Part shown: positions 1-64,000 of the stretch, one piece after another
Numbering within the stretch: the first letter of the stretch is position 1
Layout: every line of letters begins with the position of its first letter
Assembly (NCBI GenBank): GCA_017480345.1
Contig: JAFVAU010000025.1
Coordinates: 124,001-188,000 of the forward strand
Direction of reading: 5' to 3'
Length of the DNA stretch: 64,000 nucleotides
Source of the DNA: Bacteroidales bacterium
Lineage (GTDB): Bacteria; Bacteroidota; Bacteroidia; Bacteroidales; UBA932
Position numbers and translations under genes: made by a program
Notes under the pieces: generated by a model
Databases searched by the model: none
What the model was told of the DNA's origin: nothing
Seen by the model: the letters and a program-made list of their open reading frames with translations, nothing else

Positions 1-824
1 GGGACGATACCTATGTAAGAGGCAAAGCAAGAAGCATCCTTAAAACGGGTAATATCATCCACCTCAGATAAAATCGTCAAACCGGCTAACTGTCCAATTC
101 CAGGAACACTCATCAAATACTTAAGCGGCTCCTCAAACCGCTCTGTTCTTGACAGAACACGAAGTTCCTTCATCAGCTTGAGTTGCTGAGCACGAAGATC
201 CTCATACTGTGCAATCAATAAATCAAGGGTTTTCTTTCCGTAATCCGTCTCAAGTTCCAGTCCTTTCAACCACAAGACAAACTTGTTGGTCCAAGCGCAT
301 CCGGGGCGCTGAAACTCCTCCGGAATATCAATCCCCAGATATCTTAGATGGGACTTGATCCTGTTCTTGTGACGCGTCTGATCTTTTGTCAACGAGTCTC
401 TCAATCTTATCAAAGAGCGTATCTCTGTTGCCACGCTATCCGGGACATAAATCCCTTTCAACTCTCCGGCACGTAAACTTCTCGCAAGCTTCCCGCTGTC
501 AACGGCATCTGTCTTCCGCAGTCTCTCTCCAGCCATCGTAGGCACATCCGCAGGGTTCACAACAATGTTGTTTATCCCTAAATTACACAACTCCCAGTGT
601 ATCCAGAACCCGCAGAAACCGGCCTCGTAGACCGAGTAATATTCCGCATCCGGATAAGTGTTGGTCAGAAACTTGTTCAAGGCAACAGGGCTTGGATCCT
701 GTGTGAACTTCTTCAATACTGCCTGTTCTGATAGAACAGTTACCGACCAACTTCTCAAATGGACATCAAGTCCGACAAAAATCCTTTGACCTTTGAAGGA
801 AAATGGTTTACTTTGTGTACTCAT
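1..824 (-). mobile_element. IS110-family transposase, 3' part cut off by window edge
   Basis: Reading leftwards from the ATG at 822-824 gives 274 uninterrupted codons that run off position 1. The N-terminus carries the IS110 RuvC-like DEDD domain (GLDVH with Asp about residue 20, then YEAGFCGFW about residue 65 and RKTDAVDS further on). Near residue 240 begins the Transposase_20 domain with VPGIGQLAGLTILSEVDDI. IS110 enzymes are usually 310-400 aa, so about a quarter with the catalytic serine is missing only because of the window edge. The family moves without terminal inverted repeats, guided by a non-coding RNA from the element's own end. No disruption is visible, so it may be active. Confidence 0.93.
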
Positions 825-1075
825 AGCTACTGTATTTTTAGTTACATGTTCGGCTTTATAAATGTAGCCAAAAATATCAGTAGCTTTTATTTCATATGAA
901 AAACTTCTCGGGGGTCTGCCAAGCGGCAGGGGCCGACAAGCCCCTGAGAGCGTTCTTCATTTGGATTACAAACATAGTTACTTTATCACGAGTTCCCGAG
1001 CGGGAAACGTCTGTGCAATCCAGTGCAGACGTTTTACCGTATTTGTTCGTGATAGGTTTTGGAGAACCTGGTACC
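825..1075 (-). ncRNA. Structured non-coding end of the IS110 element, candidate bridge RNA
   Basis: The stretch directly upstream of the transposase holds many inverted repeats: 825-832 with 878-885 (8 bp), 916-920 with 925-929, 928-933 with 940-945, 984-991 with 1047-1054 (8 bp) enclosing 993-998/1001-1006 and 1005-1013/1026-1034 (9 bp), and 1054-1058 with 1065-1069. IS110 elements of the group with the RNA at the transposase's 5' side encode a bridge RNA of roughly 180 nt there. Strand and exact ends are inferred from that; the folding itself is seen in the sequence. Confidence 0.45.
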
Positions 1076-1177
1076 TCAGATACGGAAAACGTTTGCACTT
1101 TTTGTGTCCCCCCCTCCCAAGCATTCCCCTATGGCCGGGCTGCGCTTTCACACAGAGGATTCAGCACCCGCGCCCCA

Positions 1178-1206
1178 GGGCAAGCCCTCCCCCGGCTTGC
1201 CCTTTT
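1178..1206 (+). terminator. Hairpin with short T tail
   Basis: GGGCAAGCC at 1178-1186 and GGCTTGCCC at 1194-1202 form a perfect 9-bp stem with a 7-nt loop, followed by TTTT. It lies between the IS110 end and the higBA promoter and would stop rightward transcription leaving the insertion element. The rest of 1076-1249 is C-rich and shows no convincing gene. Confidence 0.5.
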
Positions 1207-1249
1207 CTCCCTCCCTCAATGCACCTGATATTCAAAATAATGAAATAAA

Positions 1250-1281
1250 TTTGGAATTTGTTAACTAATTCGTTAACTTTG
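1250..1281 (+). promoter_or_regulatory. Promoter of higBA
   Basis: TTTG at 1250-1253, 20 nt, then TAACTTTG at 1274-1281 match the Bacteroidetes -33/-7 elements. The first ATG after it (1285) is followed at once by a stop, so the toxin reading frame effectively starts at 1296. Confidence 0.6.
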
Positions 1282-1295
1282 CACATGAGCTGATT

Positions 1296-1541
1296 ATGTC
1301 TGTTCAGGACGTGCCAATCACTTTCTTGAAGCATCTGGAAGACGGGTTATACGAAATCCGAGTCTCACAGGGAGGGAACGCATACAGAATCTTCTGCTGC
1401 TTCGATGAAGGCAACTTAGTGATTTTGTTCAATGCTTTTCAAAAGAAAACGCAGAAGACTCCATCGGAGCCCTTGGAAAAGGCGAAAAAGATTATGGCAC
1501 AATACTTTCAGGAAAAGGAGGAGAGCAATGGAAAAGACTAA
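1296..1541 (+). CDS. higB: HigB/Gp49-type (RelE superfamily) toxin, apparently N-terminally shortened
   Basis: The 81-aa product matches the C-terminal two thirds of the phage Gp49-like/HigB family: GLYEIRVSQGGNAYRIFCCF, then NAFQKKTQKTP and a helical end. These toxins cleave mRNA on the ribosome and are normally about 110-120 aa; here some 30-40 N-terminal residues are absent. The open frame extends upstream only to a stop at 1266-1268, and the promoter -7 box already lies at 1274, so the missing part is not simply a mis-chosen start. The stop overlaps the antitoxin start by 14 nt. Loss of the N-terminus next to an IS110 end suggests damage by insertion or deletion; activity is doubtful. Confidence 0.75.
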   Translation: MSVQDVPITFLKHLEDGLYEIRVSQGGNAYRIFCCFDEGNLVILFNAFQKKTQKTPSEPLEKAKKIMAQYFQEKEESNGKD

Positions 1542-1830
1542 ACATATGAATCTTACCCCTATCGAAGACCTCATAGCAGAGGACTTCGGGGCACCCGGCA
1601 CTGCAGAGCGCAATTCCTATGATATGGAATGCGACACCTTCATCATCGGCGAGCAACTAAAAGCAGAACGCGCTAAGGCTGGACTGACTCAACAGCAGCT
1701 CGCAGAAAAGATTGGAACCAAGAAAAGTTTCATCTCCCGAATTGAGAACGGACGGGCAGACATTCAGATTTCCACACTGGTCAAACTTTTCAACGGGCTG
1801 GGGCGACAAGTCACCGTCAGAGTAATATAA
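1528..1830 (+). CDS. higA: HigA-type XRE antitoxin
   Basis: A 100-aa protein that overlaps the toxin by 14 nt, the usual arrangement of translationally coupled HigBA. Residues 35-90 form a helix-turn-helix of the XRE/Cro family (LTQQQLAEKIGTKKSFISRI, then ENGRADIQISTLVKLFNGLG). HigA antitoxins bind the toxin and repress their own promoter, so the site at 1250-1281 is the likely target. The start ATG at 1528 is chosen because the longer open frame upstream lies inside higB. With the toxin truncated, this gene may persist as a regulator only. Confidence 0.88.
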   Translation: MEKTKHMNLTPIEDLIAEDFGAPGTAERNSYDMECDTFIIGEQLKAERAKAGLTQQQLAEKIGTKKSFISRIENGRADIQISTLVKLFNGLGRQVTVRVI

Positions 1831-1875
1831 AAGTAAGCGGAGGTCCCAATGGGGTTTCCGCTATTTTTTTCGCCA

Positions 1876-1916
1876 TTTGGTTGACAATTCAATTTATTTT
1901 CGTAAATTTGTCAACC
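1876..1916 (+). promoter_or_regulatory. Promoter with palindromic operator for the XRE-ImmA gene
   Basis: TTTG at 1876-1879 and TAAATTTG at 1903-1910 are the promoter elements. Overlying them is a perfect 9-bp inverted repeat, GGTTGACAA at 1879-1887 and TTGTCAACC at 1908-1916, arms centred about 29 bp apart. The arms cover both the -33 and -7 regions, as expected for an autorepressor site bound by the HTH protein that follows. Confidence 0.65.
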
Positions 1917-1943
1917 GAAAGCAAATTCTACCAACTAACACTT

Positions 1944-3008
1944 ATGGCTTACAATCACGAAATATTCGGGCAAAGGCTCAAAAATGCCAGAGAAATGAGG
2001 GGGCTCTCCATGGCAGACCTCTCAGAGGAACTGGAAGGCCTTGTTACCCGCCAGGCAATTTGCAAGTACGAAGCCGGGAAGATGCTCCCCGACAGCACCG
2101 TACTGATTCGTCTTGCCCGTATCCTGGGAGTCAAAACGGATTACTTCTTCCGTCCCTTTACCGTCGCCTTATCGGGAATTGAGTTCCGCAAGAAATCCTC
2201 CATGTCGGCCAAGGCCGGAAAATCCGTACAACAAAAGGTACTTGACAATGTCGAGCGCTATTTTGAAATCGAAGAAATCTGTGGCCTGTCGCACGATAGT
2301 ACTCCCCTCCAGCACAACCCGGTCATCCGCACGAAAGAAGATGTCATCGCGCTGGCTGCCGCCATTCGCAAAGAATGGGGATTAGGGAATGATGGCATAA
2401 CGGATGTAATCGCCCTTTTGGAAAGCAAAGGCATCAAAGTCGTGGAAATAGAATGCGACGACAATTTTGACGGCTTAAGTGGAAAAGCCGGAGACAGTTT
2501 TGTCATCGTGTTAAACAAAACCCAGCTTCACCCCGAGCGCAAACGTTTCACGGCCTTACACGAATTGGGGCACATCGTCATGCGCTTTGACCCGGCCATC
2601 TCCGACAAGGAGAAGGAGTCCCTGTGCCACCTGTTTGCCAGTGAATTCCTCATCCCCCAGTCGTCCTTTAAAAACATTCTGGGAGATTTGGGAAAGGGCA
2701 ACCTCAACCTGCTCCCCTTTGCGGATATCCAGCGTACCTATGGAATATCCATTGACGCACAAATCCGAAAAGCCCGTGATGCCGGGATGATTTCCGAAAG
2801 CCGCTACAAGAGTTACTTCATCCGCAAGCGGCAGAGCCAGAAATTCCAGGCCTTTGTGGACCGGGTCCTTGCCGAAGACGAAGAGCCCCAGCGCTTTAAA
2901 ATGCTTGTTTATGATGCTTATGCGAAAAACATAATCAGCGTCTCCAAAGCCGCATCCCTACTCAACACTTCCGTGGAAGACGTACTGTCCACGGCTGTAT
3001 TTGTATAA
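1944..3008 (+). CDS. XRE-family regulator fused to ImmA/IrrE metallopeptidase
   Basis: 354 aa. Residues about 5-65 are an XRE helix-turn-helix (MADLSEELEGLVTRQAICKY then EAGKMLPDS). Residues about 170-260 are an ImmA/IrrE (COG2856) zinc peptidase with the motif HELGH at 206-210 followed by LCHLFASEFLIP. Such fusions sense a signal and cleave or release a partner, and often act as the antitoxin of a PIN nuclease. The start at 1944 is preferred over 1881, which would lie inside the promoter/operator. The PIN gene begins 13 nt downstream, so the two form an operon, probably self-repressed through the palindrome at 1879-1916. Confidence 0.9.
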   Translation: MAYNHEIFGQRLKNAREMRGLSMADLSEELEGLVTRQAICKYEAGKMLPDSTVLIRLARILGVKTDYFFRPFTVALSGIEFRKKSSMSAKAGKSVQQKVLDNVERYFEIEEICGLSHDSTPLQHNPVIRTKEDVIALAAAIRKEWGLGNDGITDVIALLESKGIKVVEIECDDNFDGLSGKAGDSFVIVLNKTQLHPERKRFTALHELGHIVMRFDPAISDKEKESLCHLFASEFLIPQSSFKNILGDLGKGNLNLLPFADIQRTYGISIDAQIRKARDAGMISESRYKSYFIRKRQSQKFQAFVDRVLAEDEEPQRFKMLVYDAYAKNIISVSKAASLLNTSVEDVLSTAVFV

Positions 3009-3020
3009 ACGAAGCAAAAG

Positions 3021-3533
3021 ATGGAACGAATAGTCGTAAGTGATACAAATATCTTCATTGACCTGGTCGAATTAGGCATCCTTCAGGATCTGTTTTTCCT
3101 TCCTTGGCAAATCCATACCACGGACTTTGTCATGGATGAACTTACGGACGCCACACAGTTCGACGCTGTAAACAGCTACTGCGAACGAGGTCGCATGACA
3201 GTCGGAAAACTGACCGCGGAAGAAGTGGGAACCATCTTCCAGATGACTAGTACGCCAGGATGCAAGATATCACCGGCCGACTTTTCCGTTATCCTATACG
3301 CACAAAAAGCGAATTTCAATATCCTGACAGGAGACAAGCGGCTGAAAACCTATGCGGAAAAAGAAGGCATAGAAGTACATGGCATTCTATTCGTTTTCGA
3401 GGCCTTGGTAGGACATCAAATTCTGCCTCCCGCATTGGCCATAGAATTGCTGCAGCGGCTCAAGGAGCTCAACAAACGCACTCCGGCCGAGTTAATAGAT
3501 GCAATTATAAAAAAATTTGAGGGTATGATGTAA
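3021..3533 (+). CDS. PIN-domain ribonuclease, partner of the XRE-ImmA protein
   Basis: 170 aa with the PIN signature: IVVSDTNIFIDL at the N-terminus (first acidic residue Asp8), an internal acidic residue in VMDELTD, and ISPADFSVILYAQ plus NILTGDKRLKTYAEKEG, giving the four conserved acidic positions. PIN domains are Mg-dependent RNases and frequently toxins. Immediate linkage to an XRE-COG2856 protein is a known toxin-antitoxin or phage-defence pairing. All the acidic residues appear intact, so it is likely functional. Confidence 0.85.
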   Translation: MERIVVSDTNIFIDLVELGILQDLFFLPWQIHTTDFVMDELTDATQFDAVNSYCERGRMTVGKLTAEEVGTIFQMTSTPGCKISPADFSVILYAQKANFNILTGDKRLKTYAEKEGIEVHGILFVFEALVGHQILPPALAIELLQRLKELNKRTPAELIDAIIKKFEGMM

Positions 3534-3548
3534 ATTGTTTTTCGACTA

Positions 3549-3586
3549 TAAAAAAAGGAGGGACCGCCGCCAAGCAAGACCCTCCC
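3549..3586 (-). terminator. Weak hairpin, T-tract on minus strand
   Basis: GGAGGG (3557-3562) pairs with CCCTCC (3580-3585), and a run of seven A on the plus strand becomes a T-tract when read leftwards. No minus-strand gene ends here, so its role is unclear. The rest of 3534-3741 shows no other feature. Confidence 0.3.
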
Positions 3587-3741
3587 GCTTCCTCATCAAC
3601 AGATGACCATTACAGAACTAGTCAAGCTGTAATACAGGATATTTTCTGCAAATTACGCCATTTTTGTCTAAATTTCAAAATGGCGCATAGTCAGGAAATA
3701 CCCAGTCAAACACAGTATTTTTACTAAAAAACTATTCAATC

Positions 3742-5004
3742 ATGGGTATTTTAAAAACCATCAACCGGCGTTTTGACGCCGAACAGCCGGATTCGCTGGT
3801 CTCCTGTAACAGAGCTATTAACGTTCTGTCCCGGGACAATGAATTCATCGACGAAGTACTTCATTGCTTTGCCATTACTCCAGAAAAACGCAAACTCCCT
3901 TTGACCATCGGCAATGTGAACACCCTCCTTGCCGACATTCAGTCACTGGATGAGCAGGATTGGAAAATAGACATTCCTGTTCCACTGCGTAACATCGACC
4001 TTGTAAAGGTTCTTCCCAATGATTACGCCCTATTCCACATCTACGGGATTAAGGACCCGGAACTCATCAAGGCGCTCCGGGCCGACAATCTGGACGTTGA
4101 GTCCCGCTACTCTGCCCGTAGCGACCTTCTGGATTACTACAGTTTGAGCAAATTTGCCTCCTTCCTGCACGACCACAAGATGGGGGCCTATGCGAAAACC
4201 ATCTTGGAGCATCTGCATGCCAATCTTGAGGAGCAGTTCACCTGTTCCGCAAGGCTTCTGTATCACAAGGAGGATGCAAAATATTACCTGAGGGCCGTCA
4301 CTTCGGAAAAAGGCTACAAGGATTACGGGATTAACTTCTCTGTCTTGGTTGCCCTTCTGGCGGTTGACGCCTATGCAAAGTCCAAGCAAGACTCGGTTTT
4401 CATTGACAGTTACAGTATCGATGACTCGCGCGTTAGCCTGTCGTTCCAGTTCGCAAAGGAAATTCCTTTGCGGGATGGGATGTCCCTATCACTCAACCTA
4501 CTGTTGGAAAACGACGAAATCCGCCAGTCGTCCGTTTCCCTAAACGCCATCTTCAAAGTGAAATATGGAAAGGATGACCGCTCCCTCTTCCTCAAACCCA
4601 CTGCGTATCAGAAAAGAGACGGGGAATACTCCACAGACATGCTTACCTACACTCATGGGATGAAAGTCTCCACTGTTCATGAACGAATCTCCACCTTGCC
4701 CTTGCTGATAGCCAAGTATGTGGAGCAGATTCGTACCAACGCCGCTGAAATCTTGAAAATCAACAATCCACAAGAGACGAAAAACTATCTTCTCAGTAAG
4801 GTACAGCGTTCCCGCAAGGAAGAGTTCCTCGGCTACAAAGCCTCCGTTATTCAAAAAATCATCAGCATGGAGGTAAACACGGTCTATGACCTATTCGATC
4901 TCCTCCGTGATGTCGAAGAACTCTTTGGCGAAGACATCAAGTCCCGCAACTATTGGCGGGAAAACCTCTACAATACCCTGATTGAGAAAGGTCGGCGCGA
5001 TTGA
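3742..5004 (+). CDS. Unrecognised 420-aa protein
   Basis: I do not recognise this protein. It has no signal peptide or membrane segment and starts MGILKTINRRFD. The middle (about residues 160-290) has a beta-rich look, with LLYHKEDAKYYLRAVTSEKG, VSLSFQFAKEIPLRDGMSLS and LNLLLENDEIRQSSVSLNAI; that order loosely recalls the phage/plasmid DUF932 family, but this is only an impression. The C-terminus is helical and charged. It stands alone between a toxin-antitoxin module and the fimbrial locus and ends 6 nt before a strong bidirectional terminator. A phage-interaction or defence role is conceivable but unproven. Confidence 0.7.
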   Translation: MGILKTINRRFDAEQPDSLVSCNRAINVLSRDNEFIDEVLHCFAITPEKRKLPLTIGNVNTLLADIQSLDEQDWKIDIPVPLRNIDLVKVLPNDYALFHIYGIKDPELIKALRADNLDVESRYSARSDLLDYYSLSKFASFLHDHKMGAYAKTILEHLHANLEEQFTCSARLLYHKEDAKYYLRAVTSEKGYKDYGINFSVLVALLAVDAYAKSKQDSVFIDSYSIDDSRVSLSFQFAKEIPLRDGMSLSLNLLLENDEIRQSSVSLNAIFKVKYGKDDRSLFLKPTAYQKRDGEYSTDMLTYTHGMKVSTVHERISTLPLLIAKYVEQIRTNAAEILKINNPQETKNYLLSKVQRSRKEEFLGYKASVIQKIISMEVNTVYDLFDLLRDVEELFGEDIKSRNYWRENLYNTLIEKGRRD

Positions 5005-5010
5005 GTGCAA

Positions 5011-5051
5011 AAAGGGACTGACTGAGGGAATTCACTTTAGTCAGTCCCTTT
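5011..5051. terminator. Bidirectional terminator
   Basis: Perfect 13-bp arms AAAGGGACTGACT (5011-5023) and AGTCAGTCCCTTT (5039-5051) separated by 15 nt. The A/T ends allow it to work in both directions, closing the plus-strand gene ending at 5004 and the minus-strand fimbrial operon ending at 5084. Confidence 0.85.
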
Positions 5052-5083
5052 CCACAAATGCAAATAGAGTCCCACCCTGCTTC

Positions 5084-5902
5084 CTATATCGTCACGCTGA
5101 AACTCACCGGTCCGTCCCACTCCTTCACCGTAATGGTAAAGGTCGCTGTAGGCGTGTCAACCATAATCTCAACGTCACTCAAGTCTGTCTTGTTCCAGTC
5201 AAAACCGGCCTGCTGAATCAACCATCCCACGGGATAGGATTCCATCAGGATTCCGTCATGACTATATAGCGCTGCATTGAGATCGGCGTCCATCTGTCGG
5301 GGAACGCGAAAGGCAAACCCTCCCTCCTGGGGCAGTTCAGCCATGCAGGAAAACCGCCCACGAACAGGCGCCAATGACTGCACATCTATGCCGGCAACAG
5401 TCCCGCTGACATCCAACCGGCAATCGGCCGGCCTTCCGTTCTCTTCGTCCTTGAAGATGACGGACACAGTGGAAAAGTTCTTATGCAGACGAATGGTTTC
5501 ATGGGCAAATTCCGCATCCGTATTCACCAGCGTAGTGCAGGCGAACAGGCTGTCCATCTGAGAGCCTTCTGTAATGGAAAGCACATCCCCTTCCAAAAAC
5601 AGCCCTGGCGTCTCTCTATAGGCCGATAACCGCACCTGCCCCCGAGGAACCCGGTATTCGTGAAAGTCGTCCCGTTGGCTCCGGGCAATGCTCTCCGAGA
5701 AAACCGGTGCCGGACACCAAGCCTTGAGCTGGACGTAAGCCCCATTCGTCTCCGAAAGATCCACCGTCAGCCAGCACGGACAGTCACTCCGGTCCTCTTT
5801 CACCGAGCAGGAAGCCATCACAGCGACGGCTAACGCTCCTACTGTCATTCTAAGCGATCTCCCTGTCATTCTGAGCGCAGCGAAGAATCTATTCCGTCTC
5901 AT
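5084..5902 (-). CDS. FimB/Mfa2-like fimbrial anchor lipoprotein
   Basis: 272 aa. After a hydrophobic segment ending at a lipobox-like VAVMASC the mature protein begins SVKEDRSDCPCWLTVDLS, the hallmark of the FimB/Mfa2 family that anchors fimbriae in the outer membrane. The beta-sandwich body ends in a WDGPVSFSV strand. It is the last gene of the operon and its ATG overlaps the upstream stop (ATGA), which supports the start at 5902. The first 20 residues (RFFAALRMT, then SLRMT) are translated copies of a dispersed repeat at 5843-5890, so the signal-peptide n-region is repeat-derived; later starts at 5866 or 5845 remain possible. Confidence 0.85.
   Translation of the reverse strand: MRRNRFFAALRMTGRSLRMTVGALAVAVMASCSVKEDRSDCPCWLTVDLSETNGAYVQLKAWCPAPVFSESIARSQRDDFHEYRVPRGQVRLSAYRETPGLFLEGDVLSITEGSQMDSLFACTTLVNTDAEFAHETIRLHKNFSTVSVIFKDEENGRPADCRLDVSGTVAGIDVQSLAPVRGRFSCMAELPQEGGFAFRVPRQMDADLNAALYSHDGILMESYPVGWLIQQAGFDWNKTDLSDVEIMVDTPTATFTITVKEWDGPVSFSVTI
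5843..5890. repeat. Type R dispersed repeat, one short and one full copy
   Basis: A full copy TGTCATTCTGAGCG then CAGCGAAGAATCT (5864-5890) preceded by a partial copy at 5843-5860. It codes for RFFAALRMT and SLRMT in the anchor gene. Other copies are at 9556-9582, 9721-9747 and 10966-10992. Confidence 0.85.
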
Positions 5903-7287
5903 AGGCCTCCCTCCAGAACCAGGTTATCAATCTCTGCCACATTCCCGTGAACCCTCCATCCGTCATTCCCGGCTAGACCGGGCATCTCTCCGGCCTTTGT
6001 CACCTGTCCGTTCAGCGCCCAGGTGTTGGCATACTCTGTGGGCTCTCCCTTCAAGGTGATGTTCTTAATCCGGTACAGCATGTTCGGTTGCAGATTGGTC
6101 AGGCGCATCGGGTAGAAGTATTGCTTCCCGTCCAGCTCAATGGCCAGCACCAGCCGGGTCCACCAGTCCTGTGTGCCCGCCGCATCCAGCACCAGGTCCG
6201 ACATACCTTTCTCGTTTTCCGAGGGTAGCACGTAGAACACCGTGTTCACATTCAGGTAATTGTCTGCCACCCCGTCCGAAGAACATATCTTTCCAGCCGG
6301 TGCCGTCCAGCTGTGCTGCGTCAGTTCCTGCAAGGCTGCAGGGCAGGACAAATTGATGCTATTCTTGGTCGTATTTCCGTAATTGTTGTTGTACAGGTAG
6401 GCATAGTCCTGGGCCAGTTTTCCACGGCCACCATAACTGCTCAAATTGTACGTTCCGTTCAGGAAAGAGTAACTCTCCAGCCCTGTGTAATACGAATCCT
6501 CACGCAACTGATTAGGGTGGAAGAAAACATCCTCCGTAAGGTTCCCCAGTATCGGACTGCCATATACCGACCCGCGGGAACCGAAGATATTCACAGGCGT
6601 GCCGGTGAAGTTCTTGGGGTTGTCCTTGCAGATGCGGACGATATCCATCCCGTTCGTGATGGCTATATGATTCAGGTGAACGTCCCGCCACAAATCCGGG
6701 TCACCCCAGAACTGGGCGGTAATCTTTTCCACCTCAATCTTGGCCATGTACCGCATCAGCTTTATGGCGACCGGGGCCGGTTCGGAATTCTGATACCACA
6801 CACGGGCCGTTGCGGCCATTAGGGGACGGTTCACGCGGCAGTTGCCTGCGCTCCAGGGAATGAACCCTTTGGGGTAGGAGGAAACCTCCTCTCCGCTCAG
6901 TCTGGCAATGTAGTTGGCGCTGTCGGCATCCAAGTTGGCTATGAACAGATAAGTGCGGATTTCATTCTTCTGGAAGGCATCCCGGAAAGCCAGGAAGTTC
7001 ATATCCAGCGTGGTTCCTTTCCCTCCCAGGGCGGCATGCCGCAGAAAGTTCCCATCCTTGTCATAGGAATAGATATCAATCCGGTCCACCTGGTCGTCAG
7101 CTACATCGATGGTGTTGGCTTTCGTAGCAACATCGGTAAATTCGTCCACATGGAAGGTGAATACCACTTCGTTGCTATCGTCATGCCCGACTGTCCCGTC
7201 ATGCCCGACCCGATCGGGCATCTCCTTGTCGCATCCCACCAGCGCCATCAGCGCCAGTGGAACCAGGTATCGAATCATGGGCAACAT
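5899..7287 (-). CDS. Fimbrillin-like lipoprotein (accessory or tip subunit)
   Basis: 462 aa with a lipoprotein signal ending LMALVGC. The mature part begins DKEMPDRVGHDG, translated from a palindromic repeat, then VVFTFHVDEFTDVATKANTI and VDRIDIYSYDKDGNFLRHA as in Bacteroidales fimbrillins, and ends with the NMLYRIKNITLKG strand typical of the family. Another repeat copy near the C-terminus encodes GEMPGLAGNDGW. It lies between a second fimbrillin-like gene and the anchor gene, overlapping the latter by 4 nt. Length above the major subunit suggests a tip or accessory pilin. Confidence 0.8.
   Translation of the reverse strand: MLPMIRYLVPLALMALVGCDKEMPDRVGHDGTVGHDDSNEVVFTFHVDEFTDVATKANTIDVADDQVDRIDIYSYDKDGNFLRHAALGGKGTTLDMNFLAFRDAFQKNEIRTYLFIANLDADSANYIARLSGEEVSSYPKGFIPWSAGNCRVNRPLMAATARVWYQNSEPAPVAIKLMRYMAKIEVEKITAQFWGDPDLWRDVHLNHIAITNGMDIVRICKDNPKNFTGTPVNIFGSRGSVYGSPILGNLTEDVFFHPNQLREDSYYTGLESYSFLNGTYNLSSYGGRGKLAQDYAYLYNNNYGNTTKNSINLSCPAALQELTQHSWTAPAGKICSSDGVADNYLNVNTVFYVLPSENEKGMSDLVLDAAGTQDWWTRLVLAIELDGKQYFYPMRLTNLQPNMLYRIKNITLKGEPTEYANTWALNGQVTKAGEMPGLAGNDGWRVHGNVAEIDNLVLEGGL
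5962..5989. repeat. Type S palindromic repeat
   Basis: GTCATTCCCGGCTAGACCGG followed by GCATCTC: CCCGG and CCGGG arms around a 4-6 nt centre. Codes for EMPGLAGND near the C-terminus of the lipoprotein gene. Confidence 0.8.
7179..7225. repeat. Type S palindromic repeat, partial plus full copy
   Basis: A full copy at 7198-7225 (GTCATGCCCGACCCGATCGG then GCATCTCC) follows a partial copy at 7179-7197. Read in frame as MPDRVGHDGTVGHDD directly after the lipobox. Confidence 0.8.
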
Positions 7288-7290
7288 AGG

Positions 7291-8628
7291 CTAATAAATT
7301 TGGGAACCGCTGTAGTCTTTGTAGCCCAGGTCCACATTGTTGATGGTAGCCGTGCCCCATTCTTCCACGGAGATGTCCACTTCGGCGGCAATTTTGATTT
7401 CAAAGAAATTGGCATATTCGCTGCCGGCACTCTTCAAGGTAATCCGGTTGATACGATAGGCAGTGTTGTGCTGTGGCCGATACACCTGAATGGGATAGAA
7501 ATAAGTAGTGCCGTCCACGCTCAGTTCCACAACCAGTTTGGTGTAATAATTTTGATTATCTTTTGAGCTTAATGTGCCATATCTCCCGTATTTGAGGTTC
7601 CCTTGCATGCCGTAAAAACTCTTGTTCACTGTCAGCACATGGGAAAGGGAGGGATTTGTCGAAGAGCAAAGGCGGCCTTCACCATTGTCGATGTCATAGG
7701 AATGCAGCGTATTAGTAGCCCATACTCCTGTCGCGTCAATATTCATGACACCTGCGCTTGTGTAACTATCATGTCTGTTCATTAAGAAGGAGACACTGTT
7801 CACGCTATTTCCTGTGTTGGGATTCCAGCATGAGTAATAGGTATCGTAACTCCAGCTATTTCCAACATTCACTTTTTCAAGTCCTCCAAAAAAAGGTTCG
7901 TTTTCTGTAGCGGTGGCCCAATCCCCAAAAATATACTCTCCAGCATTACTTTGCTCAAAATAACTGCTATACCCGCCAATTGGGGTCATAATGTTAGGGA
8001 CATTAATCAGCGCGATATTCTTCACAAAAATGTCCCTGTCAAACCAGGAAGGATCTTCAAAATCCGCTTTGATTTCACCCACGTCTATTCGAAAGAAAAA
8101 ACGCTCCAAAGAAAGGTCAACACTTTTATCGGCATCAAACTGTACAAATAGTTCTCCTCCCATTGGTATGCCGTTGGTCTCGGTGTACCAGTCACATGAG
8201 CGAATTTTAAGATCATATAGCGACCTGCCGGCTGTATCAGCGATTTTTTCTGCTATTTGCGGAGACAGATTGGCGTAGAACAAATATCCTTTCTGCGCAT
8301 TGGTCGGATTCTGAGCGTGGAAAACGCCGTTTTGTATTTCTGTGCTTGTCAAAACATAATGCTTGGGCTTCCCATCCCAATAAATGTAGCGATTGCTGTC
8401 CCATTCATACACATCAATTCGGTGGATGGTGTCCTCGTCCAGCCCGGCAATGCCGACAGCTTTGGTTTGCGTGGGGGAACTGACATTTAGCATAAAGGTT
8501 ACGGTGCGCATCTCGGTGCCCACCTCCATATTCCCGTCATTCCCGGCTCCACCGGGCATCTCCTTATTACAGGAGACCCCGGCTGCCAGGATAACGAGAG
8601 AAGATATTACATGTAAAATCCTTCTCAT
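7291..8628 (-). CDS. Fimbrillin-like lipoprotein
   Basis: 445 aa from the ATG at 8628, chosen because it gives a compact lipoprotein signal (MRRILHVISSLVILAAGVSC); an upstream ATG at 8652 would overlap the preceding gene. Mature start NKEMPGGAGNDG is repeat-encoded. It shares with its neighbour the pattern TVTFMLNVS then IHRIDVYEWD and a C-terminal TAYRINRITLKSAGSEYAN. Gaps to the flanking genes are 3 and 10 nt, so it is one operon. Likely an accessory fimbrial subunit, lipidated and then processed during assembly. Confidence 0.78.
   Translation of the reverse strand: MRRILHVISSLVILAAGVSCNKEMPGGAGNDGNMEVGTEMRTVTFMLNVSSPTQTKAVGIAGLDEDTIHRIDVYEWDSNRYIYWDGKPKHYVLTSTEIQNGVFHAQNPTNAQKGYLFYANLSPQIAEKIADTAGRSLYDLKIRSCDWYTETNGIPMGGELFVQFDADKSVDLSLERFFFRIDVGEIKADFEDPSWFDRDIFVKNIALINVPNIMTPIGGYSSYFEQSNAGEYIFGDWATATENEPFFGGLEKVNVGNSWSYDTYYSCWNPNTGNSVNSVSFLMNRHDSYTSAGVMNIDATGVWATNTLHSYDIDNGEGRLCSSTNPSLSHVLTVNKSFYGMQGNLKYGRYGTLSSKDNQNYYTKLVVELSVDGTTYFYPIQVYRPQHNTAYRINRITLKSAGSEYANFFEIKIAAEVDISVEEWGTATINNVDLGYKDYSGSQIY
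8536..8563. repeat. Type S palindromic repeat
   Basis: GTCATTCCCGGCTCCACCGG then GCATCTCC, read as EMPGGAGND directly after the lipobox of the second lipoprotein. Confidence 0.8.
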
Positions 8629-8638
8629 GGTTGTAAGT

Positions 8639-9652
8639 TTAGATGTTAACACCTTCGGTGACAGGAACTACATTCCAAGTCAGCACGTTCACCTCAAAGG
8701 TAGCATCCTGGAAAGAAACAGGCTGGTCGGGATTGTCGGAGCCGGGACGGGTAAGCGTCAGGTTCTCAATCTCGTAGCTCTTGTTGGACTCCAGCACAGG
8801 AAGCGTGATGGGATAGTAGTACGTGTCAGTTCCAAGCGTGGTTTTCAGCACCAGACGGGTGCGACGAGGACTCCAGGTGCTGTTGTTATTGTCGTCAGCA
8901 GCATTCGGATAGGCAAAAAACGTATGGTCCGTGTCATAGTTGGCATTGTTGGCAATGGTGGCCGCCGGAGCGTCGTAGGTGAATGCCGCCTGCTCGCTGG
9001 CATAGGCCTGCTTGTTGAACCACACACTGGGGCTTGCCGTTTTGCCGAAGTTGATGTCACCGGCTACGTTGGTGATGAAGATTTCATCCACGGTAAATGT
9101 CTTGGCGGCCAGTGAAGACACCGTGAAAGCGCGGGTGATTTTCTTAATCACAATGCGAGCTGCCATGCGGGTTACATCCACCGTAATAGTGTTGGCCTGC
9201 GGAAGGGTTACCGACTTGTTGCCAATCATCTGGAAGGAATCGCTGCTGTTCTGGGAGAGCATGGAAGTGGTGGCCAGCAGGGCGGTCCTGGTGCTGATTT
9301 CGGCCAGACTGGGAGCATTCACCACAGCGTACACTTCGCGCTCACCGGCGGTGCAGCTTAGGGTGATTTCACTCGCATCATCCACGCTGCCATAGGCGTC
9401 CAGGGCGTCACCGCGGAACACCAGCACCTGCAGGTTGTTCACTTTCACTTCATCGGCCGCTGTGATAGTTGTGGACTTCGTCTCCCATGCGCCCTTGATG
9501 CCCACGCGCAGTTCGCACAACTGCCCGTCATTGTCGGCCTGACCGGCAATCTCTGTGTCATTCTGAGCGGAGCGAAGAATCTCCATGTTCTTGTTGCACG
9601 CCACGGTGCAAAGCGTTGCGGCCACAGCCGCGAGAAATGCAATTTTTCTCAT
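8639..9652 (-). CDS. Major fimbrillin, FimA/Mfa1-like
   Basis: 337 aa and the first gene of the operon. Lipobox after MRKIAFLAAVAATLCTVAC; then a repeat-encoded segment (NMEILRSAQNDTEIAGQ and ADNDGQ) before the fimbrillin core ELRVGIKGAWETKS, VNNLQVLVFRGDALDAYGSV, REVYAVVNAPS and the conserved MAARIVIKKI. It ends NLTLTRPGSDNPDQP, with a final VLTWNVVPV strand like the P_gingi_FimA family. Such pilins are made as lipoproteins, cleaved by an Arg/Lys protease and polymerised by strand exchange. Size matches major subunits. Confidence 0.85.
   Translation of the reverse strand: MRKIAFLAAVAATLCTVACNKNMEILRSAQNDTEIAGQADNDGQLCELRVGIKGAWETKSTTITAADEVKVNNLQVLVFRGDALDAYGSVDDASEITLSCTAGEREVYAVVNAPSLAEISTRTALLATTSMLSQNSSDSFQMIGNKSVTLPQANTITVDVTRMAARIVIKKITRAFTVSSLAAKTFTVDEIFITNVAGDINFGKTASPSVWFNKQAYASEQAAFTYDAPAATIANNANYDTDHTFFAYPNAADDNNNSTWSPRRTRLVLKTTLGTDTYYYPITLPVLESNKSYEIENLTLTRPGSDNPDQPVSFQDATFEVNVLTWNVVPVTEGVNI
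9527..9554. repeat. Type S palindromic repeat
   Basis: Diverged copy GTCATTGTCGGCCTGACCGG then CAATCTCT, read as EIAGQADND in the fimbrillin, next to a type R copy. Confidence 0.75.
9556..9582. repeat. Type R dispersed repeat inside fimbrillin gene
   Basis: Begins TGTCATTCTGAGCGGAGCG and ends AAGAATCT. It is read in frame as ILRSAQNDT just after the lipid-anchored cysteine and abuts a type S repeat at 9527-9554. Confidence 0.85.
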
Positions 9653-9693
9653 AATTTTTGTGTTAAAAGTTTGTAAATAAAGTTATTATCACA

Positions 9694-9714
9694 CCCGACA
9701 TCTTCGGGCTTTTT
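9694..9714 (+). terminator. Small hairpin with T tail in the leader of the fimbrillin operon
   Basis: CCCGA (9694-9698), CATCT loop, TCGGG (9704-9708), then C and five T. On the plus strand it resembles a terminator that would shield parDE from leftover rightward transcription; on the minus strand it lies in the untranslated leader of the fimbrillin gene. Confidence 0.4.
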
Positions 9715-9720
9715 GTGTTA

Positions 9721-9747
9721 TGTCATTCTGAGCGAAGCGAAGAATCT
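9721..9747. repeat. Type R dispersed repeat, intergenic
   Basis: Begins TGTCATTCTGAGCGAAGCG, ends AAGAATCT; lies between the fimbrillin gene and the parDE promoter. Only non-coding copy seen in the window. Confidence 0.85.
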
Positions 9748-9756
9748 CTCAAATTA

Positions 9757-9787
9757 TTTGCGTTGTTATGAAATATTGGTAACTTTG
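9757..9787 (+). promoter_or_regulatory. Promoter of parDE
   Basis: TTTG at 9757-9760, a 19-nt spacer and TAACTTTG at 9780-9787, 19 nt before the parD ATG. ParD proteins normally bind their own promoter. Confidence 0.75.
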
Positions 9788-9806
9788 CGTAAAAAGTGAG
9801 TTGACC

Positions 9807-10055
9807 ATGAAAACTACATCCGTTGCACTCGGCCCTCATTTCGAGGACTTTATCCAGGCCAGCATCCAATCTGGCCGCTACAATAACGCCAGTGAAGTGC
9901 TGCGTTCCGGCCTTCGTCTTCTCGAGCTCCAAGAACAGCAAATGGCCGTGCTTCGTTCCGCCGTGCAAGAAGGCTTGAACAGTGGAGTAGTCGAAGATTT
10001 CGATGCGGCGTCCTATCTTCAGGACATGAAAGCACGGAAGCATGGCAAAGTATGA
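9807..10055 (+). CDS. parD: ParD-type antitoxin
   Basis: 82 aa, starting at ATG 9807 (a TTG six bases earlier is less likely). The N-terminal half is a ribbon-helix-helix (TSVALGPHFEDFIQASIQSG then RYNNASEVLRSGLRLLE), typical of CopG-like ParD. The C-terminal half binds the toxin. It overlaps parE by 14 nt. It neutralises ParE and represses the operon through the promoter just upstream. Confidence 0.92.
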   Translation: MKTTSVALGPHFEDFIQASIQSGRYNNASEVLRSGLRLLELQEQQMAVLRSAVQEGLNSGVVEDFDAASYLQDMKARKHGKV

Positions 10056-10350
10056 CATCACCAAGGAGGCCGCTGAAGACCTCTATCGCATCTGGGCCTA
10101 CACTGTAGATACATGGTCCGAGGAACAGGCTGACACGTACTATGCCCTTCTTACTTCCGGCATGGAAGAAGTCGCTTCGGCTCCGGCAACCATCGGCAAA
10201 CCCTACGACGAGATTCTTCCCGGACTTCGCGCCTACCATGTCCGCCGTCACATGCTGTTCTTTACAGTCCAGCCTAATGGCCGCGCACTGATTGCCCGTA
10301 TTCTTCACGAGAGAATGGATTACGCGCGTCATTTCACCGTTCTTGATTAA
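10042..10350 (+). CDS. parE: ParE/RelE-superfamily toxin
   Basis: 102 aa with the ParE fold: two N-terminal helices (ITKEAAEDLYRIWAYTVDTW) followed by strands GLRAYHVRRHMLFFTVQPNG and RALIARILHERMDYARHF. ParE toxins poison DNA gyrase. The sequence is full length with the conserved HxRMD-like C-terminus (HERMD). Its 3' end overlaps the convergent OmpA-like gene by 17 nt, showing tight insertion of the module between two fimbrial operons. Confidence 0.92.
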   Translation: MAKYDITKEAAEDLYRIWAYTVDTWSEEQADTYYALLTSGMEEVASAPATIGKPYDEILPGLRAYHVRRHMLFFTVQPNGRALIARILHERMDYARHFTVLD

Positions 10351-12487
10351 GTCCATACTTTTTGATTAGTTCGCTGATTTCCGGGTCCAGATTGCCTCGG
10401 TGCCAATAGGATGGCGTAAGGTCGCAGGCTTTCAGATACCGTTCTACAGCCTCCTTATTCTTTCCCTGGCGGCTATAGATGACAGCCAGCATATAGTCAA
10501 TCTGGGCCTTCATGCCCAGCTCCGACCGGGCATCTAATGCCTCTAGGATAGCCAGTGCCGACGCATTATAATCCATAGCGCAGAAAGCCACCGCCGTATT
10601 GTAATCCTGATAAGGCCTCAGAAGAGTGATGGCCGTTTCGTAATCCCTATCACGGATGGCCTGCACACCGGCCATATACTCCTCATCCAGCACGGTGGTC
10701 TGGATGGTATCCTTCACCATTCCTTTCCGGTGCAGGTGGAAGTCGAACTTCACCGTACGCAGCCTCGGATAAAGGTCCTCGCGCAAATGCCTATAGTACT
10801 CGGCATGAGCCAGCGCCCATTCCCGCTGGTCAGCATCTGCAATAGCAGCCAAATCCTTATATTCTTGCTTTTGAAACGCCGTGAGCACCGTATCCTCCGC
10901 CACCAGCACATCCAGCATCCGCCAGTTCTCCGGATTACTCCTGGAGATAAACCGTACCTCCGGGCTGTCATTCTGAGCGGAGCGAAGAATCTCATCGTCA
11001 AGACTATCGAAGTAATAAGCCGTTTCCGCTTCCTTCCTCATTTCCTCCCGGTACTCCCGGATAAAAGCGTCAAAGTACTGGCTCACAGATTCACTTCTGC
11101 GTTGCGACAGCCGTGTATTGAACGGCATCGTTCCTTCCGGAGAGCAGCTTGCTGTCACCACAATGGAATCCAAATCAAACTCCCGGTTCTCAATCAAGCT
11201 GGCCAGATTCTCCTTAATCCGCCCCATCTCCGAAGCATTGTGGCTTAGTTCCTCCATAATCTCCGCAGACCCCTGCTCAAAGTCAATGTAGCAAGCCGTG
11301 TTAGCCTGCACCCGGCGGCTGATAATCTGCTTTTTATATCTGGGGGTACCATCCACGAAAGCAGACAGGCTGCTGATATAGTAAGTCAACGGCTCCGTAG
11401 CGGGAATCTCGTACAGGCGTTTATCCTGCTTGTAGATGTCGCCGGAAAGCACCACGTCCACCTTCCTAAGCTTTGGCCTTGTGGCAATAGTCTGCACATA
11501 ATTGTATACGAAATCACCGTTTTCGGCTGTAATCACGGTATCCAGCCGCAAACCCTCATGAACGATGGGAACGCGGACATACTTTTCGAACATCTCGTTT
11601 CTTCGTCCCCACCGACGGGCATTGCGGTGCTTGGATATCGTGTTGGTGTAGTGTTCGATGGCTTCACGCCCGGTAACGCCGAATTCAGAAGCAAAGCTGC
11701 TTGCAACCTGGGTATCCAGGATGGCATTGAAATGCTCATCGGCCACTTCGGTGGAATCGACCTTAAAGGCATACAGGTCTGGTATATTGCGCTGTATGAA
11801 CAGCTCCAGCAGGCGCATATTGATAAAACGGGTACTGTCCGTGACAATGCTGGCCAGAAACTTCTCATACTGCTGATAACCGCGCAGCTGCGCCTTGCGA
11901 TATTTGGCCCCGGTGATTACAACCTGGTCCAGATTTAAAGTATCCTCCAGAATGTGCATCTCCGGGTAGAACCGTAGCTGCCACTCTTCGTCCTGCATCT
12001 CCTTCGGCACACGAATCTGGAAAGCGATATCTACCTTCCCGTGTCGCTCGGCCACATTCCGGAACCGGGCTTCCACCACAGCGGCGCTGATGACATCCGT
12101 CGCCACCATGTCGCCGTTCTCATCCTTGATGGCCTTCATCAGAATCATCTCATTCCCCTGAGCATCCTGAACCACCAACGTGTCTGGCCGCACCACGTCA
12201 CCTTCCCGGCTTTGGTCCTGCATTTCATACTGCTCCACCAGCCCAATCTCCGCAGCCATCTGCTGCGCCTGCACCTTCTGGAGTTTACTCGGCCCCGCAC
12301 AGCCGTGACTGCACGTCGCCACAATAATCAGCAGCGGAATCAACAGCAGGTTCTGCACAAACGAGAACCCCGCCAGCACCGAGCGCGAATAGTTCTTCCG
12401 CTCGTAGTAATCCATATTTTCCCAGTCATCCGGCTCCGTGCAGTACGTCCGGTACCAGTCCTGCATTTTCTTCAAAAGCCTTTTCAT
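10334..12487 (-). CDS. Large OmpA-like/TPR envelope protein of the fimbrial locus
   Basis: 717 aa. A hydrophobic segment at about 45-62 (LLLIPLLIIVATCSHGC) is a signal or lipobox-like anchor. Around residues 400-480 is an OmpA-like region (YIDFEQGSAEI, then IVVTASCSPEGTMPFNTRLS and QRRSESVSQYF), which in this family binds peptidoglycan. The C-terminus carries TPR-like helices (ALAILEALDAR, MLAVIYSRQGKNKEAVERYL). OmpA-like proteins of this kind with DUF3868 occur next to DUF3575 proteins in Bacteroidales fimbrial loci; I infer that relationship. A type R repeat encodes EILRSAQNDS near residue 500. It overlaps the gene upstream by 4 nt. Confidence 0.75.
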   Translation of the reverse strand: MKRLLKKMQDWYRTYCTEPDDWENMDYYERKNYSRSVLAGFSFVQNLLLIPLLIIVATCSHGCAGPSKLQKVQAQQMAAEIGLVEQYEMQDQSREGDVVRPDTLVVQDAQGNEMILMKAIKDENGDMVATDVISAAVVEARFRNVAERHGKVDIAFQIRVPKEMQDEEWQLRFYPEMHILEDTLNLDQVVITGAKYRKAQLRGYQQYEKFLASIVTDSTRFINMRLLELFIQRNIPDLYAFKVDSTEVADEHFNAILDTQVASSFASEFGVTGREAIEHYTNTISKHRNARRWGRRNEMFEKYVRVPIVHEGLRLDTVITAENGDFVYNYVQTIATRPKLRKVDVVLSGDIYKQDKRLYEIPATEPLTYYISSLSAFVDGTPRYKKQIISRRVQANTACYIDFEQGSAEIMEELSHNASEMGRIKENLASLIENREFDLDSIVVTASCSPEGTMPFNTRLSQRRSESVSQYFDAFIREYREEMRKEAETAYYFDSLDDEILRSAQNDSPEVRFISRSNPENWRMLDVLVAEDTVLTAFQKQEYKDLAAIADADQREWALAHAEYYRHLREDLYPRLRTVKFDFHLHRKGMVKDTIQTTVLDEEYMAGVQAIRDRDYETAITLLRPYQDYNTAVAFCAMDYNASALAILEALDARSELGMKAQIDYMLAVIYSRQGKNKEAVERYLKACDLTPSYWHRGNLDPEISELIKKYGLNQER
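10510..10535. repeat. Type S palindromic repeat, diverged
   Basis: TCATGCCCAGCTCCGACCGG followed by GCATCT inside the OmpA-like gene, coding for DARSELGM. Confidence 0.6.
10966..10992. repeat. Type R dispersed repeat inside the OmpA-like gene
   Basis: Same 27-bp sequence as the copy at 9556, read in frame as EILRSAQNDS inside the C-terminal half of the OmpA-like protein. Confidence 0.85.
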
Positions 12488-12933
12488 CGTCCCATGCGTA
12501 TAAATTGTTTCGGAGCATCGATATCTACCAGGAAAGGGTCGTCCCGCCGAGGATTGGTCTTGTCATTGGCCATCTTCTCGAAGCGCTCGAACTCCCATTT
12601 GATATAGTTTACGCCCTCGATTCCTGCGGAGCGCGGGTCCCTGAATAGCTTCTGGTGTCCCTCGGCATCGAACATCCCGGTCTCCGAGGTATGCCGGCTG
12701 CCCCATTCGCGGCCCTCGAAGGCAAAGTGCGGCATCCCGTTTGCGCGGCCGATATACTGGATATCGGAGATGACGTCGTACCGGTCCAGCGGACTCTTGA
12801 TCCGCTCACCTTCACCGTTGACGAGCATGGCAGAGCCGTCATCATACCTGACCGCATAACAAGTCGGCTTCTCGCAAAGCAGCTGCACCTTGCTGACCTC
12901 CATGTCATGCATGATATCGTTCATTTTGTTCAT
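12484..12933 (-). CDS. Hypothetical 149-aa protein
   Basis: I do not recognise a family. It is soluble, charged and has no signal peptide. A central part (YAVRYDDGSAMLVNGEGERI, then FAFEGREWGSRHTSETGMFD) looks like a beta-rich repeat of short strands. It is coupled on both sides by 4-nt ATGA overlaps with the lipoprotein gene upstream and the OmpA-like gene downstream, so it must be co-expressed with them. Confidence 0.7.
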   Translation of the reverse strand: MNKMNDIMHDMEVSKVQLLCEKPTCYAVRYDDGSAMLVNGEGERIKSPLDRYDVISDIQYIGRANGMPHFAFEGREWGSRHTSETGMFDAEGHQKLFRDPRSAGIEGVNYIKWEFERFEKMANDKTNPRRDDPFLVDIDAPKQFIRMGR

Positions 12934-14180
12934 AGCGGTATCGTGTATTCAGTTCCTTCTGTCCAGCCGTCCACTACGGCACCAAAGCCGATAGGTTCAT
13001 GACTGAGCATTATCACCGGCTCTACGCCTTCCTGCTGCAGCTCGCCCTCAATCCTGAAGTTCCACCAAAGCGTCTCCTCACGGCTGTTATCATCCAGCAG
13101 CTCATCGATAATGATGTAGGGGTCGCTCAGCGTAATGATGTAATTGAGCCTCGCCTCATGAATATTGAACCAGGCCTTGTTCGAACCAGTCCCTACGGTC
13201 ATATTCTGTATTTCCTTCTGGATGGCCTCCGTATCGGCCAGCACAATGGGCTTCTGCTCATCTTCAAACGTAAAATCAACACTTCCGTTAAACACGGGAA
13301 TCTCCTTGACAGCCTTGTTATTCACATCATTCCAAGGCCATCCGGTAAGCGTCCCGGCCATATACACCTGACCGGTGAGTTTAGAATATGAGTGTTCGGA
13401 GATGGATATTCCAGCCTCCGCCATCAGCGGATCGTATTCAGCCGTCATGGTCACATGACCGTATGAGTAGAGTAGAAAGTAGTAGTCAAAGGCATTGCCA
13501 AGCGCATCCGTCACCGTCAGCTTCAGGAAGTCCCTTCCAGGCTTCTTCGTTTTCAGCATCCAGCTCTGTGCACCGGTCCGCTCCACAGAGAAAACCTCAA
13601 TGTCCAGGCTTTTCATGGAGTAAGTGGCCCTTTCGCTGTCACTGGATGCAGTCAGCAGCAATTCCTCCGAGTCCGCAATAACACTTGGGGTATCTTCGGC
13701 CAGGTCCTTCTTGCTGACAATGTCCGTAGAAGGGGCCATCTGCACCGTCACTACCGGCCGTTGCGGCTTTACCCGGGAATCCACCAGTTGAAACTCTTCC
13801 GAGGCTGTCTTCTCCACGGGCCAGTCACTCCCGGCCTGTCCGGCAATCTCCCCATGCCCAAAGGCAACCGCCGTCACCACCAGTTTCCCTTCACCGTTTG
13901 CCGTCACCTTGAACTGGTTCGGCAACTCACCGGCTTTCAGCATCACCATCTCCGGATTGGAGAACCGCAGTTCAAACCGCTCGCAAATCGCCGTCTTGGG
14001 AGAGGGGACAATCGTGAAAATCCGCTCCTCGCCAAACTCCCATTTCGGGCTGTCATTGCTTACCTCCATCGAGATACTTTTCAGCTCACTATTGTCCGTC
14101 ACATCCAGTACCCTCGGGTCACAAGAACTTAGGGCTACCGCCGCCGTGGCCCATGCCACAGCTACTAATAATCGCTTCAT
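12930..14180 (-). CDS. Lipoprotein of the fimbrial locus, unknown family
   Basis: 416 aa with a lipoprotein signal ending VALSSC. The mature protein begins DPRVLDVTDNSELKSISMEV and is predicted beta-rich, with immunoglobulin-like stretches (FKVTANGEGKLVVTAVAF and WMLKTKKPGRDFLKLTVTDA). A type S repeat is read as GEIAGQAGSDW. It overlaps the small downstream gene by 4 nt and follows the DUF3575-like gene by 45 nt. Its function is unknown; an assembly or adhesion role is inferred from context only. Confidence 0.7.
   Translation of the reverse strand: MKRLLVAVAWATAAVALSSCDPRVLDVTDNSELKSISMEVSNDSPKWEFGEERIFTIVPSPKTAICERFELRFSNPEMVMLKAGELPNQFKVTANGEGKLVVTAVAFGHGEIAGQAGSDWPVEKTASEEFQLVDSRVKPQRPVVTVQMAPSTDIVSKKDLAEDTPSVIADSEELLLTASSDSERATYSMKSLDIEVFSVERTGAQSWMLKTKKPGRDFLKLTVTDALGNAFDYYFLLYSYGHVTMTAEYDPLMAEAGISISEHSYSKLTGQVYMAGTLTGWPWNDVNNKAVKEIPVFNGSVDFTFEDEQKPIVLADTEAIQKEIQNMTVGTGSNKAWFNIHEARLNYIITLSDPYIIIDELLDDNSREETLWWNFRIEGELQQEGVEPVIMLSHEPIGFGAVVDGWTEGTEYTIPL
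13824..13851. repeat. Type S palindromic repeat
   Basis: GTCACTCCCGGCCTGTCCGG then CAATCTCC, read as EIAGQAGSD within the lipoprotein gene at 12930-14180. Confidence 0.75.
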
Positions 14181-14225
14181 ATGTTTGCTAATTAATGGTT
14201 TATCTGAATCGTAGGGATAGTATGT

Positions 14226-14840
14226 TTAAAAGATATACACCAACGAAAGAATCACCTCATTGGGCAGCACAAACCACTTCTGTCCCTTGTCCACCACCTT
14301 CCCGCAGCTCGGGCACGCATACGTGGTGTACTTCGTCCATCCGCCCCAGAATCCCAGCCCGAAGTCCAGGTTCAAGTGCTCCCTCAGCATCAGCGAGTAC
14401 CCTCCGGCAATTGCCGCCCCAAAGGCATCACCCTCCTCGGTTATGGTCGAGTCCGTCCGACCGCCAATCGGCCATCGCATTCCGCCACGGTTATACTCCT
14501 GGTACTGCGCCTTGCCGCCAACCCACCAGCCGGAATACACATTCCACGGCCACCAGCGGGCGCCCACGGCATACGCCTGTTTTCGATTCTGTTTCTGGTC
14601 CGGATTCGGCTCACTGAACAGCCCGTTAAACGTATCTTTCTTCGCGAAGGTCCAGGGGTTCACCTTAGCTCCGGCATGGATACTCCAGTGCTGGCTCACC
14701 CCGACAGCCCCCTCAACGCCGATAGTGCCCAATTCCATCAAATCCGCCGCATTCACTGCCACCGACCAAGTTTGCGCTTCCAGGCCTGCACACCAAGCAG
14801 CCACAAAAACAATAACAAAAAGCAACTTTTTCATATTCAA
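14226..14840 (-). CDS. DUF3575-like outer-membrane protein
   Basis: 204 aa with signal peptide (cleavage after GLEA). The body has alternating strands ending in aromatic residues (WSVAVNAADLMELGTIGVEG, YAVGARWWPWNVYSGWWVGG) and ends VILSLVYIF, an outer-membrane barrel terminus. YACPSCGKVVDKGQKWFVLP near the end fits DUF3575, a family common in Bacteroidales fimbrial clusters. The gap to the methylase-like gene is only 4 nt, so they are co-transcribed. Confidence 0.75.
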   Translation of the reverse strand: MNMKKLLFVIVFVAAWCAGLEAQTWSVAVNAADLMELGTIGVEGAVGVSQHWSIHAGAKVNPWTFAKKDTFNGLFSEPNPDQKQNRKQAYAVGARWWPWNVYSGWWVGGKAQYQEYNRGGMRWPIGGRTDSTITEEGDAFGAAIAGGYSLMLREHLNLDFGLGFWGGWTKYTTYACPSCGKVVDKGQKWFVLPNEVILSLVYIF

Positions 14841-14844
14841 CCGA

Positions 14845-15888
14845 TTAATAATTCCAGATTACCATTTCGTCATTCATCTCTACCTGCCTCACATTGTGTT
14901 CCTGGTACACAGACAGTACCGGATCCGCCACCGGGACAATCACCATCCACCGGGCCTTAGTCCGATGCAACAGAAAATCCGCCAGCCGGAACTGCGTGCT
15001 GGGCGAGTACATCTTCGTTTTCTTCTTCCCCTTCCCCGCCAGCCTGGGCGGGTCCACAAATATGAAATCCCTCCAATTCAACGACAAGTATTGCAGCATG
15101 GGCATCACATCCTTCTTGTAGAACTGCGTCCGCCCCATCCGCGCAAAGAACGCCTCATCGCGCAGCGTCTCAATTCGCTTCCCATACGTCAGTCCATTCC
15201 CCTCCGCACCTACATAATCCGGATAAAACAATCCTGTATTATCCTTTACAAAAGCATGTCCCTTCGCATAGGTCATCATCCAAATCAGCGCACCTATCCG
15301 TGCCTGCGGCTTCGTCCCGAACTGATTGTACAAATGTGCGACATAAGCAAAATACGCCTCCTTCCCAGCCGTCATTATCCGCCTCTTCAAACGGTCTACA
15401 TCCCCAACCCCAGCTGTCTTAGCCCGCTCCAAGGCCGCCGCCACCTGATGCAACAGTTCCATCCGCAGTTCCTCCTCCCGCCATCCACGGAGTACATTCA
15501 ATCCATCAATCCGCACATCGTCCACCACCCTTCCAGCGGTATTCACTAGCGAGAAATGATTGTCAAACGCACCCACAAAGTAGCTGTCATACACAACAAC
15601 AAGCCGGTCCATCACCACCTCCATCAGGCCCTCCAAAGCCATCCAGTCTCGCATTAGACCTTCCAGAATCTCCAGCATCAAGACCTGCGGCTTACTCACA
15701 AACCGCCACATCTCCACAAGTTCCTCGCAGTCATCCCCTGCCTCATACTTCCTTGCCTCCACATTCAGCAGAATATCCCCACACCCCAGAAACGGGATTA
15801 CCAGCGATTCAATGTCGTGCGGAATCATCGGCAGCAGGACGCCAAAATCTTTCTCCCTTCCATTCCCCCAGTTTACAAATGTTTTCAT
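14845..15888 (-). CDS. Degenerate Dam-like (D12 class) adenine methylase homologue
   Basis: 347 aa from the ATG at 15888; the open frame extends upstream but that part lies inside the next gene. It follows the Dam layout: FVNWGNGREKDFGVLLPMIP in place of the usual KWAGGK motif, an AdoMet motif I VIPFLGCGDILLN, and motif IV FVDPP near residue 275, ending NDEMVIWNY. The catalytic DPPY is here DPPR, and the lysine motif is changed, so methylation is doubtful. It sits between a TraO-like and a DUF3575-like gene with gaps of 11 and 4 nt. Role unknown. Confidence 0.7.
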   Translation of the reverse strand: MKTFVNWGNGREKDFGVLLPMIPHDIESLVIPFLGCGDILLNVEARKYEAGDDCEELVEMWRFVSKPQVLMLEILEGLMRDWMALEGLMEVVMDRLVVVYDSYFVGAFDNHFSLVNTAGRVVDDVRIDGLNVLRGWREEELRMELLHQVAAALERAKTAGVGDVDRLKRRIMTAGKEAYFAYVAHLYNQFGTKPQARIGALIWMMTYAKGHAFVKDNTGLFYPDYVGAEGNGLTYGKRIETLRDEAFFARMGRTQFYKKDVMPMLQYLSLNWRDFIFVDPPRLAGKGKKKTKMYSPSTQFRLADFLLHRTKARWMVIVPVADPVLSVYQEHNVRQVEMNDEMVIWNY

Positions 15889-15899
15889 AGGCTCAAATA

Positions 15900-16445
15900 T
15901 TAGTAAAACAAAAACTTGCAACCCAGTCCCGCCTGCCAGTGCACATGGCCGATACAAGGCGAGAAATTCACTGGCACCATCCCTTCCGCGACCAGCGCAA
16001 AACGCCGCGCCACAAACACCTCCACCTGCGCATGCCCATACAGGCCATACATAAACGTCGCCTTGTTCCGGCCAATATCCACATACCCAGGCAGCCGCCT
16101 CCAAGGGTCCAGCACCTCCACACCCAGCATCCCCCCACCTCCGGCATAAACACTGACCCGCCGGTTTCGCATACCCGCAATCCGCCACAGATACCCGCCC
16201 ATCACCAGCACATCCCCATACTGCATTCCCTGTCCTGTCGACAGAATAGCACGATATCCATTCCCGCACATGCCCCATTCCCAGAATCCACTCTGGCTAT
16301 ACCGCATACAAAAAGCCCCGGCTCCCACGGACGTACCAGTAAAAGCGCCAGATAAGGTCACACCATACTGGCCAGAAATAGTCCGCTGTGCCGAGGCCTT
16401 GAACCACACCCCCTGCAGCAAAAACAAACACGCCACCAAAACCAT
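15900..16445 (-). CDS. TraO-like outer-membrane protein
   Basis: 181 aa from ATG 16445, chosen because it gives a signal peptide (MVLVACLFLLQGVWFKASAQ); the frame is open back to 16742, which would add 99 residues including two copies of a 22-aa repeat. The barrel-like body matches Bacteroides conjugal-transfer TraO: SVYAGGGGMLGVEVLDPW, then NKATFMYGLYGHAQVEVFVA and a terminal HWQAGLGCKFLFY. No other transfer-pore genes are present, so it may be an orphan reused by the fimbrial operon. The next gene begins 12 nt downstream. Confidence 0.7.
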   Translation of the reverse strand: MVLVACLFLLQGVWFKASAQRTISGQYGVTLSGAFTGTSVGAGAFCMRYSQSGFWEWGMCGNGYRAILSTGQGMQYGDVLVMGGYLWRIAGMRNRRVSVYAGGGGMLGVEVLDPWRRLPGYVDIGRNKATFMYGLYGHAQVEVFVARRFALVAEGMVPVNFSPCIGHVHWQAGLGCKFLFY

Positions 16446-16566
16446 CCACCTGCTCCTCCGTCTCACCACCTCCATATACGCCTCCATCATAGCCACCGTC
16501 AACACCGCCACCCACCTGCTCCTCCATCTCACCACCTCCATATACGCCGCCATCATAGCTACCATC
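16446..16566. repeat. Tandem duplication with 66-bp period
   Basis: Positions 16446-16500 and 16512-16566 are near-identical 55-bp copies (a handful of substitutions). If translated with the TraO-like frame they read AYMEVVRWRSRW and AYMEVVRRRSRW. They lie immediately upstream of the favoured traO-like start. Confidence 0.85.
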
Positions 16567-17034
16567 ACCCCACCCATCCAGAACATCCACCATACATGTT
16601 CCCCCATCTCCCTAACATCATTAATTGCTGCTGTACCCCTATCCAGCTCAGCCTCCAGTTCACCACAAACAGGTGTCCACATTTTAATATTTTTGTCCTT
16701 AATCATATACTTTTGTCCCGTATTCCGGACACAAAGAAACACAAAACCCCTACGGCCTCCAAATTTCCGAAAGCCGTTTCACAACTTTTTCACCCCTATT
16801 TTAACGTCGATTTACCCTATTCCAGACACCACTATCATACTGATAATCAATCTCCTACATACTCCACATCCAACTATTTTCCTTTTTCACCACTGCACCA
16901 CCGCTCCGACCAACTTTCCGGCAGCTTCGGCATCCTGCCTCGCTACCCGAAAGTCCGTCTTCGCTCACTCCCCCAAGCGAGACAGCGCCGTCTCACGCCG
17001 CCGCTGACTCGCCCTATTACATGAACTCACCTAA
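16567..17034. other. Gene-poor stretch with a GC-rich structured block
   Basis: Between the TraO-like gene and the next minus-strand gene I see no convincing gene (the upper part could be an N-terminal extension of the TraO-like frame). From about 16,890 to 17,015 composition becomes GC-rich, with a hairpin GAGAC (16979-16983) / GTCTC (16990-16994). It may be a leader or an old transfer-element boundary. Confidence 0.4.
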
Positions 17035-17790
17035 CTACCTTAGCCAGACTATCTCTCCTATTTTCTCATCATCCTCTCCCATATCAGTAATAAATACGCA
17101 GCTTCGTTCAGTGGAGCGCACGCATTTTACCCATTCTGTCTTTGAACCATTAAGTTCGAGAGCATAGTCGCATTGTGTAAGAAAAAAGCCAGATGGGGCA
17201 GCCTTGTCTCGGGGCACTTTAACCTCCAAATAATGCGAGTAATCTACATATCCCTGGACAGGATAATAAACACGGATAGTTTCTCCGTATTGGGGACCAA
17301 TAGCTTGAAAATAATGCTCAAAAGCGCGAACCGGATCCTGATACATTAAGTCAAGTTCCTTTTCATTGGCCTCAAGCAGCATTGAATCTCCTTGATTATA
17401 AAAACTCAATAAAGATTCTACAAGCCAATTTGTTTTTGATTTTTCACGAAGTTGGAGTATTAAATAATGAGAAATCTCTTCAAAACCTTCACGATATTCC
17501 CTAACATACGCATTATTATTAGAAATATAAAGCGCGGACATAATGTCTTCTAAACACAATTTATAATCTCGGAACGAGACAAAAGCACCCAGAATACCAT
17601 CCTTAAATGGAGTATCCGCATAACATCCCTCAACAATGTCAGCACGCATTCCATCTGGAAGATGGTACTCTCGGAGGAAAGGCACAATAACTTGTCTCCA
17701 GACAAATATATTCTTAATCGTCTTTACAAACTCAGTATAAGAATAATTCTTTACAAAGTGAATAATTTGAGAGGCAATAATTTCTTCCAT
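17035..17790 (-). CDS. Hypothetical 251-aa protein, AT-rich
   Basis: I do not recognise it. It is a soluble acidic protein without signal peptide; the first 150 residues look helical (IIHFVKNYSYTEFVKTIKNI), the rest beta-rich (VRVYYP-like stretch, SHYLEVKVPRDKAAPSGFFL). Base composition is clearly more AT-rich than the genes on either side, which suggests separate acquisition. It stands alone, with no close partner upstream or downstream. Confidence 0.65.
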   Translation of the reverse strand: MEEIIASQIIHFVKNYSYTEFVKTIKNIFVWRQVIVPFLREYHLPDGMRADIVEGCYADTPFKDGILGAFVSFRDYKLCLEDIMSALYISNNNAYVREYREGFEEISHYLILQLREKSKTNWLVESLLSFYNQGDSMLLEANEKELDLMYQDPVRAFEHYFQAIGPQYGETIRVYYPVQGYVDYSHYLEVKVPRDKAAPSGFFLTQCDYALELNGSKTEWVKCVRSTERSCVFITDMGEDDEKIGEIVWLR

Positions 17791-17918
17791 AACAATATAT
17801 TTTTATCAGCAAGCATAAATTCATTATCAAGATGCAGAATAAAGGATAAACGTTTCATAAGAAACGCCATCATCTGAAAAAAAATCGCATTCTTCTCTTC
17901 TGGATTCTAAAAAAAACG

Positions 17919-18536
17919 CTACGGTAGAAGCTTGTCCGTTGAGAGAAACTGCATCCGGGGAACAGACTCATTTCTATAGGGCCCACCGAAACTTCGGGAC
18001 ATGCACCTTTCCAACTCGTCCCATTTCACCATTACCTGCTGGTACGTTCCCGACCTAAAATCATATTCTGACCTGACACATTGCGGGAACGCCCCAGGAG
18101 AGTAAGGATACACGGATGGTGCTCCACCCGGAGTGACCGCATAGATAAAAGGATTGGAAGCACTCATTAACGGAACAGTTCCAGGCTGGAACTTGTAAGG
18201 GCTCCTAAGGAAAAACCCGGCCACAAACAATAGCGCCTTCTCAGTATTGGTCAGCACTGGCGGCCTGTATCCGTCCAGATAATATGTGACCGATGACATC
18301 ACGCGATAAAAAGTCTCCTGGTTGATTCTCGCCGCCTGCTGCTCCTTGCTTTCAACGGCATCAGCACCAACGGAATAAACACTGTGCCAGGTGTCCGAAA
18401 ACAGGGGCGAGGTAATAATGGGGACGGGGCTGGGCTTCATCGAAACGGTATCAAACTTCTCCACATGCACCTGCGCATGCAGGCCGATGGTACTAACCAC
18501 CAGCAAAATAACCGTATAAAGCCATTTCCTGCCCAT
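17919..18536 (-). CDS. Hypothetical secreted protein
   Basis: 205 aa beginning MGRKWLYTVILLVVSTIGLH with cleavage likely after LHAQ, hence exported to the periplasm. The body is rich in Pro, Tyr and Ser (NPFIYAVTPGGAPSVYPYSP) and contains a helical middle (INQETFYRVMSSVTYYLDGY). No family recognised. It sits 139 nt downstream of a phosphoribosyltransferase gene on the same strand and probably belongs to the mobilisable element. Confidence 0.65.
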   Translation of the reverse strand: MGRKWLYTVILLVVSTIGLHAQVHVEKFDTVSMKPSPVPIITSPLFSDTWHSVYSVGADAVESKEQQAARINQETFYRVMSSVTYYLDGYRPPVLTNTEKALLFVAGFFLRSPYKFQPGTVPLMSASNPFIYAVTPGGAPSVYPYSPGAFPQCVRSEYDFRSGTYQQVMVKWDELERCMSRSFGGPYRNESVPRMQFLSTDKLLP

Positions 18537-18675
18537 TCTAAGTCAAATCTCGTTCAAGAACTATGCCGCATCAGTCGCTCCAATCGGCTTGCCTGCAAGC
18601 AGCCAAGCCTATTTCCGCTCCACGCGCTTGAGACCTATGTGTCGGCGGAGCCGCCACAAAAGTCTCCTTTCTTCA

Positions 18676-19443
18676 TCAAAACACAGTCTTTCCGATAAAG
18701 AACCCAACCACCTGCGAAGCCCCACACGATATCAGATTATCCGCCAACTGCACAAAAGACGTTCCACGCGTTGTTATATCGTCAAACAGCAGCACCTTCT
18801 TCCCCACGAAAACAGATTCATTCAGCCAAAGCCCATCCAGCGTATCCTCCCCCTTTTCTCGCCTGCTATTCGGACGGTCCCTCTCCCGCCTGATTAGCGA
18901 ATAGCCGTCAATTATCCCCGTCTCCTTTGCGACCAACTCACAAAACTTCCTGAACCGCCGTTCATTCTTCCACAAGGTCGATGCAGGTATTACACACAAC
19001 ATCCACCCCTTCCGGGAACTGTCCCAGAAGAGCCCATTGATAAACCCCGAGACCAGTTCCACCGCCTTATAATACTCTCCTCTCTTGAAAGAAAGAATCT
19101 CCTGCTGATGCGCGTAATCAATATCATTCAGTTGCTCCGGCCCATACTTCCCGGAAGGGAAATACTTATAACAGAACACCGCCCGGTAATCGGAAATTTT
19201 AATCTCCTTATACTTCCCGCCAATGTATGGCCACCCTCCTCTCCATCCCATCTTTTTACTGCGTGCATAAGGATCCTCACAGTCCCATTCCACCCGCTCC
19301 GTAACGGAAGTCTCTGTTTCTGCCGGGGCTTCCTGCCGCTCAGTTTTTTCAGGCTTCTTGGCAAACTTTAAATACACCCGGCACACCAAGTACAGGACCA
19401 ACGCGCCCCCAAACTGCCACAAGAATACTTCATATGCTTCCAT
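18676..19443 (-). CDS. Membrane-anchored phosphoribosyltransferase (ComF-like)
   Basis: 255 aa from ATG 19443; a longer open frame reaches 19620 but lies across an AT-rich promoter-like region. The N-terminus has one membrane helix (FLWQFGGALVLYLVCRVYL), then a charged linker. The C-terminal domain is a type I phosphoribosyltransferase with the PRPP loop VLLFDDITTRGTSF near residue 220 and a closing strand VVGFFIG. ComF-like proteins are linked to DNA uptake; here the gene lies upstream of nothing but the element's own minus-strand genes. Substrate unknown. Confidence 0.72.
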   Translation of the reverse strand: MEAYEVFLWQFGGALVLYLVCRVYLKFAKKPEKTERQEAPAETETSVTERVEWDCEDPYARSKKMGWRGGWPYIGGKYKEIKISDYRAVFCYKYFPSGKYGPEQLNDIDYAHQQEILSFKRGEYYKAVELVSGFINGLFWDSSRKGWMLCVIPASTLWKNERRFRKFCELVAKETGIIDGYSLIRRERDRPNSRREKGEDTLDGLWLNESVFVGKKVLLFDDITTRGTSFVQLADNLISCGASQVVGFFIGKTVF

Positions 19444-19512
19444 TCCACTCACCAAGGGGTTTATCGCCCACCAACAGGAAAAGGCGTCCCCCTTAGGAGC
19501 TACAAAGAAATA

Positions 19513-19520
19513 CAAAATTA
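19513..19520 (-). promoter_or_regulatory. -7 box for the phosphoribosyltransferase gene
   Basis: TAATTTTG on the minus strand (19520 to 19513), about 70 nt before the chosen start. No clear -33 TTTG is visible. Confidence 0.35.
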
Positions 19521-19633
19521 TCCGTTTAAAATAAAGGAAACGTTTCTTTTTATTTCGCTGATTATCAGCCAATTGTACGAGGCAATCCAGCAAAAACACA
19601 TAAAGTACACTGACTATCAAATAGTTACAAAAC

Positions 19634-20041
19634 TCATTTTAGTAACTTCTTAGCTCTCGGATAACGTTGCTCCAAAAGATACTCTACGGCCTCTTCCATA
19701 ATGGACATCATCGTAGGACGTTTCCCTTCACCCTCCGACTCCAGCCAAATAGAAATCACCCTTAACTTAAGTAGCGTGCCAGGAGACACCCGCAGACACG
19801 TAGTCCTCCCGGCCTTCTCCTTCTGCTTACTCCCCCTTCTCTTGCTTTTTCCAACTTGCTCCTCCCCCGCACCATCATCCTCGCTATCTTCAACCACAGT
19901 ATTCTCCTTTCCCCTCCCCGCCACTGGTTCCTCCACCATATTCTCATCCTCATCCTTCACGACAGCATCCACCGCCGGTTTCCTGCGCAGTTGCTGCTTA
20001 AACATTTCTAACTGATCCATTTCTTCCATATCCTTAAACAT
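19634..20041 (-). CDS. Small basic protein with RHH-like C-terminus, mobilisation-associated
   Basis: 135 aa from ATG 20041; an open frame to 20140 crosses low-complexity repeats and is less likely. The middle is disordered and charged (EDEDENMVEE, KSKRRGSKQKEKAG), and the C-terminal 55 residues (TTCLRVSPGTLLKLRVISIW, then MSIMEEAVEYLLEQRYPRAK) resemble a ribbon-helix-helix such as DUF3408/TraB-like accessory proteins. It is divergent from mobC across the putative oriT, fitting a DNA-binding relaxosome accessory role. Family assignment is tentative. Confidence 0.6.
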   Translation of the reverse strand: MFKDMEEMDQLEMFKQQLRRKPAVDAVVKDEDENMVEEPVAGRGKENTVVEDSEDDGAGEEQVGKSKRRGSKQKEKAGRTTCLRVSPGTLLKLRVISIWLESEGEGKRPTMMSIMEEAVEYLLEQRYPRAKKLLK

Positions 20042-20049
20042 TGATGTTG

Positions 20050-20225
20050 TACAAACGACTTCCCCATTCTGCAAATCCACAATTCTATGGTTCTCCTTTT
20101 CTGCAATGCTACCAGTTTGCTTCTCGACAAATTTGCACATCTACAAATCTACGATTCCACAATTCTGCAATGCTGCCAGTCTGCAAATCTTCCCGTTTGC
20201 AACGCTGCAAATTCGCGTCGCTGCC
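20050..20225. repeat. Quasi-periodic TGCAAAT-rich repeat region
   Basis: Short imperfect repeats such as CTGCAAATCC, CTGCAATGCTACCAGTTTGC, CTACAAATCTACGATTCC and CTGCAATGCTGCCAGTCTGC recur over about 175 bp on the mobC side of the small basic gene. Open frames here on several strands are by-products of low complexity. Iteron-like binding sites are possible. Confidence 0.6.
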
Positions 20226-20330
20226 CGCAAACATACTCCCAAACTTTTTCCCCGCCAAAACTTCCAAACAGCCTTTCCCATTTTTGCACCACCCAAAAAC
20301 CCTCAATACATTTGCCCCGGGACTCCCCAA

Positions 20331-20410
20331 GCCCCGTCAAAAAGAATTTGAGTGTTAGCTCAAATTGCAAGATGTGCGTTCGTGTCACGAACGCGGCCCC
20401 TGACGGGGCC
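20331..20410 (+). other. oriT: Nested inverted repeats upstream of mobC, candidate origin of transfer
   Basis: GCCCCGTCA (20331-20339) pairs perfectly with TGACGGGGC (20401-20409). Inside are two further perfect hairpins: AATTTGAG/CTCAAATT (20345-20352, 20359-20366) and GCGTTCGTG/CACGAACGC (20376-20384, 20386-20394, one-base loop). A competing hairpin GGCCCC/GGGGCC covers 20395-20410. Position between a divergent RHH-like gene and mobC-relaxase is where oriT lies in Bacteroides mobilisable elements. The nic site cannot be placed by eye. Confidence 0.6.
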
Positions 20411-20456
20411 CTTGCCTGCTGAGAGTGCCTATTATTTGAATGATTTAGATTTTAGT

Positions 20457-21206
20457 ATGAAGGAGTTAAGAGAACATTATGTAGTAGTACGATTTACCGA
20501 AAAAGAATATGATAAATTGGCCCTAAGAATGTCATTAAGCGGATATAATAATCGCTCAAAGTTTATTCGGGAAACCATCCTGACCGGCCGTTTGCAGCGC
20601 AGAAATTACAGCAAGACAGATTCAAACCTGGTACGCGAAATCGCCATGCTGCGTTCCGAATTGAGGCAAATTGGCATCAATTATAACCAACGCGTGAAAG
20701 CCCTCAACACAATCGTCAAACTTCGCGATAAAAATGGGCATTCACTCATTAACAGCCATGACATCGACCGGGACATGACCGAAATGAAAAAGATGATGGA
20801 CGGGATGGTAAAGATAGTGCAAGACATATCTGTTCGGGTGGAAGAACCACATAATGAGGAGACCTCCACCTTTCATGTTAAACTACCAAACAATACGAGT
20901 ATGCAAACAATGATTATTTCAGGAAACCTTGCCAAGGATTGCGAGGTTATCACCGGAAAGGACGGAAACGAGTACATCCGGTTCGACGTGGCTGTCAATG
21001 ACGAAAAAGACAAGGAAGAAAAGCCCACCTATTACACCTGTAGAATGAGGAAAAACGGCATTGCGGACTATCTCAAAAAGGGACGGTTCGTATCGCTGTT
21101 TGGGCCGCTTAAAGTAAGCATAGTCGTCAAGGAAACGAAAACCTATGTAAATCTGGACATCTGGGTTCAGAATCTGGAGTTGCCTCCGGTGCACAAAGAA
21201 AGCTAA
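20457..21206 (+). CDS. mobC: MobC relaxosome protein fused to a single-stranded-DNA-binding (SSB) OB-fold
   Basis: 249 aa from ATG 20457. Residues 1-125 match MobC relaxosome accessory proteins (VVVRFTEKEYDKLALRMSLS, SKFIRETILTGR, LRSELRQIGINYNQ). Residues 155-248 form an SSB domain (MIISGNLAKDCEVITGKDGN, IRFDVAVNDEKDKEEKPTYY, and TYVNLDIWVQNLEL). A short linker contains a Met where a separate ssb gene would have begun, suggesting fusion of neighbouring genes. MobC opens oriT DNA; the SSB part may coat the released strand. The relaxase begins 10 nt downstream. Confidence 0.85.
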   Translation: MKELREHYVVVRFTEKEYDKLALRMSLSGYNNRSKFIRETILTGRLQRRNYSKTDSNLVREIAMLRSELRQIGINYNQRVKALNTIVKLRDKNGHSLINSHDIDRDMTEMKKMMDGMVKIVQDISVRVEEPHNEETSTFHVKLPNNTSMQTMIISGNLAKDCEVITGKDGNEYIRFDVAVNDEKDKEEKPTYYTCRMRKNGIADYLKKGRFVSLFGPLKVSIVVKETKTYVNLDIWVQNLELPPVHKES

Positions 21207-21216
21207 TGCCTGGAAG

Positions 21217-22466
21217 ATGGTAGTGAAAATTGGAAAAGCGACGCCGACCTGCGCAACGGCCGTCGAATATAACGAGAACAAAGTAAATCAGGGGAAAGCA
21301 TCCGTAGTTTATTCTCAAGGAATTGACGACCCAAGTAACCCGATGGCCACCTTTGAGATATACGAGAGGGCAAGCCGTCGGTGTCAGAATCCCTCTTTTC
21401 ACATGTCCATCAATCCTTCCGTTACGGACAAAATGACGGAAGAACAGGTTATTGCGTTTGCAAAAGACTTGATGGCAGGCCTGGGCTATGGTGACCAGCC
21501 TGTCATCATTTACAAGCACTTCGACATTGACAGAGTGCACTATCATGTCGTTTCTGTGCGGGTGGATAAAAACGGGAAGAAAATCAAAGATTCCAACGAG
21601 CACAGGCGATGCCTGAGTCTGACGAAGAAACTCGCTCAAAAATACGGATTCGTAGTAGGTAAAATGGAGGACAAAAAGTACGTGGCCGATATGACCAAAG
21701 AGGATCTGGAGAACTGGATTTCCAAAAACCATCCTACCTACTATCTGGACGAGGCTGCCATTTTACGGGACCCTCGTATCACTTATCTCCGGTTCGACCC
21801 TGAGACAGGCAATTATATACAACAGATTGAGTCCATTGTCAAACAGGCCCTCACCTATCAATTCTCGGACATCAAACAATTCCAAACTTTAATGAGGCAC
21901 TTTGGGATTGACATTGAAATACACAGGCGTCACAACAAACTGTACCTGACGTACTATGGAAGGGATTCCAAAACTCACAAAAGGTGTACGCCTGCATTTC
22001 TATCCAAAACGCTCGACGCCCCCGGACTGGAGGAGATTCGTGACCACTTTGAAAAGAAGGACTCTCCGCCCTCTCTAAAGACGTCGAAGCACTCACCGAG
22101 AAAGTTCTCAAAGTCTTTGAATATGGGAAATCAGAGAAGGACGTACGCAAATACCTCGCATGGCAAAATGTCTCCTTGGTCCTAAACAGGGAGAAAAACG
22201 GAACCATCTCGGACGCGACCTTCATTGACCATCAAAAGCACCTGGTCGTGAGCGGTAACTTAGATGGACTTTTGTTAGCTGACTTAGAAAAAATACGCAC
22301 TACGGTCTGGAATGAGCCCACCATAATGGCAGAGCAAACACTGAGGGCTACTTTGGAAGAGCTGACAGAAGAGGCACTGGACGCTATTGGGTACAGCAAG
22401 AGTCGTCAGAATGAAGATGAAAAATATGCCCCGCAGATTAAAAAGCCAGGACCAAGAAAAGCATAA
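21217..22466 (+). pseudogene. mobA: MobA-type relaxase with an apparent frameshift
   Basis: The first frame (21217-22185) encodes an MOBP-like relaxase: FHMSINPS, then HFDIDRVHYHVVSVRVD near residues 97-113, the metal-binding His triad. It has GTG/ATG start ATG 21217. After about codon 280 the frame turns to nonsense (KDSPPSLKTSKHSP) and stops at 22185, while the -1 frame from about 22053 continues cleanly (ALSKDVEALTEKVLKVFEYG, LAWQNVSLVLNREKNG) to the stop at 22466. The shift is near GAAAAGAAGG at 22051-22060. Either a real frameshift, a programmed -1 slip at A4G, or a sequence error. The catalytic N-terminus is complete, so nicking may persist. Confidence 0.8.
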
Positions 22467-22472
22467 AGGAGT

Positions 22473-24365
22473 ATGGAAAAAGAAACCAAATCGGTCTTTA
22501 CATTATTCTTCCTCCTGTCCGGAGGAGTTCTTCTATTTATCGTCTATTACTATGCCTATCCGTTCTGGGTGGCCATCGGTCTCCATAACTGGTTGACAGA
22601 TTCCTTCGTCAGAAACTTCTATTATACGGGGAATTTTTCATCGCCCGTGCCCGCCAGAGTAATTTGCCTGTTCTTCGCCTCTCTTTATGCGCTTGTCCGT
22701 AGTGGAAACTCGAAAGACACTGACTGGAAAATCATCGTTGGGCTGATTCTATCCGGTCTTGGCTTGTTTTGGGGAGCCGAGTTAATGGGTGCAGGTCTTT
22801 TATACATCTCCTGCACTTTGCTCGGTTACAGCCTATATTTGGCAGGGGCAATCCTGTTAGGACGATTATACAGGAGTTTCGACCCAAAACTTCCGGATTA
22901 TTGGGATACCTTTCCACAATGTGAAAAACTCATTGAGAATGAAGACAGCATCAATATCCCTATAACCTATCAATACGATGGGAAGCAACGGCGCGGATAC
23001 ATCAATGTCGTATCACCGCAAAGAGGGACGATGGTATTGGGCACGCCTGGTGCCGGTAAAACAGCCAGCATTTATGGCCCCTACATCAGGACCATGATTC
23101 AAAAAGGCTATGCCCTTTGTGTCTATGACTACAAAGCACCCGACCTGACGGAAAGGGTTTTGAATGAACTGTTGGATAACTATCCCAGCTACAATGTCAA
23201 GCCCAAGATGTATGTTGTCAATTTCGATGACCCGCTCCACTCACACCGGTTCAATCCGCTCCATCCGGATTACCTCACAGACCCGATAGATGCGACGGAA
23301 ATTGCCGAGCTCATCATGAAAAACGCCAACCGGGGGAAGGAACAGAGCGATAACTTTTTTGCCCTATCGGCACAATGCTATATCGACTTGCTCATCTGGT
23401 TCCTGAGAATCTATAAGAAGGGGAAATATTGCACTTTTCCCCACCTGATTGAACTAATGGGACAGGATTACCGTGATGTTTTTGATGTCCTGACCCAGTT
23501 TGAAGAACTGGAGGTAAAAAGGAATACATTTATTGACGCCATGCGTGACAAGGCCTTCGAACAGTTACAGGGACAAATTGCCTCTGCCCGCATACCCTTG
23601 AACCGCTTTTCATCAAAGGTACTATACTGGGTACTATCCGGCAATGATTTCTCTCTGGACATCAACAATCCAACGGAGCCCAAGATTCTTTGCATTGCAA
23701 ACAATCCACGACGTCAATCCATTTACGGAACGACGCTCGCCTTGATGATGTCACAAATGTTCAAGCAGATTAATGTCCCTGGAAGAATACACTCTGGAGT
23801 TCTCATTGACGAATTGCCTACCCTCTATCTAAAAGAACTGAGCAATTTAATTGACACCGGGCGTCAGAACAAAATCGCCGTTGTTGTTGGGGCGCAGGAC
23901 AAAAGTCAATTGGTCAGAGACTACAATCACGAAGAATCTGACGTTATTTTCAACACCATCGGCAACGTCTTCGCCGGTTCGGTGAAAGGCGACACGGCTG
24001 AGTCCCTCAGCCGGTCGTTCGGAAAAGCTGAAAAAGAAAGCAGGTCGCAGCAACAAGGAGACACATCGGAGCATCTGACAATCTCCTACCAGCTAAAAGA
24101 TGTTCTCCCGCCCGACAAAATTGAAGCACTTTCCCAAGGTTCCTTTTGTGGATACGTAGCCGACACCTACAAACAAAAAATTCACCCCAAGATTTTTTGC
24201 GGTGAAATCGATGCCGGGAAACCTCCTGTGCATAAGGCACACGTTCCCCAACTAGTGGATCTGTCAGAAGCGCAAATGCGACGGGTAATAGAACAGAATT
24301 ATCGACGAATTCGGCAAGAAGTCACCAATATAATTCAGGAGGAACTTAATAGACACGCCAGCTAA
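22473..24365 (+). CDS. VirD4/TraG-type coupling protein
   Basis: 630 aa. Three to four membrane helices in the first 140 residues (LFFLLSGGVLLFIVYYYAYP and others), then a P-loop GTPGAGKTASIYGP near residue 190 and a Walker B-like HSGVLIDELPTL near residue 445. This is the type IV coupling ATPase that brings the relaxase-DNA complex to a conjugative pore. It follows the relaxase by 6 nt. No pore genes are nearby, so the element must borrow a helper's apparatus. Confidence 0.9.
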   Translation: MEKETKSVFTLFFLLSGGVLLFIVYYYAYPFWVAIGLHNWLTDSFVRNFYYTGNFSSPVPARVICLFFASLYALVRSGNSKDTDWKIIVGLILSGLGLFWGAELMGAGLLYISCTLLGYSLYLAGAILLGRLYRSFDPKLPDYWDTFPQCEKLIENEDSINIPITYQYDGKQRRGYINVVSPQRGTMVLGTPGAGKTASIYGPYIRTMIQKGYALCVYDYKAPDLTERVLNELLDNYPSYNVKPKMYVVNFDDPLHSHRFNPLHPDYLTDPIDATEIAELIMKNANRGKEQSDNFFALSAQCYIDLLIWFLRIYKKGKYCTFPHLIELMGQDYRDVFDVLTQFEELEVKRNTFIDAMRDKAFEQLQGQIASARIPLNRFSSKVLYWVLSGNDFSLDINNPTEPKILCIANNPRRQSIYGTTLALMMSQMFKQINVPGRIHSGVLIDELPTLYLKELSNLIDTGRQNKIAVVVGAQDKSQLVRDYNHEESDVIFNTIGNVFAGSVKGDTAESLSRSFGKAEKESRSQQQGDTSEHLTISYQLKDVLPPDKIEALSQGSFCGYVADTYKQKIHPKIFCGEIDAGKPPVHKAHVPQLVDLSEAQMRRVIEQNYRRIRQEVTNIIQEELNRHAS

Positions 24366-24628
24366 ACGTCACCTTGTCTTTTAACAAATGTCAGTCTCAC
24401 ATCGTAGCCAAGCGCTGCCGCCATCTTCTCCAACTCAGATAGGCGACAGTCATCTGCGATAAAGCGTGAACTCAGCGTCTGCTTTGGAATTCCACAGAGG
24501 CGGCCCAATTCAGAGATGGACATATTTGCATCCACCAATTTATCAAAAACAGGGCGCAAGCGTTCTCCTTTCTTCCGTCCCGGGAAAATGTGCCGTCTGT
24601 TTACTACTTTTTGTTCTTCAATTTCCAT
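24362..24628 (-). CDS. Small HTH DNA-binding protein
   Basis: 88 aa from ATG 24628 (an in-frame ATG at 24664 would add 12 residues). The middle carries a helix-turn-helix (MSISELGRLCGIPKQTLSSR) and ends ALGYDVRLTFVKR, as in short Cro/XRE-like regulators. It is convergent with the coupling-protein gene, overlapping its stop by 4 nt, and divergent from the primase-like gene across a 221-bp gap. A likely regulator of the element. Confidence 0.75.
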   Translation of the reverse strand: MEIEEQKVVNRRHIFPGRKKGERLRPVFDKLVDANMSISELGRLCGIPKQTLSSRFIADDCRLSELEKMAAALGYDVRLTFVKRQGDV

Positions 24629-24849
24629 AAAACCAGGGTTCCAAAAATTGCAGGATTTAGGCAAACATGCTTCCTTTGCCCTATCCGGCTTCTTAAAGTC
24701 AAATGTCCTTAAATATGGACAAATATTCCATTTTCAAGACATCGAATTAAGAATTCGGACAAAAATAAGGAAGTTTTTTGGGTTTCACAAGTTATGATAA
24801 CAAAATAACATAGAAGAGGATACATTAACAAAACTAAGAAACGAAGGGT
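24629..24849. other. AT-rich divergent regulatory gap
   Basis: No gene. It contains short palindromes, for example GAATTAAGAATTC near 24744-24756, and is AT-rich, as expected for the control region between the HTH protein and the primase-like gene. Confidence 0.4.
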
Positions 24850-25758
24850 ATGTTTGATAAACCGATTTACAACTACCCTCTGGAAAAGATACTGGAGGGA
24901 TGGGGCACCAAACGCGGGGACAAGAAGGACTTCTGGCTATCCCCTCTTAGAGACGAGAAAGATGCTTCTCTGCATGTTGACCAGCGGAAGAATCTTTGGT
25001 ATGACCACGGGATTGGCATTGGAGGCACAAACGTAAAACTGGTGCAAATGGTCATGCGCAGTTCAAAAGAGGAGGCGGAAAAGTATATAGCCTCACTCTC
25101 CCCTGGCCTTGACGCTTCTTATCAGGAAGGGAAGAACCAACAAAAGGAGGCACAGATGAAAAGCCGGATTGAAAGGGTGCAAGACATCCGTAACTATAAC
25201 CTCTTTAGATATCTTGACAGCAGGATGATTCCTCTCGATTTGGCAAATCGATACTGCAAGGAAGTTGTCTTATACAGTCCCGCAAAGAAAAAGTATTTCT
25301 CCATGTTAGGATTCCCGAACAATGCTGGAGGATATGCTATGAGCTCCCCTAACGGATTCAAATTATCCATCGGCGGAGGTCCGACAATCATGAACCATGA
25401 AGGGACATTGACACAGGTTCCTACAACAGAAAAAGTCGCCGTCTTCGAGGGCTACTTTGACTTCCTGTCATGGCAGGTCATGCAAAACAACGAGAAGCCT
25501 TCCTGCGACACCGTTGTACTCAACTCTGTGTCAAACATTCAAAAGGCTGCTGACTACATACAAGCCCACGATACTGCACTCTGCTTCTTGGATAATGACA
25601 AGGCGGGCCAAACGTGTCTGAACACAATTCAGGCAATGATGGGCAAGGAACAAGTTAGAGACATGTCCATACTATATAATGGTCACAAAGACTTGAACGA
25701 GATGCTCCAAGAATCAAGGGGCTACAACATGGGAACAGGAATTAAACGGGTAATATAA
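24850..25758 (+). CDS. Toprim-domain primase-like protein
   Basis: 302 aa. The N-terminal 90 residues resemble the zinc-binding region of DnaG-type primases (WLSPLRDEKDASLHVDQRKN, NLWYDHGIGIGGTNVKLVQM) but without the cysteines. Residues about 190-285 are a toprim domain: VAVFEGYFDFLSW with its catalytic Glu, then LCFLDNDKAGQ with the DxD. Such proteins in Bacteroides mobilisable elements prime the complementary strand after transfer. It is followed 14 nt later by the excisionase-like gene. Confidence 0.82.
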   Translation: MFDKPIYNYPLEKILEGWGTKRGDKKDFWLSPLRDEKDASLHVDQRKNLWYDHGIGIGGTNVKLVQMVMRSSKEEAEKYIASLSPGLDASYQEGKNQQKEAQMKSRIERVQDIRNYNLFRYLDSRMIPLDLANRYCKEVVLYSPAKKKYFSMLGFPNNAGGYAMSSPNGFKLSIGGGPTIMNHEGTLTQVPTTEKVAVFEGYFDFLSWQVMQNNEKPSCDTVVLNSVSNIQKAADYIQAHDTALCFLDNDKAGQTCLNTIQAMMGKEQVRDMSILYNGHKDLNEMLQESRGYNMGTGIKRVI

Positions 25759-25772
25759 CAGTTGAAACGAAG

Positions 25773-26048
25773 ATGGAAGAATTAATACAGGCACTCCTCA
25801 AGGCCTTACGGAAAGAGGTCTCTGAAACAGTCAGAGAGACGATGGAATCTGTTCTAGATGAAAGAAAAACGCATGAGTATCCCGAACGAGTCTCTGTAAC
25901 ACAGGCGTCAGAAATCACTGGTTATAGTAAAAACAGCCTCTATCAAATGCACTCACTGGGGAAAGTTCCTGGTGCGCATAAGATTGGAAACAAACTGATG
26001 TTCTATACGAAAGCCCTGAAAGAATGGGCTCGGAATGGAGGAGAATAA
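25773..26048 (+). CDS. Excisionase-like HTH protein
   Basis: 91 aa. A coiled N-terminus (MEELIQALLKALRKEVSETV) precedes a winged helix-turn-helix of the HTH_17/excisionase type (RVSVTQASEITGYSKNSLYQ, then PGAHKIGNKLMFYTKALKEW). These proteins steer the tyrosine integrase to excision. It faces the convergent integrase gene, whose stop lies 44 nt away. Confidence 0.85.
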   Translation: MEELIQALLKALRKEVSETVRETMESVLDERKTHEYPERVSVTQASEITGYSKNSLYQMHSLGKVPGAHKIGNKLMFYTKALKEWARNGGE

Positions 26049-26091
26049 GAATAAGAGCGTGGCCCAATAGTCACGCTCCCACTTTGTCATG

Positions 26092-27432
26092 TTATGTCAA
26101 GAGATCGATATCTGTTTCCTCCGCCATTTTGGTCGTGCTGAACTTAGCCAGGTAATGTTTGGTGGTTTCCACGGACTGATGCCCAAGAGCCTGACTAATG
26201 ATTTCAATGGACTTGTCCTTGTTTTTTAGCGTCATAGCAAAACTATGGCGGGCAGAATAGATAGTGATATTCCTTTGGCTCTCCGGAAATTCCAGTTCTT
26301 CTGCAATCTTTTTAAGCGATGCGTTGAAACGCTTACGGACCTGCATGAGATAATCATCCAGTTTCTGAGGAGCAACTTCTAAACCAATGATTGGGAGCAC
26401 ATAATCTCCATAGAGTGGAGTATTTTCTCTAAACCAATCCAACTCCCGCTGAATATTGGGCGTTACAATAATGTCAAAAGCCCCTTTGGTTTTAGAGCGT
26501 TTATATCGCATTATCGTCACCTCCTTATTTTCATGAGTATTATCATCTGTCACTGTTGCCCGATAAAAATTAGAATTCGTAAGCAACGCCATATCTTTCC
26601 AGTTCATTCCCCTGCTATAATAAGAGAAAAGGAACAGGTGTTTTGTTCGCTCCAAAACATAGTTTTTAAACTCCGAGCAAGCCAGAAGTTTAAGGTTTTC
26701 CAGTGTAAGATACTGGTCTGTTTTGGTTAATTCGGCCTTTGGAATTTTTACCTTGCCTGCTTCATTCCCGCTACTAAAGGGATACATTTCCTGTCCTATG
26801 ACCTTATCACGTATGGCGACATTAAAAATACGTCTAATCTCTCTGAGTCGGATGCCAATGGTGTTCTCTGAATGCCCCTTGTCCCTGCATTTTTTTATAT
26901 ATGCCTGTAGGTAAGAGACACTTAACTCCTCAAAGAGCCGTTTAGGGAAATTCGTATCATACTCTTCCAAAGACACTAAGGCCCCCTTGGCAATAGCAGC
27001 CTTTTTGTAGCGTCCCTCTCCTACGTAATCCTTTTCAATAACCATCTCGGCAAAAGATTTAAAGAACTCCCGTTTGGGAAGATTAAGGAAGTCCTCCCTA
27101 AAACGCTCAAAAGTCCAATTTAGATGAGATTCACCGTAAGACTTTAATATCCTACGCGCCCGATCTTCAATGCCAGCCAGAGTCTCATTCGCCTCCTTAT
27201 TTGTATATTTTTTTACACTTCCGTCCTCCTCCTTCCTCTCTATAGTAAAAGCACGAACGCCACGGCCTTGATGAAAACGACCACCTTCTTTAGAAGCATC
27301 GAATTCATCGGGGCTAGCGGTAAAACCAGTAACGAAATAAGAACGCTCTCCTCGCTCTGATAGCATCAACAAAACTTGATGTCTGCCGTCTGTCTCAATT
27401 TTACTCTTCAATATTGTCCGTATCACAGTCAT
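26092..27432 (-). CDS. int: Tyrosine recombinase/integrase of the mobilisable element
   Basis: 446 aa from ATG 27432; an upstream ATG at 27498 lies in the promoter leader. N-terminus is an arm-DNA-binding domain (TILKSKIETDGRHQVLLMLS), followed by a SAM-like core and a catalytic domain with Arg in YSRGMNW, then ARHSFAM and LGHQSVETTKHYLAKF with the Tyr nucleophile. Bacteroides IMEs of this type recombine into tRNA 3' ends, and a tRNA-Asn fragment lies 138 bp upstream. The promoter is at 27519-27549 and tandem repeats fill the leader. Confidence 0.92.
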   Translation of the reverse strand: MTVIRTILKSKIETDGRHQVLLMLSERGERSYFVTGFTASPDEFDASKEGGRFHQGRGVRAFTIERKEEDGSVKKYTNKEANETLAGIEDRARRILKSYGESHLNWTFERFREDFLNLPKREFFKSFAEMVIEKDYVGEGRYKKAAIAKGALVSLEEYDTNFPKRLFEELSVSYLQAYIKKCRDKGHSENTIGIRLREIRRIFNVAIRDKVIGQEMYPFSSGNEAGKVKIPKAELTKTDQYLTLENLKLLACSEFKNYVLERTKHLFLFSYYSRGMNWKDMALLTNSNFYRATVTDDNTHENKEVTIMRYKRSKTKGAFDIIVTPNIQRELDWFRENTPLYGDYVLPIIGLEVAPQKLDDYLMQVRKRFNASLKKIAEELEFPESQRNITIYSARHSFAMTLKNKDKSIEIISQALGHQSVETTKHYLAKFSTTKMAEETDIDLLT

Positions 27433-27442
27433 ATCACTCTCT

Positions 27443-27464
27443 TTTGGTCGCAGTTTGGTCGCAG
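27443..27464. repeat. Tandem 11-bp repeats in the integrase leader
   Basis: TTTGGTCGCAG occurs twice in direct succession (27443-27453, 27454-27464), followed by TTTTTG as a partial third copy. They sit between the integrase ATG and the attachment site and could be arm-type binding sites. Confidence 0.6.
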
Positions 27465-27518
27465 TTTTTGATTTAAACCAGCATAAATCCATATACAATA
27501 GACATGCCTTATCTACTG

Positions 27519-27549
27519 CAAAGTTAATGATTTATAATTAAATAGCAAA
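27519..27549 (-). promoter_or_regulatory. Promoter of the integrase gene
   Basis: On the minus strand TTTG (27549-27546), 19 nt, TAACTTTG (27526-27519); the transcript start would be near 27512, 80 nt before the ATG. Confidence 0.7.
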
Positions 27550-27569
27550 TATCTATAAATAATATTTAC

Positions 27570-27615
27570 CTGACTGTTAATCAGAGGGTCGTTGGTTCAA
27601 GTCCAACAGGGGGAG
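27570..27615 (+). other. 3' half of tRNA-Asn (GTT), attachment site of the mobilisable element
   Basis: Sequence CTGACTGTTAATCAG holds an anticodon loop CTGTTAA (anticodon GTT), then GGGTC, a T-arm GTTGG-TTCAAGT-CCAAC (27591-27607) and the acceptor strand AGGGGGA plus discriminator (27608-27615). No 5' half is present: upstream is AT-rich element DNA, and base 27 of the anticodon stem no longer pairs. So recombination occurred inside the anticodon arm, and the intact gene would be at the element's other end. Confidence 0.8.
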
Positions 27616-27621
27616 CTTCTC

Positions 27622-27652
27622 AAACCACCTGCAGAAATGCAGGTGGTTTTTG
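27622..27652 (+). terminator. Terminator downstream of the tRNA-Asn fragment
   Basis: Perfect 12-bp stem AAACCACCTGCA / TGCAGGTGGTTT with GAAA tetraloop, running into a T-tract. It was the terminator of the original tRNA-Asn gene. Confidence 0.85.
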
Positions 27653-27743
27653 TGTACCCAAAACCGGTGCCTTCGGAGCGAAGCGACGGGATGGGTTTGG
27701 GGAGTCCCCTCCCCAATGAGTCGAAGACATACGTCATCCCGAC

Positions 27744-27773
27744 AAAAAAAGAGCCCGGCGTTAGCCTGGCTCT
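27744..27773 (-). terminator. Terminator of the tRNA-Pro transcript
   Basis: Minus-strand hairpin AGAGCC / GGCTCT (27773-27768 with 27755-27750, with further imperfect pairing inside) followed by seven T. It closes the tRNA-Glu, rpsT, tRNA-Pro unit. Confidence 0.75.
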
Positions 27774-27780
27774 TAAAATG

Positions 27781-27854
27781 TCGGGATGACTCGACTCGAA
27801 CGAGCGACCCCTACGTCCCGAACGTAGTGCGCTACCAACTGCGCTACATCCCGA
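27781..27854 (-). tRNA. tRNA-Pro (CGG)
   Basis: 74 nt, cloverleaf complete: acceptor TCGGGAT/ATCCCGA, D-arm with AGCGCAGTTGGTAGCGC, anticodon arm CTACG-TTCGGGA-CGTAG giving anticodon CGG, T-arm with GTTCGAGTC. CCA is not encoded. Confidence 0.95.
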
Positions 27855-27868
27855 TAAAAAACAAGCTC

Positions 27869-28123
27869 TTAAGCGAGCTTGTTAATGTATACCTGAAGAC
27901 CACTCTTGAGGTTGGCAGCCTTGTTCTTGTGGATGACTCCGATCTTGGCCAGTTTATCAATCATTGCATAAACCTTGGGAGCGCTCTCGGTGGCTGCTGC
28001 CTTGTCGGTGGTGTTGTGGAGGTCGCGGATAGCGTTCCTCGTTGTCTTTGCATAATACTTGTTATGCAGGCGGTGACGCTCGCTCTGACGGGCGGCACGT
28101 GCGGCGGATTTAGTGTTTGCCAT
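27869..28123 (-). CDS. rpsT: 30S ribosomal protein S20
   Basis: 84 aa, basic and helical, [20 protein letters not shown] then [11 protein letters not shown] and a C-terminal [20 protein letters not shown], the usual S20 pattern and length. It binds 16S rRNA early in small-subunit assembly. It lies between tRNA-Glu and tRNA-Pro, all on the minus strand, and is likely read from the promoter upstream of tRNA-Glu. Confidence 0.97.
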
Positions 28124-28145
28124 TATTTTACTTTTTTATATTTGG

Positions 28146-28217
28146 TAGTGGGTAGGAGAATCGAACTCCTATTGCGGGAATGAAAATCCCGAGTACTAAC
28201 CGTTATACGAACCCACC
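28146..28217 (-). tRNA. tRNA-Glu (TTC)
   Basis: 72 nt. Acceptor GGTGGGT pairs with ACCCACT, anticodon arm CGGGA-TTTTCAT-TCCCG gives TTC, T-arm contains GTTCGATTC. The discriminator A is followed by an encoded CCA (28145-28143). Confidence 0.95.
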
Positions 28218-28230
28218 AAAGTTGGGAGTG

Positions 28231-28261
28231 CAAAGGTAAGAAAAAATTTTAAGCAAGCAAA
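28231..28261 (-). promoter_or_regulatory. Promoter for tRNA-Glu, rpsT and tRNA-Pro
   Basis: Minus strand TTTG (28261-28258), 19 nt, TACCTTTG (28238-28231), ending 13 nt before tRNA-Glu. The spacing and both boxes are ideal for the Bacteroidetes primary sigma factor. Confidence 0.8.
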
Positions 28262-28262
28262 A

Positions 28263-29273
28263 TTATTTTGCATCTTTTTCTTCCCCGTCCCACTCAAAAG
28301 AGTACAACAGCGATTCCACCTGCCGGAGATACTGCCGTTTGTCGTACCTGGGGGCAAACACAAACGCCTCCAGCACAATGATATCCTTGCCGTCGGGGCT
28401 GTAGAAGGAATGGGACACGAAAGGCCCGCCCATGAAGTCTCCCTGAACTTCCCAGAAGCCGCGGGTCTCCATGAAGGCCCTGCCCTTATAGCTCAAGGAA
28501 CGGGTAGTGGGTTCCAAGGCGGTGGAGGTGGTCATATAGGAGCCGTCGAACATGCCCGGCACATTGGCCTGCATCACGCGGTTGCGCTCCCGGATGATAT
28601 TTTCCACGGAGAAAACGTCCTCCCCGCTCACCGGATAACGGTACACCATCACGTACTGCTGCACATACTGTTTCTCATCGGCAATCCAGGCGAAGTTGTC
28701 CGTGAGCTTGCGGCAGCGGTATCCGCTGGGGAAGTGGATGATGCCGCCGGCCACCTTCTGTACCGGTTCGCGAAGGGCGCGCTCCTCATAGAGTTTGGAG
28801 TTGCCAATGACCCGGTCCCGCTCACTCTGCTCGAAGAACTCCGAGATAATGACGCAGGCGCCATTGTACAGTTCCAGGGCTTCGTCTGCATCCACGGCGT
28901 TCACCTGCACCACGGCCTGGGGCTGGGCCCACATATTGTTCTTGTACACCACCCCGCTGGTCTGATTCTGTGGATTGATATTGACAAGCAGCAGGTTACG
29001 GTGCATCTTGAACATGTTGTTGAAACTTCCCGGGGGAACGTTGGAGAGGGCGAAGAGCGGCTCTTTCTGCGCCAGGTAAGGGGTATCCATGGCCAGGGTT
29101 TCACGGATGGAGACACCCAGATTGCCTTCCCACTGCTCGCGCTCGATGACCACCAGCACCTCCCCCGCCTTGCCGCTCACGTTGGGAAGAAGCGTCTTCT
29201 TGTTACCCTGTTTGCAGCCGGCGAGAGCCAGGATGCAGGCCAGGACAGCCGTCAGGTGAATAAAGTGTTTCAT
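28263..29273 (-). CDS. DUF4837-family lipoprotein
   Basis: 336 aa with lipobox LALAGC. The body fits DUF4837: GKAGEVLVVIEREQWEGNLG, an early NMFKMHRNLLLVNINPQNQT and a C-terminal YSPDGKDIIVLEAFVFAPRY. The function of the family is unknown, but it is widely conserved in Bacteroidetes. It follows rseP by 2 nt on the same strand, so it is part of the dxr-rseP transcript. Confidence 0.85.
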   Translation of the reverse strand: MKHFIHLTAVLACILALAGCKQGNKKTLLPNVSGKAGEVLVVIEREQWEGNLGVSIRETLAMDTPYLAQKEPLFALSNVPPGSFNNMFKMHRNLLLVNINPQNQTSGVVYKNNMWAQPQAVVQVNAVDADEALELYNGACVIISEFFEQSERDRVIGNSKLYEERALREPVQKVAGGIIHFPSGYRCRKLTDNFAWIADEKQYVQQYVMVYRYPVSGEDVFSVENIIRERNRVMQANVPGMFDGSYMTTSTALEPTTRSLSYKGRAFMETRGFWEVQGDFMGGPFVSHSFYSPDGKDIIVLEAFVFAPRYDKRQYLRQVESLLYSFEWDGEEKDAK

Positions 29274-29275
29274 AA

Positions 29276-30610
29276 TCAGTGTATAATTCTAGCAATGTCG
29301 TTTCCAAATGCCAGGAACATCAGCAGCAATAAAAGTGCCATTCCTATCAATTGGGCCACCATCAGGAAACGGTCGCCGGGTTTGCGGCCCGTGAGCATCT
29401 CATACAGGCAGAAGACAATGTGCCCGCCGTCCAGCGCCGGAATGGGCAGCAGGTTCATCACGCCCAGCATGATGGACAGCAGGGCCATGATATACAGGAA
29501 CTGATGCCAGTTCCAGCTGGAAGGGAACACCTGGCCGATGGCAATGAAACTGCCCACAGACTTGTAGGCCCCGGTGGAAGGCGTAGCCACCAGGCGGAGG
29601 TCCCGCAGATAGCCCGTCACGGAATTCCAGGCCAGGGCGCAGCCCGCCGGGATGGACTGGGCTATGGAATAGCTCCGGTGCTCAAAGGCAATCTGCCTGG
29701 GATAGATTCCCAACAGGCCCAGCGAATCCACCTGAAGGGAAAAAGCCAGGCTGTCCCCTCCCCGGAGCACCGTCACGGGCAGTTCCTCCCCCGGACGGGC
29801 CCGCAGAATCTTCTGGGCGTCCTGGAGGTAAGGGGTGGGCGTATCGGCCACCGCCACAATGCGGTCTCCCTTTGCCAGGCCGGCATCCAGATTCAGGGAC
29901 GTGGGCATGAGGCTGTCCACCACGAAGGGCAGGGCCACGTCAAACACGCCGGGCGTGTTCACCACCTCCCCCAGCAGGCTCCCGTCCATGTACAGCATGA
30001 GGGTGTCGGCGCCGCGGAGGACCTGCACCTCGGAAACCTGGCGACGGGCCAGATCGGACTGGAGATTCAGAAAATCCGTGGGCTCGAAATCATCGTAGCG
30101 GAGGATACGGTCACCGCTGCGGAAACCCATCATCTCTCCCAGCCCGTTCACGTACACGGCATATTGGTTGGGCAGGTAATTGTCTCCCCAGATGGCCAGG
30201 ATGCCGCAGAATAGCAGCACGGCCAGCAGGAAGTTGTTGAGCACGCCGCCGGACATCACCAGCAGGCGCTGCCAGGCCGGTTTGGTACGGAACTCCCAAG
30301 GTTGCGGCTCCCCTTTCAGGGACTCGGTGTCCATGGACTCGTCCACCATGCCGGCAATCTTGCAGTAACCGCCCAGCGGCAGCCAGCCAATCCCGTATTC
30401 CGTCTCCCAGCGGGCGGCGGCGGGCACCAGCTTCACGAACCAAGGCATGCGGGTAGAGAACAGTTTCACGCCGCCCGCATCGAAAAAGAGGAAGAACTTA
30501 TCTACCCGGATGCGGAACAGTTTGGCCCACAAAAAGTGCCCAAGCTCGTGAAAGAGAATGAGCACAGCGAGCGCCAGGATTACCTGGAGGGTTTTCATAA
30601 GAACCATCAT
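29276..30610 (-). CDS. rseP: RseP-type site-2 intramembrane metalloprotease
   Basis: 444 aa. HELGH near residue 21 in the first membrane helix is the zinc site; MNLLPIPALDGGHIVF near residue 390 supplies the third ligand (LDGG). Two PDZ domains lie between (NGLGEMMGFRSGDRILRYDD; PGEELPVTVLRGGDSLAFSL). It cleaves anti-sigma factors and remnant signal peptides within the inner membrane. The ATG at 30610 overlaps the dxr stop (ATGA); an internal ATG at 30598 is an alternative. Confidence 0.93.
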   Translation of the reverse strand: MMVLMKTLQVILALAVLILFHELGHFLWAKLFRIRVDKFFLFFDAGGVKLFSTRMPWFVKLVPAAARWETEYGIGWLPLGGYCKIAGMVDESMDTESLKGEPQPWEFRTKPAWQRLLVMSGGVLNNFLLAVLLFCGILAIWGDNYLPNQYAVYVNGLGEMMGFRSGDRILRYDDFEPTDFLNLQSDLARRQVSEVQVLRGADTLMLYMDGSLLGEVVNTPGVFDVALPFVVDSLMPTSLNLDAGLAKGDRIVAVADTPTPYLQDAQKILRARPGEELPVTVLRGGDSLAFSLQVDSLGLLGIYPRQIAFEHRSYSIAQSIPAGCALAWNSVTGYLRDLRLVATPSTGAYKSVGSFIAIGQVFPSSWNWHQFLYIMALLSIMLGVMNLLPIPALDGGHIVFCLYEMLTGRKPGDRFLMVAQLIGMALLLLLMFLAFGNDIARIIH

Positions 30611-31755
30611 AGGGCCGATATCAGTTGCTGTGCCAAAGAGGTGGCCTCCTTGTGCGTGTCAAAAATGGCGTCCAGCGACGGCTCCTTCACGAAAGCCGAG
30701 CGCTCCATCACCGTGGATATCACCTTGGGGATGTCATAGAAACGGACGGTATCCTTCAGATAGGCGGCCACCGCCACCTCATTGGCTGCATTCATGGCGC
30801 AGGGGATGTTCCCGCCCCGGTCGATGGCGTCGAAGGCCAGCTGCAGGCAGGGAAACTTCCTGCGGTCCGGTTCTGCGAAAGTAAGGGAAGTCAACGTGCT
30901 GAAATCCAGTCGCTTCCCGTCTAACGGCAGGCGGGTGGGGTAGGCCATGGCCAGCGCAATGGGAATGCGCATGTCCGGGCAGCCCAGCTGCGCCATCACC
31001 GCCCCGTCCTCAAATTCCACCATGGAATGGATGACGGACTCCGGATGAACCACCACATGAATCTGCGATGCCTCCACCCCGAAGAGCCACTTGGCCTCGA
31101 TGACCTCGAAACCCTTGTTCATCATGGTGGCGGAGTCTATGGTTATCTTGGCCCCCATGTCCCAGTTGGGATGCCTGAGCGCCTCGTTTTTGGTGGCCGA
31201 TGCAATCTTATCCTTCTCCCATGTGCGGAAAGGGCCGCCGGACGCGGTGAGATGAATCAGATGGATGGGATTGTCTCCGGCGCCCAGCAGGCACTGGAAG
31301 ATGGCCGAATGCTCCGAATCCACCGGATAGATGGGCGCATGGCAGCGGGCGGCCTCCCCCATCACCAGCGAGCCGGCCGCCACCAGGGTTTCCTTGTTGG
31401 CCAGGGCGATGTTCTTTCCCGCCCGGATGGCGGCCAGCGTGGGCCTGAGCCCGCTGAAGCCCACCATGGCGGCCACCACCACATCCACCTCGGGCGCCTG
31501 CACCAGATCGCAGGCCGCCTCGATGCCCAGCTGCACATCCACCCCGGGAAGGGCCTCTTTCACCTGAGGGTACTTCTGGGGATTGCAAATGACCACATGG
31601 GGCACATGGAAGGCGCGCGCCTGCTCAATGAGCAGCTCCGCACTGTTGTTGGCCGATATCATGAATACCTCAAAACGCTCCGGGTGCTGTCTTACCACAT
31701 CCAGGGTCTGGGTTCCGATGGAACCCGTGGAACCCAATATCGCAATTCTCTTCAT
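30607..31755 (-). CDS. dxr: 1-deoxy-D-xylulose 5-phosphate reductoisomerase
   Basis: 382 aa. NADPH-binding start MKRIAILGSTGSIGTQTLDV, LANKETLVAAGSLVM and the active-site stretch PVDSEHSAIFQCL, plus TASGGPF and the metal-binding region WDMGAKITIDSATMMNKGFE, all intact. It makes 2-C-methyl-D-erythritol 4-phosphate, the committed step of the MEP isoprenoid pathway. Overlaps rseP by 4 nt and lies 1 nt behind the M23 gene: one transcript. Confidence 0.96.
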   Translation of the reverse strand: MKRIAILGSTGSIGTQTLDVVRQHPERFEVFMISANNSAELLIEQARAFHVPHVVICNPQKYPQVKEALPGVDVQLGIEAACDLVQAPEVDVVVAAMVGFSGLRPTLAAIRAGKNIALANKETLVAAGSLVMGEAARCHAPIYPVDSEHSAIFQCLLGAGDNPIHLIHLTASGGPFRTWEKDKIASATKNEALRHPNWDMGAKITIDSATMMNKGFEVIEAKWLFGVEASQIHVVVHPESVIHSMVEFEDGAVMAQLGCPDMRIPIALAMAYPTRLPLDGKRLDFSTLTSLTFAEPDRRKFPCLQLAFDAIDRGGNIPCAMNAANEVAVAAYLKDTVRFYDIPKVISTVMERSAFVKEPSLDAIFDTHKEATSLAQQLISAL

Positions 31756-31756
31756 C

Positions 31757-32602
31757 CTAGAACTTAATGAACTGAACCGGATCCATGGGCTGCCCTTCGC
31801 ACCACAGTTCGAAATGAAGGTGGTTTCCCTTGGTAAGGGAAGAAGATTCCGCCACCAGGCCGATGGGCGTTCCGGCCTTCACCACATCTCCCTGCCGATG
31901 CAGGAGCTTCTGGTTATGCTTATACACGGAAAGGATGTCTCCGGCATGCTGGAGCACCATCAGATAGCCTTCTTCCGAGTCCCAGGAAGTGAACACCACC
32001 GTACCGTCCAATACAGCGGAAACCGTGCTGCCGGCCGGAGCCGTAATGTCCACATACGGATGCAGCGCACGGTCAAAGCCTTCGGACACCACGCCCGTGA
32101 CAGGCGGGAAGAAGGACAGTGCCTCGATGGGGAGGTTCCCCCTGGGCGCCTCTTCCACATTGAACTGTTCCTGGTTCTGGACATCGGCCCTGAGAAGGGA
32201 ATCCCGGATGGCAAAATACTGCGCATCCGTCACCGAGCGCTTGCCCTCACGGCCCAGCATCACGCTGTCCAGGCGGATGGGCGTCTCCCCTGCTACGATG
32301 CGGCGGAGGTTCTCCGAATACAGCTCCCACTGCAGCAGGCGCATTTCCAGGGAATCTATCTTCTGGGCGTTCTGAACAGCCTGGCGGCGGCTCTGGGCCC
32401 CCGGATAACCGGGAATGAAGGTTCGGATGGGCGTATAGGCAATGAGGCAATAAAAGACCACCAGCGTCACCACTATGCCGGAAGAAAGCGCCCCGATAAA
32501 GATGGGTTTGGTGAAGCGCACGCTCCACAGACGCTCGTGGGAAACGGCGTCAATGAGGGCCAGGCGATAGTTCCGTGACGGTTTTTTATCTGTTTTATCC
32601 AT
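31757..32602 (-). CDS. M23 metallopeptidase, single-pass membrane protein
   Basis: 281 aa from ATG 32602, chosen because a longer frame to 32647 would run into the ruvX gene. A membrane helix at about residues 35-55 is followed by a coiled stretch and an M23 domain: HPYVDITAPAGSTVSAVLDG and KGNHLHFELWCEGQPMDP, giving the HxxxD and HxH zinc ligands. It cuts peptidoglycan cross-links or activates other hydrolases. Divergent from ruvX with 25 bp between the starts. Confidence 0.88.
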   Translation of the reverse strand: MDKTDKKPSRNYRLALIDAVSHERLWSVRFTKPIFIGALSSGIVVTLVVFYCLIAYTPIRTFIPGYPGAQSRRQAVQNAQKIDSLEMRLLQWELYSENLRRIVAGETPIRLDSVMLGREGKRSVTDAQYFAIRDSLLRADVQNQEQFNVEEAPRGNLPIEALSFFPPVTGVVSEGFDRALHPYVDITAPAGSTVSAVLDGTVVFTSWDSEEGYLMVLQHAGDILSVYKHNQKLLHRQGDVVKAGTPIGLVAESSSLTKGNHLHFELWCEGQPMDPVQFIKF

Positions 32603-32610
32603 AAAATTCT

Positions 32611-32618
32611 TACCTTTG
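32611..32618 (+). promoter_or_regulatory. -7 box of ruvX
   Basis: TACCTTTG, only 10 nt before the ruvX ATG and 9 nt upstream of the divergent peptidase start; no clean TTTG at -33. Confidence 0.55.
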
Positions 32619-32627
32619 TAAATTGTA

Positions 32628-33119
32628 ATGGACAGATATATCGGCATAGATTACGGAAGAAAGCGCACGGGAGTAGCCGTCAGCGATCCTCTGGGTATCT
32701 TTGCCTCTGCTCTGGATACAATTGATTCTACAAAGTTAATAGAATATCTCAAAAATTACGCCACCAATCAGACAATCTTGGCTTTTGTAGTTGGATATCC
32801 GGTGAACATGGACGGAAAACCCTCTGAGGCCCAGGCCGATGTGGACGCTTTCCTCCCCAGGCTCAAAAAAGCCTTTCCGGAGGTTCCCGTTCAGTTGGAA
32901 GACGAGCGTTTCACTTCCGTGCTGGCCCAGCGGGCACAGATAGACGGTGGCATGAAAAAAAGCCGGAGGCAGGAGAAGGGGTCGGTGGACAAGATATCGG
33001 CCGCCCTCATCCTCCAGAGCTACCTGGACCGCAAAAGCGGGTCGTCGGGAATGGAAGGGCTGGACCCCCTGAACGTTCCGGACAGCCTTTCACAAAACAA
33101 GACAAGAAGAAGAAAATGA
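32628..33119 (+). CDS. ruvX: RuvX/YqgF Holliday-junction resolvase-like nuclease (pre-16S rRNA processing)
   Basis: 163 aa with the YqgF fold: MDRYIGIDYGRKRTGVAVSD contains the catalytic Asp, VVGYPVNMDGKPSEAQ the second, and VQLEDERFTSVLA plus DKISAALILQSYLD the remaining acidic residues. Members trim the 5' end of 16S rRNA and resemble RuvC. The stop overlaps the def start by 4 nt (ATGA), so translation is coupled. Confidence 0.93.
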   Translation: MDRYIGIDYGRKRTGVAVSDPLGIFASALDTIDSTKLIEYLKNYATNQTILAFVVGYPVNMDGKPSEAQADVDAFLPRLKKAFPEVPVQLEDERFTSVLAQRAQIDGGMKKSRRQEKGSVDKISAALILQSYLDRKSGSSGMEGLDPLNVPDSLSQNKTRRRK

Positions 33120-33670
33120 TCAAGCCCATCTACCTCTACGGCGCACCGGTGCTGCGCGAAACGGCCCAGCCGGCCAACCTCAAGGACAAGGAAGGAATCG
33201 CCTCCCTCGTGCAGGATTTGAAAGACACCCTGGTGGTGGCCGACGGTTGCGGCCTGGCCGCTCCGCAAATAGGCGTAAGCCTGCGCGTGGTCATCGTAGA
33301 CGGAGACGTTGTGTCCGAGACCTACCCTTACCTCAAAGGCTTCCGCCGCACCCTCATCAACCCGGAAGTGCTGGAAGAAAGTCCGGAGCAGACCACCTAC
33401 TCCGAGGGCTGCCTCTCCATCCCCGGCGTATACTGCGACGTGGTAAGGCCCAAAAAGATGAAGCTCCGTTACTACAACGAAGACCTGCAGGAAGTGACCG
33501 AGGAGTTTGACAACTTCGCCTGCCGCATGATCCAGCACGAGCTCAGCCACCTGGACGGAGACCTGTTCACGGACCACGCCGCCCCCATCAGAAAAAAGAT
33601 GATATCCGGCAAACTGCAGAATATCATCAAAGGGAAAGTGCATCCGCACTACAATTCCAAACTACGCTAG
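33116..33670 (+). CDS. def: Peptide deformylase
   Basis: 184 aa with all three motifs: GCGLAAPQIGVSLRV (I), EGCLSIPGVYCDV with the metal Cys (II), and IQHELSHLDGDLF giving the two His ligands and Glu (III). It removes the formyl group from nascent proteins. Coupled to ruvX. Confidence 0.96.
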   Translation: MIKPIYLYGAPVLRETAQPANLKDKEGIASLVQDLKDTLVVADGCGLAAPQIGVSLRVVIVDGDVVSETYPYLKGFRRTLINPEVLEESPEQTTYSEGCLSIPGVYCDVVRPKKMKLRYYNEDLQEVTEEFDNFACRMIQHELSHLDGDLFTDHAAPIRKKMISGKLQNIIKGKVHPHYNSKLR

Positions 33671-33693
33671 CCCTACCCACATTGCTCAAGTAA

Positions 33694-34743
33694 TTATCTT
33701 ACACGGAGGCGTCTTCCCACCTTCAGGACTGTGGATTTGCTGATGCCGTTGAGTTTGCAGATCCGGTCTACGGAAGTGCCGTACCGGCGGGCGATGCCTG
33801 AAAGCGTGTCACCCTTTCTCACGGTGTGATACCGCATGGCAGCAGCCTCTGCGGCGGCGCGGGCGGCAGCCTCCTTCTTGGCCTGTTCCTCCGCCAGGAG
33901 GCGGTCTTCCTCATCCGTGCGGAAAATCTCATCCTCGTCATCGATGTTCTGCACATAGCGCTGGTTGGGATTGAAGTACCAGCTGCGTATCTTTAACAGA
34001 CGGTGACGCAGGGTTCCGGTCTCGAAGTCAATGAGCCAGGAAGGATCGAAGGCGGCACCCCTGTACCGGGTCTCGAAATGGAGGTGCGGGCCGGTGGACC
34101 GGCCGGTGGATCCGCCCAGGCCGATGATGTCTCCGGCGCTCACCCAGTCTCCGGACTCTACATCCCTGCGGGAGAGATGGGCATAGAAGGTCTCCAGGCC
34201 GTTGGCATGGCGGATGACCACCAGGTTGCCATAGCCGCCCACATAGGCCGATATCCTCACCTTTCCGTCAAACGTGGCGGGAACCGGCGTTCCGGTAGGA
34301 TAGGGCAGGTCTATCCCCTGATGCCGACGACCGTGACGGTAGCCGAAGAGGGAACGGGGATGCGTCACATGGGGGCACACATAGGAGTCCAACGAATCCA
34401 CCACCCACAGCGAGAAACGGTCCGGAATGGGCTCCGGATCTTCGCGGTAAGGGTTGACGGCTTTCTCGTCCCAAAACTCCGTGAAAACACTGTCCTTTGC
34501 ATGCATGGCAGGATCCTTCACATAGCGGTAGGTACCATTGTTGTAGAGCACCACCTTGATGGCGGGGTTTCCGGTATCCAGCGTATCTCCATAGGCGGTG
34601 GTACGCAGATTGGTGGGTTTCACTTCCTGCCTTCCGAAGGTATAACGGAGTGAATCGGCCTCACGGCTGATATCTTCTTCCTGAGCCTTCAGGGGAAGGC
34701 CGATACAAAGGAATAAAAGGCTTAGGTTCAGTACTTTCTTCAT
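33694..34743 (-). CDS. M23 peptidase with C-terminal LysM domain
   Basis: 349 aa with signal peptide (GLPLKAQ). M23 core: GRRHQGIDLPYPTGTPVPAT and TGRSTGPHLHFETRYRG. A charged Ala/Glu coil (EEQAKKEAAARAAAEAAAMR) leads to a LysM domain YHTVRKGDTLSGIARRYGTS. It is a secreted cell-wall hydrolase or divisome activator. It follows the mutase gene by 3 nt. Confidence 0.92.
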   Translation of the reverse strand: MKKVLNLSLLFLCIGLPLKAQEEDISREADSLRYTFGRQEVKPTNLRTTAYGDTLDTGNPAIKVVLYNNGTYRYVKDPAMHAKDSVFTEFWDEKAVNPYREDPEPIPDRFSLWVVDSLDSYVCPHVTHPRSLFGYRHGRRHQGIDLPYPTGTPVPATFDGKVRISAYVGGYGNLVVIRHANGLETFYAHLSRRDVESGDWVSAGDIIGLGGSTGRSTGPHLHFETRYRGAAFDPSWLIDFETGTLRHRLLKIRSWYFNPNQRYVQNIDDEDEIFRTDEEDRLLAEEQAKKEAAARAAAEAAAMRYHTVRKGDTLSGIARRYGTSVDRICKLNGISKSTVLKVGRRLRVR

Positions 34744-34746
34744 AGA

Positions 34747-36111
34747 TTATCGCTTACCGCCGAACTGGTTCACCAGGATGGCGTCGGTCTGGGTAATCTT
34801 CTCCTGCAAAAGACGGGCCGATGTGGCTTCGCAGATGAAACGGAGGTAAGGTTCCGTATTGGAAGGACGGATGTTGAACCACCAGTCGGGGAACTCTACG
34901 CGGTAACCGTCGAAGTCCATGAAGGCCGTTGCCTTTTCCCGGGCCATGAAATAGTCTTTCACGGCATCCATGGCGCCCTTCTTGTCCTCGATGCGATAGT
35001 TGATTTCCCCGGAGTTCTGGTAACGGACAATCTCGGCGATGGCCTGGGAAAGCGTCTTGCCTTCCTTCTTGAAGCCGGTCACGATATTCAGGAGGATGAT
35101 GGAGGCCAGCAGGCCGCTGTCGCTGTAGAAGAAGTCACGGAAATAGTAGTGGCCGGCCAGTTCCCCGCCCCACACACCGTCAATTTCACGGAGTTTTTTG
35201 GCGGCAAAGGCACGTCCCACCTTCCAGGTGCGCATCTCGCAGCCCATGGGTGCGAGGTACTCCCCTACGGCCTTGGAGGAACGGATGTCCTGCAGCACCA
35301 GGCCCTTGAGGCCGCGCTCCTTCACGAAGTAGTTGCCCATCAAGGCAATCATGAGGTCGGGAGAAATGAACTGGCCCTTCTCGTCCACGAACATCACGCG
35401 GTCTGCGTCTCCGTCGTAGATGACGCCGGCATCGGCCTTCACCTCACGCACCTTTTCCTCCAGCGGGAAGCAGTTTTTCTCGATGAGGGGGTTGGGCTCA
35501 TGGTTGGGGAAACGGCCGTCCAGGGTGTCGAAGAGGTAGTGGATGTTGCTGCCGGTTCCGAAGATTTCCTTGGCAAAGAGGTTGGCCATGCCGTTGGACA
35601 GGTCCATGGCGATGGTGAGGCCGCTGTAGTCCTTCACGAACTTCCGCATGAACTGCAGGTAATCGGCCATAATCTCCTTCTGGAACACCTGACCGCGTTT
35701 GGCGGCTACAGGAGTGGGTTTTCCCTCGTCAATCCAGGCCTTGATCTGTCCCAGACCGGCGTCGAAGCCCACGGCCTGCGCATCGGTGGTGGACACCTTC
35801 ATGCCGTTGTATTCGGCCGGGTTGTGGCTGGCCGTAATCTGGATGGAGGCGTCAAAGCCGTAGTTGGCGGTACCGAAGTACACCATCGGCGTAGAGCTGA
35901 GACCAATGTCGTAAACATCGGCCCCGGCATCGTTGATGCCGCGGATGACGGCGTCGTGAATCTCGTCGGAAGAGACGCGGCAGTCTCGGCCCACAAGCAC
36001 CTTGTCGGCCTTCAGAAGCTGGGGAACGAAGTATCCTACTTTATAAGCTATATCCAGGTCCCAGTCTTTTCCCCAGATACCGCGGATGTCGTATGCGTGA
36101 AATGCGCCCAT
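34747..36111 (-). CDS. Phosphohexomutase (phosphomannomutase/phosphoglucomutase)
   Basis: 454 aa. Phosphoserine loop IQITASHNPAEYNGMK near residue 95, metal loop YDGDADRVMFVDEKG near residue 235, sugar loop GVWGGELAGHYYFRDF, and phosphate loop RPSNTEPYLRF near residue 420: all four of the phosphohexomutase family. It interconverts hexose 1- and 6-phosphates for sugar-nucleotide synthesis; whether glucose or mannose is favoured cannot be told. Gap to the porin gene is 13 nt. Confidence 0.92.
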   Translation of the reverse strand: MGAFHAYDIRGIWGKDWDLDIAYKVGYFVPQLLKADKVLVGRDCRVSSDEIHDAVIRGINDAGADVYDIGLSSTPMVYFGTANYGFDASIQITASHNPAEYNGMKVSTTDAQAVGFDAGLGQIKAWIDEGKPTPVAAKRGQVFQKEIMADYLQFMRKFVKDYSGLTIAMDLSNGMANLFAKEIFGTGSNIHYLFDTLDGRFPNHEPNPLIEKNCFPLEEKVREVKADAGVIYDGDADRVMFVDEKGQFISPDLMIALMGNYFVKERGLKGLVLQDIRSSKAVGEYLAPMGCEMRTWKVGRAFAAKKLREIDGVWGGELAGHYYFRDFFYSDSGLLASIILLNIVTGFKKEGKTLSQAIAEIVRYQNSGEINYRIEDKKGAMDAVKDYFMAREKATAFMDFDGYRVEFPDWWFNIRPSNTEPYLRFICEATSARLLQEKITQTDAILVNQFGGKR

Positions 36112-36124
36112 GAGATTATCGGTT

Positions 36125-37414
36125 TTAGAAGTTAAACTTGGTCATGCAGATGAAACGGTGGTTCAGGATCCACTCGGGAGCAGCGGCGGCAGCGCCGGGA
36201 GCGGGCAGATCCAGCATGCCGCGGGAATTGCGGGGACCGTCACAGCCAAAGCGTGCGGCGGTGAGGTTGTACTCCAAAGAGACGGTGAACTTGCCCAGGT
36301 TCCAGGCCACGGTAGGGGTGGCACGGAAAGCCCGCTGAATACGGACATCGGCCGATGTGTTCATCCAGAGGTTGTTGTCGGCCAGTTCCTTGGTGGTACC
36401 CAGCTGCTGCATGTAGCCCAGCATGGCCATCACCTGGAACTTCTTGCCGTAGGAGAAGCTCACGAAGGAAGCCCAGTCCTGCATGGGGGTGTACTCGATG
36501 GTGCCGTCGTCGTTAAAAGAATGCACACCGTAACCGCTCAGGAGGTTCAGGTGCTCGCCGGCCTGGGCCAGGATGGTCTTGGCGCGGAGCTGGAACTTGC
36601 CGTTGGTGTATTGGGCAAAGAGGAACGGGGAGAAGGTGGTCAGAAGGCTCTTCACCTGAATGGTCTTGCCACCTCCGTCCTGCACGCGCCAGTCCGCGAT
36701 GGTACGGTAGGGACGGATATTCACCATATCCACACCTACGCGGCCCAGGAACTTGGCGCTCTTGTAGCTCAGGCCCAGATAAAACTCCGGGAGGCCGTAC
36801 TTATAGTAGTCCTTGCTCTTTCCGGCAGGGCCGGTGGGGAGATAATGGTTCAGGTACAACATGCTGGCGGTAAGGCTGAAGCCGGAGCCCAGATTCACGT
36901 CTGCCGTCAGCTGGGGGCTGCGGTTGAAGGGATTGAAGGGAGCGCCCGTCTCCAGGTTGTTCATGTGGGGCATGTCGGCCGCCATGGGATGCCAGGCCTG
37001 GCCGATGGTAAGGCTCACGGGGCTGTTGTCCCAGCCCAGCTTTATGAAGGCCTGACGCAGCCGCAGGGTGGGCGTAGAGCCGCTGAGGTAGTAGAAGTCC
37101 GCCTCCACCTTGCCGGAAACGCCCATGGTGCCCCACTTGTAGCCGGACACGTCCAGGCCCAGGCGGGTGGTGAGGGACACGAAGCGCCAGTTGAAGCCGT
37201 CGTTGGCGTCAAAGCCGTTTGTCATGTCCTTGCCCTTGGGCATATAGAAGTAAAGGTCTTCGGTTCCGGCGTTCACGGCGCGGGAATCGGCCACAATGTA
37301 GTTACGGATGAAGCCGTACAGCTTGAAATGCGCGGGTTTTCCCTCGGTGGCCTGCGCAAAAGCGGCGCTGCCGGTGAGCAGCGCTGCCAATGAGAGGATT
37401 ATTGCTTTTTTCAT
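36125..37414 (-). CDS. Porin-like outer-membrane protein
   Basis: 429 aa from ATG 37414 (longer frame from 37423 overlaps the transporter gene). Signal peptide ends AAFAQ. Amphipathic strands with aromatic girdle (FKLYGFIRNYIVADSRAVNA, TLRLRQAFIKLGW, VSLTIGQAWHPMAADMPHMN) and a C-terminal HRFICMTKFNF that fits the Omp assembly signal. Similar to DcaP/porin-type barrels in Bacteroidetes. It starts 1 nt after the transporter's stop, so it may supply substrate to it. Confidence 0.8.
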   Translation of the reverse strand: MKKAIILSLAALLTGSAAFAQATEGKPAHFKLYGFIRNYIVADSRAVNAGTEDLYFYMPKGKDMTNGFDANDGFNWRFVSLTTRLGLDVSGYKWGTMGVSGKVEADFYYLSGSTPTLRLRQAFIKLGWDNSPVSLTIGQAWHPMAADMPHMNNLETGAPFNPFNRSPQLTADVNLGSGFSLTASMLYLNHYLPTGPAGKSKDYYKYGLPEFYLGLSYKSAKFLGRVGVDMVNIRPYRTIADWRVQDGGGKTIQVKSLLTTFSPFLFAQYTNGKFQLRAKTILAQAGEHLNLLSGYGVHSFNDDGTIEYTPMQDWASFVSFSYGKKFQVMAMLGYMQQLGTTKELADNNLWMNTSADVRIQRAFRATPTVAWNLGKFTVSLEYNLTAARFGCDGPRNSRGMLDLPAPGAAAAAPEWILNHRFICMTKFNF

Positions 37415-37415
37415 T

Positions 37416-38861
37416 TTATGCAAACGGGAAAAGTTTGGTGAGCCAGAAGTAACCCAGCACGAAACCGATAAGGCCGATGATGAGACCCACCTTGGTCATG
37501 TCCTTGGTCTCCACCATGCCGGTAGCGGACGCGATGGCGTTCGGAGGCGTGGAGATAGGGAACAGCATGGCGATGGAGGCGCACACCGCAATGAAGATAA
37601 TCATGGCGGAGGTGCCGCCCATGGCCAGGAACTCGGCGTTGTTAGCGGCGGCAGGGTCGGCCATGCCGTTGGCCACCACAATCAGGATAGGGATCAGGAG
37701 GGCGGCCGTGGCGGAGTTGGAAATGAAGTTGGACAGCAGGTAGCAAACCAGGCCGGCGATAATCAGCACCAGCACCACGGACATGCTGCCGAACGGAATG
37801 GCCTGGATAAGAACCTTGGCCAGACCGGTGTCCTGCAGGCAGTAACCCAGGGCGAAGCCTCCGGCTACCAGCCACAGCACATTCCAGTTAATTTCCTTGA
37901 TTTCTTCCTTGCCGAACAGGCCCGTGGCGGTGAACACGCCCAGCGGGATCAGGGCTACGATATTGGAGTTGATATGGGTAATCTGCTCCGTGGCCCACAG
38001 CAAGATGGTGCCCACGAAGGTAATCCACACCACATACAGTTTCCAGTCTTTCTTCACCAGGCTCTCCGGGATTTCCAGGACCAGCTTCTTGGTCTTGAAG
38101 GGGAACATCACGCGCAGCAGTACCCAGGCAATCAGAATCATGATAATCACATAGGGAATCATGTGGACGCACCACTCGCCGAAGCTCACATCAATACCGG
38201 CCTGCTCCAGGGCGCCCTTGGCCGTAGCGTTGGGAGGGGTGCCGATAGGCGTACCGATACCGCCCAGGTTGGCGGCTACGGGGATGGACAGCGCCAGGCC
38301 GATCTTACCCTTGTCATCGGCCGGAAGCTTGGAAAGCACCGGGGTGAGCAGGGCCAGCATCATGGCGGCGGTGGCGGTGTTGGACATGAACATGGAGAAA
38401 ACGGAAATCATGATGAGGAAGCCCAACAGCACAATCTCCGGCTTGGTTCCGAAGAATTTCAGCAGGGCCCTGGCCAGGGTTACGTCCAGGCCGTATTTCT
38501 CTGCCATGATGGCCAGCACGAAGCCGCCCAGGAAGAGCATCACCACAGGGTCTGCCATGGAGGACATGATACGGGCATAGGGAACCAGCGTTCCGTACTG
38601 CGGATCACAGAATATGCCGATACCCTTGTTGGAGATGGTCAGCAGGGCAATCACAATGACCAGGAGGGAGGTGGACCAGTTGGGGATGAACTCGAAGATC
38701 CACATGAGGGCGGCGAACACAAAGAGGGCGATTACCCGCTGCTGCACCACGGTAAGGGCTTCGATACCATAGAAGGAAACAGGCACGGCCCACAGGAAAA
38801 CGGTGATAAGAATCACCAGTGGCAGGAACACCCAATACTTGAGGTTGAATTTCTTAGCCAT
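37416..38861 (-). CDS. SLC13/DASS-type sodium-coupled dicarboxylate transporter
   Basis: 481 aa with about 11 membrane helices and both SNT motifs of the DASS family: MSNTATAAMM near residue 160 and ISNSATAALLIP near residue 395, each followed by a PIGTPPNA- or PISTPPNA-like loop. Members import succinate, citrate or related anions with Na+. It lies 16 nt after the M49-like lipoprotein gene and 1 nt before the porin, giving an uptake operon. Confidence 0.93.
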   Translation of the reverse strand: MAKKFNLKYWVFLPLVILITVFLWAVPVSFYGIEALTVVQQRVIALFVFAALMWIFEFIPNWSTSLLVIVIALLTISNKGIGIFCDPQYGTLVPYARIMSSMADPVVMLFLGGFVLAIMAEKYGLDVTLARALLKFFGTKPEIVLLGFLIMISVFSMFMSNTATAAMMLALLTPVLSKLPADDKGKIGLALSIPVAANLGGIGTPIGTPPNATAKGALEQAGIDVSFGEWCVHMIPYVIIMILIAWVLLRVMFPFKTKKLVLEIPESLVKKDWKLYVVWITFVGTILLWATEQITHINSNIVALIPLGVFTATGLFGKEEIKEINWNVLWLVAGGFALGYCLQDTGLAKVLIQAIPFGSMSVVLVLIIAGLVCYLLSNFISNSATAALLIPILIVVANGMADPAAANNAEFLAMGGTSAMIIFIAVCASIAMLFPISTPPNAIASATGMVETKDMTKVGLIIGLIGFVLGYFWLTKLFPFA

Positions 38862-38877
38862 TATAGTAACTTTTTGA

Positions 38878-40476
38878 TTATTCGTATTTCACGCGGATAT
38901 CCACCGGAATCTTTTCCAGTTCCAGGTTCACGATATCGGCCTTGAGCGGAGCGCTCACCACAGCGTAACGGGCCACCATTTCATCGGCGGCGGTGCGGTC
39001 TCCGGTAGCCTGAATCCTGAGGATCTCCTCTCCCAGGTCGGAGACAGCCTGTTCCGTGGCGGCATAATCCAGCAGGTATTTGCCGGAAGCCTGGCGGGAA
39101 ATGGCGCCCTTCTCCAGAAGATAGTTGTAGATGAGGAGATTGGCACGTCCGGTGGCGTCTCCGGCCCCGAAGCGGGAAGAACGGATGACGTTGGCCACGA
39201 AGGTGGCAATCACGTCGTTTTTCATGATGAGGGCGTCCACGCGGTGCGCTTCCACTTCCTGCATGCACAGGTAAGCGCCCAGGACATTGGATTTGGCCTT
39301 TTCCAAGGTAAGAGCCTCATTGCCAAGTGCTTCTGCCACAGAGCCCTTTCCGTTCACGGTTTCCTTCACGCCCAGGCCCTTGGCCACCTCGCGGAACACG
39401 ATATCCCAATAGAAGGCATTGGCATCCAGATGGGCGCGGTCGGAGGGTTCCAGCAGCACATTGCCCAGCGGGAACACCGTGCGGTTGAACTTCTCACGGA
39501 TGATGTTGTCGAAGAGGATGGTGCGGGTACCGAAATCTTCCTGCGCCTTGGCGTCATAAGGGAAGTTGATGGCAATCACCTTGTAGCCTGCATTGGTATA
39601 GCCGCCGTAGTAGATGACGTCGCAGGAGAAAATGTTTGAAGCCACGCCGGGAACGAAGGTGAGGTACTCCGGATTGCCGGGCAGGGAGGCCTGCAGTTCG
39701 GGCAGACGGCGGGTAATCTTGTTCAGACTGGCCGTGCGGTCCAGGTTCTTTAGGAGCACGTAGGCGCCATAGGAAGCCTTCTTTCCGTACAGCTCGTCAT
39801 CGATGGCCTCGTTGGGGCCGATCACCAGGTCCATCTTGCTGTCGTCCATCTGGAGCCAGGCGTAGTCGCTCTCGTAGTAGTTGTCCGTCAGGAGGGCATC
39901 GGCCTTCTTGAGAAGATAATTGCGCACGCTCTCCTTGATGGTGATGTCCGCGGCGGCGCGCAGATAGTCTGCAATCTTCTTGATCTGGGGGGCATAAGCG
40001 TCATGATACCAAATCACATCCAGGCCGCCCTTGTTGTTCCGCTGGATGAGCGTGTAGGGGCTTTCCTTGGCCGGATTGTCCAGGGCCTTGAATTCCTCGT
40101 CGGTCATGTCTTCCGGGTAGAAGCGGGCACCGGCGGGCCTGGGGCCGAAGCCTTCGATGAACGGCTGGTCGTCAATGCGGTTCCAGGGACCATAGTTGAT
40201 ATAAGCGAATTCACGCTCCGCCTCAGGGAGGGCGCTGAAGAAAACCTTCTCCCCGAAAACCTGCTTCCAATAAATGGCGTCGGCTTCGTCGGCGGCAAAA
40301 CGATACAGGTTCAGAACCTCCTTTCCGTTGTCGGTGATTCCCGAAAGGTCCGGAGCGGGAATGGTCACCTGAGCATAGTTCTCCAAGAGGCGTTCCGCCT
40401 TTGTACGGCCCTCCTGGCAGGACCAGAGGGCCGCTGCGGCCAGCAGGAGAACCCCTGCCATCTGTAATTTTTTCAT
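38878..40476 (-). CDS. M49 (dipeptidyl-peptidase III)-like lipoprotein without zinc-site residues
   Basis: 532 aa from ATG 40476 with lipobox ALWSC. The protein follows the bacterial M49-like family (YINYGPWNRIDDQPFIEG, NAFYWDIVFREVAKGLG, NGKGSVAEALGNEALTLEKA). Active members have a His-containing HExxxH-type motif (HEVAHGLG) and an E-E-x-K-A-D stretch; here both His are Arg and Lys (FREVAKGLG) and the second motif reads LTLEKAKSN, so zinc binding and peptidase activity are presumably lost. It precedes the transporter and porin genes and may act as a binding or docking lipoprotein. Confidence 0.78.
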   Translation of the reverse strand: MKKLQMAGVLLLAAAALWSCQEGRTKAERLLENYAQVTIPAPDLSGITDNGKEVLNLYRFAADEADAIYWKQVFGEKVFFSALPEAEREFAYINYGPWNRIDDQPFIEGFGPRPAGARFYPEDMTDEEFKALDNPAKESPYTLIQRNNKGGLDVIWYHDAYAPQIKKIADYLRAAADITIKESVRNYLLKKADALLTDNYYESDYAWLQMDDSKMDLVIGPNEAIDDELYGKKASYGAYVLLKNLDRTASLNKITRRLPELQASLPGNPEYLTFVPGVASNIFSCDVIYYGGYTNAGYKVIAINFPYDAKAQEDFGTRTILFDNIIREKFNRTVFPLGNVLLEPSDRAHLDANAFYWDIVFREVAKGLGVKETVNGKGSVAEALGNEALTLEKAKSNVLGAYLCMQEVEAHRVDALIMKNDVIATFVANVIRSSRFGAGDATGRANLLIYNYLLEKGAISRQASGKYLLDYAATEQAVSDLGEEILRIQATGDRTAADEMVARYAVVSAPLKADIVNLELEKIPVDIRVKYE

Positions 40477-40504
40477 CACGTTCTGTTTGAATCGGTTTAG
40501 TCTG

Positions 40505-40512
40505 CAAAGATA
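40505..40512 (-). promoter_or_regulatory. -7 box of the M49-like gene
   Basis: Minus strand TATCTTTG (40512-40505), 29 nt before the ATG at 40476; the preceding terminator lies just upstream. Confidence 0.6.
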
Positions 40513-40518
40513 CAAAAA

Positions 40519-40543
40519 ATCCCGATGCTAAACGCATCGGGAT
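40519..40543 (-). terminator. Terminator of gdhA
   Basis: ATCCCGATGC (40519-40528), loop TAAAC, GCATCGGGAT (40534-40543): perfect 10-bp stem followed on the minus strand by six T. Confidence 0.9.
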
Positions 40544-40561
40544 CTACTTTTACACAAAGAA

Positions 40562-41905
40562 TTAAATGATTCCCTGCTCCAGCATGGCAGTGGCCACCTT
40601 CATGAAGCCGGCGATGTTGGCGCCCTTCACGTAGTCTACGCTGCCGTCCGGCTGGGTGCCGTACTTCACGCACTGCTCGTGGATGGACTTCATGATGAAG
40701 TGGAGTTTGTCGTCCACCTCCTGGGCGTCCCAGGAAATGTGCTCCGCGTTCTGGGTCATTTCCAAACCGGAAGTGGCCACGCCACCGGCGTTCACGGCCT
40801 TGCCGGGAGCGAAGAGGATGCCGTTATGCTGGAAGAAGTGGATGGCGCCGGGCTGGCAACCCATGTTGGACACCTCGCAGCAGCACCAGCAGCCATTGGC
40901 CTTGAGCTCCTTGGCGTCATCCTCGGACAGCTCGTTCTGAAAGGCGCAAGGGAGGGCGATGTCCACGGGGACGCTCCAGCTCTTCTTGCCGGCGGTGAAC
41001 TTGGCCTGGCCGGGGAACTTCACGGCCATATCCTCCACCTTGTTGCGGTTGGAGGCGCGCATGACCAGCATGTAGTCAATCATCTCGGGGGTAATGCCCT
41101 CGGGGATTTCGCAGACGCCGTCAGGACCACTGATGGCCACCACCTTGGCGCCCAGTTCGCGGGCCTTGGTGGCAGCGCCCCATGCCACGTTACCGAAGCC
41201 GGAGAGAGCCACTTTCTTGCCCTTGATATCCTTTCCGGCCTTCTGCAGCAGGTGCTGGGTAAAGTACAGGGCACCGAAACCGGTGGCCTCCGGACGAAGG
41301 ATGGAGCCGCCCCAGGTGCCGCCCTTACCGGTAAGGACACCGGTGTTGTACTGGCGGGCCAGCTTCTTGTACATGCCATAGAGGTAGCCGATTTCACGGC
41401 CGCCCACGCCCACGTCACCGGCAGGGATATCCTGATCCGGGCCGATGCAGTTCCACAGCTCCAGCATGAAAGCCTGGCAGAAACGCATGATCTCGTCGTT
41501 GGACTTGCCCACGGGGTCGAAGTCACTTCCGCCCTTGGCGCCGCCCATCGGCAGGGTGGTGAGGGCATTCTTGAAGGTTTGCTCGAAGCCCAGGAACTTG
41601 AGCATGGAAGGGGTCACGGCCTTGTGGAAGCGGAGACCGCCCTTATAGGGACCGATGGCACTGTTGAACTGGATGCGGTAACCGGTGTTGGTCTGCACCT
41701 CACCCTTGTCGTCAATCCAGGTTACACGGAAGGTGAAGATACGGTCCGGCTCTACCAGACGCTCCACAATCTTGGCCTTCTCAAACTCAGGATGCTGGTT
41801 GTACACATCCTCGATGGATTCCAGAACTTCCTGAACCGCCTGCAGATACTCTTTCTCCAGCGGGTACTTGGCCTGGAGGCGTGCCATGATGTCAGTTGTT
41901 TTCAT
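40562..41905 (-). CDS. gdhA: NADP-type glutamate dehydrogenase
   Basis: 447 aa of the hexameric class. Substrate pocket YKGGLRFHKAVTPSMLKFLG, TLPMGGAKGGSDFDP with the catalytic Lys, and a dinucleotide-binding GFGNVAWGAATKARELG near residue 230. It assimilates ammonium into glutamate, a major route in Bacteroidales. Unusual: a C-rich segment NGCWCCCEVSNMGCQPGAI replaces the more common GANMP-type motif. Monocistronic, with terminator at 40519-40543. Confidence 0.95.
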   Translation of the reverse strand: MKTTDIMARLQAKYPLEKEYLQAVQEVLESIEDVYNQHPEFEKAKIVERLVEPDRIFTFRVTWIDDKGEVQTNTGYRIQFNSAIGPYKGGLRFHKAVTPSMLKFLGFEQTFKNALTTLPMGGAKGGSDFDPVGKSNDEIMRFCQAFMLELWNCIGPDQDIPAGDVGVGGREIGYLYGMYKKLARQYNTGVLTGKGGTWGGSILRPEATGFGALYFTQHLLQKAGKDIKGKKVALSGFGNVAWGAATKARELGAKVVAISGPDGVCEIPEGITPEMIDYMLVMRASNRNKVEDMAVKFPGQAKFTAGKKSWSVPVDIALPCAFQNELSEDDAKELKANGCWCCCEVSNMGCQPGAIHFFQHNGILFAPGKAVNAGGVATSGLEMTQNAEHISWDAQEVDDKLHFIMKSIHEQCVKYGTQPDGSVDYVKGANIAGFMKVATAMLEQGII

Positions 41906-41946
41906 TACAAAAAACGATGTTTAGTGTTTATGGTTATAAATAAAAA

Positions 41947-41996
41947 GGAATTCGCTTCAATTCCGTTACAAATGTAAAGAATTTAAAGCGAATTCC
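41947..41996 (-). terminator. Long hairpin, terminator of the bamA-skp operon overlapping a gdhA -7-like box
   Basis: GGAATTCGCTT (41947-41957) and AAGCGAATTCC (41986-41996) form an 11-bp stem with AATTC/GAATT and TTAC/GTAA inner stems, and a T-tract follows on the minus strand. The loop contains TACATTTG (41977-41970), a good -7 box for gdhA. Confidence 0.65.
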
Positions 41997-42043
41997 CAAT
42001 TATTTTCTGTAAAGAATCTTCCTTTCTTCAGAATGAATTACTG

Positions 42044-42598
42044 CTACTGAGCCTGAGCCTGGGCCTGGAGTTCGGCCTGGAGGCTTTCGAGGGTGCGGCT
42101 GTCAGGGATGTTCATGGCCTTGCGGGCCTCGGGAGTGATGTCAATCACCTTGGTCTCATCGAAGTAGATGGCCTGGGAAACGTCGAACAAGGCGGTAAGC
42201 CCCTTGGCCTTGGCAATGTCGGAAACAATCTTGTTGGCCTTCTCCTGGATGGGAGCGGTGAGCTGGGCCTGCTGCTGCTGAAGTTCCTGGGAGATGGACT
42301 GCTGGAATTCCTGGATACGGTTCTGGATTTCCATGAGCTCACGCTCCTTGCTTTCCTTGATGGCGGCCGTCCAGGTGGCCTGCTTCTGCTGATACTGGGT
42401 CATCTTGCCTTGGTACTCTTCCAGCATGGAGGAATAGGTTTCCTCGGCCTCTTTCTGGGAGGCGGCAATGGCCTCGCGGGCTGCATCCATTTCGGGAGCC
42501 AACATCACAATCTCATTGAAGTTCACACGGCCGAACTGCTGGGCAGAGGCAGTGAGGGTAGCAAGTGCCGCAAGGGCGATGACAAAAAGTTTTTTCAT
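42044..42598 (-). CDS. OmpH/Skp-like periplasmic chaperone
   Basis: 184 aa from ATG 42598 (a longer frame to 42622 starts in the upstream gene's tail). Signal peptide ends TASAQ; the body is a long glutamine-rich coiled coil (YSSMLEEYQGKMTQYQQKQA, IQEFQQSISQELQQQQAQL), as in Skp, which escorts outer-membrane proteins. It directly follows bamA, its functional partner, and ends in QAQAQAQ. Confidence 0.88.
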   Translation of the reverse strand: MKKLFVIALAALATLTASAQQFGRVNFNEIVMLAPEMDAAREAIAASQKEAEETYSSMLEEYQGKMTQYQQKQATWTAAIKESKERELMEIQNRIQEFQQSISQELQQQQAQLTAPIQEKANKIVSDIAKAKGLTALFDVSQAIYFDETKVIDITPEARKAMNIPDSRTLESLQAELQAQAQAQ

Positions 42599-42662
42599 AT
42601 TTACAATTAATTTAATTTTCAATAACGTACCGGAGCATTATGCTATCAAATACCGTACCTTA

Positions 42663-45245
42663 CTAGAATTGCTGGCCCAGAACAAAGTGGAACTGGCTCT
42701 TTCCGTTGGTGGCGTCGTCAAATCCGTAGCCCCAGTCCACACCCAGCAGGCCGATCATCGGGAGGAACACCCTCACGCCCACACCGGCGCTGCGCTTGAT
42801 ATGGAAGGGATTGAACTCGCGGATGTCGCTCCAGCAGTTACCGCCTTCCAGGAACACCAGGGCATAGATGGTGCTCTGCGGCTGCAGAATGACCGGGTAA
42901 CGAAGTTCCATCGTGAACTTGTCATACAGGTTACCGGCATAGCTGATACCGTTCTGGCTGTAAGGCGTAACCTTACGGGGCGTTAGGGAGTAGTCCGTGT
43001 AACCGCGGAGGGAAACGATTTCCGCACCGTAGGTCATGTAACCGGACATACCGTCACCACCCACCTGGAAGTTCTCGAAGGGAGAATAGCCCCAGTTGCG
43101 GTTATAATAGCCCAGGAAGCCGAACTGCGCCCGCGTCATGAGCACCAGGTCTCCCACCAGTTTGGTGTATACCGTTCCGTTGAACTTCCACTTGTGGTAT
43201 TCAATCCATTTGTAGCGCTGGGCTGCCGTCCAGTCGTCGTAATTCACGTCTCTCCAACTGTTCACCTTCACCTTGTCTCCGTTCTCGTCGTAAGTGTATC
43301 GGCGCAGCAGGGAGTACGGCGGCGTAAACTGCAGGGAAGCGGAGAACTCGGAACCCGTACGGGGATAAATCTGCTGGTCGGAGGAGTTGCGGGACAGATT
43401 GATGGTAAAGCTCAGGTTATGGGAAATACCGTCATTGAAGGCGAAATAGCTGTTGGTCCAGTTGGTGAGCTTGTAGGTTTGCCAGCTGGCCGAGCCGGAC
43501 AGGACGAAGTAGTTGTCCGGCCACTTGAGCCGCGTACCCAGGCCGGCGTTGAAACCAAACACCTCGAACATCTTGTCCGTGGAGAGGATGCCGATGGCCA
43601 GATAGGAGTCCGTCATCTTGGAATAGTATGCGGAAAGGCTCAGGGACGTAGGTTTCTTACCAAAGAGCCAGGGTTCGGTAAAACTGGCGCTGATGTTGGT
43701 GTAGTACTTGCCGTTGGTCTGGAAGCGGAACGCCAGGTTCTGGGCGTCTCCCAGCGGAACCGGCCGCCAGGCTCCCTTCTCCAGGATACGGCGGGTGGAG
43801 AAGTTGTTGAAGCTGATACCGGCCGTGAGCACGAAGGTGTTGCCGCCCCAACCGCCGGAGAGTTCCAGCTGGGAAGAAGGTTTCTCCTTTACATTATAGA
43901 CGATGTCTACCGTATTGTTGAGCTGGTTGGGCAGGATGGAATACCCGCCCTCCTTCATGATGGCTTCAGGGTCGAACTGGCCCATGGAGGCAATCTCTCG
44001 GATGGAACGCTCGAAATCCGACTGGCTGAACAGATAGCCCGGGCGCGTCATCACCTGGCGGCGGACCACCCGTTCGTTGGTGAGGTCGTTTCCGTTGATG
44101 ATTACGTCGTTGATGGTGGCGGGCTTGCCTTCCGCGATTCTCACCTCCAGGTCTACGGAGTCCTTCTGGATATTCACCTCTACAGGGGTGACCTGGAAGA
44201 AGAGGAAGCCGTTGTCACGGTACAGTTTGGACACGTCGTACTCGTTCTCCTTTCCGCCGCCCTTGAGGCGCTTGTTCAGGGTAACCATGTCGTAGACATC
44301 ACCCTTCTTGATCTGCAGGATATTGTTGAGCGCTTCCGTGGGATAGACGGAGTTGCCCGTCCAGGTAATGTTGCGGAAGTAGTATTTCTCACCCTCGTCG
44401 AAGACCATGTCGATGGCCAGGTGCTTTCCGTCCTTCGTATAATAGACGGAGTCCCTCACCAGACGGGCGTCACGGTAACCGGCCTCGTTGAAGGCATCCA
44501 GCACCGTCTTGCGGTCGTTCTCGTACTCCTTCTCCTTGAACTTCTTGGATTTGAAGAGGTTGTACCACTTGTTGGCGTGGGTTTCCTTCATGTTCTTGGC
44601 CAGTTTCCTTTCGGAGACATGCTTGTTGCCGATGAAATTGATGTCCTTGATGCGGACCTTGGGCCCTCTGTCCACGTTGAAGTTCACCCGCATGGCGCTA
44701 CGGATCATGGTATCCCGCACGGCATCCACGTTCACTTCCACCTTCAGGTAACCCTTTTCCTTATAATAGCGCTTGATGATATCTATGGAAGTATTCTTCA
44801 CATATTCCGAGTATTCCCGGCCGGGACGCAGGTTCAGACGCTCCTGGAGATCCTTCTTTTCTCCGGACTTGACACCGGAATACGTCCAGCGGGATACGCG
44901 GGGACGTTCCCGCACCACTACCTTGAACCAGGCGGTATCGGCCGATGCATTCAGGGAATCCACCACCACGGCCACGTCTTCGAAATAACGCTGGGCCACC
45001 AGGCGCCTGACGATGCTGGTGACGTCCTCTCCGGGGACGGTGACGGTCTGTCCCTTCTGCAAGCCCACCTGCTGCAGAATCTGATGCTCGTTGAAATACT
45101 GGTTCCCTTCGATTCCCACGCCGCCCACTACATATGACTTGGGACGGTTATAGTCTACTTCCACGCCCCTCACGCCGCTCTGGGCCCAAAGACCCCGGGC
45201 CGCCAGCATGAGAGCCGCAAAGCAAAGTATCTTTTTTACAGTCAT
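42663..45245 (-). CDS. bamA: BamA, outer-membrane protein assembly factor
   Basis: 860 aa with signal peptide (ARGLWAQ). Residues about 25-440 hold five POTRA domains (IEGNQYFNEHQILQQVGLQK, KVRIKDINFIGNKHVSERKL, INDVIINGNDLTNERVVRRQ); from about 460 a 16-strand barrel (SSQLELSGGWGGNTFVLTAG), ending FHFVLGQQF. The conserved RGF-like loop is probably RGY near 770 (VSLRGYTDYSL). It inserts beta-barrel proteins into the outer membrane. Operon with nadK, uppS and skp. Confidence 0.96.
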   Translation of the reverse strand: MTVKKILCFAALMLAARGLWAQSGVRGVEVDYNRPKSYVVGGVGIEGNQYFNEHQILQQVGLQKGQTVTVPGEDVTSIVRRLVAQRYFEDVAVVVDSLNASADTAWFKVVVRERPRVSRWTYSGVKSGEKKDLQERLNLRPGREYSEYVKNTSIDIIKRYYKEKGYLKVEVNVDAVRDTMIRSAMRVNFNVDRGPKVRIKDINFIGNKHVSERKLAKNMKETHANKWYNLFKSKKFKEKEYENDRKTVLDAFNEAGYRDARLVRDSVYYTKDGKHLAIDMVFDEGEKYYFRNITWTGNSVYPTEALNNILQIKKGDVYDMVTLNKRLKGGGKENEYDVSKLYRDNGFLFFQVTPVEVNIQKDSVDLEVRIAEGKPATINDVIINGNDLTNERVVRRQVMTRPGYLFSQSDFERSIREIASMGQFDPEAIMKEGGYSILPNQLNNTVDIVYNVKEKPSSQLELSGGWGGNTFVLTAGISFNNFSTRRILEKGAWRPVPLGDAQNLAFRFQTNGKYYTNISASFTEPWLFGKKPTSLSLSAYYSKMTDSYLAIGILSTDKMFEVFGFNAGLGTRLKWPDNYFVLSGSASWQTYKLTNWTNSYFAFNDGISHNLSFTINLSRNSSDQQIYPRTGSEFSASLQFTPPYSLLRRYTYDENGDKVKVNSWRDVNYDDWTAAQRYKWIEYHKWKFNGTVYTKLVGDLVLMTRAQFGFLGYYNRNWGYSPFENFQVGGDGMSGYMTYGAEIVSLRGYTDYSLTPRKVTPYSQNGISYAGNLYDKFTMELRYPVILQPQSTIYALVFLEGGNCWSDIREFNPFHIKRSAGVGVRVFLPMIGLLGVDWGYGFDDATNGKSQFHFVLGQQF

Positions 45246-45279
45246 TCCTAAGAAACGTTATCTTGCAAAGGTAAGCATT

Positions 45280-45984
45280 TTATTTCACTTTTCCATAGCG
45301 GCGGTCCCGCTGCGCATAGGCTTCCAGGGCCTTGGAAAATTCCTCCTTGCGGAAATCCGGCCACAGGACGTCCGTAAAATAGAATTCCGTATAGGCCGTC
45401 TGCCAGAGCAGGTAGTTGGAGATGCGGATTTCTCCGGAGGTGCGGATCAGAAGGTCCGGGTCCGGGATGCCGGCCGTGACCAGATAACGGTCGAAATCGG
45501 CCAGTTCCATCTTCTGGAAATCTTCCTTGGAGAGCTCCGAGGCCGCCTTTTTCATGGCCTGGAGGATGTCCCACTTGCCGCTGTAGCTTACAAAAAGGAT
45601 GAGGGTGGTGCCGTAGTCCTTGGAGGTAATCCGCTCCAACTCGTCGATGGTCTTGTTGATGGGGTCCGACAGGCGGGCGCGGTTTCCCAGCACCAGAAAA
45701 CGGACGCGGTTCTTCAGGAACGTCTCTGTCTCCTTTATCATGGCCTTCATCATCAGTTCCATGAGGGCGTTCACTTCATAGGCGGGACGGTTCCAGTTTT
45801 CTTCCGAGAAGGCATATACCGACAGGTATTCAATCCCCTTCTCAACGGCGAACTCAATGCAGGCGCGGACGCTCTCCACTCCTTCCGCATGGCCGTAGGT
45901 GCGATCCAGACCGCGGGCTTTGGCCCATCGGCCATTCCCGTCCATGATGATGGAGACGTGTTTGGGTAAGGTCTTGTTATCCAT
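45280..45984 (-). CDS. uppS: Undecaprenyl diphosphate synthase
   Basis: 234 aa. VSIIMDGNGRWAKARGLDRT near the N-terminus gives the catalytic Asp and the diphosphate loop; SVYAFSEENWNRP and DLLIRTSGEIRISNYLLWQT are the cis-prenyltransferase signature regions. It makes the C55 carrier lipid for peptidoglycan and O-polysaccharides. It overlaps nadK by 8 nt and precedes bamA by 34 nt. Confidence 0.96.
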   Translation of the reverse strand: MDNKTLPKHVSIIMDGNGRWAKARGLDRTYGHAEGVESVRACIEFAVEKGIEYLSVYAFSEENWNRPAYEVNALMELMMKAMIKETETFLKNRVRFLVLGNRARLSDPINKTIDELERITSKDYGTTLILFVSYSGKWDILQAMKKAASELSKEDFQKMELADFDRYLVTAGIPDPDLLIRTSGEIRISNYLLWQTAYTEFYFTDVLWPDFRKEEFSKALEAYAQRDRRYGKVK

Positions 45985-46801
45985 TGTTTCTCATATCTTC
46001 TCCCCAGAACAGACGCGAGGTAAGGGCCTTCACGAAGCCGGACTGGGCGAGCCGGATACGTTTAAGCGAAAATTGTGCCATCTCTACATGGATGCTCCAA
46101 TCCGGCTGGATTTCCACCACCCGGTTGTCCGTGGACATGGTGGCCCGGCCGTCCCGGGACTCGAAGGAAATGTCCACCTTGGCCGTCTCCGGCAGCACGA
46201 TGGGCCGCACGTTCAGGTTGTGCGGGGCGATAGGCGCCACCACCAGCACCTTGGTGTCCGGCATGCAAATGGGGCCGCCCACACTCAGGGAATACGCTGT
46301 AGAGCCGGAAGAGGTGGCCACGATGAGGCCGTCGGCCCAATAGGTGGGAAGCGGCTCTCCGTCAATGCTCACATGGATGCCCAGCACGGCCGATCCGGCA
46401 CGGTGCAGGGCTACCTCGTTCACGGAATAGGGCAGCATGCCGATGGTCTTGCGGGCCTCCGGTCCCTTGAGGGTGGCGTTGAGCACCGTGCGGTACTCGA
46501 TGCGGAAATCCCCTTCCACGAGGGCCCGGCTCACATCCTCGGGCCTGTTCTCGCAAAGGAAGCCGATGCGTCCGAAATTTACGCCAAGGATGGGAAGGCC
46601 GATATCGGCCACTACATGGGCTGCGGAGAGGAATGTGCCGTCTCCGCCCATGGAAAGCACCAGGTCCGTTTCCGGCTGGACATCGTTCTTCGTATGAATC
46701 TCATACACCTCAAAGGTGGCCTGCTCCAGGTCCTTCAGGAGCGAGAGCATGCGGGCATCGGCCCTGAGCTCATCTCTGAGAATGAAATACCCTATTTTCA
46801 T
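45977..46801 (-). CDS. nadK: NAD kinase
   Basis: 274 aa from ATG 46801 (a frame from 46819 starts before the promoter-defined transcript). LVLSMGGDGTFLSAAHVVAD is the GGDGT motif; NFGRIGFL and SGSTAYSLSVGGPICMPD complete the NAD-binding site. It phosphorylates NAD to NADP using ATP. First gene of the nadK-uppS-bamA-skp operon. Confidence 0.96.
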   Translation of the reverse strand: MKIGYFILRDELRADARMLSLLKDLEQATFEVYEIHTKNDVQPETDLVLSMGGDGTFLSAAHVVADIGLPILGVNFGRIGFLCENRPEDVSRALVEGDFRIEYRTVLNATLKGPEARKTIGMLPYSVNEVALHRAGSAVLGIHVSIDGEPLPTYWADGLIVATSSGSTAYSLSVGGPICMPDTKVLVVAPIAPHNLNVRPIVLPETAKVDISFESRDGRATMSTDNRVVEIQPDWSIHVEMAQFSLKRIRLAQSGFVKALTSRLFWGEDMRNNG

Positions 46802-46823
46802 GACAGTCTGTAAAATCAAACGC

Positions 46824-46831
46824 CAAAATTA
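46824..46831 (-). promoter_or_regulatory. -7 box of the nadK operon
   Basis: Minus strand TAATTTTG (46831-46824), 22 nt before the nadK start. Supports the start at 46801. Confidence 0.55.
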
Positions 46832-46853
46832 ACACATTTCTGATAAATTTCCT

Positions 46854-46861
46854 TATTTTTG
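46854..46861 (+). promoter_or_regulatory. -7 box of pdxJ
   Basis: TATTTTTG, 24 nt before the pdxJ ATG; divergent from the nadK promoter across a short shared region. Confidence 0.5.
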
Positions 46862-46885
46862 TGGAATATAAACGCAAAATGAAAG

Positions 46886-47608
46886 ATGACCAGACTCAGT
46901 GTCAATATTAATAAGGTGGCCACCCTGCGGAACGCGCGGGGCGGAAATGTGCCGGATGTCACCAAGGCAGCCCTGGATATTGAACGTTTCGGAGCGGAGG
47001 GCATCACCGTGCATCCCCGCCCGGACGAGCGCCACATCCGCTATGCCGACGTGCGGGAAATCCGCCCGCTCCTCAGGACGGAATTCAATATCGAGGGCAA
47101 TCCTACGGTGCAGAGTTTCGTGGACCTGGTGCTGGAAGTGGTTCCCGACCAGGTTACACTGGTGCCGGACGGGCTGGGCGCCATCACCTCCAACGCCGGT
47201 TGGAATACCCTGGAGAACAGAGAGCTCCTCACGGAACTTTGCAGGACCTTCCATTCCAAGGGCATCCGCACCTCCATCTTCATAGACCCGGACCCGCGCA
47301 TGGCCGAAGGGGCCGCCGCCTGCGGGGCGGACCGGGTGGAACTTTATACCGCCGCCTATGCGGAGGACTACCCCCGGAATCCCGGAGAGGCCATCGCCCC
47401 CTACCTCAAGGCCGCCAGAGCGGCCAGGGAATGCGGCCTGGGCCTGAACGCCGGGCACGACCTCTCCCTGGAAAACCTGGCTTATTTCATCCGCACCATC
47501 CCCTGGACGGACGAGGTTTCCATCGGCCATGCCCTCATTTCCGACGCCCTTTACCTGGGGCTGGAGAAAACAATTGGGGCCTATCTTTCGGAAATCCGTA
47601 AAAAATAG
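46886..47608 (+). CDS. pdxJ: Pyridoxine 5'-phosphate synthase
   Basis: 240 aa TIM barrel. [20 protein letters not shown] starts the family motif; [29 protein letters not shown] and [13 protein letters not shown] are the substrate loops. It condenses 1-deoxyxylulose 5-phosphate with 3-amino-2-oxopropyl phosphate. Single gene with its own -7 box and divergent from nadK. Confidence 0.96.
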
Positions 47609-47609
47609 T

Positions 47610-47617
47610 TAACTTTG
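47610..47617 (+). promoter_or_regulatory. -7 box of the skp-like gene
   Basis: TAACTTTG, 35 nt before the ATG at 47653, directly after the pdxJ stop. Confidence 0.55.
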
Positions 47618-47652
47618 CGCTCTTCAAGAATATATTTAAAACAGTAATTATA

Positions 47653-48261
47653 ATGAAAAAGACACTTCTTCTTTTTGGCGTCGCCGCTGCCGTGGTTCTC
47701 GCCGCATCCTGCAACCAGAACAACAATGGCGCCTCCCAGGACGCTCCCGCACAGGACAGCACCGCCGTGGCCGGCAGCATCGTCTACTTCAACATGGACA
47801 AGGTGATGCAGGGCTATGACATGGCCAACGACCTCAACTCCGTGTTCGAAACCAAGACCAGCGGCATCCAGGCAGAGATTGACCGTCGCGGCAAGAAACT
47901 CGAGAAAGACGCCAACGATTTCCAGAACAAGGTGGACAAAGGCCTCCTCACCACTTCCGTGGCCCAGGCCCAGTACCAGAAACTGCAGCAGCAGCAGCAG
48001 GAGTACCAGGAGTACGCCGTGCGCAAGCAGCAGGAAATGGCCGAAGAGCAGCAGGTGATGATGAACCAGATTGCCAACGCCATCGCCGAATTCGTGGCCC
48101 AGTATAACGAGGAGCACCAGTATGCCATGATTCTGGCCACCGCCGGCGGCATCCTCTCCACCCCCGTTGTCTGCGGAGACGCCCGTCTGGACATCACCGA
48201 AGACCTCCTTGCCGGCCTCAACGCCGCCTACATCAAAACCAAGGAAACTACTAAGAAGTAA
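47653..48261 (+). CDS. OmpH/Skp-like lipoprotein
   Basis: 202 aa with lipobox VLAASC and Asn/Gln-rich tether. The body is a Skp coiled coil (IVYFNMDKVMQGYDMANDLN, SGIQAEIDRRGKKLEKDAND, KLQQQQQEYQEYAVRKQQEM). It resembles the chaperone at 42044 but is lipidated, suggesting anchoring at a membrane. First gene of the plus-strand run that reaches the nigD-like gene. Confidence 0.82.
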   Translation: MKKTLLLFGVAAAVVLAASCNQNNNGASQDAPAQDSTAVAGSIVYFNMDKVMQGYDMANDLNSVFETKTSGIQAEIDRRGKKLEKDANDFQNKVDKGLLTTSVAQAQYQKLQQQQQEYQEYAVRKQQEMAEEQQVMMNQIANAIAEFVAQYNEEHQYAMILATAGGILSTPVVCGDARLDITEDLLAGLNAAYIKTKETTKK

Positions 48262-48264
48262 AAG

Positions 48265-49380
48265 GTGAGGATAGCCATCCTGTCCAGTTTCTATCCCCTC
48301 CGGGGAGGCATTTCCCAGTTCAACTCCAGCCTGCTGGAGGAACTGGGAAAATGTCATGATACCCTGGCCCTCAGTTTCTCCCGGCAGTACCCTTCCCTCC
48401 TCTTCCCCGGCAAGACACAGTATGTCACCCCTCAGGACGAGGCCCGGCCGGTGGAAGCCCGGGCCATCCTGGACACGGTGAATCCTCTTTCCTGGATCAA
48501 GACAGCCCGCACCCTCCGGAAATGGAAGCCGGACGTGCTGGTGATGCGCTACTGGATGAGCTGGTTCGCCCCTTCCCTGGGCTATGTAGCCCGTCACTGC
48601 GGCTGCAAGAGCGTGGTGGTGCTGGACAACGTGATTCCGCACGAACCCCACTGGTTCGACCGTCCGCTGAACCGCTGGTTCGTGAAGGGCTGCTCCGGTT
48701 TCATCGTCATGGCCGATGCCGTGGAAAAAGACCTCCTGGCCCTCCGCCCGGACGCCCGTTACATCCTCAGGCCCCATCCGCTGTATGCCCACTTCGGGGA
48801 GAAACTGCCCCGGGAAAAGGCCTTAGAGGCCCTGGGCCTGGATCCGGAGAAGAAGACCCTTCTGTTCTTCGGCCTCATCCGGGAATACAAGGGGCTGGAC
48901 ATCCTGCTGGAAGCCTTCCGGGACCTGCCGGAAGAGTACCAGCTGGTGGTGGCCGGAGAGCCCTACGGCTCCTTTGAAAAGTATCAGGCCATCCTGGACT
49001 CCCTCCCGGGAAAAGACCGCGTGAAAGTTTTCCCGGACTATATCCGGGATTCGGAGGTGAAGCGCTATTTCTCCGCGGCCGACCTGGTGGTCCTTCCTTA
49101 CCGCAGCGCCACCCAGAGCGGCATCAGCTCCGTCGCCTGCCACTTCGAGGTGCCCATGGTGGTCACCGACGTGGGAGGCCTGAGGAGCACCATCGGAGAA
49201 CGTGGCACGGGAATTGTGTCACCGGAAGTATCGGCCCCGGCCATACGGAAAGAAATCCTCCGTTATTTTGAAGAGCCTGAGCTCCGGGAAAACTGCCGCA
49301 AGGCCATCCTGGAGGAGAAGAAAAGGCTGGGCTGGGACGCCTTCGCCAAGGCACTCACAGACTTTGCCAATACGTTATAA
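48265..49380 (+). CDS. Glycosyltransferase family 4 protein
   Basis: 371 aa from GTG 48265, 3 nt after the previous stop. MRIAILSSFYPLRGGISQFN is the N-terminal Rossmann start; the C-terminal domain has the sugar-nucleotide loop KTLLFFGLIREYKGLDILLE and the E-x7-E region LPYRSATQSGISSVACHFEV. It adds a sugar to an envelope glycan; donor and acceptor are unknown. Confidence 0.88.
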   Translation: MRIAILSSFYPLRGGISQFNSSLLEELGKCHDTLALSFSRQYPSLLFPGKTQYVTPQDEARPVEARAILDTVNPLSWIKTARTLRKWKPDVLVMRYWMSWFAPSLGYVARHCGCKSVVVLDNVIPHEPHWFDRPLNRWFVKGCSGFIVMADAVEKDLLALRPDARYILRPHPLYAHFGEKLPREKALEALGLDPEKKTLLFFGLIREYKGLDILLEAFRDLPEEYQLVVAGEPYGSFEKYQAILDSLPGKDRVKVFPDYIRDSEVKRYFSAADLVVLPYRSATQSGISSVACHFEVPMVVTDVGGLRSTIGERGTGIVSPEVSAPAIRKEILRYFEEPELRENCRKAILEEKKRLGWDAFAKALTDFANTL

Positions 49381-49389
49381 ACAAGTACT

Positions 49390-51048
49390 ATGAAAGTTCA
49401 CATCGCCCTTGCCGCCACCCTCCTGCTGCTTGGCTCCGCCGCAGCCCTGGCCCAGGACTATACCCCTACCCCCGTCGCCATCTCCACGGAGAAGGTGAAA
49501 CTCAATGGTAAAGTGTATTATGCCCACCTGGTGATGGAGCGCCAGACGCTCTTCGGCATCGCCAAAGCCTATGGCGTAACGGAGGAGGAACTCTATCAGG
49601 CCAATCCCAGCCTCAAGGAAACGGGACTCCAGAAAAGCAGCATCCTGCTCATCCCGACAGAACCCCAGCCGGCTCCCGCCGTGCAGAAAGAAGCCCCCGG
49701 GAAGGAGACTCCGCAGGCACAGGGATACAAGGAGCATACCGTCCGCTGGTACGAAGACATCGATGACATTGCCCGCCGTTATGAAGTATCGGCCCAGGAA
49801 ATCCTGGATTTCAACGGACTCACCAGCCGAAAACTCACCACCCGTCAGGTGCTCAAGATTCCCGTGAAGGGAGTTGCGGCTCCGGCTCCCGTGGCTGCCC
49901 CTGTGGTGGCGGAGGAAACGCCCGCCCCCGCGGCCGATACGCTCGCACTCCAGGAACCCGTTCAGGAACCCGCGATGGAAGAATCGGCCGACAGCCTTCT
50001 TCTGGACGAGCGCACAAGGGATGTGGTGGACTTCTCCCTGCTGCTGCCCCTGAAGGCGGCCGGCGGCTCCAGCGAACTCAACATGGACTTCTACTCCGGC
50101 GTCCTGATGGCCCTGAGAGATCTGGAAAGCGAAGGCCTCAAGGTGCATTCCCATGTATATGACCTGTATGCCGGCATGCCGGACACCGAGGCCCTCTGCC
50201 GCTCGGACTTTGTGCTGGGCCCCATCGCCAACCGTGACCTGGAAGCTGTCCTGATGCGTCTGGACGGCCGTGTCCCGGTGATTTCCCCGCTGGACCAGAA
50301 AGCCGGTGCCCTGAGCATGGTATACCGCAACTTCATCCAGGCGCCCGCCGGAGCGGACAACCAGTACGAAGACCTGGGACAATGGGTTCAGGAAGACATG
50401 AGCCATGGAGACAAGATTCTCTTCGTGACGGAAAAGAACGCCGGTTCCGTGATGGCGTCCGTGAGCATCCGCAGCGCCCTGGCCCACCGCGGACTGGATT
50501 ACCAGATTCTCAACTACGGAATGAGCGAAGGCCGGCGGGTCCCCGACTCCCTGGCCCGCACCATGGTTAAAAACGGAGTCAACCGCGTAATCGTGGCCTC
50601 CGAGAGCGAGCCTTTCGTGGGAGATGTGGTCCGCAACCTGGGCATCATGCTTGGCAAAGGTTACAACGTGGTCATGTATGCTCCTTCCAAGACCCGGAAC
50701 TTCGATTCCATCGACGGAACGGCCCTCCACGACCTTTCCGCCCATATCAGTACGTCCTATCACGTGGAATACGGCAGCCCGCAGGTAGACCGCTTCGTGA
50801 GCGCCTACCGCGCCCTCTTCCGCACAGAACCCTCGCAGTTTGCCTTCCAGGGCTATGACACGGCCCGTTACTTTGTCCTGCGCGTGGCCCGCTACGGAAA
50901 CAACTGGACCCACAAACTGGGCCAGGAGAGAAGCCGCGGCCTGCATACGGACTTCCTCTTCGATGCGGATGAAAACCAGAACCGGCACAACATTGCCGTG
51001 CGTCGCATCATCTATCAGCCTGATTATACAACGACACTTATACATTGA
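49390..51048 (+). CDS. LysM protein with periplasmic-binding-protein-like domain
   Basis: 552 aa with signal peptide (AAALAQ). Two LysM domains (VMERQTLFGIAKAYGVTEEE; KEHTVRWYEDIDDIARRYEV) precede an Ala/Pro-rich linker and a type I substrate-binding fold from about residue 215 (NMDFYSGVLMALRDLESEGL, ILFVTEKNAGSVMASVSIRS, PSQFAFQGYDTARYFVLRVA). Similar proteins bind peptidoglycan fragments. It starts 10 nt after the GT gene. Confidence 0.85.
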   Translation: MKVHIALAATLLLLGSAAALAQDYTPTPVAISTEKVKLNGKVYYAHLVMERQTLFGIAKAYGVTEEELYQANPSLKETGLQKSSILLIPTEPQPAPAVQKEAPGKETPQAQGYKEHTVRWYEDIDDIARRYEVSAQEILDFNGLTSRKLTTRQVLKIPVKGVAAPAPVAAPVVAEETPAPAADTLALQEPVQEPAMEESADSLLLDERTRDVVDFSLLLPLKAAGGSSELNMDFYSGVLMALRDLESEGLKVHSHVYDLYAGMPDTEALCRSDFVLGPIANRDLEAVLMRLDGRVPVISPLDQKAGALSMVYRNFIQAPAGADNQYEDLGQWVQEDMSHGDKILFVTEKNAGSVMASVSIRSALAHRGLDYQILNYGMSEGRRVPDSLARTMVKNGVNRVIVASESEPFVGDVVRNLGIMLGKGYNVVMYAPSKTRNFDSIDGTALHDLSAHISTSYHVEYGSPQVDRFVSAYRALFRTEPSQFAFQGYDTARYFVLRVARYGNNWTHKLGQERSRGLHTDFLFDADENQNRHNIAVRRIIYQPDYTTTLIH

Positions 51049-51053
51049 TCCCC

Positions 51054-51983
51054 ATGGAAAAAGTCAAATGCCTGATTCTGGGCGGAGGTCCCGCAGGATT
51101 CACCGCCGCCATCTACGCGGCCCGCGCCAACCTGTCCCCAGTTGTGTATGAGGGAATCCAGCCGGGCGGACAGCTCACCACCACTACCATCGTGGAGAAC
51201 TTCCCCGGTTTCCCGGGCGGAGTGGATGCCAACACCCTCATGGACAAGATGCGGGAGCAGGCAAAAAGCTTCGGGGCCGATGTCCGCAGCGGCACCGCCA
51301 CCGCGGCAGACCTTTCCCATCGGCCTTTCAAAGTGGTGATTGACGGGGAAACGGAGCTGGAAGCCCAGACCCTCATCATCGCCACCGGCGCCCAGGCCCG
51401 TTATCTGGGACTCCCGTCAGAAGAGAAGTTCAAGGGGGCCGGCGTGAGCGCCTGCGCCACCTGCGACGGCTTCTTCTACCGCAAGCGCACCGTAGCCGTG
51501 GTGGGCGGAGGTGATACCGCCTGCGAAGACGCCCTGTACCTGGCTTCCCTGGCCAAGAAAGTGTACATGATTGTGCGCAGGGACGTTTTCCGCGCTTCCA
51601 AGATCATGCAGGAGAAAGTGTTCTCCACCCCAAACATCGAGGTGCTTTGGAACTGCAACACGCAGGAGGTGCTGGGAAACGAGATGGGTGTCACGGGAGC
51701 CCGCCTCCTGAAAAAAGACGGCACCGTTTTTGATATAGCCATCGACGGATTTTTCCTGGCCATCGGCCATACTCCCGCCTCGGAGCTCTTCGCTCCCTAC
51801 CTGGAGAGGGATGCAGCCGGGTACATCGTTACCAAGCCCGGCAGTTCGGAAACCGCCGTTTCGGGCGTTTATGCGGCCGGAGACGTGCAGGACCCGCGCT
51901 ACCGCCAGGCCATCACGGCGGCCGCCTCGGGATGCATGGCGGCCCGCGACGCGGAAAAATTCCTTTTGGAACAAGCAAATTAG
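51054..51983 (+). CDS. trxB: Thioredoxin reductase
   Basis: 309 aa from ATG 51054 (the TTG at 51045 is less likely). FAD-binding ILGGGPAGFTAAIYAARANL, active disulfide ACATCDGF near residues 134-137, NADPH-binding VAVVGGGDTACEDALYLASL. It recycles thioredoxin with NADPH. Overlap-like spacing to the LysM gene and a 6-nt gap to bamD. Confidence 0.95.
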   Translation: MEKVKCLILGGGPAGFTAAIYAARANLSPVVYEGIQPGGQLTTTTIVENFPGFPGGVDANTLMDKMREQAKSFGADVRSGTATAADLSHRPFKVVIDGETELEAQTLIIATGAQARYLGLPSEEKFKGAGVSACATCDGFFYRKRTVAVVGGGDTACEDALYLASLAKKVYMIVRRDVFRASKIMQEKVFSTPNIEVLWNCNTQEVLGNEMGVTGARLLKKDGTVFDIAIDGFFLAIGHTPASELFAPYLERDAAGYIVTKPGSSETAVSGVYAAGDVQDPRYRQAITAAASGCMAARDAEKFLLEQAN

Positions 51984-51989
51984 AGAAAG

Positions 51990-52808
51990 ATGAGAAAACT
52001 GAAACTGACGTTTTTGATGCTCCTGGGCCTTACAGCCGCCATTTCCTGCAAGTCGCAGTATGAGATCCTGCTCAACTCCGGAGACGTGGATGCCAAGTAC
52101 GACGCCGCCATGGAACTTTTCTCCCAGAAGAAATATGCCAAAGCCGCGCAGCTCTTCGAATCCATGTCCGTGCTCACCAGCGGCACCGAGAGGGATGACA
52201 CCGTCCAGTACTACTGGGGCCTCTCCAACTACAGGCACAAGGACTATTATACGGCCGAATCCAACTTCGCCCGCTTCATAGAGAACTTCCCCCGAAGTCC
52301 CTTTGCGGCCGATGCCCAATTCTACCGGCTGGACTGCCTGTACAGGGCCACCTACCGCTGGGAACTGGACCAGCAGCCCACCCGCGCCTGCATGGCCTAT
52401 ATCTATGAATACATGCGCGAGCGTCCGGACGACATCCACATCCCGGCCTGTCAGACCATGCTCACCGACCTTCAGGACCGCCTGGACCGCAAGGACTTCG
52501 AAGCCGGAAAGCTTTACTACGCCATGGAAGACTATCCCGCCGCCCGGCTCAAGCTCCAGAACGTACTCAAGAACAATTCGGAGAACGGCTACCGGGAGGA
52601 AATCCTGTATTACACGGCCATGTCTTCCTACCACTATGCCCGCCTGAGCGTAGTCCAGAAGCAGAAAGACCGCTACCTGAACTTCGTGGACGACTACCTG
52701 AACTTCGTGGGAGAGTATCCCGAGTCGGCCCACCGGAAAGAACTGGACCGCCTGTACCGTCAGGTCCAGAAGTTCCTGGGAAGGGGCGGAGAGACGGAAG
52801 AAAAATAA
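51990..52808 (+). CDS. bamD: BamD, outer-membrane assembly lipoprotein
   Basis: 272 aa, lipobox TAAISC. TPR-like helices with the BamD pattern: YAKAAQLFESMSVLTSGTER, YYWGLSNYRHKDYYTAESNF, and FARFIENFPRSPFAADAQFY. It is the lipoprotein partner of BamA. Its position far from bamA but in a long core operon is common in Bacteroidetes. Confidence 0.93.
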   Translation: MRKLKLTFLMLLGLTAAISCKSQYEILLNSGDVDAKYDAAMELFSQKKYAKAAQLFESMSVLTSGTERDDTVQYYWGLSNYRHKDYYTAESNFARFIENFPRSPFAADAQFYRLDCLYRATYRWELDQQPTRACMAYIYEYMRERPDDIHIPACQTMLTDLQDRLDRKDFEAGKLYYAMEDYPAARLKLQNVLKNNSENGYREEILYYTAMSSYHYARLSVVQKQKDRYLNFVDDYLNFVGEYPESAHRKELDRLYRQVQKFLGRGGETEEK

Positions 52809-52866
52809 TTGAAACTTCCCTCCCGCAGCGGCGGTAATTAAATATGGAACAACGTAATTTACCATA

Positions 52867-53211
52867 ATGGAAAACAAGAAAAAAGTACCTGTGAACACGG
52901 TGACGCGCGACATCAAGAACCTGGCCGCCCCCACCGGAAACATCTATGAATCCGTGGTGATTCTCTACAAGCGCGCCAACCAGATTGCCGTTGAAGAGAA
53001 GAAGGAGCTCATGAAGAAACTGGACGAGTTCCGCGGAGATCGCGACACCATGGAAGAAGTGTTCGAGAACAAGGAGCAGATCGAAATCTCCAAGTACTAC
53101 GAGCGCCAGCCCAAACCGGACCTCACCGCCATCGCCGAATTCGAGAACGGAGAGCTGTACTACCGCAGGGCCTCCGACGAAAATCCCATAGACATCGAGA
53201 GCGGCAAATAA
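52867..53211 (+). CDS. rpoZ: RNA polymerase omega subunit (RpoZ-like)
   Basis: 114 aa. TGNIYESVVILYKRANQIAV matches the omega helix that clamps beta-prime; the C-terminus is acidic and extended, as in the Bacteroidetes form (KKELMKKLDEFRGDRDTMEE). It lies 1 nt before recN. Confidence 0.88.
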   Translation: MENKKKVPVNTVTRDIKNLAAPTGNIYESVVILYKRANQIAVEEKKELMKKLDEFRGDRDTMEEVFENKEQIEISKYYERQPKPDLTAIAEFENGELYYRRASDENPIDIESGK

Positions 53212-53212
53212 G

Positions 53213-54859
53213 ATGCTGTACAGCCTCTCGGTCTCTCACTACATCCTCATAGACTCTCTGGATACCACTTTTCCGGAGGGTCTCAATATTATTACCGGAG
53301 AGACCGGAGCCGGCAAATCCATCCTTCTGGGGGCCCTGTCCCTGGTACTGGGTGCCAAGGCCGATGCCGCCATGGTGGGCGAAGGCAGCGACAGCTGCAT
53401 CGTGGAAGCCGAGTTCGGCATCACCCCCGCCATCCGGAAAATCCTGAAAGATTCAGACCTTCCCGACGAAGGCGACAGGCTGATCCTTCGGCGCACCGTT
53501 GCCCGCAGCGGCCGCTCCCGCAGCTTCGCCAACGACGAGCCGGTCACCCTGCCGGTGCTGCAGGAATTGTCGGCCCAGTTGGTGGACATCCATTCCCAGC
53601 ACCAGACCCTCAAACTCATGGAAGAGCGCTTCCGGATGGATGCGCTGGATGCCCGCGGAGGCACCCTGGCCCTGCGGGAAGAGTGCGGTGCCCTGTGGAC
53701 CCGCATCCTGGAAAGCCGCCGGGAGCTGGAAGCCCTGGAAAAGAGGAAAGCATCGGCCCAGGCCGATGAAGAGTATAACTCCACCCGCTGGGAACGCCTT
53801 CATCAGGCGCAGCTGCGGGAAGGGGAGGTGGAAGAGCTGGAAGCCCGTCAGAACGGGCTGGCCCATGCAGAGCAGATCAAACAGACGCTCTGCTCGGTGG
53901 AAGAGCTGCTCTCCCCCTCCTCCGACCAGGCGGCCTCTCCTTCGGGGCTGCTCCGCGAAGCGGCCCGCCGGCTGGAAAAAGCCGCCGGCTTCATTCCTTC
54001 GCTGGGAGAGCTGGCGCAGAGGATGGAATCGGCCCGGGTGGATGTAGAAGACATTGCGCAGGAAGTGAGCTTGGCCAACAGCCGCGCAGAGGCCTCCCCC
54101 GAGGAACTCTCCCAGGTGGAGGAACGGCTTTCCCTCCTGTACGGCCTTCTGCAGAAGCACGGCGTCAAAACCATCGGGGAGCTCATTGAGGAAAGAGACC
54201 GCCTGGAAGGACTGGTTTCCGACGCCTCTTCCCTGGAGCAGGCGTGCGAGCGCGTCCGGAAAGAACTTCAGGAATTGGAAGGCCGACATCTGGACCTGTG
54301 CGCCCGGCTGCACGAAGCCCGCAAGGCGGCATCCATCCCTTTTTCCGACGAAATTACGGCGGTTCTTCATTCGTTGGAACTGGACCACGCCGCCTTCCAG
54401 GTAGAACTGACGGAAGTGCCCGCCGGCACCCTGGGGGCCGATTCCGTTCATTTCCTCTTCTCCTCCACGGGGAAGAACCTCACGGAGATTTCCAAGGCGG
54501 CATCCGGCGGTGAACTGTCCCGCATCATGCTCAGCCTCAAATCCGTAATGGCCCGCCACACGCAGATGCCCACCCTCATCTTCGACGAGATTGACACGGG
54601 CGTTTCCGGATCGGCCGCCGACAAAATGGGTTCCCTCATCTGCCGGATGGGAGAGCACATGCAGGTGTTTGCCATCACCCATCTGCCGCAAGTGGCGGCC
54701 AAGGGCCATGCCCATTATCTTGTGAGCAAGAAAGACGACGTAACCAATATCCAGAGCCTGGACGGCGAAGGCCGTGTGAGGGAGCTGGCCCGGATGCTTT
54801 CCGGCACCACGGTCACGCCCGAAGCCATCGCCAACGCCCAAGCCCTGCTAAACGCATAA
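53213..54859 (+). CDS. recN: DNA repair protein RecN
   Basis: 548 aa SMC-like. P-loop TGETGAGKSILLGALSLVLG near residue 30, a coiled middle, ABC signature SGGELSRIMLSLK and Walker B LIFDEIDTGVSGSAADKMG. It holds DNA ends together during double-strand break repair. Full length. Confidence 0.96.
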   Translation: MLYSLSVSHYILIDSLDTTFPEGLNIITGETGAGKSILLGALSLVLGAKADAAMVGEGSDSCIVEAEFGITPAIRKILKDSDLPDEGDRLILRRTVARSGRSRSFANDEPVTLPVLQELSAQLVDIHSQHQTLKLMEERFRMDALDARGGTLALREECGALWTRILESRRELEALEKRKASAQADEEYNSTRWERLHQAQLREGEVEELEARQNGLAHAEQIKQTLCSVEELLSPSSDQAASPSGLLREAARRLEKAAGFIPSLGELAQRMESARVDVEDIAQEVSLANSRAEASPEELSQVEERLSLLYGLLQKHGVKTIGELIEERDRLEGLVSDASSLEQACERVRKELQELEGRHLDLCARLHEARKAASIPFSDEITAVLHSLELDHAAFQVELTEVPAGTLGADSVHFLFSSTGKNLTEISKAASGGELSRIMLSLKSVMARHTQMPTLIFDEIDTGVSGSAADKMGSLICRMGEHMQVFAITHLPQVAAKGHAHYLVSKKDDVTNIQSLDGEGRVRELARMLSGTTVTPEAIANAQALLNA

Positions 54860-54862
54860 ACC

Positions 54863-55318
54863 ATGCCCCAGACCACTCTCCCCGCCCCCACCATGGATGA
54901 ATTCCTCTCCCATTTGAGACGGCATGGACTCAAGGCCACCCGGCAGCGGATGGCCGTCCATGAAGTCATGATGAGGCTGGGACATGCATCGGCCGATATG
55001 GTTTCGGCCCAGCTGGCCCAAAGGGGGATGCATGTCACCGTTGCCTCCGTCTACAACATCCTGAGCGGCCTGGCCGACAAAAGGATTTATTCCCGGCGTC
55101 TGTCCGCCACCAGCAAGATGTTCTTTGACGTGAACACCGTTCGCCACATCCACCTCTACGACAGGGAAAACCATACTTACCGGGACCTGATAGACGAGGA
55201 ACTGAGCATGCTGGTAGCCTCCCACCTGCGGCGGCGCAAATTCAAGGGCTATACCGTAGAAGATATTGACATACAACTTATTGCACATCCGACGAAAAGT
55301 AAATCCAAAGCGATATGA
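54863..55318 (+). CDS. Fur-family metal-dependent regulator
   Basis: 151 aa. Winged helix RRHGLKATRQRMAVHEVMMR, HVTVASVYNILSGLADKRIY; then the metal region RHIHLYDRENHTYRDLIDEE. The usual CxxC zinc motif is missing, as in several Bacteroidetes Fur/PerR homologues. Which metal or peroxide it senses is open. Stop overlaps the nigD-like start by 4 nt. Confidence 0.88.
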   Translation: MPQTTLPAPTMDEFLSHLRRHGLKATRQRMAVHEVMMRLGHASADMVSAQLAQRGMHVTVASVYNILSGLADKRIYSRRLSATSKMFFDVNTVRHIHLYDRENHTYRDLIDEELSMLVASHLRRRKFKGYTVEDIDIQLIAHPTKSKSKAI

Positions 55319-55956
55319 AAAAACTGATTCCTTTCATTCTGGCCTTCCTTCCCCTTGTGGTTTCCTGCAAACTGGAAGACACGTTCACCCAGACCAACGT
55401 ACAGGAAATGGTAACGGTGAAAGAGGGCGTTCTCCTCAATGACAACGGCTACGTCCTCAACGTGACGGAAGATGCCGTGGGCGCCGCCAACTGGAAAATA
55501 GAAGGAAACCGTTATCTGGCGCTCTTCGATATCCTGAACCGTGCCCTGGACATCCGGCTCAAAGAGGTGGTCAAGGCCTCCATCGTATATCCTGCCGAAT
55601 ATGACGAGACTGAAGAGTATCCCGCAGACCCGCTGAGTCCGGAAATGGCCGGCATCAGCGGAGGTTATCTGAACCTGGGCCTCACCTACTACAAGGCCAA
55701 AGGCTCCCATGCCGCCCATCCCATCCGCTTTTACGAAGAGGTGAAAGGGACCGTACATTATATACATATCACCCACGAAGGTAACGGAGAAGACCCCACC
55801 CGGATGGACGAGAAAGACCTGGAAACGGACGTTTCCATCTTCTCCCTGCCCATCGAAATGAGCAGCAACGACAGGTTTGCCCTGGTCATGAACGTTATCA
55901 CAAAGGACAGCGCCGGCAAGCAAACCGTAGAGGAAAAAACCATTAATCTTTACTAA
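55315..55956 (+). CDS. NigD-like lipoprotein
   Basis: 213 aa, lipobox PLVVSC. It fits NigD: GVLLNDNGYVLNVTEDAVGA, RYLALFDILNRALDIRLKEV and SIFSLPIEMSSNDRFALVMN. These lipoproteins are common in Bacteroidetes and of unknown function. Translationally coupled to the Fur gene. Confidence 0.82.
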   Translation: MKKLIPFILAFLPLVVSCKLEDTFTQTNVQEMVTVKEGVLLNDNGYVLNVTEDAVGAANWKIEGNRYLALFDILNRALDIRLKEVVKASIVYPAEYDETEEYPADPLSPEMAGISGGYLNLGLTYYKAKGSHAAHPIRFYEEVKGTVHYIHITHEGNGEDPTRMDEKDLETDVSIFSLPIEMSSNDRFALVMNVITKDSAGKQTVEEKTINLY

Positions 55957-55959
55957 TAT

Positions 55960-55990
55960 TTTGGAAATCCCAAAATAATCCTTACATTTG
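55960..55990 (+). promoter_or_regulatory. Promoter of tRNA-His
   Basis: TTTG (55960-55963), 19-nt spacer, TACATTTG (55983-55990), 13 nt before the tRNA. A 7-bp inverted repeat ATTTTGG/CCAAAAT flanks the -33 box. Confidence 0.75.
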
Positions 55991-56003
55991 CAGTCCCAAA
56001 CAC

Positions 56004-56077
56004 GGTGGATGTAGTTCAGCTGGTAGAGCATCGGATTGTGGTTCCGAGTGTCGTGGGTTCGAGCCCCATCATCCACC
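56004..56077 (+). tRNA. tRNA-His (GTG)
   Basis: Acceptor GTGGATG/CATCCAC with an extra 5' G opposite the discriminator C, the His hallmark; anticodon arm TCGGA-TTGTGGT-TCCGA gives GTG; T-arm GTGGGTTCGAGCCCCAT. CCA is not encoded. Confidence 0.95.
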
Positions 56078-56142
56078 CGAAGTTGCACTATTGCACAGGG
56101 CTAACGCTTCACAACTTCGCCAAACGTTACCCCTTCCCTAAA

Positions 56143-56169
56143 TCCCTCCCCTCAGGGGAGGGACTTTTG
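56143..56169 (+). terminator. Terminator after tRNA-His
   Basis: TCCCTCCCC and GGGGAGGGA form a 9-bp stem around TCA, followed by CTTTT. Confidence 0.8.
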
Positions 56170-56223
56170 TTATAAATACATTCACGGAACGGAGAAATAC
56201 ATCCATGTAACGGAGAAAATTAT

Positions 56224-56231
56224 TATCTTTG
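56224..56231 (+). promoter_or_regulatory. -7 box of the carboxyltransferase gene
   Basis: TATCTTTG, 27 nt before the ATG at 56259. Confidence 0.6.
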
Positions 56232-56258
56232 TGGATACGATAATAATGACACTGATAT

Positions 56259-58043
56259 ATGGCAAAACGTGAAATCAAGTTCTCCCTGGTGTACAGGGAC
56301 ATGTGGCAGAGCTCCGGCAAATATGTGCCCCGGGTGGACCAGCTGGTGGAGGTGGCTCCGGCCATCATCGACATGGGCTGTTTTGACCGCGTGGAAACCA
56401 ATGGCGGCGCCTTCGAGCAGGTGAACCTCCTGTTCGGAGAGAACCCCAACAAGGCCGTACGGGCCTGGACGGCGCCCTTCCACAAGGCCGGTATCCAGAC
56501 GCACATGCTGGAGCGCGGCCTCAACGCCCTCCGCATGAATCCTGTTCCGCTGGATGTACGCGAACTCATGTTCAAGGTGAAGAAGAAACAGGGCACGGAC
56601 ATTGCCCGTTCCTTCTGCGGCCTCAACGACCACCGCAACCTCAAGGGCTCCGTGATTGGCGCCAAGAAGGGCGGCATGATTTCCCAGGTGGCCCTCTCCA
56701 TCACCTACTCCCCCGTCCACACCGTGGCCTACTACATGGACATCGTGGACAAAGTGGTGGAATATGGGGCCGACGAAATTTGCCTCAAGGATATGGCAGG
56801 CATCGGCCGGCCCAACATGCTGGCGGAACTGGTGGCCGACATCAAGAAGAAATACCCCCACATCAAGGTGCAGTACCACGGCCATACCGGCCCCGGCTTC
56901 TCCCCGGCCTCCATGCTGGAGGTGGCCCGCGCCGGCGCGGATTATCTGGACGTAGCCGTGGAGCCCCTCTCCTGGGGCAAGGTGCACCCCGACGTGATTA
57001 CCATCCGGGAGATGCTCCGCTGCGACGGCTTCCTGGTAAAAGACCTCAACATGGACGCCTACATGGAGGTGCGCCGCCTCACCCAGAAATTCATAGACGA
57101 CTTCCTGGGCTACTGGATCAACCCCTCTAACGCCAAGATGACCTCCCTGCTGGTGGGCTGCGGCCTGCCCGGCGGAATGATGGGCTCTATGATGGCCGAT
57201 CTGAAGGGCTTCCAGGGCGCCATCAACGCCGCCCAGCGGGCCCACGGCCGTCCGGAGATGAGCCTGGACACCCTGATGGTGAAGCTCTTCGAGGAAGTGG
57301 AATACGTATGGCCCCGCCTGGGCTATCCGCCGCTGGTAACCCCCTTCAGCCAGTATGTGAAAAACACCGCCCTCATGAACCTGTTCAACATGCTCTCCGA
57401 CAAGCCCCGCTGGACCACCATCGACAAGGACACCTGGGGCATGATCCTGGGCAACATGGGCAAACTGCCCGGTGAACTGGCTCCGGAAATTGTGGCCCTG
57501 GCCAAGGAGAAAGGCATGGAATTCAGCACCGGCAACCCGCAGGACAATTATCCCGACGAACTGCCCAAGTTCCGCAAGATGATGGACGAGGAAGGCTGGG
57601 ATTACGGCGAAGACGACGAAGAACTCTTCGAGCTGGCCATGCACGAGCGCCAGTACCGGGATTACCGCAGCGGCCTGGCCAAGGAACGCTTCAACAAGGA
57701 ACTGGAAGAACTCAAGGCCAAGGCCGGCGCCCCCATCGTGGTGGAACGCCCCGTGGTGGAGATGCCCAAATTCTCCGTAGAGGAATATATGCAGAAATAC
57801 CCCAAGGCCACCCCGGTCCAGTGCCCTGTGAAGGGACAGCTGCTGTGGGAGCTGGATGTGGACGACGCCTCCAAGGCGCCCGTCGTGGGCCGCAAGGTAA
57901 AGGCCGGCGAGGTGGTGGGCCATGTTCAGACCTATTATGGCATTGAAGACATAGTGGCCGCCGTGGATGGCCTGCTGGTAGCCGTGCTGGGCAAACAGGG
58001 AGACGCCGTGGCCAAAGGAGAGATCATTGCCTTCGTACAGTAA
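56259..58043 (+). CDS. OadA/PycB-like carboxyltransferase with a degenerate biotinyl domain
   Basis: 594 aa. Residues 1-300 form the carboxyltransferase barrel: LVYRDMWQSSGKYVPRVDQL, CGLNDHRNL, EICLKDMAGIGRP with the catalytic Lys and YHGHTGPGFSPASML. The C-terminal 75 residues keep the biotinyl-domain shape (QCPVKGQLLWELDV, VQTYYGIEDIVAAVDGLLVA) but the AMKM motif is TYYG, so there is no lysine to biotinylate. Such Bacteroidetes homologues may act with a separate carrier protein. Monocistronic with strong terminator downstream. Confidence 0.85.
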   Translation: MAKREIKFSLVYRDMWQSSGKYVPRVDQLVEVAPAIIDMGCFDRVETNGGAFEQVNLLFGENPNKAVRAWTAPFHKAGIQTHMLERGLNALRMNPVPLDVRELMFKVKKKQGTDIARSFCGLNDHRNLKGSVIGAKKGGMISQVALSITYSPVHTVAYYMDIVDKVVEYGADEICLKDMAGIGRPNMLAELVADIKKKYPHIKVQYHGHTGPGFSPASMLEVARAGADYLDVAVEPLSWGKVHPDVITIREMLRCDGFLVKDLNMDAYMEVRRLTQKFIDDFLGYWINPSNAKMTSLLVGCGLPGGMMGSMMADLKGFQGAINAAQRAHGRPEMSLDTLMVKLFEEVEYVWPRLGYPPLVTPFSQYVKNTALMNLFNMLSDKPRWTTIDKDTWGMILGNMGKLPGELAPEIVALAKEKGMEFSTGNPQDNYPDELPKFRKMMDEEGWDYGEDDEELFELAMHERQYRDYRSGLAKERFNKELEELKAKAGAPIVVERPVVEMPKFSVEEYMQKYPKATPVQCPVKGQLLWELDVDDASKAPVVGRKVKAGEVVGHVQTYYGIEDIVAAVDGLLVAVLGKQGDAVAKGEIIAFVQ

Positions 58044-58097
58044 AAAAGCGGGAGATTTTTCTTACTGAAAATCGGTTAAAACCCACAAAAAGCATCT

Positions 58098-58133
58098 GAA
58101 ACAACACAATCTTTTTTACGATTGTGTTGTTTC
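58098..58133. terminator. Bidirectional terminator
   Basis: Perfect 14-bp arms GAAACAACACAATC and GATTGTGTTGTTTC with loop TTTTTTAC, flanked by A and T tails. Ends the carboxyltransferase gene before radC. Confidence 0.85.
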
Positions 58134-58159
58134 TCGTTTATTCCCCTTATCTTGCCGCC

Positions 58160-58846
58160 ATGAAAATCAAACAACTGGTGGCGGACGAACGTCCCCGCGA
58201 AAAACTGAGGCTTCGGGGAGCCAAATCCCTGTCCAATGCGGAACTGCTGGCCATCCTGCTGGGAAGCGGTACCGGAGGGAAAAACGTAGTGGAAGTGGCG
58301 CAGGAACTGCTGCTGTGTGCCGACGGCCGCCTCACCCTGCTGGGAGCCATGCCCCTGGAGCGGCTCACGGAACAAAAGGGCGTCGGCGAAGTGAGGGCTA
58401 TCGGCATCATGGCGGCCATCGAGCTGGGGCGGCGCAGCTTCGAGGAGATGGCGCTTATAGACAAACGCACCGTCACCAATCCCCGAATGGTATACCAGAT
58501 TATGCTCCCTTCCCTCAAACACCTGGATCACGAGGAATCCTGGGTTCTGTACCTGAACCGGGCCGGCTATCTCCTGGGCAAGGAAAGGATTACCGTAGGC
58601 CGTATGGAGACCACCCTTATCGACACACCCCGGATTGTCCGGCGGGCCATTGAGAAACAATGCACCCAGGTGGTGCTGGTGCACAACCATCCCTCCGGGC
58701 AGCCCCTCCCCTCCCAGGCCGATATCCACCAGACGGACCTGCTGCGCAAAGCGCTGGGGGCGGTGGAAATCGGCCTGATGGACCATATTATCGTTGCGGA
58801 AGATTCATTCTTTTCTTTTTCTGAAGAAAAGATTATCTTTGCGTAG
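58160..58846 (+). CDS. radC: RadC-family JAB/MPN domain protein
   Basis: 228 aa from ATG 58160 (a longer frame from 58124 crosses the terminator). Helix-hairpin-helix KSLSNAELLAILLGSGTGGK at the N-terminus, JAMM metal motif VLVHNHPSGQPLPSQADIHQ near residue 175. RadC's repair role is debated. Ends 20 nt before upp. Confidence 0.92.
   Translation: MKIKQLVADERPREKLRLRGAKSLSNAELLAILLGSGTGGKNVVEVAQELLLCADGRLTLLGAMPLERLTEQKGVGEVRAIGIMAAIELGRRSFEEMALIDKRTVTNPRMVYQIMLPSLKHLDHEESWVLYLNRAGYLLGKERITVGRMETTLIDTPRIVRRAIEKQCTQVVLVHNHPSGQPLPSQADIHQTDLLRKALGAVEIGLMDHIIVAEDSFFSFSEEKIIFA
58834..58841 (+). promoter_or_regulatory. -7 box of upp inside the radC 3' end
   Basis: TATCTTTG within the last codons of radC, 25 nt before the upp ATG. 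Confidence 0.5.
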
Positions 58847-58866
58847 TGATCTAATGTTCCCAGGCT

Positions 58867-59520
58867 ATGAAAGTAATCAATCTCTCCGAAAGCAATTCGG
58901 TTCTTGGCAATTTCATCGCAGAAATCCGCGATGCCCGTATTCAGAAAGACAGTCTTCGCTTCCGCACCAATCTGGAGAGGGTGGGCTTCGTCTTCGGTTA
59001 CGAAATCTCCCGTCAGCTAAGCTATTCGGAGAAGGAGGTCCAGACGCCCCTGGGAATCGCATCGGTATCCACCTCGGATACACCCCTGGTGATTGCCGCC
59101 ATCCTGCGGGCGGGCCTGCCTCTGCAAAGCGGTCTGCTGCAAGTGTTCGACCATGCCCAGAGCGCCTTCCTGTCCACCTTCCGCAAGCTGGGCAAGGGAG
59201 ACTATTTCAAGGTGTTCGCAGACTATTGCACCTGCCCTTCCCTTGAAGGGAAAACCCTTATCGTGGCAGATCCCATGCTGGCCACGGGCTCTTCCATGGA
59301 ATCGGCCCTGAAAAAACTCAAGGAGGAAGGCGGAGACGCCACGCACATCCACATGGTGTGCCCGGTGGCCAGCCGCTACGCGGTGGACCAGCTGTGCCAG
59401 AAACTGGGAGAGGGCTACACCCTCTGGGTGGCGGCCATCGACGAGGAACTCACCAGCCACAACTACATCATCCCCGGCCTGGGAGACGCCGGAGACCTGG
59501 CCTACGGAGAAAAGCTATAA
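58867..59520 (+). CDS. upp: Uracil phosphoribosyltransferase
   Basis: 217 aa. AAILRAGLPLQSGLLQVFD and the PRPP loop LIVADPMLATGSSMESAL, then IDEELTSHNYIIPGLGDAGD, the uracil-binding region. Salvages uracil to UMP. Convergent with rpoN, 3' ends overlapping by 6 nt. Confidence 0.96.
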   Translation: MKVINLSESNSVLGNFIAEIRDARIQKDSLRFRTNLERVGFVFGYEISRQLSYSEKEVQTPLGIASVSTSDTPLVIAAILRAGLPLQSGLLQVFDHAQSAFLSTFRKLGKGDYFKVFADYCTCPSLEGKTLIVADPMLATGSSMESALKKLKEEGGDATHIHMVCPVASRYAVDQLCQKLGEGYTLWVAAIDEELTSHNYIIPGLGDAGDLAYGEKL

Positions 59521-60969
59521 TTCCCGCCGCATGCGGGCTTTGGGGATGTCCAGGAGGGCGCGGTACTTGGCGATGGTGCGGCGGGCCACTTTGTAGCCCT
59601 TGGCGGCCAGGCCGTCCACCAGTTCGTCGTCCGTGAGGGGATTGTGCTTGTCTTCCGCATCCACCATTTCCTTCAGGACTTTCTTGATTTCCCGGGTACT
59701 CACTTCCTCGCCTTCGCTGTTCTCCAGGCCTTCGGAGAAGAAATACTTGAGCGGGAAGATGCCGAAGTGCGTCTGTATCCATTTGGAGTTTACCACGCGG
59801 GAGATGGTGGAGATGTCGAAGCCGGTCATCTCCGCGATATCCTTGAGGACCATGGGCCGGAGGGAAGACTCGTCGCCGTCCACGAAGTAGTCGTGCTGGA
59901 AATCAATGATGGCCCGCATGGTGCTTTCCAGCGTATTCTGGCGCTGGCGCAAGGCTTCAATGAACCATTTGGCCGAATCAATCTTCTGCTTCACGAAGCT
60001 GGCGGCCTCTTTCTCTGCCTTGGAATCCGAGAGGCGGCCGTTTTCCATGATTTCCGAATACTTCCGGTTGATGCGAAGCTCCGGGATGGAGAAGCGCGGC
60101 ATGGTGAGGATGAACTGGCCGTTTTCGTAGTCCAGCTGGAAATCCGGCACCACCTGCTGGGCCTGGTCGTTGTAGGAATCGTCAATCTGCCCTCCGGGGG
60201 CGGGATTCAGGCGGCGGATTTCCTCCATCACGCCCTTCATCTCCTCTTCCGTGAGGTGCAGGCGAGCCATGATTTTCTGGAAATGCCTGTTCTTGAAGGC
60301 CTCGAACTGGGTGTCCAGCACCCGGATGGCATTGTCCACAGAAGGGGTGCGCTTCTTATCTTCCAACTGTAGCAGCAGGCACTCCTGCAGATCCCGGGCT
60401 CCGACGCCGGAAGGCTCGAATTCCTGGATTACTTTGAGCATCTGCTCCACTTCCTGGGCCGATGATTCCACACCCGCCCGGAAGGCAAGGTCGTCCACCA
60501 GGGATTCGATGTCCCGGCGGAGGTAGCCGTCTTCGTCCAGGGAGCCGATGATGAAACTGGCCACCGTGCGCTGATGCTCCGTGAGGTTGCGGTATCCCAG
60601 CTGCTCCTGCAGGCTCTGGGTAAAGCTCTGTTTGACGGAAAAAGTGTTGTACTCCGGACGCTCGTCCTTGCCCCAGTTGTTCACATGGAGGTTATAGGAA
60701 GGGATGTCGTCGTCCTGGGGGCCGTAATTCTCCTCCATGGAGCCGCCGCTCTGTTCCTCCGCCTCCACCTGGGAGATGGACACGTCGCGGGCTTCCTCGT
60801 CCGAGCCGCCCTGGGGCGTGTCGTCAATGACGGGGTTCTCGTTCATGACCTCCCGCACATGCTGTTCAAGGGCCTGCACCGGCATCTCGATCAGCTTGAT
60901 GGTCTGAATCTGTAAAGGTGAAAGCTTCTGCTGGAGTTTCTGCTCCAGTCCCTGTTTGATGGCAGCCAT
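59515..60969 (-). CDS. rpoN: RNA polymerase sigma-54 factor
   Basis: 484 aa. Region I is glutamine- and leucine-rich (LEQKLQQKLSPLQIQTIKLI); the core-binding domain and DNA-binding domain (FDISTISRVVNSKWIQTHFG) follow, ending in the RpoN box ARRTIAKYRALL. Needs an AAA+ activator. Overlaps the SPOR gene by 1 nt (TAATG). Confidence 0.96.
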   Translation of the reverse strand: MAAIKQGLEQKLQQKLSPLQIQTIKLIEMPVQALEQHVREVMNENPVIDDTPQGGSDEEARDVSISQVEAEEQSGGSMEENYGPQDDDIPSYNLHVNNWGKDERPEYNTFSVKQSFTQSLQEQLGYRNLTEHQRTVASFIIGSLDEDGYLRRDIESLVDDLAFRAGVESSAQEVEQMLKVIQEFEPSGVGARDLQECLLLQLEDKKRTPSVDNAIRVLDTQFEAFKNRHFQKIMARLHLTEEEMKGVMEEIRRLNPAPGGQIDDSYNDQAQQVVPDFQLDYENGQFILTMPRFSIPELRINRKYSEIMENGRLSDSKAEKEAASFVKQKIDSAKWFIEALRQRQNTLESTMRAIIDFQHDYFVDGDESSLRPMVLKDIAEMTGFDISTISRVVNSKWIQTHFGIFPLKYFFSEGLENSEGEEVSTREIKKVLKEMVDAEDKHNPLTDDELVDGLAAKGYKVARRTIAKYRALLDIPKARMRREL

Positions 60970-61430
60970 TAGAGCGGGTAATTGATGGCGTCTTTGATGA
61001 TGTACGCTGTGGGATACACTTTGCGGAGGGCGTTGAACACGCGGAGGGCCTCATCCTTGCTGCGGAAATCTCCGATGAGCACCTTGTAGTTGGGGCTCTG
61101 GAAACTGCGGTATACGCCCATCTCCGGATACTGTTCCTTCAGGCTGGCGGCAATGCTCTCCGAGCGGTCCCGCGCCTGGGGGGAATTGTCATAATAGACC
61201 CTGATACGGTAGCCGCTGAGGGTTTTGGCCTTGTTGGATTCGATGTATTTGGCAACGGCCTGACGGATGTCCGCGCTCTGCTCCACCTTGACGCCGGCCC
61301 CGATGGCGTTGAAGATGTCCCGGCCCAGCAGGGTGGAATCCAGGACGGCTTTCTGGGTGGTGAGCTCCTGGGCGCCCAGCGCCAGGGAGGACAGGATCGT
61401 GAGGGTTATTACAAGAAATATGCGTTTCAT
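60969..61430 (-). CDS. SPOR-domain envelope protein
   Basis: 153 aa with signal peptide (LALGAQ). The C-terminal 75 residues are a SPOR domain (SGYRIRVYYDNSPQARDRSE, YRSFQSPNYKVLIGDFRSKD) that binds denuded glycan at division sites. Coupled to rpoN and follows the next gene by 3 nt. Confidence 0.85.
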   Translation of the reverse strand: MKRIFLVITLTILSSLALGAQELTTQKAVLDSTLLGRDIFNAIGAGVKVEQSADIRQAVAKYIESNKAKTLSGYRIRVYYDNSPQARDRSESIAASLKEQYPEMGVYRSFQSPNYKVLIGDFRSKDEALRVFNALRKVYPTAYIIKDAINYPL

Positions 61431-61433
61431 AGT

Positions 61434-61907
61434 CTATCTTTCAGAGAGTTCTTTCAAATCCAAGTCCCGGAAGCGGAACGGGGCCCTCAGGACGCCATTT
61501 TTCTTCAGGGCGGCCTGGATGTCCACATCGGCCTTGAGGCCACTTAAGCTCCCTTGCGAAGCCACGATGAGGATGTCCAGGAGGGAGGCTCCGTCGGCCA
61601 GGAAAATGGTGCAAGGGAGGTCGTAGACCTTCTCCGTCTTTCCTTCCAGTTCCATGGGGCCGGTAACGAAATGGGCCAGTTCCTTCTCCTTGTAACGGAC
61701 CGTCCCCTTCACTTCCTGAACGGCGAAACTCCGGGAGGGATTGCTGATGCCCAGATTGAGTTTGGCATCCATGGAGCGGGCCGATGTGGGAACCACGTAC
61801 TGGAGCGCCACGGACGTGAGGGTGATGTCCTTCACCTTGGACACGCCGCAGGAGGTGGCCAGAAGGGCCGCTACAAGAAAGATGCCTATTTGCTTAAAAG
61901 CTTTCAC
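61434..61907 (-). CDS. LEA-like lipoprotein
   Basis: 157 aa with lipobox ALLATSC. Beta-rich with a late-embryogenesis-abundant-like look (VALQYVVPTSARSMDAKLNL, GISNPSRSFAVQEVKGTVRY). The start GTG at 61907 fits a signal peptide and a transcript from the minus-strand TATCTTTG at 61920-61913; GTG 61913 is an alternative. Function unknown. Confidence 0.7.
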   Translation of the reverse strand: MKAFKQIGIFLVAALLATSCGVSKVKDITLTSVALQYVVPTSARSMDAKLNLGISNPSRSFAVQEVKGTVRYKEKELAHFVTGPMELEGKTEKVYDLPCTIFLADGASLLDILIVASQGSLSGLKADVDIQAALKKNGVLRAPFRFRDLDLKELSER

Positions 61908-61933
61908 AAGCACAAAGATAGTTATTTTTTTCG

Positions 61934-61941
61934 TAACTTTG
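61934..61941 (+). promoter_or_regulatory. -7 box of miaB
   Basis: TAACTTTG, 6 nt before the ATG at 61948, so the transcript would have almost no leader. A divergent -7 box lies at 61920-61913. Confidence 0.5.
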
Positions 61942-61947
61942 CGGCCT

Positions 61948-63261
61948 ATGGAAAAAAGAGCCTATATCGAGACCTACGGCTGCCAGATGAACGTGAATGA
62001 CACCGAGGTCATTTTCTCCATCCTGAAGGATGCCGGCTACGCCCGTACGGAAGTGATGGAACAGGCCGATCTGGTGATGGCCAACACCTGCTCCATCCGC
62101 GACAACGCGGAGCAGCGCATCTGGGGCCGCATCGAGGCCTTCAACCAGCTGCGCGCCTCCCGCCCCGGCCTCATTGTGGGCATCGTGGGCTGCATGGCAG
62201 AACGCCTGAAAGACAAGCTGTTGGAAACGCACAAGGTGGACCTGGTGGTGGGGCCGGACGCCTATCGTTCCCTGCCCCGGCTGCTGAATGCCATCGGCCC
62301 GGACAGCCCGCAGATCGACGTCCTTCTTTCGAGGGATGAGACCTATGCGGACATCCCCCCCGTGCGCACAGACCGGAATGGGATATCGGCCTTTATTTCC
62401 ATCATGCGCGGATGCAACAACGTCTGTTCCTACTGCGTGGTTCCCTATACCCGCGGGGCCGAGCGTTCCCGGGATGCGAATTCCATCGCCCGGGAGGCCT
62501 GTGACGTGTATCAGAAAGGCTACCGGGAGGTGACACTGCTGGGCCAGAACGTGGACAGCTACCTGTGGAATAGCGGAACGGAAAGCGTGACCTTCGCCGG
62601 GCTGCTGGAGCGGGTGGCAGCCATCGCTCCGGACCTCCGCGTGCGTTTTGCCACCTCCCACCCCAAGGACATCAGCGACGAGGTCATCTACACCATGGCC
62701 GCGCATCCCAATATCTGCAAGCACATCCACCTGCCGGTCCAGTCCGGAAGCACCCGCCTGCTGGAGAAGATGCGCCGCAAGTACAGCCGGGAATGGTACC
62801 TGGAGCGGGTGGCCAAGATCCGCGAGGTGATGCCGGAGTGCGGCCTCACCACGGACGTGATTGCCGGCTTCTGCTCGGAAACGCCTGAGGACCATCAGGA
62901 TACGCTCTCCCTCATGGAAGAGGTGGGCTTTGACTGGGCCTTCATGTTCGCCTACTCCGACCGCCCGGGCACCCTGGCCAACCGCACCATGCAGGACGAC
63001 GTGCCGGCCGATGAAAAGAACCGCCGCCTGAACGAGATTATCCAGCTGCAGAACCGCAAGTCCCTGGAGCGGTACCGCGCCCAGATAGGCAAACGCCTGG
63101 AAGTGCTGGTGGAAGGCCCCTCCAAGCGGGATCCCTCCATGCTCTGCGGCCGCGCCTCCAACAACATGATGTGCGTGTTCCCTGCCGCCGGACGCGCCGC
63201 CGGACAGTACACGCAGGTGCTGGTGAAGGATTGCACATCGGCCACCCTCCTCTGCGAATAA
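61948..63261 (+). CDS. miaB: tRNA-2-methylthio-N6-isopentenyladenosine synthase
   Basis: 437 aa from ATG 61948; a longer frame runs through the divergent promoter and is rejected. N-terminal UPF0004 domain with three Cys (ETYGCQMN, ANTCSIRDNA, VGCMAERLKD), radical SAM motif RGCNNVCSYCVVPYTRG, and C-terminal TRAM domain. It methylthiolates A37 of tRNAs. Confidence 0.96.
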   Translation: MEKRAYIETYGCQMNVNDTEVIFSILKDAGYARTEVMEQADLVMANTCSIRDNAEQRIWGRIEAFNQLRASRPGLIVGIVGCMAERLKDKLLETHKVDLVVGPDAYRSLPRLLNAIGPDSPQIDVLLSRDETYADIPPVRTDRNGISAFISIMRGCNNVCSYCVVPYTRGAERSRDANSIAREACDVYQKGYREVTLLGQNVDSYLWNSGTESVTFAGLLERVAAIAPDLRVRFATSHPKDISDEVIYTMAAHPNICKHIHLPVQSGSTRLLEKMRRKYSREWYLERVAKIREVMPECGLTTDVIAGFCSETPEDHQDTLSLMEEVGFDWAFMFAYSDRPGTLANRTMQDDVPADEKNRRLNEIIQLQNRKSLERYRAQIGKRLEVLVEGPSKRDPSMLCGRASNNMMCVFPAAGRAAGQYTQVLVKDCTSATLLCE

Positions 63262-63296
63262 AAACGGTTTCCCTGTAAACAACCAAGCATTTTGCC

Positions 63297-63334
63297 AGTG
63301 ATGTCCCGATTTCCGGGATGTCACTTTTGTTTTT
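63297..63334 (+). terminator. Terminator of miaB
   Basis: AGTGA-TG-TCCCG / CGGGA-TG-TCACT stem with one internal mismatch, followed by TTTGTTTTT. Confidence 0.8.
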
Positions 63335-63443
63335 GGTGACAACTAACTCGCTGTCCCATAGCTGCTTATACAATATTTCTCGTTCGATTTTTGAACGAGA
63401 AATGTACAGAAAGTCACTGTGAATTAGACGGTTAGCTGTCACC
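63335..63443. repeat. MITE-like structured element between miaB and mraZ
   Basis: Ends are imperfect 13-bp inverted repeats GGTGACAACTAAC (63335-63347) and GTTAGCTGTCACC (63431-63443), 12 of 13 matching. Inside is a perfect 10-bp hairpin TTTCTCGTTC/GAACGAGAAA (63376-63402). No gene. Could be a small non-autonomous element or a structured RNA. Confidence 0.5.
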
Positions 63444-63479
63444 TCTAAAAGGCCGCAAAAAGCCCTGTTAAAAACTTTG

Positions 63480-63531
63480 TGGAAAATTTTGGCAGGAAAT
63501 GGAAGAAAATGGAAAACTTTTGCTACCTTTG
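63480..63531 (+). promoter_or_regulatory. mraZ promoter with four direct repeats (MraZ operator)
   Basis: Four decamers begin TGG at exact 10-bp spacing: TGGAAAATTT (63480), TGGCAGGAAA (63490), TGGAAGAAAA (63500), TGGAAAACTT (63510), directly before the -7 box TACCTTTG (63524-63531). MraZ binds direct repeats at its own promoter in other bacteria. Confidence 0.75.
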
Positions 63532-63561
63532 TACCCAGCGTGAAAGATTAAAAGTTCAACC

Positions 63562-64000
63562 ATGGTCAGATTCTTCGGAAATACCACCGGCAAGGTAGAT
63601 GACAAGGGACGCATCGTGTTCCCTGCCATGTTCCGCGACGCGATGATTCGCGGCTGCGCCGAAGACATGACCCTGGTGGTCAAAAAGAACGTGCACCAGC
63701 ACTGCCTGGACCTCTTCCCCTACGAGGAGTGGGTCAAGCGGAGCGACAAGGTGCTGGAAAGCCGAGACCCCGAACTCAACATCGAAGACGCTGAATTTTG
63801 GACCAAGTACAATGACGGTGTCTTCACCCTGGTTCCGGACGGAAAGCTGGGCCGCCTGAACATCCCGTCACAGCTGCTTGCCAGTGTAGGTATTACCACT
63901 GAGGTAGTATTCGGCGGTGTTGGCTACAAGCTCCAGATCTGGGATCCGGAAACCATGAAGGCCGACCTTCTCTCCGACGAGAAGTTCAAAGAAACCGCAT
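63562..64000 (+). CDS. mraZ: MraZ, first gene of the division and cell-wall cluster (cut by window end)
   Basis: 146 codons visible from ATG 63562. It has two AbrB-like MraZ domains: GNTTGKVDDKGRIVFPAMFR, LDLFPYEEWVKRSDKVLESR, then LVPDGKLGRLNIPSQLLASV. It is a transcriptional repressor of the dcw cluster. The upstream four-repeat block is its probable target. Confidence 0.95.
   Translation, partial: MVRFFGNTTGKVDDKGRIVFPAMFRDAMIRGCAEDMTLVVKKNVHQHCLDLFPYEEWVKRSDKVLESRDPELNIEDAEFWTKYNDGVFTLVPDGKLGRLNIPSQLLASVGITTEVVFGGVGYKLQIWDPETMKADLLSDEKFKETA

Follow-up and report, generated by a model that had tools for sequence, protein, structure and literature searches.

Genes and hairpins at the locus

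The window, the whole stretch of 64,000 nucleotides of Bacteroidales DNA that was analyzed, contains a series of closely spaced hairpins (positions 20331–20410) that stops 42 bp upstream of a mobA-mobB-mobC operon. The features on which the analysis draws are as follows, in window coordinates:

19634–20140, minus strand: gene for a small divergent protein beside the oriT; unnamed family, possibly ribbon-helix-helix
20331–20339/20401–20409: outer stem, perfect 9-bp repeat, probably incidental
20345–20366 (arms 20345–20352/20359–20366): HP1, 8-bp hairpin on the predicted 5′ (leading) side of nic
20367–20374: GCAAGATG, between HP1 and HP2
20367–20375, minus strand: nic region, 5′-ACATCTTG|C, with the nick predicted between 20368 and 20367
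20376–20394 (arms 20376–20384/20386–20394): HP2, 9-bp inverted repeat, probably the relaxase/MobA recognition and termination hairpin
20395–20410 (arms 20395–20400/20405–20410): HP3, 6 bp, GGCCCC(TGAC)GGGGCC, called a competing hairpin in an earlier reading of the sequence
20411–20415, plus strand: P0 right arm CTTGC, pairing with GCAAG at 20367–20371 and enclosing HP2 and HP3 in the DNA minimum-energy fold
20457–21206, plus strand: mobA (MobC_2/NikA-like) fused to an SSB domain; PF19514 1.5e-11, PF00436 4.1e-10
21217–22185, plus strand: mobB relaxase, N-terminal ORF of 322 aa; PF03432 1.2e-26, Bacteroid_MobB 8.2e-48 (below cut-off)
22176–22466, plus strand: 96-aa ORF in another frame, matching residues 302–389 (C-terminal part) of the relaxase of a related locus, L047
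22473–24365, plus strand: mobC coupling protein (VirD4-like, YWFCY); PF02534 2.6e-22, Bacteroid_MobC 2.3e-186 (below cut-off)
26092–27498, minus strand: tyrosine integrase of the element; PF13102, PF00589
27570–27616, plus strand: right attachment site, a 47-bp copy of the 3′ part of tRNA-Asn

Four inverted repeats had been noticed in the sequence-only reading, and a position check confirmed each of them. That reading also placed the repeats in a divergent gap, as the genes at 19634–20140 (minus strand) and 20457–21206 (plus strand) bear out, just before mobC. A mob gene does adjoin the segment, but NCBIfam identifies it as MobA (Bacteroid_MobA, below cut-off) and Pfam as MobC_2. All three mob genes match NCBIfam models (Bacteroid_MobA, MobB, and MobC) below cut-off, and the mob proteins of the window are therefore divergent. 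A primase-like gene and an HTH gene lie downstream of the mobC coupling protein.

MobA and a single-stranded-DNA-binding domain share one frame in the window (20457–21206); in relatives such as L047, L057, L074, L081, and L083, ssb occupies its own frame, placed after mobA and before the relaxase. The fusion is either genuine or the product of a stop lost in assembly. The relaxase is split over two frames (21217–22466), the 322-aa ORF corresponding to residues 5–260 and the 96-aa ORF to residues 302–389 of a related relaxase, through either a frame break or an assembly error. Because the relaxase frame is interrupted in the assembly, the window copy may depend on another relaxase. The small divergent protein itself has 0 Pfam or NCBIfam matches. 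Among 10 relatives of this protein, one touches the Pfam model of DUF3408 (E 0.0069); a match to omega repressor has an E value of 0.38. The name DUF3408 was dropped, since the protein's own profile misses the annotated DUF3408 proteins of L154 and L155 and the hhalign probability is 5%. Elsewhere in the window, two tandem 66-bp copies, 86% identical, lie within overlapping ORFs (16431–16562).

The left copy of the attachment repeat lies outside the window, in an intact tRNA-Asn at contig positions 42295–42369, and the two repeats are 109.2 kb apart. The DNA that they bound carries TraG (7.4e-169), TraK (4.5e-69), and, with matches below cut-off, TraM and TraN. The segment combines T4SS and mob genes with an integrase and attachment repeats, as expected of a CTnDOT-class ICE. 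Most simply, the tRNA-Asn repeats delimit one such ICE; the alternative is a pair of adjoining elements. In a scan of contig bases 1–188000, the window's core-plus-repeat was the sole one of its type, save for one terminator-like site at 120012. Inside the same segment, at contig 60–80 kb (L164), lie a polysaccharide-export tyrosine kinase and an apparent glycosyltransferase, possibly surface-polysaccharide cargo.

The 91 bases from 20325 to 20415 fold better than their shuffles, both as RNA (−37.9 kcal/mol versus −21.8; z −5.2; 0 of 200 shuffles as good) and as plus-strand DNA (−25.5 versus −10.1; z −7.4; 0 of 200). The DNA fold of the minus strand has a z score of −6.4 and beats 200 of 200 shuffles. 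The RNA minimum-energy fold includes the outer 9-bp stem. The DNA minimum-energy fold lacks it and uses HP1, HP2, the 6-bp hairpin, and the GCAAG/CTTGC stem (20367–20371/20411–20415). A search of the window with Rfam returned three tRNAs and no other family match, a result on which a known RNA family was rejected as the identity of the segment and which is neutral for an oriT; among 11 loci searched in the same way, four matches appeared, all far below gathering scores. A terminator was likewise rejected, no terminator-like site having been found in the segment.

Conservation of the hairpin series

A 171-base query found matches in 11 of 101 genomes. A pattern describing the core occurred at 35 places in 28 of 400 genomes of the genus (0 for the reversed-pattern control) and in 40 stretches of a named genome collection. 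By record title, the 40 contigs of that collection comprise 36 from Bacteroidales, two from Bacteroidia, one from Bacteroidaceae, and one from Fibrobacter, and 18 titles name a ruminant animal. The exact core pattern had no match in viral_contigs, and viral carriers were rejected; a DNA search found no plasmid copies of the segment. Merging of 83 hits gave 39 distinct contexts, to which the second mob locus of the window's own genome (L115) was added as a 40th. The genomes that contain the 39 loci are mostly, perhaps entirely, metagenome assemblies. An order-level match to about 41 bp just before mobA (L011, E 5.5e-4) was discarded as probable chance, with no mob gene nearby in the frames examined.

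The search pattern fixed most letters of the core, and conservation of the core alone therefore proves little: every one of the 15 distinct cores has GC, AGATG, and the next G, at letters that the pattern itself prescribed. Within HP2, the pattern left free only pairs 16–26, 17–25, and 20–22 and held pair 13–29 to Y and R. Across the 15 distinct 30-base cores, 97% of HP2 cells are paired and the covariation score is 0.315, compared with 0.137 for shuffles (0 of 500) and at most 0.152 for slid versions of the repeat. HP1 covaries weakly (0.232 versus 0.177 shuffled; 2 of 500 reach it) in 18 of 25 distinct rows, the other seven having no such HP1 or one of another length.

Among the 40 loci compared, the outer stem is found in the window copy alone, and the longest match in the other 39 is 7 bp. 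The nested multi-branch arrangement, which the sequence-only reading had presented as the special feature of the segment, is thus private to this copy, and a nested three-way fold was rejected as the functional form. The conserved form is a linear series of HP1, GCAAGATG, and covarying HP2, plus a small HP3 in mob-bearing loci. The hairpin immediately after HP2 has a mean arm of 4.6 bp in mob-bearing loci versus 2.9 bp when shuffled (10 distinct sequences); mob-less loci exhibit no excess (2.4 versus 2.5; 18 sequences). A TCCGAAGTC hairpin, common to most order-level loci, occurs in 14 of the 39 loci of the window's group and is absent from the window, L057, and L115.

More distant relatives were collected through mobA. 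A MobA search matched 10 of 247 genomes of the order, and the PF19514 family was found at 51 places in 24 of 295 genomes; of 30 places fetched, one was the window and 29 were examined as order-level loci. The TCCNNAGTC loop motif lies upstream of mobA in 23 of these 29, the exceptions being L141, the fragment L143, and four sub-threshold matches (L144–L147). The rest of the layout, namely HP1, GCAAGNT, a longer inverted repeat, and the CTTGC arm, is clear by eye in most of them. HP1 is unclear in L126, L136, L138, and L153, and the CTTGC arm is not where expected in L135, L137, and L152. Relaxase matches were also present in 127 plasmid records. Three of these were examined, from B. fragilis (NZ_OR675140), P. 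distasonis, and Spirosoma oryzicola, and in each one the core and the loop hairpin are found upstream of mobA; the Spirosoma record, a Cytophagales plasmid with a similar series, is without the CTTGC arm. The earlier statement that the segment differs from simple single-hairpin oriTs is only partly right, because multiple hairpins in series are usual across this oriT family.

The stem of the TCCNNAGTC hairpin covaries strongly in 32 distinct sequences chosen by their loop (82% of cells paired versus 50% shuffled; score 0.787 versus 0.207; 0 of 500). The first free pair of the GCAAG/CTTGC stem (P0 position 6) covaries as well, with 15 of 20 paired versus 8.0 expected (0 of 5000), and the next two pairs do not (12 versus 10.6; 11 versus 10.9). 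That test set aside 31 sequences without such an arm and three without the core. In the window, the sixth to eighth positions of the P0 stem are unpaired and the covarying pair is not formed. GCAAG is present in 21 of 21 order- and phylum-level sequences, which had been anchored on it. A covariance model built from 21 order- and phylum-level oriTs gave 0 matches in the window at E ≤ 10. When applied to 16 chosen loci, the model found L061 (6.8e-8), L046 (0.0024), and L060 (0.005), reached L083 (0.03), L115 (0.06), L049, L059, and L057 only at E values of 0.03 to 0.65, and gave a few hits at other places in the 16 loci. The window's membership in the family therefore rests on synteny and intermediates rather than on a direct profile match.

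Cores without mobA or a relaxase

In 10 of the 39 contexts, mobA and a relaxase follow the core (L001, L047, L049, L056, L057, L061, L062, L074, L081, and L083). Two contexts, L046 and L069, are cut too early to tell about a relaxase, L046 being counted as mob-bearing from the frame seen. Eight others have mobA or a piece of it, with no relaxase found in the downstream sequence, which amounts to at least 3 kb in L048, L064, and L067, about 19 kb in L013 (extended locus L087), and less than 1 kb in L073, L078, L079, and L080. A relaxase match lies on the opposite side of the core in L073. One group of oriT-plus-mobA loci (L013/L087, L048, L064, L067, L073, and L078) possibly combines its own accessory factor with a borrowed relaxase. 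In 19 of the 39 contexts, the sequence searched gave no match to mobA, a relaxase, ssb, or a coupling protein; the downstream sequence exceeds 1 kb in 17 of them and falls short of 400 bp in L054 and L063.

Ten of the mob-less cores (L045, L051, L053, L054, L063, L070, L071, L072, L075, and L076) agree with the mob-bearing L061 at 41–49 of 50 letters. Their flanks agree with those of L061 at 1–11 of 20 letters per block, mostly 4–8, which is chance level, and the sequence after the core differs among the ten loci, except that it is common to L051 and L075. Other mob-less cores match other types: L059 and L055 resemble the L069/L074/L081 type (50 and 49 of 50, the flanks of L059 being common too), L052 resembles L049 (48 of 50), and L077 resembles the window (44 of 50). 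L050, L068, and L084 share HP2 with L115 (41–43 of 50 overall), and L058 and L060 have no close match (35 and 36). In L045, L070, L071, L072, and L075, the conserved oriT-only backbone ends within about 8 bp past HP2 (GGGGAAA) and unrelated sequence follows. L060 contains two oriT-type cores in inverted orientation (3591–3620 and 3786–3815), about 165 bp apart, beside an apparent chromosomal gene.

A mob-bearing and a mob-less copy occur in one genome in three cases (G025, G318, and G262). A PF03432 search of 16 genomes with mob-less cores gave matches in nine, none of them on the contig bearing the mob-less core. The seven genomes with no PF03432 match (G381, G031, G338, G291, G004, G349, and G036) therefore have no resident helper now, or it was missed in incomplete assemblies. 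The mob-less loci look like oriT-only hitchers that probably borrow the cutting enzyme.

Persistence of the core without mobA, in 19 of 39 loci within the sequence searched, bears on whether the segment works as RNA. Control of mobA by a structured 5′ leader or a small RNA, or a role for such an RNA in transfer as reported for the SGI1 small RNA, would be consistent with the RNA fold (z −5.2), the position upstream of mobA, and the covariation, which fits RNA and single-stranded DNA equally. The accessible text of PMC9299015 reports a small RNA needed for SGI1 mobilization. Set against the mob-less cores, the folding of both strands as DNA, and an Rfam result limited to tRNAs in the window, an RNA element appears unlikely. 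The TCCNNAGTC hairpin is retained in the absence of mobA in four loci (L052, L055, L059, and L060), which argues against a pure mob-operon leader.

Slightly less probable still is that the segment is an operator, a site for MobA or the divergent protein that controls both divergent genes while the oriT lies elsewhere. The gap does contain a perfect 9-bp palindrome, and relatives of the small-protein gene accompany 10 of 20 mob-bearing and 9 of 19 mob-less cores. However, neither gene turned up in the DNA searched for five mob-less cores (L050, L059, L068, L077, and L084), a conserved nic-like stretch adjoins the repeat, and contig bases 1–188000 yielded no second candidate oriT. A dual role, with an operator inside the oriT, would suit an origin of transfer as well.

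An island in genome G374, an assembly that is 57% complete, illustrates the relaxase-less arrangement. On contig C2, 44-bp repeats of the 3′ part of tRNA-Met, 19.9 kb apart, bound the island. An integrase, a PDC-S27-type ATPase, and the small divergent protein precede the core; a PLD/SNF2 helicase, a type IIG restriction-modification enzyme, an SMC-like ATPase, PDC-M11, and RhuM/PDC-S05 proteins follow it. No relaxase was found in the island by a six-frame PF03432 search or by Pfam on 10 of 16 listed ORFs. The relaxase (PF03432) of this genome is on another contig, C12, which also has TraG. Judged from its sequence, the island is a complete element with integrase, attachment repeats, and oriT core and without a relaxase. 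None of the other mob-less loci yielded a clear pair of boundary repeats when searched.

In L050, L068, and L084, the core comes immediately after the 3′ end of a tyrosine integrase gene or of a short stretch left over from one, and in L050 and L084 a tRNA 3′ part comes after the remnant. These loci are either very compact oriT-integrase modules or relics. Their arrangement would be compatible with a recombination or attachment site of the integrase, but the repeats found are tRNA 3′ parts (tRNA-Asn here, tRNA-Met in the G374 island) and the window's core is 7 kb from the right end of its element, which makes such a site highly improbable.

Proposed mechanism and comparison with known systems

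The position of the segment before mobA-mobB-mobC, the covariation of HP2, similar series elsewhere, and the presence of the core alone on relaxase-less elements are the bases for reading it as an oriT. We conclude that it is very probably the origin of transfer of the ~109 kb CTn341/CTnDOT-class ICE. The sequence-only reading had offered an oriT or regulatory candidate; synteny, covariation, and the same core on relaxase-less elements support the oriT well, but not the nested form in which it was proposed.

On its minus strand, the core reads HP2-ACATCTTG|CAA. The MOBP nic consensus is YATCCTG|Y, and we take the RP4 nic site to be CTATCCTG|C. In IncP pBS228, the RP4 site is 8 nt from the end of the inverted repeat by eye; a strict scripted repeat ends 15 nt away. 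The nic site of the window is also 8 nt from the inverted repeat, and 5 of the 8 letters before nic agree with RP4. Copies with GCGAG after TT and G at position 11 (e.g., L047) read CCATCTCG|C, also with agreement at 5 of 8 letters. We infer a nick on the minus strand between 20368 and 20367. With the repeat end placed by eye, the window and IncP MOBP oriTs of the RP4 type may have in common an inverted repeat, 8 nt, and an ..ATC(C/T)TG|C site. They differ at the remaining letters before nic and in the relaxase, which matches the TraI/MobA(P) model at 1.4e-7, far below cut-off.

In the mechanism that we propose, MobA, and perhaps the small divergent protein too, would bind at the segment, and MobB would recognize HP2 together with the adjacent 8 nt and cut at the predicted nick (ACATCTTG|C). 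The minus strand would exit 5′ end first, leftward across HP1 and the cargo, with the mob operon entering the recipient last. HP2 would re-form at the 3′ end of the transferred strand and direct the second cleavage. HP3 and the GCAAG/CTTGC stem probably have an accessory role, in relaxosome assembly or mob-operon control, because both are located on the side of the mob genes and most mob-less copies lack them. HP1, the nic region, and HP2, which most relaxase-less copies keep, would be what a MOBP-type relaxase needs for initiation and termination.

A broader proposal, on which our confidence is evenly divided, is that this 50-bp core acts as a shared password in largely ruminant-gut Bacteroidales. 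Full ICEs or IMEs, oriT-plus-mobA elements, and oriT-only elements would all carry it, the last two riding on the relaxase of the first, and several oriT-only lineages would each match a different helper. At least one such element has anti-phage genes, so phage defense would spread by oriT mimicry. For a conjugation family spread across Bacteroidales, the analysis puts forward one specific oriT and a nic position open to testing. That most relaxase-less copies retain only ~50 bp is a natural experiment pointing to the essential part. If this is borne out, a 50-bp motif would suffice to recognize mobilizable genomic islands and assign their helper in these bacteria.

In 2010, Peed reportedly mapped the oriT of CTn341, next to mobA. 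As the available portion of PMC5729914 indicates, a CTn341 oriT adjoining mobA is already known; the available portion of PMC10865816, which concerns the CTn214 element of B. fragilis, specifies no nic for this oriT. The mobABC oriT of the CTn341/CTnDOT class, exemplified by B. fragilis NZ_OR675140, resembles the window in having a divergent gap followed by mobA-mobB-mobC, with HP1, a GCAAGATGT core, an inverted repeat, and a closing CTTGC arm, all lying no more than about 200 bp from mobA. Unlike that class, the window has a shorter, single 9-bp HP2, no TCCGAAGTC hairpin, and a mobA fused to SSB; between its divergent gene and the ParA and DUF3408 genes of NZ_OR675140, no kinship was demonstrated. 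Within reach of the literature searched, the covarying layout across the order and the predicted nic are new.

Relaxase-less mobilizable islands (MGIs, "iOriT") are a known class, as described in the accessible parts of PMC5704250 and PMC11389934. In the literature searched, which mostly did not extend to subscription papers and so leaves absence unproven, no relaxase-less oriT islands were reported in Bacteroidales. The oriT-only and oriT-plus-mobA elements with this family's core in Bacteroidales are new within that literature. Like MGIs, the mob-less relatives of the window, though not the window's own copy, have an oriT core resembling that of relaxase-bearing elements, some with an integrase. 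They differ from MGIs in belonging to Bacteroidales and carrying a CTnDOT-class oriT, the cases in the accessible parts of PMC5704250 and PMC11389934 being from Firmicutes and Gammaproteobacteria.
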